From Crocinitomicaceae bacterium TMED16 (GTDB lineage Bacteria > Bacteroidota > Bacteroidia > Flavobacteriales_D > Crocinitomicaceae), in contig NHBV01000022.1 in the NCBI GenBank assembly GCA_002167775.1, positions 1 through 35,065 on the forward strand: a stretch of 35,065 nucleotides of DNA, written 5' to 3'. Below, in pieces: positions 1 to 35,065 of the stretch. The first letter of the stretch is position 1. Every line of letters begins with the position of its first letter. A program made the position numbers and the translations under genes. The notes beneath the pieces are model-generated. The model had not been told where the DNA came from, did not search any database, and was given only the letters and a program-made list of their open reading frames with translations.

Positions 1-56
1 CTAAAAAAGCAGCAGCTAAAAAAGCACCTGCAGCTAAAAAAGCGGCAGATAAATAA
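1..56 (+). CDS. C-terminal tail of a Lys/Ala-rich protein (partial)
   Basis: Only the last 17 codons are present, read from base 3 to the TAA at 54-56. They encode a tail made almost wholly of Lys, Ala and one Pro (AAAKKAPAAKKAADK type). Such low-complexity basic tails occur on bacterial histone H1-like proteins and on some ribosomal or RNA-binding proteins, so the composition alone does not identify the gene. It lies 90 bases upstream of serC on the same strand. The DNA is itself repetitive (gctaaaaaagc units). Confidence 0.5.
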   Translation, partial: KKAAAKKAPAAKKAADK

Positions 57-146
57 ATCATTAATTTTTCATTTTTTTTTGAAAAATCCCGATAATTATC
101 ACTTCAGTTGAAATAGTTTTTAGATTTTTGCTAAAAACTATAAAAG

Positions 147-1211
147 ATGAAATATAATTTCGGCGCTGGCCCATGCATTCTTCCTCAAGATGTCTTTCAA
201 GAAGCATCTGAGGCAGTCAAAGATTTTAATGGCCTTTCGATTCTGGAGGTATCTCACAGACATAAAGATTTCGTTGCGGTCATGGACGAAGCTACTGACC
301 TTGTCAAAAAAGCACTTAATGTGCCAAACGGTTACTCTGTAATCTTTCTTCAAGGAGGAGCCTCATTGGGATTTTCTATAAGCGCGTTAAACATGATGCG
401 TGATTCTAAAAGAGCATCCTACATAAATACGGGAACTTGGTCTAAAAAGGCAATGACCGAAGCTAAAAAAGCTGGTTATGAAGTCCTTGAAGCTGCTAGT
501 TCCTCAGATACGAACTTCAACTACATCCCGAAAAATGTTTCGGTAGATTCGAATTCAGACTACTTGCACTTCACCTCGAACAATACAATATTTGGTACTC
601 AATTTAAAGAGATACCCCAAAGTCCTTTGCCATTGGTCTGTGATATGTCTTCGGATATATTCTCAAGAGAAATCAATGTTGCCGATTTTGATCTTATTTA
701 TGCCGGAGCCCAAAAAAATATGGGACCTGCTGGTACCACTTTATATATCGTTAAAGATGAAGCTTTGGGTAAATCAACATCCTCATTCATGCCTACTTAT
801 TTGGATTTAAAGACGCATGCTGAAAAAGATAGTATGTTCAATACTCCACCTGTCTTCCCGGTCTACGCATCTATGCTTAATCTTCGTCATTTGATTGCGA
901 ATGGCGGCGTGAAAGCTGCACAAGATAGAAACGAAGCAAAAGCCGCTCTACTTTATAGTGAAATAGACCAGAATCCACTTTTTGAAGGAACCGTGGCGAA
1001 AGAAGACCGTTCTAATATGAATGTCACCTTTCTAATGAATGATGAAGCACGAGCAGAGGAATTCAATGCTATCTGGCAGGAAAACAATTTAGTAGGCTTA
1101 AAAGGTCACAGATCTGTGGGAGGTTACCGAGCCTCAATGTATAATGCACTTCCTATCGAAAGTGTAAAGGTGTTAGTTGACGTAATGAAGCATTTTTCAA
1201 GTAAAGGATAA
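147..1211 (+). CDS. serC: Phosphoserine aminotransferase
   Basis: Converts 3-phosphohydroxypyruvate and glutamate to phosphoserine, the second step of serine synthesis, and serves the analogous step of pyridoxal phosphate synthesis where that pathway exists. The 354-residue length is normal for this class V PLP aminotransferase. It opens with the family N-terminus (NFGAGPCILP), and the PLP lysine is K190 in the AGAQKNMGPAG motif. The HRSVGGYRASMYNA block near residues 320-335 is the usual C-terminal signature that binds substrate phosphate. The ATG at 147 is the natural start because the conserved N-terminal motif begins at residue 4. serA follows after 11 bases, so the two are almost certainly cotranscribed. 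Confidence 0.97.
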   Translation: MKYNFGAGPCILPQDVFQEASEAVKDFNGLSILEVSHRHKDFVAVMDEATDLVKKALNVPNGYSVIFLQGGASLGFSISALNMMRDSKRASYINTGTWSKKAMTEAKKAGYEVLEAASSSDTNFNYIPKNVSVDSNSDYLHFTSNNTIFGTQFKEIPQSPLPLVCDMSSDIFSREINVADFDLIYAGAQKNMGPAGTTLYIVKDEALGKSTSSFMPTYLDLKTHAEKDSMFNTPPVFPVYASMLNLRHLIANGGVKAAQDRNEAKAALLYSEIDQNPLFEGTVAKEDRSNMNVTFLMNDEARAEEFNAIWQENNLVGLKGHRSVGGYRASMYNALPIESVKVLVDVMKHFSSKG

Positions 1212-1222
1212 AAAAATATAAA

Positions 1223-2170
1223 ATGAAAATATTAGCAAACGACGGTATATCTGCAAGTGGAGTTAACGCTTTAGAAACTGCAGGTTTTGAAGTTATTTTA
1301 GATAAAGTTGAACAAGACAATTTAATCGATTTCATCAACAAAGAAGAAGTAGTTGGTGTGCTTGTGAGAAGCGCAACCACAGTGCGTCAAAATGTAATTG
1401 ATGCATGCCCTAGTTTGAAGCTTATCGGAAGAGGTGGTGTTGGAATGGACAATATTGATGTGGCCTACGCAAGGGATAAAGGCCTGACTGTAATCAATAC
1501 TCCTGGTGCATCGTCTCAATCTGTTGCCGAATTGGTGATGGGACATCTATTTGCCGTTTCTAGATTTCTGTATGCATCTTACAAGAATATGGAAACCGGA
1601 GAATTCGCGAAGCTTAAAAAAAGCTACGCTAAAGGTGTTGAATTAAGAGGAAAAACAATTGGAATCATTGGTTTTGGAAGAATTGGACAAAGTCTCGCTT
1701 CATACGCCTTAGGCGCAGGAATGAATGTTGTGGCCATTGATCAATATACAGAAACTGCCACAATCTCTTTGGAGATTGGCGGAAAGGACTTAGATGTTCA
1801 GATTACACCAACAAATGACTTGTCTTCTGTTATAGGTGACCTAGATTATATCTCGCTCCATGTACCAAAGCAGGCAGATGGAAGTGCGGTGATTCAAATG
1901 AAAGAATTTGAGATGATGAAAAAAGGAGTCCGCATTGTAAATGCAGCACGCGGCGGTGTAATCAATGAAGCTGATCTGAAAGAAGCAATTTCACAAGGAA
2001 TTGTCGCAGCGGCAGCACTCGATGTATTTGACAATGAGCCGAACCCAGACGCATCCTTAACTTCTCACGAAAATATTGCTTGTACTCCACATATCGGAGC
2101 AGCAACAGTTGAAGCACAAGATCGAATCGGAACAGAGCTTGCAGACCAAATCAAAAGTGCGTTAATATAA
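1223..2170 (+). CDS. serA: D-3-phosphoglycerate dehydrogenase, short form
   Basis: Catalyses the NAD-dependent first step of serine synthesis, supplying the substrate of the adjacent SerC. It belongs to the D-2-hydroxyacid dehydrogenase family: the Rossmann glycine motif GIIGFGRIGQ lies at residues 147-156, and the catalytic residues appear as R243 (NAARGG), E272 (DNEP) and H290 (PHIGAA). At 315 residues it ends straight after the catalytic domains and has no C-terminal ACT domain, so serine feedback of the E. coli type is not expected. The 11-base gap from serC indicates an operon. A related 2-hydroxyacid dehydrogenase specificity is not excluded, but the pairing with serC makes SerA much the best reading. 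Confidence 0.94.
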   Translation: MKILANDGISASGVNALETAGFEVILDKVEQDNLIDFINKEEVVGVLVRSATTVRQNVIDACPSLKLIGRGGVGMDNIDVAYARDKGLTVINTPGASSQSVAELVMGHLFAVSRFLYASYKNMETGEFAKLKKSYAKGVELRGKTIGIIGFGRIGQSLASYALGAGMNVVAIDQYTETATISLEIGGKDLDVQITPTNDLSSVIGDLDYISLHVPKQADGSAVIQMKEFEMMKKGVRIVNAARGGVINEADLKEAISQGIVAAAALDVFDNEPNPDASLTSHENIACTPHIGAATVEAQDRIGTELADQIKSALI

Positions 2171-2211
2171 TAGTCAAGAAATTTTACTGGCAGAGGATAC
2201 TCGCTTTTTGC

Positions 2212-2592
2212 CTATACCATGCATAAATCGCATTTCCCTTTTATTAGAAGTTGAGAGAACAAAACTTCGCGGTTTGACATATCTGGAATATTAACTTCAA
2301 TGTCTAGACACTCCGATTTCCCACAAGAAATACATTGAAAATGGGGGTGAACATCCGAATGATTGGATTTGGAACAACTCTTACAGCGGGCAAATCGTTT
2401 TACCCCATCAAAACCTATAAAAGAGTGCAATATGCCATCGTCTTCAAGCTTCTCAAGAATACGATATATAGTTGTTTTATTCATAAACTTTCCGAGTCTT
2501 GTAATAAGCTCGACGGTAGACAATGCTGTTTCAGTATCTTGAAATTCATTTAACAAAATTTCTACAGATTCAGTTTTGCGTATTATTCCCAT
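2212..2592 (-). CDS. Fur-family metalloregulator, probably Zur-like
   Basis: A 126-residue Fur superfamily repressor. An N-terminal winged helix (about 1-65; TRLGKFMNKTTIYRILEKLEDDG is spread over the recognition region) is followed by a metal-binding half with C70/C73, the structural-zinc pair C87/C90 (QCISCG) and the matching C-terminal pair C121/C124 (CDLC). Histidine-rich KSNHSDVHPHFQC resembles the sensory site. The family includes Fur, Zur, Mur and PerR; which metal is sensed cannot be read directly. It is divergent from a MerC-like gene and a folE gene, a setting more typical of zinc control than iron control, so Zur is inferred. Its -7 element ends four bases before the ATG. It is convergent with serA. 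Confidence 0.85.
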   Translation of the reverse strand: MGIIRKTESVEILLNEFQDTETALSTVELITRLGKFMNKTTIYRILEKLEDDGILHSFIGFDGVKRFARCKSCSKSNHSDVHPHFQCISCGKSECLDIEVNIPDMSNREVLFSQLLIKGKCDLCMV

Positions 2593-2596
2593 GAGA

Positions 2597-2628
2597 CAAA
2601 TCTAATCGAAGCAATTTGAAAACACAAA
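2597..2628 (-). promoter_or_regulatory. Promoter of the Fur-family gene
   Basis: On the minus strand TAGATTTG (2604 to 2597) matches the Bacteroidota -7 consensus TAnnTTTG, and TTTG (2628 to 2625) gives a -33 element with a 20-base spacer. Only TCTC separates the -7 element from the ATG, so the transcript should begin at or next to the start codon. The promoter overlaps the divergent merC promoter. Confidence 0.6.
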
Positions 2629-2645
2629 TATTGCCCTTACATTTG
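2615..2645 (+). promoter_or_regulatory. Promoter of the merC-like/folE operon
   Basis: TTTG at 2615-2618, a 19-base spacer and TACATTTG at 2638-2645 form a full match to the Bacteroidota -33/-7 promoter. Start of transcription is expected near 2650, giving a leader of roughly 25 bases. The last two bases of the -7 element lie inside the palindrome at 2644-2658. Confidence 0.65.
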
Positions 2646-2658
2646 CAACTAAGTTGCA
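2644..2658. promoter_or_regulatory. Palindromic operator TGCAAC-TAA-GTTGCA
   Basis: A perfect 6-3-6 inverted repeat that begins in the -7 element of the merC promoter and covers the expected start of transcription. A bound dimer would block polymerase, so it is a natural repression site for the adjacent Fur/Zur-type regulator. It lies upstream of the -33 element of the regulator's own promoter, so autoregulation is possible but less obvious. Assignment to this regulator is inference from position. Confidence 0.6.
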
Positions 2659-2673
2659 TTAATAAGACATCCT

Positions 2674-3069
2674 ATGAAAATAACTCTTCAGAAACCTGAT
2701 TCAATTGGAGCTCTTGCGAGTATGCTATGTATTGTGCATTGTCTAGTAACGCCGCTGATATTTATTGCACATACATGCTGTAAAGAAGGCTGTGATGCAG
2801 CACCGACTTGGTGGAAAAGTATTGATTTTATCTTTTTAACCATTTCGTTTGTATCCATCTATCAATCGACAAAAACGACAACCCATAGCGCCATGAAACC
2901 AATTCTATGGTCTCTATGGAGTATTTTAAGCTTTCTCATTATCAATGAAAATATAAATCTACTCGAAATTCCAGAGACCTTAAATTACATCACTGCAATC
3001 TCTCTTGCTTTCTTTCATATTTACAATTTAAAATATTGTCAATGTGAAGATGAAAAATGCTGCGTATAA
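2674..3069 (+). CDS. MerC-domain membrane protein
   Basis: A 131-residue inner-membrane protein of the MerC type, with about four hydrophobic helices (roughly 10-32, 50-66, 76-96, 104-120). Helix 1 carries C19-IVH-C23, matching the paired membrane cysteines of MerC mercuric-ion transporters. More candidate ligands follow at C35/C36/C40 and in the C-terminal tail CQCEDEKCC (C122-C130). MerC imports Hg(II) in mer operons, but no merA, merT or merP is near, and MerC-domain proteins in Bacteroidota are commonly found outside mer operons. Its place beside a Fur/Zur-type regulator suggests transport or sensing of zinc or another soft metal; that is inferred. folE begins within or 2 bases after its stop codon. 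Confidence 0.75.
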   Translation: MKITLQKPDSIGALASMLCIVHCLVTPLIFIAHTCCKEGCDAAPTWWKSIDFIFLTISFVSIYQSTKTTTHSAMKPILWSLWSILSFLIINENINLLEIPETLNYITAISLAFFHIYNLKYCQCEDEKCCV

Positions 3070-3071
3070 CT

Positions 3072-3734
3072 ATGAATAAAAATCAAACCGAAATTATAGG
3101 AGACAACCATATCTCTTCAAGTGTTGAAACCCCTATGGTTTCAGAAGCCTTTAAGCATTCAGATGATGAAAAAATTGAAATTATTCAGCATCACTTTAAA
3201 AAAATAATGGAAGAGCTAGGCCTCGACCTCAAAGATGATAGCCTATCTGGAACTCCATATCGAGTGGCAAAAATGTACGTGAAAGAGCTATTTTATGGAT
3301 TAAATCCCAAAAATAAACCTAAGCTGTCTGTTTTTGAAAATAAATACGGCTACAATAAAATGCTGGTTGAGAAAAATATAAATATTGACTCTTCCTGTGA
3401 ACATCATTTCTTACCAATAACAGGATATGCACATATTGCATACGTACCTAAAGACAAAGTGATTGGGTTATCCAAGATCAATCGTGTGGTAGACTATTAT
3501 GCGCATCGTCCTCAGGTTCAAGAAAGGCTTTCTTTACAAATTTTGAGAGAGCTACAAGATAAACTAGATACAAAAGACGTAATTGTCATGATTTCTGCAA
3601 AGCATTTGTGTGTTTCATCTAGAGGAATTAAAGATAAAAATAGCCTCACTACAACAATAGAATACGGTGGCTGCTTTGAAAATGAAAATATTAGAAAGGA
3701 CTTTTTTACGATTGTAGAGGGTGAAAATCTCTAA
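3072..3734 (+). CDS. folE: GTP cyclohydrolase I (type IA)
   Basis: Converts GTP to 7,8-dihydroneopterin triphosphate, the entry to folate, biopterin and queuosine precursors. From the ATG at 3072 the protein has 220 residues with the FolE core at about 35-215. The zinc ligands are all present: C109 and H112 in SSCEHHFLP, and C180 in KHLCVSSRG. The ATG at 3057 would add five residues and overlap merC by 13 bases; I prefer 3072, two bases after the merC stop. Sharing an operon with a MerC-like protein under a Fur/Zur-type operator is notable, because Zur usually controls the zinc-independent isozyme FolE2, whereas this one keeps the zinc site. It may be a second, stress-induced folE copy; the rest of the genome would show this. 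Confidence 0.92.
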   Translation: MNKNQTEIIGDNHISSSVETPMVSEAFKHSDDEKIEIIQHHFKKIMEELGLDLKDDSLSGTPYRVAKMYVKELFYGLNPKNKPKLSVFENKYGYNKMLVEKNINIDSSCEHHFLPITGYAHIAYVPKDKVIGLSKINRVVDYYAHRPQVQERLSLQILRELQDKLDTKDVIVMISAKHLCVSSRGIKDKNSLTTTIEYGGCFENENIRKDFFTIVEGENL

Positions 3735-3763
3735 TTGAGCATATCTCGCGCCAAATTTTAAAT

Positions 3764-3771
3764 TATATTTG
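3764..3771 (+). promoter_or_regulatory. Candidate -7 element upstream of the sugar transferase
   Basis: TATATTTG matches TAnnTTTG and sits 55 bases before the ATG at 3827. No TTG lies at the usual spacing (the nearest, 3735-3737, is 26 bases away), so the match is partial. A weak hairpin (CAAAGA 3781-3786 with TCTTTG 3808-3813, and TAAA 3792-3795 with TTTA 3802-3805) would lie in the leader. Confidence 0.4.
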
Positions 3772-3826
3772 ATTATAACGCAAAGAAGAGATAAATATAC
3801 GTTTACCTCTTTGGTTTAAACTAAAA

Positions 3827-4327
3827 ATGAGGTTTCTCGCTGTGATCATTTTGATTATTTCTACACCGCTATTCATCGTTTTAGCACTTGCCATATATTT
3901 CAAGTCTGGTTCCAAAGTAATATTTCAACAAAAAAGAGTGGGTATAAACAAAACAGAATTTACCATTTATAAGTTTCGAACTATGGAGCAAAATAAAATC
4001 ACATCCCTGGGCAAATTAATCAGGAAACTAGGATTAGACGAGCTTCCTCAGTTATTAAACATCATAAAAGGCGATATGGCTTTTGTTGGTCCAAGACCAT
4101 TGACGCATGAGGATATCGATCGCTTGGGGTGGAACAATGCTTCATATACTAAACGTTGGTCAATAAAGCCAGGTATAACAGGAAAGTCACAGTTGATTTC
4201 AATTTGCGATGCCAGCTTGTCAATTCAAAATGACCTGTGGTATGTCGAGAACCAAAGTTTTTGGGTTGACCTAAATATCTTGTCCAAATCAATTTTAGTT
4301 CCTTTAACCGGAAAACGCACAGCATAA
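3827..4327 (+). CDS. Small bacterial sugar transferase (phosphoglycosyl transferase, PglC/WcaJ C-terminal type)
   Basis: Members of this family move a sugar phosphate from a UDP-sugar to undecaprenyl phosphate, starting the assembly of a surface glycan or glycoprotein oligosaccharide. Visible motifs are a hydrophobic N-terminal re-entrant segment (about 3-24), KFRTM at 49-53, the catalytic Asp-Glu pair D71-E72 in LGLDELPQL, GDMAFVGPRP at 82-91 and KPGITGKSQ. At 166 residues it is shorter than the roughly 190-210 residues of small family members. It lacks the usual KRIFD-like start, and no upstream ATG exists in frame before a stop. It is also trimmed between the KFRTM and DE motifs. Its stop overlaps the next ATG by one base, implying translational coupling. 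Confidence 0.87.
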   Translation: MRFLAVIILIISTPLFIVLALAIYFKSGSKVIFQQKRVGINKTEFTIYKFRTMEQNKITSLGKLIRKLGLDELPQLLNIIKGDMAFVGPRPLTHEDIDRLGWNNASYTKRWSIKPGITGKSQLISICDASLSIQNDLWYVENQSFWVDLNILSKSILVPLTGKRTA

Positions 4328-5349
4328 TGAAAGTATTGGTAAATGGAATCGGAAATATCGGTAAAACCATCTTAGGTATTTTATGTGACTATAAGAGCAA
4401 ACTCAATATTGATGAGATCTATGCGCTAAAGAATACGGCAATAACAGATTGGAATAAAGAAGAGTTGAATATTCTGAGTGATATGGGTATTGTTATTTGT
4501 AGCCGAGAAAATGAGGATTACCTTGATTTAGAGGATATTATTGATCGCATTGACTACGTATTTGATTGCAATGCAAACGGCTTCGGTTTAAAAAACAAGT
4601 ACTGGTACGAGAATTTAACGAACTTAAAAGGTTGCTCAGCACAGGGAAGTGAAAAAGGTTTCGGCATTCCCTTTATGACCGGTATAAACGATGAACAAAT
4701 TGAGGATAAAAAGTTTGTACAGATTGTTTCTTGCAACACGCATGCTTTATCATCAATCATCACAACCTTTGTGAATGATGATCTGAGCAATTTGATTGAG
4801 GGAGATTTCGTCATTGTTAGAAGGTCAGAGGACATTGGAAACCATGAAAGGTTGGTAACTAGCAATGTACTATCACGACATTTAAAAGAAGAAATTGGAA
4901 CACACCATGCGATCGACGTCAAAGACTTATTTTTAACAAAAGATGAAGATTTAAATATTCAATCCTCCGATATAACAACACCGAGTCAGCTCATGCATTC
5001 GGTAAGGTTCAATCTTTATTTGAAAAATAGCATAAGCATCAGTGAAATCAAAAAACTCATTGAGGATAATGAATACATTTCAACATCGTCAAAATTTGAT
5101 TCTAATATTTTATTTGAGCTAGGACGCAGGTACAGCTCGTACGGTCGTCTGTTCTCGCATGCGATAATTAATGACAACAACCTCCTCTTTGATGTGGATC
5201 AGCGAAAATTGAAAGGGTGGGCATTCATACCCCAAGAAGGAAATACAATTTTATCCACAATTCACGCATTCTTATTGCAGGTTAATATGAATAATACGAC
5301 TGACGTAATGAACGCAATCAAAAAAGATTTGGTAAAACCTGCTTGGTAA
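4327..5349 (+). CDS. Archaeal-type (type II) GAPDH-like dehydrogenase, substrate unknown
   Basis: A 340-residue oxidoreductase that resembles the archaeal class of phosphorylating glyceraldehyde-3-phosphate dehydrogenase rather than the bacterial class. Features in order: Rossmann NGIGNIGKT (6-14); DCNANGFGLKNK (80-91), matching the archaeal DATPGGxGAKNK block; AQGSEK (105-110), matching archaeal QGGEK; nucleophile C136 in SCNTHAL (archaeal SCNTTGL); VRRSED (164-169), like archaeal VRRGADP; and H224 in SQLMHSV, aligned with the archaeal TLMHVH. The conserved catalytic Cys and His imply an aldehyde dehydrogenase using a thioester, but the second Thr and Gly of the Cys loop are changed and the substrate may differ. 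The canonical bacterial GAPDH of this genome is at 27969-29420. Coupling to a sugar transferase suggests a role in making or modifying a glycan precursor; that is inference. Confidence 0.8.
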   Translation: MKVLVNGIGNIGKTILGILCDYKSKLNIDEIYALKNTAITDWNKEELNILSDMGIVICSRENEDYLDLEDIIDRIDYVFDCNANGFGLKNKYWYENLTNLKGCSAQGSEKGFGIPFMTGINDEQIEDKKFVQIVSCNTHALSSIITTFVNDDLSNLIEGDFVIVRRSEDIGNHERLVTSNVLSRHLKEEIGTHHAIDVKDLFLTKDEDLNIQSSDITTPSQLMHSVRFNLYLKNSISISEIKKLIEDNEYISTSSKFDSNILFELGRRYSSYGRLFSHAIINDNNLLFDVDQRKLKGWAFIPQEGNTILSTIHAFLLQVNMNNTTDVMNAIKKDLVKPAW

Positions 5350-5357
5350 AAGGAAGC

Positions 5358-5807
5358 TTATAGGATCTCCATGGATAGTATAGCATCACCCTCCTCTATT
5401 GCATCAATAACCTCCAAGCCCTCGATAACTTTACCGAAGCAAGTATGATTGCGGTCAAGATGTGCGGTATTGGTGCGGCTATGACAAACAAAGAATTGTG
5501 AACCACCTGTGTTTCTTCCTGCATGCGCCATAGAGAGAACTCCTCGATCGTGGTATTGGTTTTCTCCATCTATCTCACAATCAATTTGATACCCAGGCCC
5601 ACCTGTTCCAGGCATTCCTGAAGCACCATCTTTGGAGTTAGGACAACCCCCTTGAATAACAAAATCAGGTATCACGCGGTGCCACTTTAAACCATCGTAA
5701 TAACCGTCGTTAATCAATTTCACAAAGTTGCTTACTGTATTGGGAGTGTCTTCAGTGTATAATGATACCTTCATATCTCCTTTATTTGTCTTAATGAGTG
5801 CTTCCAT
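5358..5807 (-). CDS. Cyclophilin-type peptidyl-prolyl isomerase
   Basis: Speeds cis-trans isomerisation of prolyl bonds. The 149-residue protein from the ATG at 5807 is a single cyclophilin domain: NTVSNFVKL (about 23-31), WHRVIPDFVIQGG with the catalytic Arg (about 42-54), and GRNTGGSQFFV (about 97-107). The open frame continues 61 codons upstream, but that part shows no cyclophilin or signal-peptide character and runs into the divergent gene's promoter, so the short start is used. No signal peptide is visible, so it is probably cytoplasmic. TATTTTTG at 5835-5828 is a likely -7 element about 20 bases upstream. Confidence 0.93.
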   Translation of the reverse strand: MEALIKTNKGDMKVSLYTEDTPNTVSNFVKLINDGYYDGLKWHRVIPDFVIQGGCPNSKDGASGMPGTGGPGYQIDCEIDGENQYHDRGVLSMAHAGRNTGGSQFFVCHSRTNTAHLDRNHTCFGKVIEGLEVIDAIEEGDAILSMEIL

Positions 5808-5827
5808 TTGTTCGATTTTTTGAGCCA

Positions 5828-5835
5828 CAAAAATA
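5828..5835 (-). promoter_or_regulatory. Candidate -7 element of the cyclophilin gene
   Basis: On the minus strand TATTTTTG fits TAnnTTTG and lies 20 bases before the ATG at 5807. This supports the short start and argues against the long in-frame extension. No clear -33 element is seen. Confidence 0.45.
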
Positions 5836-5897
5836 ATTGTTTTTATATAAAACCCCCATATTGTTGAAAACTTCGTTGATAAACCACCAAAAACCGA

Positions 5898-5929
5898 TTG
5901 ATTTTCAAGGTTTCTAGCGGTTATCTTTG
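5898..5929 (+). promoter_or_regulatory. Promoter of the unknown 178-residue gene
   Basis: TTG at 5898-5900, a 21-base spacer and TATCTTTG at 5922-5929 fit the Bacteroidota promoter. Transcription should start near 5935, about 18 bases before the ATG at 5953. Confidence 0.55.
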
Positions 5930-5936
5930 GATAACC
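5919..5936. promoter_or_regulatory. Perfect 18-bp palindrome GGTTATC-TTTG-GATAACC around the -7 element
   Basis: Two 7-base arms flank TTTG, and the -7 hexamer-like element (5922-5929) lies inside. It can be a repressor operator that occludes the -7 region, or a hairpin at the 5' end if transcription starts further upstream. The partner regulator is unknown. Confidence 0.5.
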
Positions 5937-5952
5937 CGTTGATTTGAAGAAA

Positions 5953-6489
5953 ATGTTTCGTACGCTTATTAAAAAGAAATTATCTGACAATCAAGTTGCA
6001 AATATATTTATAAATGCAATTTTTGATTCGGTAGACAAAGGCTTCCAGGAAATCGCATCCCTAATAAACGAGGACCCCGTATTTGTAAGCTCCCCAAACA
6101 TTGACGCAAAATCTAGTGGTGAATTTGGCATGATTATCATCGTAGGAAACCTTTCCTTTCTAGAAAGCACCTTTGATGCCGATCAAGCTTCGCGCGTTGA
6201 AGCACTTATCTTTACAAAACTAAGCGCTATATATGAAATGGAAGAAAAAGATTTCATTAAGCTCATACGTGGTTATCAAAGCTTCATCTCTAGAGTAAAC
6301 CATCCTTCCAAGAACTGGATTTATGGTATGTCTAAAGCCATATTTCACAAATATCGACTCAACGAGTTCCAAGATGAGTATTTCAAAAGAATGCGCGCTC
6401 CCAATCCTCTATTCTTAAAAAGAATGGATGAAGTTGTGGGGAATTACATCTGGAATTGGGATGCCTTCTTTAAGAAGTATCGCTTTTAA
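5953..6489 (+). CDS. Unknown protein, 178 residues
   Basis: I do not recognise a domain. The ATG at 5953 is preferred over a TTG three codons upstream. The protein has no signal peptide or clear membrane helix. The N-terminal third is helical and basic (FRTLIKKKL). A hydrophobic strand GMIIIVGNLSFL lies near residues 58-69. The C-terminal half is rich in aromatic and basic residues (RGYQSFISR, NWIYGMSKAIFHKY, NYIWNWDAFFKKYRF at the end). It is monocistronic: its own promoter lies in a palindrome, and a strong terminator follows at 6500-6550. It is divergent from the cyclophilin gene. Codon use resembles its neighbours, so there is no sign of recent transfer. Confidence 0.75.
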   Translation: MFRTLIKKKLSDNQVANIFINAIFDSVDKGFQEIASLINEDPVFVSSPNIDAKSSGEFGMIIIVGNLSFLESTFDADQASRVEALIFTKLSAIYEMEEKDFIKLIRGYQSFISRVNHPSKNWIYGMSKAIFHKYRLNEFQDEYFKRMRAPNPLFLKRMDEVVGNYIWNWDAFFKKYRF

Positions 6490-6499
6490 GAAAAGAAAC

Positions 6500-6550
6500 T
6501 AAACGCTCAACCGAGTATTTAAATTTAAGAGCGTTTAATCAATTTTTTTT
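6500..6550 (+). terminator. Rho-independent terminator, possibly bidirectional
   Basis: TAAACGCTC (6500-6508) pairs perfectly with GAGCGTTTA (6529-6537); a T-run follows at 6543-6550. It ends the unknown gene on the plus strand and lies just beyond the clpB stop, so it may also end clpB, although the minus-strand T-run is poorer. Confidence 0.75.
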
Positions 6551-9164
6551 ATACTACTTCCTCATGTTCATGAATTGGCTTTCTGAAAACAAAGGTATTG
6601 TCAAAAGAATCTAGCACTAAATTGTGAGACTTATCGATTTTCCCTTCAATCAAAGACTTGGCAAGCTTATTTAAAATTTCATTCTGAATCAATCGCTTTA
6701 TTGGTCTTGCTCCAAAAAATGGATCATATCCTTTTTGAACAATAGTGTTGATCGCCTCCTCAGAAACAATTAAATTGATCTGTTTTGAACTCAAGGAGGT
6801 TTTAACCTCCTCAAGCTGAATTGATACAATTTCACGTATACTTTCCTCACTTAAAGGCGGGAAAAGAATCGTTTCATCTATTCGATTCAAAAATTCAGGT
6901 TTCATGTGCTGCCTAATTAAATTATCTAATTCTCTCGAAACAATATTTTTTGTCTCTGACCTATCTAATTTGTTTGTGGCTGAATAATTTGAATGAATAA
7001 TATCTGAACCTAAATTTGAGGTCATAACGATAAGTGTATTCTTAAAATTCACTGTTCGTCCCTTACTATCTGTTAACCTTCCATCATCTAGGACTTGGAG
7101 AAGAATGTTGAAAACATCAGGATGAGCCTTTTCTATTTCATCAAGTAATATTATTGAATAAGGTTTTCTTCTGACGGCTTCCGTAAGCTGACCACCCTCA
7201 TCATAACCTATATACCCTGGAGGAGAACCAATCAATCTACTAACTGCATGTTTCTCTTGGAATTCGCTCATATCAAGACGAATCATTGCATTCCTGTCAT
7301 TGAACAAGTGTTCCGCTAAAACCTTGGTTAATTCCGTCTTTCCAACTCCTGTTGTACCCATAAATAAAAAGGATCCGATAGGCCTTTCGGCGTCATTGAG
7401 TCCAGACCTTGAACGGCGGATAGCGTCAGACAATGCACCGACCGCATCTTCCTGTCCAATAATTTTTTCTGAAAGAGTCTCCTCTAACTTTATGAGTTTA
7501 TCAGATTCAGATGCCAACATTTTAGTTACAGGAATACCCGTCCATTTCGAAACTACTTGAGCGATTTCATGGTAATCAACTTCCTCTTTAATCATTTTAG
7601 CATCGGATTGAACTTTTAGGAGGTCCTTTTTCACCTTATCAAGTTTGCTTTCTAAGTTTACTAATTTTGAATATCGAATCTCAGCAACCTGCTCATAAGC
7701 CCCATTCCGCTCCAATTGCTCTGACTCTAATCTCAAATGCTCCATCTCGTCTTTTATCTCTTGAACTTCATCAATAAGATTTTTTTCTAAACTCCACCTT
7801 GAGTTTAATTCACTTTGGACGGCCGAAGAAGCATTTAATTCTTCCTCTATTTTCTTTAACTTTTCCTTTGAATTTTCTTTTTTTAGTGCTTCTTTCTCAA
7901 TTTGGAGTTGCATAATTTTACGTTCGATTTCGTCCAAATCTTCAGGTTTACTGTTGATTTCCATTTTGAGACTTGCTGCAGCCTCGTCTATTAGGTCAAT
8001 CGCTTTATCTGGGAGATAACGTTCAGAAATGTAGCGTTGTGATAATTGAACTGCGCCGATAATGGCCGCGTCTTTTATTAGTACCTTATGGTGCCCCTCA
8101 TATTTCTCTTTTATTCCTCTTAATATCGATATTGCATCCTCCTCAGTAGGTTCATCAACTGAAACAATTTGAAATCGCCTGACCAAGGCACGGTCTTTTT
8201 CAAAATATTTTTGGTACTCCGAGAGTGTTGTTGCACCAACAGCTCTTAACTCTCCTCTTGCCAGTGCTGGTTTGAGAATATTTGCGGCATCCATTGCACC
8301 ATCACCACCACCAGCGCCAACCAATGTATGAATTTCATCTATAAATAAAATTACCTCACCATCAGACTTAACCACCTCGTTAATCACTCCTTTAAGCCTC
8401 TCCTCAAATTCCCCTTTAAATTTAGCTCCTGCAACAAGTGCGCCCATATCGAGTGAAAAAACCTTCTTTGATTGGAGGTTTTCAGGAACATCTCCTTTCA
8501 CAATTCGCTGGGCTATCCCCTCTGCTATAGCTGTTTTACCTACACCTGGTTCACCTATCAAAATAGGATTATTTTTTGTTCGACGGCTCAATATTCGTAA
8601 TACACGTCGAATCTCATCATCCCTTCCGATAATAGGATCAACCTTTCCTTGTTCTACCAGTTCATTTAAGTTTTTAGCATATTTGATAAGTTCTGTGTTT
8701 GTTTTCATCAAACTATTATTTTCAGATTTCACATTAGATCTTAATTTATTGATTTGATTTTTTACTTGACTGGCAGTTATTCCAAAAGATTTTAGAATGT
8801 TTTGAGCTTCGCTCGACATAACAAGTAAATTGTAAAATAGCGTTTCAATAGTAATGTGCGTATCTCCAAATTCATTTAAACTCATTAAAGTTCTTTGAAA
8901 GTATTCATTCATTTGAGAAGATGAAGACGGCAATTCACCAGTTGAGGTGTTCACACCTGATAATGCAAGGGTAATCTTATCCTTCAAAACATCCATATTT
9001 TCAATGAAAGGTTTACTTAGGAATATAATTTCGGATGCATTTTTTTCGCACATTGCTGCAAGTAAATGCAGCGTTTTTAATTCAGCATGGTTCTGCATCA
9101 AACACAATTCATGTGCGAACTGAATTGTGGTCAACGCGTTGTGTGTAAATCGTTTTTCGTTCAT
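6549..9164 (-). CDS. clpB: ATP-dependent disaggregase ClpB
   Basis: An AAA+ hexamer that, with DnaK, pulls polypeptides out of aggregates after heat or other stress. The 871 residues give the full ClpB layout: Clp-N repeats (about 1-145), AAA-1 with Walker A GEPGVGKT (204-211) and Walker B VILFIDEIH (271-279), the ClpB-specific coiled-coil middle domain (about 400-530), and AAA-2 with Walker A GTTGVGKT (603-610), pore-loop GYIGYDEGG (650-658), Walker B IILLDEIEKAH (671-681) and the C-terminal D2-small domain. The middle domain separates it from ClpA and ClpC. Walker A of AAA-2 has Thr where Pro is usual; Lys and Thr are kept. The N-terminal domain is more divergent than the rest. A TGTCA-N3-TGACA palindrome lies upstream. 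Confidence 0.96.
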   Translation of the reverse strand: MNEKRFTHNALTTIQFAHELCLMQNHAELKTLHLLAAMCEKNASEIIFLSKPFIENMDVLKDKITLALSGVNTSTGELPSSSSQMNEYFQRTLMSLNEFGDTHITIETLFYNLLVMSSEAQNILKSFGITASQVKNQINKLRSNVKSENNSLMKTNTELIKYAKNLNELVEQGKVDPIIGRDDEIRRVLRILSRRTKNNPILIGEPGVGKTAIAEGIAQRIVKGDVPENLQSKKVFSLDMGALVAGAKFKGEFEERLKGVINEVVKSDGEVILFIDEIHTLVGAGGGDGAMDAANILKPALARGELRAVGATTLSEYQKYFEKDRALVRRFQIVSVDEPTEEDAISILRGIKEKYEGHHKVLIKDAAIIGAVQLSQRYISERYLPDKAIDLIDEAAASLKMEINSKPEDLDEIERKIMQLQIEKEALKKENSKEKLKKIEEELNASSAVQSELNSRWSLEKNLIDEVQEIKDEMEHLRLESEQLERNGAYEQVAEIRYSKLVNLESKLDKVKKDLLKVQSDAKMIKEEVDYHEIAQVVSKWTGIPVTKMLASESDKLIKLEETLSEKIIGQEDAVGALSDAIRRSRSGLNDAERPIGSFLFMGTTGVGKTELTKVLAEHLFNDRNAMIRLDMSEFQEKHAVSRLIGSPPGYIGYDEGGQLTEAVRRKPYSIILLDEIEKAHPDVFNILLQVLDDGRLTDSKGRTVNFKNTLIVMTSNLGSDIIHSNYSATNKLDRSETKNIVSRELDNLIRQHMKPEFLNRIDETILFPPLSEESIREIVSIQLEEVKTSLSSKQINLIVSEEAINTIVQKGYDPFFGARPIKRLIQNEILNKLAKSLIEGKIDKSHNLVLDSFDNTFVFRKPIHEHEEVV

Positions 9165-9245
9165 ACTCGTGATACCACAAAACTTAAACCATTAGATAAA
9201 AAACCTACATAAACAGACATTTTGACGTGTTGAGTAAGTTTTAAA

Positions 9246-9258
9246 TGTCATTTTGACA
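9246..9258. promoter_or_regulatory. Palindrome TGTCA-TTT-TGACA between clpB and the glucosaminidase gene
   Basis: A perfect 5-3-5 inverted repeat 82 bases upstream of clpB. An imperfect copy (AGACATTTTGACG, 9215-9227) lies exactly 31 bases away, about three helical turns, on the clpB side. Two phased copies suggest a binding site for a stress regulator of clpB. The factor is not identified, and the site could act on the divergent gene instead. Confidence 0.45.
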
Positions 9259-9362
9259 CTTAACAATGTATTACTTTTTTTACACTCCAAAAACATATTT
9301 TTTTGACCTTATATGAAACCAATTTAAATGATTTACGTTTCACCTTTCACACGACTATTACG

Positions 9363-10253
9363 ATGAAACTTATAATTACATTAACTTTTACGCTTACCCT
9401 TCCATATTTGATTATGGCAAGCGGCCCAACCAGCGCTCGAAAAGAATATATTTCAACTTATAGTGGTACCGCAGTTTCACAGATGAAAAAGTATCAAATC
9501 CCAGCAAGTATTACCCTTGCGCAAGGTATTTTAGAATCAGGATCAGGAAATTCCTTTTTAGCGCGCAGCTCAAACAATCATTTCGGTATTAAGTGTGGCA
9601 ACCAATGGAAAGGAAAAACCTCTTACCACGATGATGACGAGGAAAACGAATGCTTTCGTGCCTATTCTCGAGTATATGAATCATATGTAGACCACAGTAT
9701 ATTTTTAACCTCAAATCAACGATACGCATCATTATTTGAGTTAAAAAAAGACGACTACAAAGCATGGGCACATGGTTTAAAAAAAGCAGGTTATGCAACT
9801 AACCCGCACTATGCAGACCGCCTCATTCAATTGATTGAAGAAGAAAAACTATATATGTTTGACCAGCTAGATAAAATTCCTGAAGCTCAAGCGCAACAAA
9901 CACAACAAATAACAAGAGAAGAGTTTTCAATAAATAAAACCAGGGTTCTGCATTCTAAAAATGGAGATACCTTCTATAAACTTAGTCTAAGAACAGGAAT
10001 TACTTTACGACAGCTTCACAAATACAACAATGGTCTAGAAAAATTAGAAAATTTAAAACCAGGAACCCCAATCTATTTGGAATCAAAGAAACGCAGGGCT
10101 TCCGGAAAAAAAGAAATTGTTTTAGAAACAGCTACTACTTTGGCTGAAATATCTCAAAAAGAAGGTGTTCGCCTTAAGTCATTGATGAAAATAAACCAAA
10201 TTTCTACTCCTCATCAGCGCTTGTTGAAAGGAGCCAAAATATTCCTTCGCTAG
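9363..10253 (+). CDS. Secreted N-acetylglucosaminidase with LysM repeats
   Basis: A peptidoglycan hydrolase, probably used in cell separation or wall turnover. The ATG at 9363 gives a 296-residue protein starting with a clear signal peptide (MKLIITLTFTLTLPYLIMASG). The TTG at 9303 would bury that signal behind 20 residues and is rejected. A glucosaminidase domain of the FlgJ/lysozyme-subfamily-2 type occupies about 25-165, with the likely catalytic Glu in ITLAQGILESGSG and the family blocks NHFGIKC and GLKKAGYATNPHYADRLI. Two LysM-like repeats follow (about 190-240 and 250-296), which bind glycan strands. It is divergent from clpB and followed by a terminator. Confidence 0.9.
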   Translation: MKLIITLTFTLTLPYLIMASGPTSARKEYISTYSGTAVSQMKKYQIPASITLAQGILESGSGNSFLARSSNNHFGIKCGNQWKGKTSYHDDDEENECFRAYSRVYESYVDHSIFLTSNQRYASLFELKKDDYKAWAHGLKKAGYATNPHYADRLIQLIEEEKLYMFDQLDKIPEAQAQQTQQITREEFSINKTRVLHSKNGDTFYKLSLRTGITLRQLHKYNNGLEKLENLKPGTPIYLESKKRRASGKKEIVLETATTLAEISQKEGVRLKSLMKINQISTPHQRLLKGAKIFLR

Positions 10254-10289
10254 ACCTCGGTCAGCGGGAATTTGTTTGTTGTTTGTTTT

Positions 10290-10315
10290 AAAGCCCCTTA
10301 TTGGGGCTTTTTTTG
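10290..10315 (+). terminator. Rho-independent terminator after the glucosaminidase gene
   Basis: AAAGCCCC (10290-10297), a five-base loop TTATT and GGGGCTTT (10303-10310), then Ts to 10314. This is a classic GC-rich stem with a T-run. Confidence 0.9.
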
Positions 10316-10363
10316 TTTCTAAAAAAGAAATAAAGGAAAAATCTTTTTGTATTTTCGCTCCTC

Positions 10364-10858
10364 ATGAAAATTTTTATTCTTGCTTTCCTTTTGAGCCTAA
10401 AAACCGTAGGTTTTGCACATGAGACTTATTTTTCATTCGCGGAGATGCAATATGATACCGAATGCAACTGTCTTGAAGTCACGCTAACACTATCGGCTCA
10501 TGACCTAGAGGCTTATGCAGACAAGCAGAACATACTCTCTTCTACTTTAGAAAAAGACCTTATAAACGAAGATAATCGGCAGGATCTTGTTCAAGAAATC
10601 ATTCTGGAAGGTTTTAAAATAAAACAGAACCGTCAAGATATCATACTGTTTTACGAGGGGTATGAACTTTTTGAAGATGGTACTTGTTCCTTTTACTTGC
10701 GTTCAGAAAAAATAGATGATACAGAGTGCTCATTGTTTTATGGACTCTTTATGGATGTATACCCAGAGCAGCAAAATAAGCTGAACTACAAAAAAGAAAA
10801 AGACCAAGTAGTATATAACTATTTTGTCTTTAAACGAGAAAACACAATCGAATTATGA
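10364..10858 (+). CDS. Exported DUF6702-like protein
   Basis: A 164-residue protein with an N-terminal signal peptide (about 1-18, ending in VGFA). A short beta-rich domain follows whose opening (HETYFSFAEMQYDTE) resembles the DUF6702 family, found in Bacteroidota beside M1 peptidases. It has no obvious catalytic motif. Cysteines at the CNC motif (about residues 34-36) and two later ones could form disulphides in the periplasm. The stop overlaps the ATG of the M1 peptidase gene by four bases (ATGA), so translation is coupled and the two products probably act together. The family name is from recall of motif and context; exported protein of unknown function is the safe statement. Confidence 0.75.
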   Translation: MKIFILAFLLSLKTVGFAHETYFSFAEMQYDTECNCLEVTLTLSAHDLEAYADKQNILSSTLEKDLINEDNRQDLVQEIILEGFKIKQNRQDIILFYEGYELFEDGTCSFYLRSEKIDDTECSLFYGLFMDVYPEQQNKLNYKKEKDQVVYNYFVFKRENTIEL

Positions 10859-13170
10859 AATATTTAAACCAGATTCTAGCAGTGGTAATCTTTGCTTCAA
10901 GCGCTTTATCTGCGATTGGCCAAAAGAAATTTGCCCAAATAGAAAATCTTATTCCTACGCCCAACGAGTATAGAAACGCCGCAGGTGCACCGGGACACAG
11001 CTATTATCAGCAACAAGCTGACTACAAAATGGCATTAACACTTGAGGATGACACTCAAATCTTAAGGGGAACGGAAACCATTACGTATACAAACAATTCA
11101 CCTGATGCACTAGAATATTTATGGTTGCAACTTGATCAAAACCTATTCTCGAAAACGTCAGACACCAAACTTATTAGGGTGGAAAGAATGGAGGATTTTC
11201 GTTCTTTAGAGCAAATTGAACGAAAACTGTTTGATTATGACGGAGGATTCAAAATCGAAGAGGTGAAAGCGACAAATGGTGAAGATTTATGCTACGCAAT
11301 CAATAAAACAATGCTCAGAATAGACTTGAAGCAGCCCTTGAAAACAAATGGGAGCATTTCATTTAGTATCAAATGGTGGTACAACATAAATGATCGAATG
11401 GCTGTTGGTGGTCGTTCAGGTTATGAATACTTTGAAGATGAAGATAATTACATCTACACCATTGCGCAATTCTTCCCAAGAATGTGCGTCTATGATGATG
11501 TTTCAGGATGGCAAAACAAGCAGTTTTTGGGAAGAGGAGAATTCACACTTCCTTTCGGAAACTATGATGTATCGTTAACCGTTCCAGGTGATCACATTGT
11601 TTCAGCAACCGGAACCCTTCAAAACGAAAGTACTGTGCTCTCTGATGTGCAAAGAAAAAGACTACAAAAAGCCAGAAAAGCGGATGCTCCTGTATTTATC
11701 GTGAACCAACAGGAGGCTGAAAAAACAGAAAAAAACAAGGTTAAATCATTGAAAACGTGGAGATTCAAAGCAAAAAATGTTAGAGATTTTGCCTTTGCCA
11801 GTTCCAGAAAATTCATTTGGGATGCACAAAACACAACGGTAAAGGATAAAGATGTTCTTTGTATGTCTTTCTATCCGAAAGAAGGGAATCCATTGTGGGA
11901 GAGATACTCTACAAAGCTTGTGGCACATACGGTTAACACCTATTCTAAATTTACGGTAGATTACCCGTATCCTGTAGCAATATCAATACATTCTAAGTCA
12001 ATAGGAATGGAATACCCTATGATTTGTTTTAACGGTGGTAGACCAGAAGCTGATGGAACATATAGTGAAAGAACAAAATATGGAATGTGGGGCGTAATCA
12101 TTCACGAAGTTGGGCACAACTTCTTTCCGATGATCATTAACTCTGACGAGAGACAATGGACCTGGATGGATGAAGGACTTAATACTTTTGTGCAGTACTT
12201 AACAGAGCAGGAATGGGAAAGAGGCTATCCATCAAGAAGAGGTCCAGCATATAAAATTGCAGATTACATGAGAGGCGATAAATCAAACATCTCCCCTATT
12301 ATGACCAATTCTGAATCTATACGACAGTTTGGAAATAATGCCTACGGAAAACCGGCAACGGCGCTGAATATATTGAGAGAAACCGTCATGGGACGCGAGC
12401 TTTTTGATTATGCCTTCAAAACCTATTGCGAGCGTTGGAAGTTTAAGCACCCGACCCCTGCTGATTTCTTTAGAACGATGGAGGATGCCTCTGCTGTTGA
12501 CTTAGATTGGTTTTGGAGAGGATGGTTCTTTAGTACAGACAATGTGGACATTGCCATCTCAGATGTGAAACTATTCCAGCTTAATTCACAAAATCCAACT
12601 GTAGAGAAAGCATTTTCGAAAAAACAGAATGAACAAAGAGACATTCATATCGGAGAAACTAGAAATCAGGAACAAATTAAAGAGACCATCAACGAAAAGG
12701 ATCAAAACATTGACGATTTTTATGGGACGCGCGACATTTATAAAGTCGATGCACTTGATCTAAAAGAATACGAAGGTTTGAAAGGGAGATTAGATAAAGG
12801 GAAGTTAGATCTCTTAAATGCAGGATATTTCTTCTATGAGCTGACCTTTGAAAATATCGGAGGATTGGTAATGCCACTGATTATAGAGATATCATATACG
12901 GATAATACATCAGAGGTAGTCAGAATACCTGCTGAAATTTGGAGGTCAAAAGAGAATGTTGTCACTAAAGTTTTGGTGCTCAACAAAGAGGTTGCGAGCT
13001 TTCAACTCGATCCATTTCTAGAAACAGCGGATACTGATTTACAAAATAATATGTGGCCCAAAAGGGTTCTTCCTTCTCGATATGATCTTTTTCAGCAACG
13101 AAAAATGAGAATGAAACAAAGAGAAAACCCTATGCAAAGACAAATGAGAGTGGACGATCTACAAGATTAA
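10855..13170 (+). CDS. Secreted M1-family zinc metallopeptidase
   Basis: A 771-residue exported peptidase of the aminopeptidase N/gluzincin family. The signal peptide covers about 1-22 (ending SAIGQ). The N-terminal beta domain runs to about 300. The exopeptidase motif appears as GMEYPM (384-389), and the zinc site as HEVGH (417-421) with the third ligand E440 in WMDEGLNTF, the standard spacing. The C-terminal region ends with a basic, Met/Arg/Gln-rich tail (about 745-771) without a recognisable sorting domain. Residues about 585-640 are charged and probably a linker. It is coupled to the upstream DUF6702-like gene. It probably degrades peptides in the periplasm or at the surface for nutrition. 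Confidence 0.93.
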   Translation: MKYLNQILAVVIFASSALSAIGQKKFAQIENLIPTPNEYRNAAGAPGHSYYQQQADYKMALTLEDDTQILRGTETITYTNNSPDALEYLWLQLDQNLFSKTSDTKLIRVERMEDFRSLEQIERKLFDYDGGFKIEEVKATNGEDLCYAINKTMLRIDLKQPLKTNGSISFSIKWWYNINDRMAVGGRSGYEYFEDEDNYIYTIAQFFPRMCVYDDVSGWQNKQFLGRGEFTLPFGNYDVSLTVPGDHIVSATGTLQNESTVLSDVQRKRLQKARKADAPVFIVNQQEAEKTEKNKVKSLKTWRFKAKNVRDFAFASSRKFIWDAQNTTVKDKDVLCMSFYPKEGNPLWERYSTKLVAHTVNTYSKFTVDYPYPVAISIHSKSIGMEYPMICFNGGRPEADGTYSERTKYGMWGVIIHEVGHNFFPMIINSDERQWTWMDEGLNTFVQYLTEQEWERGYPSRRGPAYKIADYMRGDKSNISPIMTNSESIRQFGNNAYGKPATALNILRETVMGRELFDYAFKTYCERWKFKHPTPADFFRTMEDASAVDLDWFWRGWFFSTDNVDIAISDVKLFQLNSQNPTVEKAFSKKQNEQRDIHIGETRNQEQIKETINEKDQNIDDFYGTRDIYKVDALDLKEYEGLKGRLDKGKLDLLNAGYFFYELTFENIGGLVMPLIIEISYTDNTSEVVRIPAEIWRSKENVVTKVLVLNKEVASFQLDPFLETADTDLQNNMWPKRVLPSRYDLFQQRKMRMKQRENPMQRQMRVDDLQD

Positions 13171-13197
13171 AAAGCACCTAATTTAGCTCTGAGGTTA

Positions 13198-13878
13198 ATG
13201 ATAAATGAGAACTCACAAAATAATTTTCACAAGAACAAAGGATTGATTATTGGCGTTGGATTTCAAAAAACTGGCACTTCAAGTCTTAGAGAAGCATTAA
13301 AGGTTTTAGATTTCCGTGTTAAGGACACCACCACTAGAGCGCTCGTTCCCATATTAAAAAATGACTACTCTAGTATTCTTAGAATGCTTAAGAACTTCGA
13401 TGCAGTGGAAGATACTCCATGGTACATGATTTATAAGGAGCTGGATAAATTAATTCCCAATTCAAAGTTCATTCTTACCATAAGAGACGAGGAAAGTTGG
13501 TATTTAAGCGTTAAAAAACATATTGGTAATTTGAGGTCAGCCAATCACGAGTGGATATACGGCAGAGGAAAGGGGCTGCCAAAAGATGACAAAAAAAATA
13601 CTATTGACGTTTACAGTAAGCACAACAAAGAGGTAATCGAATATTTTGAAAATAGACCCAACGACCTTTTGGTATTGGACTTTACAAAAGGAGACAGTTG
13701 GGAAAAAATCTGTCCATTCTTAAACAAAGAAATTCCAAAAACTCCATTTCCTCACTACAATAAGACATCCAAAAATAAAAGAAAGAATGAAATGAGTAGA
13801 TTCAGGTTTTGGCGCAAACAAATCAAAAACGATATTAGAATTCGGTATATCGATTTATTGGGCCTTTGGGATAAATAA
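13198..13878 (+). CDS. Sulfotransferase-family protein
   Basis: A 226-residue protein with the PAPS-dependent sulfotransferase fold. The 5'-phosphosulfate loop is GFQKTGTSSL (21-30), and the 3'-phosphate region is PNSKFILTIRDEESWYLSV (87-105), with R96 and S104 in the expected places. The layout (two motifs, DFTKGDSWEKICPFL near the C-terminus) resembles the small Sulfotransfer_4-type families. The acceptor is unknown; glycan or lipid sulfation is plausible in a marine organism. It begins 27 bases after the M1 peptidase stop and has a very basic C-terminus. No PAPS-synthesis gene lies in the window. Confidence 0.8.
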   Translation: MINENSQNNFHKNKGLIIGVGFQKTGTSSLREALKVLDFRVKDTTTRALVPILKNDYSSILRMLKNFDAVEDTPWYMIYKELDKLIPNSKFILTIRDEESWYLSVKKHIGNLRSANHEWIYGRGKGLPKDDKKNTIDVYSKHNKEVIEYFENRPNDLLVLDFTKGDSWEKICPFLNKEIPKTPFPHYNKTSKNKRKNEMSRFRFWRKQIKNDIRIRYIDLLGLWDK

Positions 13879-13956
13879 AATTAATTCTTCAATTAAATAT
13901 ATGTATCAACACATTCATAACTTATAATTTTTTTTCCATTTAAAAAGTATGCCAAT

Positions 13957-14376
13957 ATGAATCCTTTTCACCTCGCTATTCCTGTAAAAAATTTAAAAGT
14001 TACCCGCGCTTTTTATAAAGAAGTTTTAGAATGTACTGAAGGAAGAAGTGCAGAAAAATGGGTTGACTTTGATTTTTTTGGACACCAGCTGGTGTTGCAT
14101 GAAAAATCGGATTTAGCCTTTAAAGATATAAGAGAATCAAATGAGGTCGATGGCCATGATGTACCTGTGCCGCATTTTGGTGTTGTTTTGGACTGGGAGG
14201 ATTGGATAAAGCTTTCTGAACGACTAAAAGCTCAAAAGATTAAATTCATCATAGAACCTTATATCCGTTTCGAAGGAGAAGTTGGTGAACAAGCGACAAT
14301 GTTTTTTTTAGATCCAGAGGGAAATGCCATAGAATTTAAAGCATTCAAGGATATTGGCCAGCTATTTGAAAAATAG
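13957..14376 (+). CDS. VOC-superfamily (glyoxalase/dioxygenase fold) protein
   Basis: A 139-residue protein with two beta-alpha-beta-beta-beta modules. The start [21 protein letters not shown] is the standard first module, with a His that is usually a metal ligand. The later blocks [11 protein letters not shown] and [15 protein letters not shown] give the second His and the terminal Glu. Such small VOC proteins include lyases, dioxygenases and resistance proteins, so the reaction cannot be named. It is probably monocistronic, with a terminator at 14382-14411 shared with der. Confidence 0.85.
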
Positions 14377-14381
14377 CGCTG

Positions 14382-14411
14382 AGTATTTAGCACTAAATGC
14401 TTTACTTTTTT
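14382..14411 (+). terminator. Terminator between the convergent VOC and der genes
   Basis: AGTATTTA (14382-14389) pairs with TAAATGCT (14394-14401), with one G-T pair, around the loop GCAC; a T-rich run follows to 14411. It ends the VOC gene on the plus strand and overlaps the der stop codon region. Confidence 0.55.
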
Positions 14412-15712
14412 CGGAAAAAAATTTTCACAGGCACACCTTCAAAGTCAAACTTCTCACGCAATCTGTTTTCAAAGAATCGCTTATAGCCATCTGTAATGTA
14501 TTGTGGTAGGTTACAGAACACGGCAAATGATGGTGCATGCGTTGGAAGCTGCTGAATAAATTTAATCTTAATGTATTTACCCTTCATTGCGGGTGGAGGC
14601 GTTGCATGTACAATATCGAGCATGACGTCATTCAGCTTTGAAGTTGGAATCTTTTGGATTCTATTTTCAAAAACAGTCATCGCCGTTTCAATCGATTTAT
14701 GAATACGCTGTTTCGTCAATGTAGACGTGAAAATAATCGGTACATCATTAAAAGGTGCAAGCTGTTCTCTCAATTTGTCCTCGTATTTCTTAACAGTATT
14801 CTGGTCTTTGTCCAAGAGATCCCACTTGTTTACTAGAACTACAACACCTTTTGAATTCTTTTCAATCATATAAAAAATACTGAGGTCTTGCTTTTGAATA
14901 CCCTCTGTTGCATCTACCATAAACAAACACACATCGGCATTTTCAATGGTACGTACAGAACGTAAAACTGAATAGTATTCAATATCCTCAGTAACCTTTG
15001 CTTTCTTTCGGATACCAGCCGTGTCAATCAATAAGAAATCAAATCCAAAGGCATTGTATCGCGTATGGATGGCATCTCTTGTTGTCCCCGATATATCCGT
15101 CACAATATTTCTATCTTTTCCCGTAAAAGCATTGATCAATGAAGATTTACCAACATTTGGCTTTCCTACAATTGCTATACGAGGCAATCCCGTTTCTTCA
15201 AGAATAGATTCATCCTTTGCATCGAAATAAGAAACCATCTCATCAAGAATTTCGCCTGTTCCAGAACCATTCGTTGCGGAAAGGTCATACACCTCTCCTA
15301 AACCGAAGGAATAAAACTCTGATGACAAACCAACACGTGCCGTATTATCGACTTTATTTGCCACAACGATAATGTCTTTATTGCTTTTACGTAGAATCCC
15401 GGCAACGACCTGATCCATCTCGATAATGCCAGTCGTAGCATCTACCATAAATAGAATTACCGAAGCCTCATCAATGGCAATTTCTACTTGCTTACGGATT
15501 TCAGCTTCAAAAATATCTTCTTTTGTTTTTGCATACCCACCTGTGTCAATTACAGAAAAGCTACAGCCATTCCATTCACCTTGACCATAAATTCGGTCGC
15601 GGGTCACACCACTCACCTCTTTTACAATGGCATCTCTAGATTCCGTCAATCTATTAAAAAGCGTTGATTTCCCTACATTAGGCCTTCCTACAATAGCAAC
15701 AATATTTGACAT
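14402..15712 (-). CDS. der: Ribosome-assembly GTPase Der (EngA)
   Basis: An essential GTPase for 50S subunit maturation. The 436 residues contain two tandem G domains and a C-terminal KH-like domain, the arrangement unique to Der. G1 motifs are GRPNVGKST (9-17) and GKPNVGKSS (183-191); DTGG and DTAG are the two G3 motifs; NKVD (119-122) and NKWD are the two G4 motifs. The KH-like end (about 345-436) finishes in the typical [13 protein letters not shown]. It follows era after a short gap on the same strand, and the two are likely cotranscribed; both products act in ribosome assembly. Confidence 0.97.
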
Positions 15713-15723
15713 TTATTCTTTCT

Positions 15724-16599
15724 TTAATATCCGTATTTCTTGAGCTTTTGCTCAGAGCTTCTCCAATCTTTATCGACCTTTACATAGTTTTCTAAGAATA
15801 CTTTTTTGTCTAAGAACTTTTCTAAATCGATTCTAGATTTCTTGCCTATTTTCTGCAACATATCACCTCCTCTACCGATAATAATTCCTTTTTGTGAATC
15901 TCGTTCAACAATGATTTGAGCACGAATTCTTATAATTCGTTCTTCCTCTTTATATTCCTCTACTAAAACTTGACAGCTATATGGAATCTCCTTTTGGCAA
16001 AGCTCAAATATTTTCTCTCTAATAATTTCAGAAATAAAGAAGCGTAAAGGGCGATCTGTTAGGTCATCTTTGTCATAATACGGTGGGCTCTCAGGAATAT
16101 GCTTGACAATTTCTTCCCAAAGCTCTCCCACATTAAAATCATGTAAGGCAGATATCGGACAAACCTTCGCATTAGGTAATTGGGCCTGCCAATATTCAAT
16201 ACGTTTAAAGACCTCATCTTGAGAGGATAGGTCTATTTTATTAATTAGGCAAAATACGGGTACAGATAGCTTCTTAATACGGTCTAGCGTTTTAACATGG
16301 TTCATCTGACGCTCTTTTGTATCAGTTACAAAAAGTAGAACATCTGCATCCTTTATAGAACCCTGAACGCTGTCCATCATATTATCATGAAGCTTGTATG
16401 CAGCATTTACAACACCAGGCGTGTCCGAAAAGACAACCTGAAGGTCATCCTCATTAACGATCCCAATGATACGGTGTCTTGTTGTTTGGGCCTTTGAAGT
16501 AACTATTGAAACGCGCTCGCCTACAAGGCGATTCATCAATGTTGATTTACCAACATTTGGACTACCCACAATATTTACAAAACCAGATTTATGCGACAT
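15724..16599 (-). CDS. era: GTPase Era
   Basis: Binds the 3' end of 16S rRNA and helps 30S maturation. From the ATG at 16599 it is 291 residues: a G domain (G1 GSPNVGKST about 9-17, G3 DTPG, G4 NKID) followed by a KH RNA-binding domain with the GxxG loop in IIGRGGDMLQKIG. A TTG two codons upstream (16605) keeps the frame open but is the weaker start. TACCTTTG at 16624-16617 gives it a promoter of its own even though DUF58 lies 61 bases upstream on the same strand. Confidence 0.96.
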   Translation of the reverse strand: MSHKSGFVNIVGSPNVGKSTLMNRLVGERVSIVTSKAQTTRHRIIGIVNEDDLQVVFSDTPGVVNAAYKLHDNMMDSVQGSIKDADVLLFVTDTKERQMNHVKTLDRIKKLSVPVFCLINKIDLSSQDEVFKRIEYWQAQLPNAKVCPISALHDFNVGELWEEIVKHIPESPPYYDKDDLTDRPLRFFISEIIREKIFELCQKEIPYSCQVLVEEYKEEERIIRIRAQIIVERDSQKGIIIGRGGDMLQKIGKKSRIDLEKFLDKKVFLENYVKVDKDWRSSEQKLKKYGY

Positions 16600-16616
16600 G
16601 CTCAATGATTAGAGCG

Positions 16617-16624
16617 CAAAGGTA
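16617..16624 (-). promoter_or_regulatory. -7 element of the era-der operon
   Basis: TACCTTTG on the minus strand fits TAnnTTTG and ends 17 bases before the era ATG, giving a leader of about 12 bases. No convincing -33 element is seen. Confidence 0.45.
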
Positions 16625-16660
16625 CGATATTTAAAATGATGATTGAACTAATCTATAAAA

Positions 16661-17572
16661 TCAACCCATTTTCTGACGCTGGATTAAATACTGCTGTAAA
16701 ATAGGTGCAACACCCTCTGCAACATCGACCTCAATAAAGTCAATGTGCAGATTGATACAACGCATTCGAATTTCATTAAAATGTTCTTTCAGCCTCGCTC
16801 TGTATTCTTCTCTGATTTCTAATGGGTTAAGCCTTAATCGCTCTCCAGTTTCCATATCTATGAGTTCGTGGGGTCTGTTTTCAAGTTCTAGGTCCAGTTC
16901 CTTCTGGACATCCATTACCTGAAAAAGAACCACCTCATGCTTGTTGTGCTTCAAATGCTGCAATGCCTCTACAATTTCATCAACCTTATCAGGATCCTCT
17001 AGCAAATCTGTAAACAATACAACCAAGCTTCTCTTGGGTGTTAGCTCAGCAATTTCATGCAGTACTTTTGCCGTTGAAGTATTCTTCGTTTTAGAAGGAT
17101 CGTATATTTTCAAACGCTCCTCCATTCGATCATACAGCTCACGGTGATGGCGCTGAGATGATTTAATTTCAGAAACATAATCAACTTGCTCTGAAAAAAA
17201 AGAAATTCCCACTGCGTCTCGTTGCCTGCGAAGAAGCTCCATCAAGCTGGCTACTGCATATATCGAAAACTCGAATTTAGAAGTGTTCCCTTCACTAAAA
17301 TACATGGAGCTAGATGCGTCCAAAACAAACAAACAGCGTAAATTGGTTTCTTCCTCATACTTTTTGGTATACATGCGCTCTGTACGCGCAAAGAGCTTCC
17401 AATCAATATGACGCGTTGATTCCCCATTATTATACAACCTATGCTCGGCAAATTCAACAGAAAAACCATGGAACGGGCTTTTGTGCAATCCTGTGATAAA
17501 TCCTTCTACAACTTGTCTTGCAAGAAGCTCCAGGTTTCCAAAATCGGCAAGCTTGATTCTTTCTATAGGCAT
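16661..17572 (-). CDS. DUF58-domain protein (von Willebrand A-like)
   Basis: A 303-residue protein of the DUF58 family, usually encoded next to a MoxR AAA+ ATPase as part of a chaperone-like system for periplasmic or membrane complexes. The DUF58 signature is RHIDWKLFAR (54-63). The vWA metal site appears as DASSS (D85, S87, S89), so metal binding is probably intact. No signal peptide or membrane helix is visible, hence cytoplasmic. Here it follows a DMT transporter after 20 bases, and no moxR lies in the window, so the partner must be encoded elsewhere. Its own activity is unknown. Confidence 0.88.
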   Translation of the reverse strand: MPIERIKLADFGNLELLARQVVEGFITGLHKSPFHGFSVEFAEHRLYNNGESTRHIDWKLFARTERMYTKKYEEETNLRCLFVLDASSSMYFSEGNTSKFEFSIYAVASLMELLRRQRDAVGISFFSEQVDYVSEIKSSQRHHRELYDRMEERLKIYDPSKTKNTSTAKVLHEIAELTPKRSLVVLFTDLLEDPDKVDEIVEALQHLKHNKHEVVLFQVMDVQKELDLELENRPHELIDMETGERLRLNPLEIREEYRARLKEHFNEIRMRCINLHIDFIEVDVAEGVAPILQQYLIQRQKMG

Positions 17573-17592
17573 AGGCTAAAAATAGGGAAATT

Positions 17593-18492
17593 TTAACTTC
17601 TTTGGGCCTTCTTATACCTAAAATAGGCATTCATTATAATTCCTAAAAAGATGAACAAAACCCCAAGATTTACCATCATATTCAGGCGTTCATCAAAAAT
17701 AAAATATCCTACTAGCAAGGCATAAACAATACCAAGATATTGAAAAGGAATAATCACGGAAGACGAACCAAGATGTAATGCTTTGGTTAGCAGAATTTGG
17801 GCAAACTGCGTAAAAATACCAACCAATAGTAATAGGAACCATTCGATACCAACAGGCATGACAAATTCAAATAAGCAAAGTAAGAACATGAATGGTATTG
17901 AAATCATCGGAAAATAGAGTACAATTGAAATTGGTTCATCGGTAGCTTTAAGTTTTACAATAGCTGTATATGCAATTCCAGAGATACTTGCGGAAAGCAT
18001 TCCTAAACCAATCCAATATGGTTCAAAATAAGCGCCCATATAATCCAAAGTGTAATTTTGTAATGAGATCAGACAAACACCAAAAAAAGCAAGGGAAACA
18101 AAAAGCCATTGAATTCTAAATATCTTCTCACCTAATAAAAGAAAAGTAAAAAGCATCGTAAAGATTGGGGCCAAATATTGAATCACTGCTGCAACGGCAA
18201 AAGGCATGTTCTGTATCGTCATAAAAAAAAGCGTTAATGCGATTGACCCTGCGGTTCCACGGATAATCAACCATTTCTTATTGACACCAAAATAAGGCAG
18301 GCCTTTTCTGTAAATGATAATGGAGCTAAGCACAAAAGAAACAATGGAACGAGACAACACGAGCTCGTGTGCTGGAAGAGATTGCAAATCAAGTCCTCCA
18401 AGACTTAAATTACCGCTAAAAAGCTTAACGATTAAGTTTACAATTAAGAAACATAGCCCAGATAGAACAACATATAGAATTCCTTTTTTCAC
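17593..18492 (-). CDS. EamA/DMT-family transporter
   Basis: A 299-residue inner-membrane protein with about ten hydrophobic helices and two EamA repeats (about 5-140 and 155-290), typical of drug/metabolite exporters. Repeat 1 holds the block FAVAAVIQYLAPIFTMLFTF (about 96-115), and repeat 2 the matching SSSVIIPFQYLGIVYALLVGY (about 239-260). Substrates of the family range from amino acids to nucleotide sugars and cannot be told from the sequence. It lies between the SUI1-like gene (24 bases upstream) and the DUF58 gene (20 bases downstream). Confidence 0.9.
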   Translation of the reverse strand: MKKGILYVVLSGLCFLIVNLIVKLFSGNLSLGGLDLQSLPAHELVLSRSIVSFVLSSIIIYRKGLPYFGVNKKWLIIRGTAGSIALTLFFMTIQNMPFAVAAVIQYLAPIFTMLFTFLLLGEKIFRIQWLFVSLAFFGVCLISLQNYTLDYMGAYFEPYWIGLGMLSASISGIAYTAIVKLKATDEPISIVLYFPMISIPFMFLLCLFEFVMPVGIEWFLLLLVGIFTQFAQILLTKALHLGSSSVIIPFQYLGIVYALLVGYFIFDERLNMMVNLGVLFIFLGIIMNAYFRYKKAQRS

Positions 18493-18516
18493 ATGGATGG
18501 AATCAGGTAATGATTT

Positions 18517-18864
18517 TTAGTAACCACCTTTCTTTTTGGCTTTATAACCCTTACTGATAAGCATTGTATGTATCTTTTCTACAAAATTACCCTGAATTAA
18601 AATCACCCCGTCTTTTGCAGAACCGCCGACACCACACTTACTTTTCAATTCTTTTCCCAAGCCTTTTAAATCCTCCTCTAAGCCCATAAATCCCTCAACA
18701 ATCGTAACTGCCTTACCACCTCTATTTTTTTTATCTAAGGAAACGTATAATGATTGCTGCGAAGCTGGAGGGGTTTCCTCCACTCCATTATTTTCCTCTT
18801 CAAATTGAAAATCAGGATTGGTTGAGTACACGACATTAATTCTATTTTTCTTGTTTTTTTTCAT
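18517..18864 (-). CDS. SUI1/eIF1-like translation factor (YciH family)
   Basis: A 115-residue protein with an acidic, probably disordered N-terminal part (1-38) and a SUI1 domain (about 39-115). Visible motifs are RGGKAVTIVEGF (49-60), LGKELKSKCGVGGSAKDG (69-86) and IQGNFVEKI (90-98), which match the bacterial YciH group. Such proteins can discriminate initiation complexes in E. coli, but their cellular role in Bacteroidota is unclear. It is the first gene of the run SUI1, DMT transporter, DUF58. TACTTTTG at 18901-18894 is its likely -7 element. Confidence 0.92.
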   Translation of the reverse strand: MKKNKKNRINVVYSTNPDFQFEEENNGVEETPPASQQSLYVSLDKKNRGGKAVTIVEGFMGLEEDLKGLGKELKSKCGVGGSAKDGVILIQGNFVEKIHTMLISKGYKAKKKGGY

Positions 18865-18893
18865 GCCAAAGATTTAGGTTTGGTAATCTCATG

Positions 18894-18901
18894 CAAAAGT
18901 A
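18894..18901 (-). promoter_or_regulatory. -7 element of the SUI1-like gene
   Basis: TACTTTTG on the minus strand fits TAnnTTTG and lies 29 bases before the ATG. No clear -33 element is seen. Confidence 0.4.
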
Positions 18902-18954
18902 ATGGATACTTTGTAAGTTAAATATTTAATTTTACAGATGTAGAATAGAAAGAT

Positions 18955-20106
18955 ATGTCCAGGAAAAAAATCATTACGATTGTTGGTGCAAGACCACAAA
19001 TCATCAAAGCTTCAGCAATTAGCCGAGCAATTGGTTTATACTTCAAAGAGGAGATTGAGGAAATCATTGTGCATACTGGACAGCACTATGACCAAAACAT
19101 GTCTCAAATCTTTTTTGAAGAACTGGGTATTCCAAAACCAAGTCATAATATAAATGTGGGTTCGGGAAGACATGGGCAGCAGACCGCTAAGATGATCGAT
19201 GGAATTGAAAAAATACTAATTGAGGAAAAACCAGATTCCGTCATTCTTTATGGCGACACCAACTCTACTATAGCAGGTGCATTGGCCGCTGCAAAAATTC
19301 ATATACCCGTTGTTCATATTGAGGCTGGACTGCGTAGTTTCAATAAAAAAATGCCCGAGGAAATCAATCGAATCGCATGCGACCATATGTCAAGCTTGTT
19401 ATTCTCACCGACAAAACAAGGCATTAAAAATCTTCAAAAAGAAGGCTTCAAACTCAAACAGGAGGGAAAAGCATCAATGGATGAACCAAATATGTATCAC
19501 TGTGGAGATATCATGCTAGACAATAGTATGTATTTTGGTAAAAAGGTAAATGGAGAAAGCCAGCTATTAACTTCATTGAAACTAGAGTTTAATAAATATA
19601 TACTATGTACCATTCATAGGGATAGCAATACAGATATTGACAATAACTTAATTGGTATTCTAGAGGCCCTACTTTCGTGTCAAGAGGAAACTCACATGAA
19701 AATTGTTTTGCCCTTGCACCCGAGAACAAAGGCTAAAATCGAACAATTAAGAGACCAAAATTTTGTAGATCGCTTTATCAAAAATCCAAATATCATCATT
19801 CTTCCTCCTGCTGGGTTCAACGACATTATTGTGCTAGAAAAAAATACAAAGCTGATTATTACTGACAGTGGAGGACTTCAAAAGGAAGCATACTTTTTCA
19901 AGAAGCCTTGCGTTATTCTTAGGGAACAGACAGAATGGGTAGAGATTGTTGAAAATGGGAACGCAATACTAACAGGTGCAGACAACTCAAAAATAAAGAA
20001 TGCCATATCCATTCTGTTGGCAAAAGATGATTTCACCTACCCTGCCCTATTTGGCGACGGAAAAGCCGGGAAATTCATATGCTCTAAAATCTTAAGCGAT
20101 TTATAA
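18955..20106 (+). CDS. wecB: UDP-N-acetylglucosamine 2-epimerase (non-hydrolysing)
   Basis: Interconverts UDP-GlcNAc and UDP-ManNAc, a precursor of surface polysaccharides. The 383 residues show the GT-B-like epimerase fold: VGARPQIIKA (10-19), catalytic D101 in YGDTNS, E123 in HIEAGLRSF, the PEEINR pair E135/E136 and H221 in CTIHRDSN. The DSGGLQKEA block near 305-313 binds the nucleotide. The next gene begins 3 bases after its stop, so it is coupled to a deacetylase-like protein. Non-hydrolysing epimerases act on related UDP-sugars, so a derivative of UDP-GlcNAc is possible. Confidence 0.93.
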   Translation: MSRKKIITIVGARPQIIKASAISRAIGLYFKEEIEEIIVHTGQHYDQNMSQIFFEELGIPKPSHNINVGSGRHGQQTAKMIDGIEKILIEEKPDSVILYGDTNSTIAGALAAAKIHIPVVHIEAGLRSFNKKMPEEINRIACDHMSSLLFSPTKQGIKNLQKEGFKLKQEGKASMDEPNMYHCGDIMLDNSMYFGKKVNGESQLLTSLKLEFNKYILCTIHRDSNTDIDNNLIGILEALLSCQEETHMKIVLPLHPRTKAKIEQLRDQNFVDRFIKNPNIIILPPAGFNDIIVLEKNTKLIITDSGGLQKEAYFFKKPCVILREQTEWVEIVENGNAILTGADNSKIKNAISILLAKDDFTYPALFGDGKAGKFICSKILSDL

Positions 20107-20109
20107 TTG

Positions 20110-21393
20110 ATGCTCATATTTGTAGAAAATGTAAACGACAGACTGTCCTACACCTTTGATTTTATTTTCAAGGAAAGAGACCTTAATTATACATTCACCA
20201 CAAGTGAATCTGAATTTGAAAAATCTTTGGAGATAAAGCTTAATTATTCGAAAAAAAATATTGCAAATACTCCTTCGATAATTCCAAGCACAATGCTTTT
20301 CAATAATCGTATTGAAAATTATACCTTGAATAGATCCCTTTTCAATAAAGAAGATTGCTTGAGCATCAATGGTATATGCGATCCTGTAGCAAGTATATTT
20401 TACATCCTCACGCGTTATGAAGAATACGATTCGTCATTTAAAGATAAGCATGGCAGACATATAGGGAAAAAATCAGTTTTATACAGATTCGGCTGGCAAG
20501 AAAAGGCTATGTGTGATCGTTGGAGTGAAGATGTTTTATCTTTTCTTTCAGCACACACCTCTTTTCGATTTGAAAAGAAAAAATACAGACCTCAAATTAT
20601 TCCAACATTTGATATCGATAAAGCCTACGCCTATAAACATAAAGGCATATTCAGAAACGTATTAGGTTATTTTAAAGACTTTTACACCCAGGATAAAGCG
20701 CTTGTGAAGGAACGTAGGATGGTGCTTACCGGCTCTAAAAAAGATCCATTTGACAATTATGATAAGATTTTTGATATTCAAAGCCGTGGTTTTGATGTCA
20801 AATTATTCTGGATGCTCGGGAACTACGGAAAGTACGATAAAAATATTTCGCATAAAAACCGAAGGCACCGACGCCTCATTAGAAAAATGGATACGATTGC
20901 AACTATTGGGATCCATCCTAGCTATAGGTCAAACTCCAATGAGTTTAATATTCACAATGAAATTGAACGCTTACAAAATATTATCAAAAAGCATGTCAGG
21001 TCGAGCCGTCAGCATTATCTAATGCTTTTTTTACCGAAAACATATCAACAACTTATCGAACAAGAAATTGAGGATGATTACAGTATGGGATATGCAGATA
21101 TTATTGGATTCAGGGCAGGCACAGCACGTTCATTTCATTGGTTTGATCTGACGACAAATAAAAAAACATCACTGAGAATTCATCCCTTCTGCTACATGGA
21201 TGGCAGTCTAAACGAATACCTTCAGCTCAGCACAAATGAGGCGGAGGACAGAATTGCCCAGTTATATCTTGAAGTACAGAACTATGGTGGGCAATTTATA
21301 TTTCTTTGGCACAATGATACAATAAGCGATTATGGACACTGGGCAGGCTGGTCAAAAGTATTAGAGTTTAGCCTTAGACTCGATGAGCTTTAA
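20110..21393 (+). CDS. Polysaccharide-deacetylase-like protein (NodB-fold)
   Basis: A 427-residue protein without signal peptide. The N-terminal part (about 1-155) is a Bacteroidota-type extension. The C-terminal part shows the pattern of a NodB-fold carbohydrate esterase: TFDID (166-170) as metal/base Asp motif, GIHPSY for the metal His, FRAGTARSF for the RxG/FR motif and FLWHND for the final His. The His motif has one clear histidine rather than the usual H-x3-H/D pair, so the metal site may be unusual. The ATG at 20110 is used; a TTG directly before it abuts the wecB stop. Pairing with WecB suggests that it deacetylates an N-acetylhexosamine glycan or its lipid-linked precursor. Confidence 0.8.
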   Translation: MLIFVENVNDRLSYTFDFIFKERDLNYTFTTSESEFEKSLEIKLNYSKKNIANTPSIIPSTMLFNNRIENYTLNRSLFNKEDCLSINGICDPVASIFYILTRYEEYDSSFKDKHGRHIGKKSVLYRFGWQEKAMCDRWSEDVLSFLSAHTSFRFEKKKYRPQIIPTFDIDKAYAYKHKGIFRNVLGYFKDFYTQDKALVKERRMVLTGSKKDPFDNYDKIFDIQSRGFDVKLFWMLGNYGKYDKNISHKNRRHRRLIRKMDTIATIGIHPSYRSNSNEFNIHNEIERLQNIIKKHVRSSRQHYLMLFLPKTYQQLIEQEIEDDYSMGYADIIGFRAGTARSFHWFDLTTNKKTSLRIHPFCYMDGSLNEYLQLSTNEAEDRIAQLYLEVQNYGGQFIFLWHNDTISDYGHWAGWSKVLEFSLRLDEL

Positions 21394-21403
21394 GTATACT
21401 TGG

Positions 21404-22402
21404 CTACCATTTTCTATCGAAGGCCGCATCAATTAATTTGCTCTTTTCTTCGCTGTTCTTATAAGCATAATTAAACCCATTGTATACGGAATATCCACCC
21501 ACTTGACCATTCTTATTAATAGCAATAAACCCACATTGTAAGCCACTTACATCGCTATGCTTAGAAATAATTCTTTCAACCGCGAGTTTGCAGGCCATTT
21601 CAGGGGAATGCCCCTGACGCATAAATTCTACAACAGTATGGCTTCCTACAATACGAATGATTGCCTCTCCCATACCCGTTGCGCAGGCTCCTCCTACTTC
21701 GTTATCAACAAATAATCCTGCGCCAATAATGGGAGAATCTCCAACACGTCCTGCAAGTTTATAGGCCCAACCACTTGTTGTGCACGAACCACTTATGTTA
21801 CCAAACTCATCAATAGCAAGCATACCTATCGTGTCATGATTCTCATGATTTATTTCAGGTTTTTCAAATTCGTCTTTGTGCTCTTTTTTCCAGTCTTTCC
21901 AGTCTTTCTTAACTTCTTTAATAGGTGCTTTAAACTTCTCAAAACCATAATCTATGGCAAATGACTTTGCTCCTCTACCAACAAGCATTACATGCTGTGT
22001 TCGCTCCATTACTGCTCTAGCGACCGAAATTGGGTGTTTGATTCCCTCGAGATAAGCAACAGCACCACAGCGTGATTGATCGTCCATGATACATGCATCC
22101 AAAGTAACATGCCCTTCTCTGTCAGGCCTTCCACCGACACCAACACTTCGATTTGTTAAATCCGATTCTGTATGACGCACACCAGCCTCTACAGCGTCAA
22201 GAGCTGTCCCAGAATTACCGAGCAACTTCCATGCTTCCTCATTCGCTGCTAAACCGTGGCTCCAGGTTGAAATCACCACAGGTTTTTGTGGGCCCAAATC
22301 GACTTGAGAAACTTCGTTATTCATCCCCAATAGAGACTGGGGTTTAAGGATAGAAGCTAAAGCTGATAACATACCAAATTTAAAAAATGACCTTCTTTTC
22401 AT
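21404..22402 (-). CDS. Tat-exported glycosylasparaginase (Ntn hydrolase)
   Basis: Cleaves the bond between Asn and N-linked GlcNAc, or beta-aspartyl peptides. The 332-residue precursor starts with a twin-arginine signal (RRSFFKFG at 3-10), so it is exported folded. The glycosylasparaginase pattern is clear: HDTIGM with T191 as autocleavage nucleophile, GSCTTSGWAYKLAGRVGDSP as substrate loop and GACATGMGEAI. The mature alpha chain would end at D190 and the beta chain begin at T191. It is the last gene of the dapF operon, five bases after mltG. The isoaspartyl peptidase subfamily is the main alternative, but the HDTIGM and RVGDSPI motifs favour glycosylasparaginase. Confidence 0.9.
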   Translation of the reverse strand: MKRRSFFKFGMLSALASILKPQSLLGMNNEVSQVDLGPQKPVVISTWSHGLAANEEAWKLLGNSGTALDAVEAGVRHTESDLTNRSVGVGGRPDREGHVTLDACIMDDQSRCGAVAYLEGIKHPISVARAVMERTQHVMLVGRGAKSFAIDYGFEKFKAPIKEVKKDWKDWKKEHKDEFEKPEINHENHDTIGMLAIDEFGNISGSCTTSGWAYKLAGRVGDSPIIGAGLFVDNEVGGACATGMGEAIIRIVGSHTVVEFMRQGHSPEMACKLAVERIISKHSDVSGLQCGFIAINKNGQVGGYSVYNGFNYAYKNSEEKSKLIDAAFDRKW

Positions 22403-22407
22403 AGCTG

Positions 22408-23481
22408 TTATTTACGTTGTTCATTGCTTAGCCAACGTTGAAAATCGTTGGCATTGTTGACATGCTGACGACCTGAATTCGTAAAATTATGTCTTCCCGA
22501 ATAGTCCGCTTTGGCACACATAAAAATATAATCAACTGAGGCTGGGTTCAATACTGCTTCAAGCAATGCTGTCCCAACAATACAGATTGGTCCAGGCGGA
22601 AGCCCTTCATTTTTATAAGTATTGTAGCTACAATCAATATCCCTGTGCTCGTAAAGAAGTCGCTGCACTCCATCTAATTTACTGCCCCAGCAGAACTTAA
22701 AGGTAGGGTCAGATTGTAACTTAATATTTCGTCTCAAACGATTTAGATATAAACCCGCTATAATGGGCCATTCATCAGAAATCCTAGACTGCTCAGAATA
22801 TACAATACTCGCCAAGGTGTATGCCTGACTAGGGCGTTGTAAACCAATAAGAGCCAACTTTTTCAGTCTGTCTTTATTCCAAAATGATTTAAATTCACTC
22901 GCCATTCTCTTTGTAAAAACTTCAGCATCTGTATCGTAGAAAAACTGATAGGTATTGGATAAAAACATGGAAGGAAATTCTGATGCTGTAAATCCATATG
23001 AACTGCATGTTTTCGGATCTAAAAGAAATTCTGCTAGTTCTGAACTATCTGCTTGAATATGCCTTGCGACCTTCTGACAGATTTTCTCAATCTGATTTGG
23101 ACCTGAGCAATTATTAAAGGTAACCTTTACCTCTAGCTCGCCATTCCCATTTCCTAGTCTATTTCGCTTAAAACCGTTTAACAATGAACTATACGACATA
23201 TTAGGTGCAATATCATATTTACCAAGGGCAATATTGCGTGCATTCATGTCTTTATACTTGCCGACAGCATGAAATAAATCTTGGTCATCAATGATTCCTT
23301 TTTCAAAAAGTGTCAGTGACAGTGAGTCTAGATGGATTGACTTTAAAATGTAAAAGGTTTCGTTTTTGGTATTTAAGGTGGTTTTCTGAGAAGCCAAATA
23401 TAATTTGAATTTTGGGTATGCAAAATACCCACCAATCAAAATAATGGAAAATATAGATGCTATTTTTAAAATTCTTTTCAT
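22408..23481 (-). CDS. mltG: Endolytic peptidoglycan transglycosylase MltG
   Basis: Cuts nascent peptidoglycan and sets glycan-strand length; anchored in the inner membrane. The 357 residues have an N-terminal helix (about 5-22), a LysM-like YceG subdomain (about 40-130) and the catalytic domain. The family motif reads ASIVYSEQSR, with the likely catalytic E230, followed by LYLNRLRRNIKLQSDPT (244-260) and YNTYKNEGLPPGPI. The first position after ASIV, Glu in E. coli, is Tyr here, but the conserved second Glu is kept. The ATG overlaps the stop of the GNAT gene by four bases. Confidence 0.93.
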   Translation of the reverse strand: MKRILKIASIFSIILIGGYFAYPKFKLYLASQKTTLNTKNETFYILKSIHLDSLSLTLFEKGIIDDQDLFHAVGKYKDMNARNIALGKYDIAPNMSYSSLLNGFKRNRLGNGNGELEVKVTFNNCSGPNQIEKICQKVARHIQADSSELAEFLLDPKTCSSYGFTASEFPSMFLSNTYQFFYDTDAEVFTKRMASEFKSFWNKDRLKKLALIGLQRPSQAYTLASIVYSEQSRISDEWPIIAGLYLNRLRRNIKLQSDPTFKFCWGSKLDGVQRLLYEHRDIDCSYNTYKNEGLPPGPICIVGTALLEAVLNPASVDYIFMCAKADYSGRHNFTNSGRQHVNNANDFQRWLSNEQRK

Positions 23482-23972
23482 AAAGCTAATTCAAAAGAAA
23501 TTAAATTTGAATCTACTGTTTTCTCGCTAGATCGAAAGTAATCAAGAGATTCGAAAAGTGCAATACTCGCTTTATTGTTCGGCTGAATCATGGCCTTCAA
23601 TTGAATAATCTTCAGCTCCTTCTTTGCATATTGAGCCATTAAGACCAAAGCTTGCCTTGCATAGCCTTTTTTCCTTGAAGGCTTGTCTGCAATTAAAACG
23701 CCTACATATGCTATCCGTTTTTCAAAATCTACATCATAAAGATCAACCATACCTATTGCCCCATGCGTATTAGACAGACATATCATCATTCGCAACTGAC
23801 TTGAATTATGTACATCTGTTTGTTGCTCAATTAACGCATATATGTTCTCGAGAGAAACTTTAATTTCAGATTGCGTTACACGCTGCGTTTCTTTATCAAG
23901 CTCCCAAATATACACACCAAAAGCATCTTTCTTTTCAATTGGTCTTAAGAAAAGTTTTTCAGTTTTAGGCAT
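23478..23972 (-). CDS. GNAT-family N-acetyltransferase
   Basis: A 164-residue single-domain acetyltransferase. It starts with the RimJ/RimL-like segment LFLRPIEKKDA (7-17) and carries the acetyl-CoA pyrophosphate loop RKKGYARQAL (100-109), with a C-terminal NNKASIALFESLDYF typical of the fold. The acceptor may be a protein N-terminus, an amino sugar or a small amine; nothing in the sequence decides. It sits inside the dapF-mltG operon with overlaps on both sides (8 bases with the gene before, 4 with mltG). Confidence 0.9.
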   Translation of the reverse strand: MPKTEKLFLRPIEKKDAFGVYIWELDKETQRVTQSEIKVSLENIYALIEQQTDVHNSSQLRMMICLSNTHGAIGMVDLYDVDFEKRIAYVGVLIADKPSRKKGYARQALVLMAQYAKKELKIIQLKAMIQPNNKASIALFESLDYFRSSEKTVDSNLISFELAL

Positions 23973-24471
23973 GTAGCTTATTCAACCTTTCATTTATATC
24001 AAAAAGATCATAGGCACGAATGCCTGCTTCCTGCTGCGATACATTTGTAGAATACCAACCAGTAATTAAACCTCTTTCTTTAAGTATCTTCAATAGGTCG
24101 GAAAGCTTCAATACTTCTTCGGGCATATTCAATGCTTTTTTAATCGGAGACAAGCAAGAGCATTCAGCTGATGTTGCACAAGTGTAGTCCTCATAAACAC
24201 GTTCAATATAAGTACTACTTATATTAAACCTTAACTTTATCTTTAACAACTTAATTCCTTTATTAATAGATATTTGATTAACATAACTAGTTCCAATAGA
24301 GTCTTTTCCATTACTTTTTAAACTAAAGAAAACTCCTTGACTAGAAATACCTATATGCGGGGGGATTTTATCTACATGAAAAATCCAAATCAGGACATCA
24401 TCGACCTCTGATATTGATGCCAGTCGGGGTAGGTTTTGAAACCTAAATTCATATTTCAATTGTTCCTTCAT
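23965..24471 (-). CDS. Unknown 168-residue protein of the dapF operon
   Basis: No domain recognised. There is no signal peptide or membrane helix. The first 90 residues look beta-rich with charged turns (DDVLIWIFHVDKIPPHIG; LLKIKLRFNIS). A cysteine cluster C98-x5-C104-x-C106 (TCATSAECSC) may bind metal or form disulphides. The rest is helical (LSDLLKILKERGL; INERLNKLHA). Its start lies 23 bases inside dapF and its end overlaps the GNAT gene by 8 bases, so it is translated in tight coupling with both, which supports a real gene. A role linked to cell-wall synthesis is suggested only by position. Confidence 0.75.
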   Translation of the reverse strand: MKEQLKYEFRFQNLPRLASISEVDDVLIWIFHVDKIPPHIGISSQGVFFSLKSNGKDSIGTSYVNQISINKGIKLLKIKLRFNISSTYIERVYEDYTCATSAECSCLSPIKKALNMPEEVLKLSDLLKILKERGLITGWYSTNVSQQEAGIRAYDLFDINERLNKLHA

Positions 24472-25270
24472 AAATGAATTTAGCAGGTCCGATTAAGTGG
24501 ACCTTTGTAAATTTACTTTTACCATTTGATTCATAAGATACCTGTAGTAAACCGCCTTTCGTTTTTACCCTTATTACACCATTATGATTCAATTCTTTGG
24601 CTGCATGTATCAATGCACATGCCGTTGCCCCTGTTCCACAAGAAAGCGTTTCGTTTTCCACGCCTCGCTCGTAGGTAGCAATGGATAGTTCATTTAACGC
24701 ATGCTCAAAAACCATATTAACATTAATTCCGATTTCCTCGTAGGTTTTTGAATAACGAATTTGTCGACCAATATTTATGAGGTTTTCGGTGTCCAATTCT
24801 TTGAGAGAATCAACGTTTAAAATCAGGTGTGGTGAGCCCGTATCCATAAAAAAGCCATCCTTAAAAGGAATTGCATCTATTGCTTCAAGACTTATTGTTT
24901 CTGGGAGGTCCACAGCCGCCATTTCCAGCCTTACGTCGCTACCACATAGCTCTGCCGAATGCACGCCATCAATCGCTTCAAAAGATACATTATGGGAAGA
25001 AAACAATCCATTATCGCCTGCAAACTTCACTGCACATCTCGCACCATTCCCACAAAAGCTACTTGACCCATCTGGATTTGAAAAATCCATATAAAAGTCA
25101 TGCGCAGCAGATTTGTTCAGTATAATTAAGCCATCCGACCCTATCCCGAATTTACGGTCACATAAAAACTTAACCTCATCTTCTCCGATATCATTATATT
25201 TTCCATCAATATTATAAAGGAGAATAAAATCATTTCCGGTTCCTTGATATTTAGAAAAATTGATTTGCAT
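24449..25270 (-). CDS. dapF: Diaminopimelate epimerase
   Basis: Converts LL- to meso-diaminopimelate for lysine and peptidoglycan. The 273 residues show both halves of the epimerase fold with the two catalytic cysteines: C73 in FCGNGARC and C211 in SCGTGATAC. The start KYQGTGNDFILL (8-19) is the standard N-terminus, so the ATG at 25270 is secure. TACATTTG (25285-25278) lies only seven bases before the ATG, so the mRNA should be nearly leaderless. It heads a five-gene operon ending in the glycosylasparaginase. Confidence 0.96.
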   Translation of the reverse strand: MQINFSKYQGTGNDFILLYNIDGKYNDIGEDEVKFLCDRKFGIGSDGLIILNKSAAHDFYMDFSNPDGSSSFCGNGARCAVKFAGDNGLFSSHNVSFEAIDGVHSAELCGSDVRLEMAAVDLPETISLEAIDAIPFKDGFFMDTGSPHLILNVDSLKELDTENLINIGRQIRYSKTYEEIGINVNMVFEHALNELSIATYERGVENETLSCGTGATACALIHAAKELNHNGVIRVKTKGGLLQVSYESNGKSKFTKVHLIGPAKFIYEGTIEI

Positions 25271-25277
25271 AACTCAA

Positions 25278-25285
25278 CAAATGTA
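25278..25285 (-). promoter_or_regulatory. -7 element of the dapF operon
   Basis: TACATTTG on the minus strand is a full TAnnTTTG match seven bases before the dapF ATG. A -33 TTG at the usual spacing is absent. Confidence 0.45.
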
Positions 25286-25400
25286 ATGAATATGACGCCA
25301 ATAATGCCTATGCTATTGCTTAACAATCTTTAACAAGGATTGTGTACCAAAATAGCAGCTTTTGGTGTTAAACTTGTAACGATATAAATTAAATACTCAA

Positions 25401-26882
25401 ATGACAAAAAATTCTTCTTTCAAAACATTATTAATGGGTTTCTTAGGAGGCCTTACAGCGATTGTACTTTTTTTTGAATTCGTGAATCCGATTCAGGAGC
25501 CAATTACCAAAACACAATCAGACCAATTAATTGATGGAAAACGAAATACACCATCATTTTCAGCTAATTTTTCCGGCTTAAATACAACTGATTTCAAAGA
25601 GGCCTCTAAAAATTCAATTAACTCTGTGGTTCACGTTACAACAAAAGTTGTCCAAACAACCTTTCAAAGAGATATTTTTCAAGAATTTTTCTACGGTCCA
25701 GGTGCAGGAGGAAAAGAATATAAGCAATTTGGTGAGGGAGCAGGCTCAGGTGTTATCGTATCTTCAGAAGGATATATTGTAACCAATAACCATGTGATAG
25801 AAAGTGCAAGCGAAATTGAAGTCACCCTAAATGACAACTCAAAATATACAGCAACAGTAGTTGGTGCGGATCCATCTACAGACATTGCAGTGCTTAAAAT
25901 TGAGAAATCTGGTCTACCTGCAATTGCTCTTGGTAATAGTGATGATTTAGCGATTGGCGAATGGGTGCTTGCCGTAGGAAATCCGTTTAACTTAACCTCA
26001 ACCGTTACCGCAGGAATAGTTTCGGCCAAAGCAAGGAATATTAACTTATTAAACAGCCCGAATAAAACTATAGTACCCATAGAATCTTTTATCCAGACAG
26101 ATGCGGCAGTTAATCCTGGTAACAGCGGAGGCGCACTCGTAAATACAAGTGGGCAGCTCGTTGGTATTAACACAGCTATTGCCTCTCAAACCGGAAGCTA
26201 TACAGGTTATTCTTTCGCAGTTCCTGTCAATTTAGTACAAAAAGTAATGCGGGATTTAATCGACTACGGGATTGTTCAGCGTGGCTACCTTGGTGTCCAA
26301 ATCAAAAACATAACACAAGAACTCAAAACTGAAAAGGACCTACCCAATCTCAAAGGTGTATACATCGCGAAGGCTATTGAAGGAGGTAGCGCAGAAAAAG
26401 CAGGACTCAAAGAAGGCGATGTTGTTTTAAAAATTGGAACAAAAGAAGTCAACTCAGCAGCTTCATTACAAGAAGAAATAGGTAAAATGAGACCTGGAGA
26501 CAAAGTTACTGTCACACTCAGAACAGCAAAAGGGAACGAGCAAATCAAAGAAATTGTTTTGAGAAATAAAGAAGGTCAAACAAAACTTGTTTCCAAAGAG
26601 GAAATTAAGAAAAATGTTGCTCTGGGAGCCTCCTTTGTGCCATTGAGCAAATCAGAAAAGGAAGCCTTGAACATTGATTATGGCGTAAGAATCAAATCAT
26701 TAACACCGGGTAAGCTAAAATCATTAGGCTTGAAAGAAGGCATTATTATTACTAAAGTAAATAATGAGGCTGTTCTTAGTGTGGATCAACTCGCCTCAAA
26801 ATTAAATGAAACTAATAGCGGTATCCTTCTTGAAATCATGTCTGAAAGCGGGAAAAGAGATTATGTAGGTTTCGGACTCTAG
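25401..26882 (+). CDS. HtrA/DegP-family periplasmic serine protease
   Basis: A membrane-tethered protease/chaperone of envelope quality control. The 493 residues start with an uncleaved-type hydrophobic segment (about 8-27). The trypsin-like domain has the triad H131 (TNNHVIES), D161 (STDIAVLKI) and S242 (NPGNSGGALV). Two PDZ domains follow, about 290-385 (starting GYLGVQIKNIT) and 405-490. The two-PDZ layout matches DegP/DegQ rather than DegS. It lies between dapF (divergent) and the primary sigma factor gene, with no visible link to either. No TGTCA-type palindrome is seen upstream. Confidence 0.94.
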   Translation: MTKNSSFKTLLMGFLGGLTAIVLFFEFVNPIQEPITKTQSDQLIDGKRNTPSFSANFSGLNTTDFKEASKNSINSVVHVTTKVVQTTFQRDIFQEFFYGPGAGGKEYKQFGEGAGSGVIVSSEGYIVTNNHVIESASEIEVTLNDNSKYTATVVGADPSTDIAVLKIEKSGLPAIALGNSDDLAIGEWVLAVGNPFNLTSTVTAGIVSAKARNINLLNSPNKTIVPIESFIQTDAAVNPGNSGGALVNTSGQLVGINTAIASQTGSYTGYSFAVPVNLVQKVMRDLIDYGIVQRGYLGVQIKNITQELKTEKDLPNLKGVYIAKAIEGGSAEKAGLKEGDVVLKIGTKEVNSAASLQEEIGKMRPGDKVTVTLRTAKGNEQIKEIVLRNKEGQTKLVSKEEIKKNVALGASFVPLSKSEKEALNIDYGVRIKSLTPGKLKSLGLKEGIIITKVNNEAVLSVDQLASKLNETNSGILLEIMSESGKRDYVGFGL

Positions 26883-26895
26883 ATGAAGTTTTTAA

Positions 26896-26915
26896 GGCAC
26901 GGTTTTTGACGTGCC
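26896..26915 (+). terminator. Hairpin after the htrA-like gene
   Basis: GGCACG (26896-26901) pairs perfectly with CGTGCC (26910-26915) around an eight-base loop, 13 bases after the stop. The following bases are not a T-run, so it is a weak terminator or an mRNA-stabilising hairpin. Confidence 0.35.
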
Positions 26916-27033
26916 GAAAGTCTATTTTGATTGCAAAAAAAAGACCTTGAATATTTTTCATTCTGCTTTTTTTGGCTTTACTTTGCCATCTGTAATTTAA
27001 TAAAATTAATCACCAATATTACCCCTTCTGCGC

Positions 27034-27900
27034 ATGAGACAGCTAAAAATAACTAAATCGATAACGAACCGTGAAAGCCAATCTTTAGATAAGTATTTAC
27101 AAGACATAGGACGGGAGGATTTAATTACTGCTGAACAAGAAGTTGAACTCGCGAAAAAGATTAAGGCCGGGGACCAATTGGCCTTAGAGAAATTGACAAG
27201 AGCGAATCTTCGATTTGTTGTTTCTGTTGCAAAACAATATCAAAATCAAGGACTTACACTTCCTGACTTAATCAATGAAGGCAACTTAGGATTGATAAAA
27301 GCAGCCCAGAAATTTGATGAAACAAGAGGTTTTAAATTTATCTCTTATGCCGTTTGGTGGATTCGTCAATCTATTCTTCAAGCATTAGCGGAACAAGCAC
27401 GAATTGTGAGACTTCCTCTGAATCAGGTTGGGTCACTAAACAAAATCAACAAAGCATTTTCGAAGCTCGAACAAGAATACGAGAGACCCCCTTCAGCAGA
27501 AGAATTGGCAGAAGCTCTTGAGGTTCCTGAAGATAAAATCAAAGAAAGTTTAAATGTTTCTGGACGCCATGTTTCTATGGATGCTCCTTTAACTACAAAT
27601 GAAGACGGAGGAACATTAATGGATGTGATGGCCAACAGTGATGCGCCGAAAACAGACCAGACCTTAATGGCTGAATCTCTACAAAAAGAAATTGAGCGTT
27701 CATTAAGTACCCTAACAGATAAAGAAAGAGAAATTATAAGATTGTTTTTTGGCATTGGAATGAACCATGGTTTAACCTTGGAAGAAATTGGATCTAAATT
27801 CAACCTTACACGAGAAAGAGTGCGTCAAATTAAAGAAAAGGCGATACGACGACTGCGTCATACGTCACGTAACAAACTACTTAAGTCCTATCTAGGATAA
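27034..27900 (+). CDS. rpoD: Primary RNA polymerase sigma factor (Bacteroidota short SigA/RpoD)
   Basis: The housekeeping sigma factor that reads the TAnnTTTG promoters listed here. At 288 residues it has the Bacteroidota form: a short region 1.2 ([15 protein letters not shown]), region 2 ([25 protein letters not shown]), region 3, and region 4 ending in the helix-turn-helix [19 protein letters not shown]. Region 1.1 and the long non-conserved insert of E. coli sigma-70 are absent. It is followed by a strong terminator at 27909-27938. Alternative group 2 sigma factors are similar, but size and motifs fit the primary one. Confidence 0.93.
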
Positions 27901-27908
27901 AATGAATA

Positions 27909-27938
27909 AGCTGCCCTCTAAAGGGTGGCTTTTTTTTA
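27909..27938 (+). terminator. Rho-independent terminator after rpoD
   Basis: GCTGCCCT (27910-27917) pairs with AGGGTGGC (27922-27929), two G-T pairs included, around a four-base loop; the run of Ts continues to 27937. Confidence 0.85.
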
Positions 27939-27968
27939 TTAGCAAACAACAAATCAAACATACATAAG

Positions 27969-29420
27969 ATGGAACTAGAATTGGGTTATGAAAAAGGCTT
28001 GCAATTACATATTGAAAAAGAACGCGCAGCCGTAAAGCTTCAAAGCAAGGTAGGCGAACTACTTTATGAAAAAGGAATAGAGCTCGTACTCTTTCGTCAT
28101 CATTTAACAGATATCACAATTTCAGAGATAATCAACCTTCATGATTATTCACGTAAGGTAGGTAGCAACGAGATTGATGTTTTCACAACCTCTGAGCTAG
28201 CATCCAATTTATTAGAACTAAATGTAATCCCTTCAAAGCTTGATATAGGAAAGCTCGCGAATGAATGGAACGAGGAACAGTCGTCATATTCAGACCAAAA
28301 AGAATTTTTATTGAAGAAGCTTTCCGTTCTTGAGGAGAACCAGGATCAACCTGTTGAGCCACGTGACGTTGTTTTGTACGGATTTGGAAGGATTGGGAGA
28401 CTTGCAGCAAGAGAATTGATCAAACAGGCCGGAAAGGGGCAACAGCTGAGACTTAGGGCAATTGTTACAAGAAGCTCCAAAGATGCAGATATTATAAAAA
28501 GAGCGTCCTTACTTAGAAACGACTCTGTTCATGGCGCCTTTAAGGGTTCTGTCATTGAGGATTTAGAGAAAAAAACCTTGGTAATCAATGGTCAAATTGT
28601 TCACATGATCAGCGCAAATGCACCGGAAGACATTGATTATACGGCTTACGGTATAAACAATGCTCTAGTAATCGATAATACTGGCGTATTCACCAATAGA
28701 GAAGCTTTATCGCGTCATTTAAGCGCAAAGGGAACCGCAAAAGTACTACTTACGGCACCTGGGAAAGAAATACCAAATATTGTATACGGTATTAACCAAG
28801 GAGAACTTGATTTAGAAAATGAAAACATCTACTCTGCGGCATCCTGCACAACCAATGCAATATCACCTATTTTAAAATTAATGAGTGATCAATTCGGAAT
28901 AGAAAAAGGCCATATTGAAACTGTACATGCCTACACCAACGACCAAAACTTGCTAGATAACATGCACAAGAAGCCGAGACGAGGTCGTTCTGCAGCGATA
29001 AATATGGTGATCACCTCAACTGGAGCAGGTAATGCAGTAACAAAAGTGATCCCTCAACTAAAAGACAAGTTAACAGCAAATGCTGTACGTGTGCCAACAC
29101 CAAATGGTTCTTTGGCAATTATTAGCTTGGAATTAAATAAGAAAACAACTGTGGAAGAGGTAAACCAGGTCGTCCACAATGAAGCCTTAAATGGAAATCT
29201 TGTAAATCAAATTTATTACTCTCTTGATAGTGAACTTGTGTCAAATGATATCATTGGGAATACTTGCTGTGCTGTTTTTGATTCTGAAGCAACTTTAAGC
29301 TCAAAAGACGGGAAAAGCATTGTATTATATACTTGGTATGACAACGAATATGGATATACAAAGCAAGTAATTCGTCTTGCTAAATACATCACAAAGGTCC
29401 GTAGAGCAATTTATTATTAA
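27969..29420 (+). CDS. Glyceraldehyde-3-phosphate dehydrogenase with N-terminal extension
   Basis: The canonical bacterial-type GAPDH fold, with Rossmann GFGRIG (138-143), nucleophile C293 in SAASCTTN, the base H320 in ETVHAYTND and the C-terminal block WYDNEYGYTKQV. About 130 residues precede the NAD domain: a helical, charged extension seen in a long GAPDH group of Bacteroidota. The extension has no recognised motif and may mediate oligomerisation or regulation. Which direction (glycolytic or gluconeogenic) and which cofactor it prefers cannot be told. It is separated from rpoD by a terminator, so it has its own promoter. A second, archaeal-type GAPDH-like protein is encoded at 4327-5349. 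Confidence 0.93.
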   Translation: MELELGYEKGLQLHIEKERAAVKLQSKVGELLYEKGIELVLFRHHLTDITISEIINLHDYSRKVGSNEIDVFTTSELASNLLELNVIPSKLDIGKLANEWNEEQSSYSDQKEFLLKKLSVLEENQDQPVEPRDVVLYGFGRIGRLAARELIKQAGKGQQLRLRAIVTRSSKDADIIKRASLLRNDSVHGAFKGSVIEDLEKKTLVINGQIVHMISANAPEDIDYTAYGINNALVIDNTGVFTNREALSRHLSAKGTAKVLLTAPGKEIPNIVYGINQGELDLENENIYSAASCTTNAISPILKLMSDQFGIEKGHIETVHAYTNDQNLLDNMHKKPRRGRSAAINMVITSTGAGNAVTKVIPQLKDKLTANAVRVPTPNGSLAIISLELNKKTTVEEVNQVVHNEALNGNLVNQIYYSLDSELVSNDIIGNTCCAVFDSEATLSSKDGKSIVLYTWYDNEYGYTKQVIRLAKYITKVRRAIYY

Positions 29421-29421
29421 A

Positions 29422-29532
29422 CTATTGTCCTGGCAACTCCGTTGCCAAGTAAAGGTTTATTAAGGATGTAAGAAGGGCAATCACTGCGATCCACAAAGCT
29501 ATTGTACTTCTTTTACTGTGTCTTTCTGCCAT
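29422..29532 (-). CDS. 36-residue single-helix membrane protein (small ORF)
   Basis: An ATG at 29532 opens 36 codons ending with TAG. The product has a basic N-terminus (MAERHSKRS), one hydrophobic helix (about 11-30, IALWIAVIALLTSLINLYLA) and a short tail ending ELPGQ, which fits a small inner-membrane protein with its N-terminus inside. It lies 18 bases after the glycosyltransferase gene on the same strand, so it may be the third gene of that operon. The helix and positive-inside pattern are what a real micro-protein would show, but an ORF of this size can arise by chance. Confidence 0.5.
   Translation of the reverse strand: MAERHSKRSTIALWIAVIALLTSLINLYLATELPGQ
29431..29447. repeat. Inverted repeat TGGCAAC-TCC-GTTGCCA
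   Basis: A perfect 7-3-7 inverted repeat 10 bases after the GAPDH stop and inside the 3' end of the small ORF. It can fold as a hairpin in either transcript, but no T-run follows. It shares the core GCAAC-N3-GTTGC with the palindrome at 2644-2658. Confidence 0.45.
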
Positions 29533-29550
29533 AATGTTGTTGTTTACGTA

Positions 29551-30582
29551 TTACATCGAATTAAGTTTCGATAATTGATGTTCCGTGAAGAGACTTCGTT
29601 GATATATGAAGTTAATACGTTGCGCGATAGCATCGGTACAATCTTTATAATTTAATTCAACTATGCAATTAGGTTCATCGATCCAACGTTGAATGGATAA
29701 TGATTCGGAGGAATTTAAAGAATTAACCACAGAAATACCTAATAATTTAAGACAATGAGCATTGCAAATTTGTTCGAACTGTCCTTTTAACGGAATGACA
29801 ACCAATTTCTTCTGTAAATACATGACTTCTGAGGGAAGCTCGAAACCAGCGCCACAAAACACACCGCTGCAGGCCCCTAAATCATTTAAGAAATTCTTAT
29901 TATCGATCGGTTTTACAATGACGTTTTGCACCCTGTAAGGGACCCTGGTATATTTGGAATACAATTTCCAATTGACCTTAAATTTAGATAGAAAGCTAAT
30001 TACTTTTTCATCAATATAACCCGGCAGATAAACAAGAAAAAAATTATCGTCTCGAATCTTCAAATTTCTTACTGAAGATCTAATGACGGGTGTGAAAATA
30101 TCTTGATTATAATTGCTAAAATGGATGCCTAGCTTATACTCCGAAGGACAATAATTTCTCAAAATCCATTGACTAAATGGATAACGTAAAGAAGGCCTAG
30201 GACTATTCTTCATTAAAATGGCAGATTGATGACTTACCTCTATACACTTTACTCCAAAAATCTTACTAGACCATGCCGAAACAGGTTCAAAATCAGAAAC
30301 TACTAGGTCATAGTCTCGAACGGGAAATAAGCAAATCTCCTTGACAAAAGTTATAAACGATGAAAAAATAAACGTTTTAAAGTACGAAATACCACCTCTG
30401 GAATTGGTTCTAAATGTAAGCCCCTTTCTATTATACTTAATGCTAAAAGGAACTTCTAGCTGGCTTGATTGTCCGCTCACAAGTACATCAACCTGACCTA
30501 TTTTCTTTAAGGCAGGAATAACATCAATGGCACGACTTAAATGACCATTACCGGTACCTTGGATTGCATATAATATTTTCAT
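29551..30582 (-). CDS. GT-B-fold glycosyltransferase-like protein
   Basis: A 343-residue protein of the MurG-like glycosyltransferase group: the N-terminal glycine-rich loop QGTGNGHLSRA (8-18) is the acceptor-side motif, and the C-terminal half carries FCGAGFELPSEVMYLQKKLVVIP, the usual nucleotide-sugar loop. No membrane helix is present, so it is probably cytoplasmic or peripheral. The acceptor is unknown. It follows an LpxH-like phosphoesterase after 51 bases; this pairing hints at a lipid acceptor, which is inference. Confidence 0.8.
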   Translation of the reverse strand: MKILYAIQGTGNGHLSRAIDVIPALKKIGQVDVLVSGQSSQLEVPFSIKYNRKGLTFRTNSRGGISYFKTFIFSSFITFVKEICLFPVRDYDLVVSDFEPVSAWSSKIFGVKCIEVSHQSAILMKNSPRPSLRYPFSQWILRNYCPSEYKLGIHFSNYNQDIFTPVIRSSVRNLKIRDDNFFLVYLPGYIDEKVISFLSKFKVNWKLYSKYTRVPYRVQNVIVKPIDNKNFLNDLGACSGVFCGAGFELPSEVMYLQKKLVVIPLKGQFEQICNAHCLKLLGISVVNSLNSSESLSIQRWIDEPNCIVELNYKDCTDAIAQRINFIYQRSLFTEHQLSKLNSM

Positions 30583-30633
30583 AAAAAGAGATTTTAAAAG
30601 AGGAGAGAATAAAGCCTAAATAATGTTAAACAT

Positions 30634-31470
30634 TTACATTACTTCACCAAGAAAGGCTTCTAGGTCTAATTCATGAGTGTTTTCAGGCTCTTGAACATGT
30701 ACATCTGATGATTTAGGGGCTTTAATGAATTCGCTTTCGTCGTATTCAAATAAAGACCAAGTTCCGGCGTGGTATTCCAAAGAGGTTAAATTTTCGATCC
30801 AATCTCCAGAATTCAAATAAGTGACGCAACCTTTAGAGGTGAGTATTTCTTTAATTTTGGGTTGATGTATATGACCACAAATCACATAGTCAAACTTATT
30901 TTCAATCGCTATATTTGCCACCGTTTCTTCAAAACTAGTTACATATTGAACAATTCCTTTTACACTATCTTTCACTTTTTTGGAAAACGAAATCCTTCCA
31001 CGACCTAATTTTTCACTAAACCAGTTTGCGATTGTGTTTATAACAATTAATAAATCATAACCTTTACCGCCAAGTTTTGCGAGCCATTTGGAATGTTTCA
31101 TTGTCACGTCAAATACATCTCCATGAAAAATCCAAGCCTTTCCCGTTTCCAAATGAAAAACTTTCTTATTCAAAATGTGAAAATCACCCAATTGAAATCC
31201 ACTAAATCTCCTTAGCATTTCATCGTGATTACCCGTAATGTAGTATACTTTTGTTCCTTTCGAAAGCAAAGAGGTTATTGCCTTTATTACTTTCATATGA
31301 TCTTTAGGAAAATAACGTTTGTTAAATTGCCAAATATCTATAATGTCACCATTTAACACCAATTCTTTTGGTTGAATTGATTTTAAATAATTTGAAAGCT
31401 CTCGTGCTCTACAACCATAGGTTCCGAGATGAACATCTGATAGGACAACTAAATCAACTAACCTTTTCAT
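30634..31470 (-). CDS. LpxH-like metallophosphoesterase
   Basis: A 278-residue calcineurin-fold phosphoesterase. Metal ligands are visible as D12 and H14 (SDVHLG), D42 (NGDIID), N81-H82 (TGNHDE) and the late GHIHQP motif. The wider pattern (a helical insert between about 120 and 180, length near 270) is that of UDP-2,3-diacylglucosamine diphosphatase-type proteins, which remove UMP in lipid A synthesis. In Bacteroidota this group often sits beside a glycosyltransferase, as here, and may act on a different lipid. A general phosphoesterase role is the safe statement. The tail (about 240-278) is acidic. Confidence 0.83.
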   Translation of the reverse strand: MKRLVDLVVLSDVHLGTYGCRARELSNYLKSIQPKELVLNGDIIDIWQFNKRYFPKDHMKVIKAITSLLSKGTKVYYITGNHDEMLRRFSGFQLGDFHILNKKVFHLETGKAWIFHGDVFDVTMKHSKWLAKLGGKGYDLLIVINTIANWFSEKLGRGRISFSKKVKDSVKGIVQYVTSFEETVANIAIENKFDYVICGHIHQPKIKEILTSKGCVTYLNSGDWIENLTSLEYHAGTWSLFEYDESEFIKAPKSSDVHVQEPENTHELDLEAFLGEVM

Positions 31471-31669
31471 AAATCATAAAATTTTAATACAAATATTAAG
31501 GGTTTATGTTAATCCTTGTTTAAGAGTAGGTTACAATACGTCAAGATTTGATGTGAAAATATTAACACTCTAATGTGCATTAATTATTCATTTATAACAT
31601 GATTTGAGCAAAGACGCATTAAAACCTTTTATTTTTATTACAATTGATACGGTCTAAACTAATATTGTC

Positions 31670-31677
31670 TAAATTTG
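31670..31677 (+). promoter_or_regulatory. -7 element of the serine-palmitoyltransferase-like gene
   Basis: TAAATTTG is a full TAnnTTTG match 25 bases before the ATG at 31703. The nearest TTG (31644-31646) is 23 bases upstream, slightly longer than usual. The rest of the 232-base region 31471-31702 is AT-rich with no other signal that I can support. Confidence 0.5.
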
Positions 31678-31702
31678 TGCCTTAAAGTTTAAGTATAAAT
31701 AT

Positions 31703-32953
31703 ATGTCTGCAGATATTTTTGAAAAAATCGAAGCCAATAGAGGGCCTTTGGGTGTTCACGCCAAGCAATCACATGGTTATTATACATTCCCAAAGCTAGA
31801 AGGTGAAATTAGCCCGCACATGGTTTTTAGGGGTAAAAAAATGCTGAATTGGTCGCTAAATAACTATTTAGGCTTGGCAAATGATCCTGAAGTCAGAAAA
31901 CTGGATGCTGAAGTAGCTCAAGAATATGGATTCTCTCATCCAATGGGTGCTAGAATGATGAGTGGAAATACTGACTTTCATGAACAACTAGAAAATGAGT
32001 TATCCGAGTTTGTTGAAAAAGAAGATACCATATTATGCAACTTCGGATATCAAGCCGTACTTTCTTGTATTGATGCGTTAGTCGACAGAAAGGATGTTAT
32101 TGTCTATGACGCAGAATCACATGCTTGCATATTAGATGGTGTTCGACTCCACATGGGTAAAAGATACGTCTTCAAACATAACGATGTTGAGGACTGTGAA
32201 AAGCAATTGATTCGCGCTGAAAAACTAGCTGAAGAGACAGGAGGTGCTATTCTTGTGATTACCGAGGGTGTTTTCGGTATGCGAGGAGACCAAGGTAAAG
32301 TAAAAGAGATTGTTGCTTTAAAGGAAAAATATAATTTCAGACTTTTCGTTGACGATGCCCATGGTATAGGAACACTTGGTGCAAAAGGTGGCGGAACTGG
32401 ACAAGAGCAAGGCTGCCAAGATGGTATTGACATCTATTTTGGAACGTTTGCAAAGTCATTTGCATTAATTGGTGGATTTATTTCTAGCGACGCACAAGTT
32501 GTTGAATATTTACGCTATAACATGCGTTCTCAAATTTTCGCAAAATCTCTTCCTATGACGCTCGTAAAAGGTGCGTTAAAAAGGCTTGAGATCATGAGAA
32601 GAAGTACAGCACATAAAGATAAACTTTGGGAGATTACCAATGCACTAAAAACTGGTTTGGTAGACAATGGTTTCGAGATAGGACCTTCAAATTCATGTGT
32701 AACTCCTGTATATTTGAGTGGTTCAGTACCAGAGGCTACAAATCTAATTTACGATTTGCGCGAAAATCACAACGTATTCTGCTCTATGGTTATCTATCCG
32801 GTTGTACCAAAAGGAATGATTATTTTGAGATTGATTCCAACTGCATCACACACCCTTGAAGATGTGAAGTTCACAATTGATTGTTTTTCAAAAATCGTTG
32901 ATAAACTCAAGGCAGGAGAATATGTTGCGGACGAGATTGCGCCTATTAAGTAG
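31703..32953 (+). CDS. Alpha-oxoamine synthase, probably serine palmitoyltransferase-like
   Basis: A PLP enzyme that condenses an amino acid with an acyl-CoA. The 416 residues show SLNNYLGLA (51-59), GARMMSGN (82-89), the His of AESHACILDG (137-146), the PLP aspartate pair in FVDDAHGIGTLG (215-226) and the PLP lysine K251 in GTFAKSFALIGGF. Among alpha-oxoamine synthases (KBL, BioF, HemA, SPT) it looks closest to the Bacteroidota group annotated as serine palmitoyltransferase, the first step to sphingolipids. The same fold with cysteate would start capnine-type sulfonolipids. Which it is cannot be decided from the sequence. It is convergent with cutC, with an 8-base overlap of the coding ends. 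Confidence 0.83.
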   Translation: MSADIFEKIEANRGPLGVHAKQSHGYYTFPKLEGEISPHMVFRGKKMLNWSLNNYLGLANDPEVRKLDAEVAQEYGFSHPMGARMMSGNTDFHEQLENELSEFVEKEDTILCNFGYQAVLSCIDALVDRKDVIVYDAESHACILDGVRLHMGKRYVFKHNDVEDCEKQLIRAEKLAEETGGAILVITEGVFGMRGDQGKVKEIVALKEKYNFRLFVDDAHGIGTLGAKGGGTGQEQGCQDGIDIYFGTFAKSFALIGGFISSDAQVVEYLRYNMRSQIFAKSLPMTLVKGALKRLEIMRRSTAHKDKLWEITNALKTGLVDNGFEIGPSNSCVTPVYLSGSVPEATNLIYDLRENHNVFCSMVIYPVVPKGMIILRLIPTASHTLEDVKFTIDCFSKIVDKLKAGEYVADEIAPIK

Positions 32954-33662
32954 TCCTGTTAGACGGTCTTCTAGAAGAATCCATTAGGAATTTTAGTTTT
33001 TTCTCATCAACCAATAAGACTTCCGAAATAAAGTATTTTGATTTCTCTCGTCGCTGTTTTTGAGTGCCAGAAAAGTGCAATGCATTTGGCTTCAGAAATT
33101 CAATAATTTTGCCAATATTTTCTGGATGTATACCACCACCTGGTAAAATCTGAATGCGACCTGAAGCAAATTCAGTAATCTCTTTCAACCTCTCCTTACC
33201 TTCGAAAACATTGACCTCGCAGCCAGAGGTGAGAATTCGATCGAATTTCATAGAAATCAATTGCTCTATTGCTTTCTGCCAATTGTCAATATCGTCGAAT
33301 GCCTTATGAAATGTCAGTTCAATATTCGGTGTAAGCATACGCAATCGCTTCAAAAAGGAAATATCAAGACTTCTTTCCTCATTCAAAGCACCAACAACTA
33401 TTCCTTGAATGCCTAATTTCTGATAATGAACAACATCCTCCATCATCTGAATTTTTTCATCTTCAGCATATACAAAATCTCCTGAACGCGGACGGATTAG
33501 CACCTGGGTATTCATGCCTAGAGCAACTGATCGCTTGACCAATGCTATCGACGGAGTTAAACCACCACAACTCAATTCTTGACATAGCTCTACCCTATCA
33601 GCCCCAAACTTAGAGGCTAAATTCAGCGCCTTAACACAAGAAACACAAATTTCTACAAGCAT
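32946..33662 (-). CDS. cutC: CutC-family protein
   Basis: A 238-residue TIM-barrel protein of the CutC family. Signatures are VEICVSCVKALNLASKFGADRVELCQ (3-28), SCGGLTPS (31-38), LIRPRSGDFVY (56-66) and LPGGGIHPENI near 174-184. CutC has been linked to copper homeostasis in E. coli, but that role is disputed and its enzymatic activity is not established. It ends inside the 3' end of the convergent alpha-oxoamine synthase gene. Conserved Cys residues near the N-terminus (C6, C9, C27, C32) might bind metal. Confidence 0.92.
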   Translation of the reverse strand: MLVEICVSCVKALNLASKFGADRVELCQELSCGGLTPSIALVKRSVALGMNTQVLIRPRSGDFVYAEDEKIQMMEDVVHYQKLGIQGIVVGALNEERSLDISFLKRLRMLTPNIELTFHKAFDDIDNWQKAIEQLISMKFDRILTSGCEVNVFEGKERLKEITEFASGRIQILPGGGIHPENIGKIIEFLKPNALHFSGTQKQRREKSKYFISEVLLVDEKKLKFLMDSSRRPSNRTT

Positions 33663-33761
33663 AAAAACACAATTAACTGAAATACTAATCGATACATTAG
33701 GATTTAAAGATAAGGTAAAATAGCAATAAGCATTTGGAGATTTGTTGCACTAATTTTTCCC

Positions 33762-33769
33762 TATATTTG
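33762..33769 (+). promoter_or_regulatory. -7 element of the E1 dehydrogenase gene
   Basis: TATATTTG is a full TAnnTTTG match with TTTG 17 bases upstream (33741-33744). Only CAACTA separates it from the ATG at 33776, so the mRNA should start at or next to the start codon. GTTGCA (33744-33749) and TGCAAC (33768-33773) form an inverted pair 18 bases apart around it. Confidence 0.55.
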
Positions 33770-33775
33770 CAACTA

Positions 33776-35065
33776 ATGAAAGGTACGTCAGAAAAAGAGA
33801 AAAAGCAGCACAAATCAGTAGATTTTGAATCTTTTAAAAACCAAGTTTTAGCGGACTACAAGCTTGCGTGTTTATCGCGCGAGGCTTCGCTATTAGGTAG
33901 GAAAGAAGTCTTAACTGGCAAGGCCAAGTTCGGGATCTTTGGAGACGGTAAGGAACTTGCCCAGATTGCGCTTGCAAAAGAATTTAAAAACGGTGATTTT
34001 CGTTCTGGATATTACAGAGACCAAACCATCATGCTGGCTATAGAAGAGCTAACAGTTGAGCAATATTTCGCTGGTTTGTATGCCCATACTGATGTTGAGA
34101 TTGAGCCACAATCCGCGGGCAGACAAATGGGCGGTCATTATGCCACAAGAAATCTTGATGCGCATGGAGAATGGAAAAATTTAATGCTTCAAAAAAATAG
34201 TAGCGCGGATATTTCTCCGACGGCAGGACAGATGCCTAGACTTGTCGGATTGGCACAAGCCTCAAAAGTATACAGAGAAAATGAGGCATTAAGCGCTACA
34301 GAAAAAGCCAAAAAGTTTTCAAATAAGGGAAACGAAGTTGCATTCGGAACCATTGGTGACGCATCAACAAGTGAAGGACCATTTTGGGAATCCATCAATG
34401 CTGCAGGTGTAATGCAAATCCCATTGGTCATGTCTGTATGGGATGATGGCTACGGAATTTCTGTTCCAAGAGAATTTCAAACGACAAAAGGCTCAATATC
34501 GGAGGCTTTATCGGGAATGCAAAGGACAGACGAGAAAAAAGGTTACGAGATATTTGTGACGAAAGGATGGGACTATGCCCACCTTTGCCAAACATATGAA
34601 AAAGCAGTGCGTATAGCCCGCGAAGAACACGTGCCTGTGCTCATACATGTAAAAGAAGTAAACCAACCTCAAGGTCACTCTACCTCAGGATCACATGAAC
34701 GCTACAAGAGCAAAGAGCGCCTAGAATGGGAAAAGGAATTTGATTGTATTGCCAAATTCAAAGAATGGATTTTATCCTTTGACGCCGGAGGAAATAAAAT
34801 TGCTGATGTAGAAACATTGGATAATCTACAGAAAGATGCCAAAACTGAGGTCAGACAGGCAAAAAATGATTCTTGGAAAAGGTTTACCTCAGAAATCCAA
34901 CAAGAGTTAACAGAAGTTACTTCTATTATAGAAGCTGCGGCAGAAACTAGCAGCCAAAAAGCCTTTATCCTTAAAGAATTAGAAAGCCTTAAGAAAGCAT
35001 ACGAACCCATTCGAAAAGACCTGTTGAACGCAGCAAGAAAAGTTATACGCCTCATGTTCAAAGAG
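33776..35065 (+). CDS. 2-oxoacid dehydrogenase E1 component, probably fused alpha/beta (partial)
   Basis: The first 430 codons, open to the window edge. This thiamine-diphosphate enzyme decarboxylates a 2-oxoacid for a pyruvate-, 2-oxoglutarate- or branched-chain-type complex. Visible are an N-terminal E1-alpha domain (about 25-310) with FGIFGDGKELAQIAL (52-66), GRQMGGHYATRN (115-126) and the cofactor motif beginning GD at 194-195 (GDASTSEG). At the usual Asn-Asn site, about 30 residues on, the sequence is D223-D224-G. A helical linker (about 330-430) would lead to an E1-beta half beyond the window; fused E1 proteins of this kind are about 800 residues in Bacteroidota. The exact oxoacid is not decidable here. 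Confidence 0.87.
   Translation, partial: MKGTSEKEKKQHKSVDFESFKNQVLADYKLACLSREASLLGRKEVLTGKAKFGIFGDGKELAQIALAKEFKNGDFRSGYYRDQTIMLAIEELTVEQYFAGLYAHTDVEIEPQSAGRQMGGHYATRNLDAHGEWKNLMLQKNSSADISPTAGQMPRLVGLAQASKVYRENEALSATEKAKKFSNKGNEVAFGTIGDASTSEGPFWESINAAGVMQIPLVMSVWDDGYGISVPREFQTTKGSISEALSGMQRTDEKKGYEIFVTKGWDYAHLCQTYEKAVRIAREEHVPVLIHVKEVNQPQGHSTSGSHERYKSKERLEWEKEFDCIAKFKEWILSFDAGGNKIADVETLDNLQKDAKTEVRQAKNDSWKRFTSEIQQELTEVTSIIEAAAETSSQKAFILKELESLKKAYEPIRKDLLNAARKVIRLMFKE

Follow-up and report, generated by a model that had tools for sequence, protein, structure and literature searches.

A phosphoglycosyl transferase paired with a GAPDH-like dehydrogenase suggests an undescribed route of surface sugar modification

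A small phosphoglycosyl transferase (PGT) gene and the gene of a dehydrogenase resembling type II glyceraldehyde-3-phosphate dehydrogenase (GAPDH) form a coupled, conserved unit in Crocinitomicaceae bacterium TMED16 and its relatives, which suggests an undescribed route of surface sugar modification. The two genes co-occur strictly in the family, and their products retain catalytic-type residues, with a changed active-site sequence in the dehydrogenase and a shortened loop region in the PGT. We consider it somewhat probable that the PGT is wired to a single sugar-modifying enzyme, the priming reaction and the dehydrogenase acting on the same phosphorylated unit.

An overlapping gene pair

The stretch of DNA that was analysed, hereafter the window, is 35,065 nucleotides long. 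The PGT gene (positions 3827-4327, + strand) encodes a small monotopic PGT of 166 residues (PF02397) with a D71 E72 dyad, and the dehydrogenase gene (4327-5349, + strand) encodes a type II GAPDH-like protein of 340 residues with a GxGNIG Rossmann motif, Cys136, His224, Arg165/Arg166, and His193/His194. Both open reading frames lie where a preliminary description of this DNA had placed them, and the overlap of stop and start codons that it had noticed is borne out: the junction reads CATAATG, the TAA stop of the PGT (4325-4327) and the ATG of the dehydrogenase (4327-4329) sharing one base within the TAATG at 4325-4329 (+ strand). The G+C contents of the PGT gene (36.9%) and the dehydrogenase gene (35.6%) are near that of the window (37.1%).

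The genome contains one copy of the dehydrogenase and five places matching PF02397. It also encodes a type I GAPDH elsewhere (protein C9, 370.1 bits against a cut-off of 367.2), in agreement with the earlier view that a canonical GAPDH covers glycolysis. A second GAPDH-domain protein occurs in the window (27969-29420, + strand, 483 residues); its GAPDH domains, at residues 133-457, follow a long N-terminal extension, and it scores 360.3 bits, slightly below the type I GAPDH cut-off of 367.2. Positions 18955-21393 (+ strand) hold a separate small glycan gene pair, namely a wecB-type UDP-GlcNAc 2-epimerase and, directly after it, a protein with distant similarity to VimE, a UDP-sugar deacetylase (173.5 bits, where the cut-off is 440).

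A close relative, 89% identical, is found on a contig of an uncultured Flavobacteriales MAG, and the comparison of the window with this relative gives dN/dS values of 0.10 for the dehydrogenase and 0.11 for the PGT. When positions 3057-5349 of the window are compared with locus L056 of its close relative, synonymous divergence is about 0.6 for the PGT and the dehydrogenase and 0.2 for the adjoining folE, a threefold difference which may reflect recombination.

Distribution and linkage of the pair

Dehydrogenase matches were found in 30 of the 240 family genomes, or 29 once genome G003 is set aside, whose match (L063) belongs to the ordinary type II GAPDHs of bacteria. This PGT, or a piece of it, lies upstream of the dehydrogenase at all 29 loci, so that the closely coupled unit proposed in the preliminary description recurs throughout. 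A whole PGT is directly upstream at 27 of the 29, with overlapping frames in 24 and a gap of 2-6 bp in three. At L046 the overlap is 4 bp if the matched start is used, at L061 the dehydrogenase is truncated by the contig end, at L037 the contig starts within the PGT, so that the C-terminal part of this protein can still be read, and at L062 both genes are in broken pieces. One family genome with 7% contamination (G134) gave two additional partial dehydrogenase matches.

The pair is not specific to one strain, and the same gene order is present in two genomes outside the family. The order sample yielded 26 matching genomes out of 399, 25 of the same family and one (G267) of another family, in which the two genes overlap by 4 bp (L074). 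The phylum sample yielded two out of 395, the window's own genome and G800, a member of another class, where the genes are 22 bp apart and the contig ends within the dehydrogenase (L075). Searches around the two found no further match, G267 being the single one among 6 genomes searched of its family and G800 among 197 of its class. The pair is also patchy within the window's genus, for which five genomes with a dehydrogenase match were listed. Chance adjacency was rejected, as it does not explain why the pair recurs at each of the 29 family loci and in the two genomes outside.

The linkage also holds in the other direction. A profile search detected this type of PGT (245-295 bits, E ≤ 1e-40) in 27 of the 240 family genomes, and all 27 carry the dehydrogenase; in 20 genomes of the same genus that had been selected as dehydrogenase-free, no PGT scored above 124 bits. 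In the trees of the PGTs and the dehydrogenases the main groups are compatible, and L074, from outside the family, falls into the same group in both. Some sequences have no resolved position in the PGT tree and the inner order of the two trees differs for a few members; within the family, the agreement may come from common descent alone.

Since the genes flanking the pair vary from genus to genus, the unit consists of these two genes, and the comparison of neighbours that had been proposed for this pair leaves them as the only constant part. A GalE-type epimerase is found 2-4 genes upstream of the pair in four genera (the one tested has Epimerase and GDP_Man_Dehyd domains) and may be mere synteny. 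In one relative, the gene of a PMT_2-type glycosyltransferase (L037:1187-2716) overlaps the end of the dehydrogenase by 7 bases. Both neighbours fit a glycan role and neither is constant. In the flanks of the family loci no glycan gene is constantly linked except the PGT, and for this reason the pathway beyond the two genes is one that we infer.

Three further origins were rejected. Searches gave no match in phages, one distant type II GAPDH on a plasmid, and, among viral contigs, 8 pattern matches that all failed to encode a relative, which speaks against a phage or plasmid origin. No family was assigned to the PGT or the dehydrogenase by the PADLOC models, and an anti-phage defence system was dismissed. 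The last candidate, that the pair contains an ordinary accessory type II GAPDH, was discarded by comparison with L063, which is such an enzyme (451.2 bits with NF003251, 332.8 bits with TIGR01546), has no adjoining PGT, and is clearly different.

A divergent relative of type II GAPDH

Among models and solved structures, type II GAPDHs are the only strong relatives of the 340-residue protein. Its best matches of solved structure by sequence are the archaeal type II enzymes 1b7g, 1cf2, 2czc, and 2yyy, and the four motifs from which the preliminary description had derived an archaeal type II pattern are all present and aligned with it. The AlphaFold2 model, computed with 24 sequences, has a mean pLDDT of 89 and adopts the type II fold, with Z scores of 34.1-34.9 against four archaeal type II GAPDHs and of about 25 against the type I GAPDHs, which form the next group. 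Foldseek likewise ranks type II GAPDH first, with erythrose-4-phosphate (E4P) dehydrogenase among the nearest folds. The earlier assignment holds as far as fold and motifs are concerned, but not as membership in the family proper, since the protein is 19-25% identical to five bacterial type II GAPDHs and misses both family cut-offs (86.6 bits against 185 for NF003251, 75.8 against 232.9 for TIGR01546). In the tree, 25 pair dehydrogenases separate from the five type II GAPDHs (100/100).

Cys136, Arg165, Arg166, His193, His194, His224, Gln303, and Glu304 are invariant in all 24 aligned dehydrogenases, together with many additional Arg and His residues. By analogy with GAPDH enzymology, Cys136 and His224 would be of the catalytic type, and Arg165/Arg166 and His193/His194 of the anion-site type. 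The active site, Cys136-Asn-Thr-His139 (4732-4743, + strand), reads SCNTH in 23 of the 24 sequences, SCNMH in one, and SCNTT in none: His139 is present in 24 of 24, and Thr occupies the same position in each of the five type II GAPDHs compared. A second difference from type II GAPDHs is a strongly conserved SEDxGNHxR motif (residues 167-175). Residues 168-180, although conserved, have pLDDT values below 50 in the predicted model, which fits a loop that might become ordered on binding a substrate or a partner. Judged by these residues, the dehydrogenase looks active, with an altered specificity.

We regard as unlikely an accessory role as a GAPDH or an E4P dehydrogenase, in which the enzyme would act on a small soluble phospho-aldehyde (glyceraldehyde-3-phosphate or erythrose-4-phosphate) and have no more than a transcript in common with the PGT. 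The retention of the type II fold and of the anion-site-type residues would suit such a role, as would the presence of both GAPDHs and E4P dehydrogenase among the nearest folds. It is at odds, however, with the strict co-occurrence with one type of PGT, with the scores below both type II cut-offs, with the replacement of Thr by His139 and the many more invariant Arg and His residues, and with the type I GAPDH already in the genome.

A PGT with a shortened loop region

The PGT matches PF02397 with 159.9 bits (gathering score 27, E 6.1e-47), and the D71 E72 dyad is found in 22 of the 22 aligned pair PGTs. Its predicted model (pLDDT 92.9) resembles WbaP (8t53, Z 19.6) and PglC (8e37, Z 19.5). A distinctive feature is the stretch between KFRTM and DELPQ, which holds much of the mobile loop and is shortened to 17 residues (residues 54-70; 3986-4036, + strand). 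This length is constant in 29 of 29 pair PGTs, compared with 29 residues in PglC, as counted on the alignment. The stretch has at least 31 residues in 24 of 24 other PGTs read from the window's genome and from 20 relatives lacking the pair, and 29-32 residues in the 17 best-scoring ordinary PGTs of the phylum sample; it is thus at least 29 residues long in the 41 ordinary PGTs measured in all.

According to excerpts of two papers, the mobile loop of PglC (residues 61-81) closes over the donor (PMC10519829; PMC12550135), and an excerpt of the latter ascribes to this loop a role in donor recognition by PGTs (PMC12550135). The short loop of the pair PGTs suggests, at the level of sequence, an unusual donor. 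In a PGT encoded on a Hymenobacter plasmid (L152:4647-5552), which has no dehydrogenase among its annotated neighbours, the stretch is of intermediate length, with 23 residues by manual count; the PGT type is therefore not defined by loop length alone. This plasmid PGT has an additional N-terminal part and overlaps a hypothetical gene upstream. Short loops were not seen among the 25 plasmid records listed out of 1006, in which the aligned span, the only measure taken, was at least 11 residues beyond that of the query.

The alignment of the pair PGTs also reveals Cys127 (codon at 4205-4207, + strand), invariant in 22 of the 22 aligned dehydrogenase-paired PGTs and missing from the two PGTs with a radical-SAM partner described below. 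This distribution, along with the overlapping frames, which suit interacting proteins, would be compatible with a regulatory role, the GAPDH-like protein sensing the redox state or a metabolite and controlling the PGT by binding to it, instead of catalysing a step of the pathway. Such a role seems highly improbable to us, given that the catalytic-type residues are invariant across 24 sequences, as expected of an enzyme. The loss of PglC Arg145 was considered as a diagnostic sign and dropped, since the GR motif of PglC is equally missing there from the large PGTs of ordinary type in these genomes. Elsewhere in the window's genome, two PGT frames on different contigs (L003 and L004) are identical at 195 of 197 positions, owing to a recent duplication or to an assembly or binning effect.

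A second partner enzyme for the same type of PGT

Of 296 genomes of the phylum that were searched with the PGT profile, 50 passed E 1e-38. Two genomes of the same phylum and outside the window's class, G422 and G615, stood out at 198-201 bits, and the remaining 47, the window's own apart, reached at most 150 bits. The stretch is 17 residues long in both, and the PGT gene lies 2 bp ahead of a gene for a protein of 481-482 residues with B12-binding and radical-SAM domains (L149:7873-9872 and L150:6247-8243); the B12-binding match of one of them is just under the cut-off (30.2 bits against 32.1). The two partner proteins are 75% identical to each other, and their best curated relatives are HpnR and HpnJ, far below cut-off. 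The PADLOC models gave a single weak hit for the radical-SAM partner (22.3 bits).

In the PGT tree, the G422 and G615 proteins group with the pair PGTs (93/98), within a subgroup that also contains 14 PGTs paired with the dehydrogenase (98/94), although their exact place is unsure because of long branches and open forks. Their position among the pair PGTs indicates one PGT lineage with two unrelated partner enzymes. Related radical-SAM genes occur on plasmids, where 96 records matched; the four annotated records inspected have no PGT annotated alongside, so the radical-SAM link rests on G422 and G615. In the class of G422, four genomes were searched and G422 itself was the one match.

We read a PGT that stays the same while its partner, an oxidoreductase or a radical enzyme, is exchanged as priming followed by dedicated modification of the primed unit, and a PGT with one modifying enzyme may, by analogy, be a theme common to the dehydrogenase pairs and the radical-SAM pairs, the latter known from two genomes. 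A different arrangement, which we consider quite unlikely, would place the dehydrogenase several steps ahead of the PGT, in the making of a precursor such as a phospho-sugar in oxidised or reduced form, which enzymes encoded elsewhere would activate with a nucleotide, the PGT being specific for the resulting donor. A soluble sugar phosphate would be in keeping with the anion-site-type residues, and the short loop suggests an unusual donor, but no constantly linked kinase or nucleotidyltransferase was seen in the flanks of the pair loci, and the exchange for a radical-SAM partner fits a modifier at the PGT step about equally well.

Proposed mechanism and significance

The mechanism that we favour is modification of the unit handled by the PGT. 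Observed are the unit, its conservation, and its altered sequence motifs; that both proteins are active and share a pathway, in which order and direction they act, and on which sugar, is what we infer. The two genes would constitute a self-contained, co-inherited cassette. At the inner membrane face, the PGT would take from a nucleotide donor either a sugar-1-phosphate or a small polyol or aldose in phosphorylated form and load it onto a polyprenyl phosphate. The dehydrogenase, as a Cys-dependent NAD(P) enzyme, would oxidise or reduce a carbonyl of this unit, most likely at the stage of a nucleotide- or lipid-linked sugar, whose phosphate or diphosphate the GAPDH-type anion site would hold. 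The modified lipid-linked sugar would then be handed on to glycosyltransferases whose genes lie in other parts of the genome.

A broader proposal is possible, which we put forward tentatively: the short-loop enzymes might form a hitherto undescribed plug-in class of PGTs, each with a dedicated modifier, mostly of the GAPDH type and in other cases a B12/radical-SAM enzyme, which would alter the carbonyl or carbon skeleton of a lipid-linked sugar or non-sugar unit on the polyprenyl carrier. The GAPDH fold would then serve glycan priming and not central metabolism.

The preliminary description knew of no role for such an enzyme beside a PGT, and our literature searches, whose coverage leaves out most subscription journals, likewise found no paper describing the pair or a GAPDH with PGTs. 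The folds are known, and presumably so is the principle, whereas the combination was found undescribed. If the favoured mechanism is true, a GAPDH-fold enzyme has moved from central metabolism to the building of surface glycans, and redox chemistry takes place at the first lipid-linked step of glycan assembly, for which our searches turned up no account. The shortened loop and the exchange of partners offer a handle on the donor choice of PGTs, and a unit of two genes is directly testable in a laboratory host.

Comparison with known systems

The dehydrogenase shares with archaeal and bacterial type II GAPDHs (NF003251, TIGR01546) the predicted fold, the Cys-Asn-Thr sequence, the Arg-Arg and His motifs, and the histidine of the LMH motif. 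It differs from them in forming its own clade below the curated cut-offs, in having His139 in place of Thr, in residues 168-184, and in its link to a PGT. Ordinary type II GAPDHs are also found in bacteria (L063, L126-L129), and a search with one of them as query hit 37 plasmid records spread over several phyla. On a Streptomyces plasmid (L128:5004-8207), a divergent type II GAPDH gene overlaps the genes for a ribose-phosphate diphosphokinase and a Gfo/Idh/MocA oxidoreductase, a setting which does not look glycolytic.

The pair PGT resembles the small monotopic PGTs of the PglC type in its predicted fold, its Asp-Glu dyad, and its GPRP and PGITG motifs. It is distinguished from them by a stretch of 17 instead of 29 residues, by the invariant Cys127, and by the lack of constant glycan-gene neighbours.

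Modification of a sugar at the polyprenyl-linked stage is reportedly carried out by the epimerase Gnu, which is said to act on UndPP-GlcNAc. That a single enzyme modifies a lipid-linked sugar after priming is a known principle, which would be the same here, where it is our proposal, and the class of enzyme differs. HpnJ, the radical-SAM enzyme of the hopanoid cyclitol ether, acts on hopanoid-borne glucosamine, according to an excerpt of PMC12583986. It is a distant relative of the radical-SAM partners in G422 and G615 (68.7 and 82.8 bits against a cut-off of 577.6), and its substrate is a hopanoid, in contrast to the polyprenyl carrier proposed for the pair. By analogy, HpnJ and Gnu may both be regarded as precedents for the modification of lipid-borne sugars.
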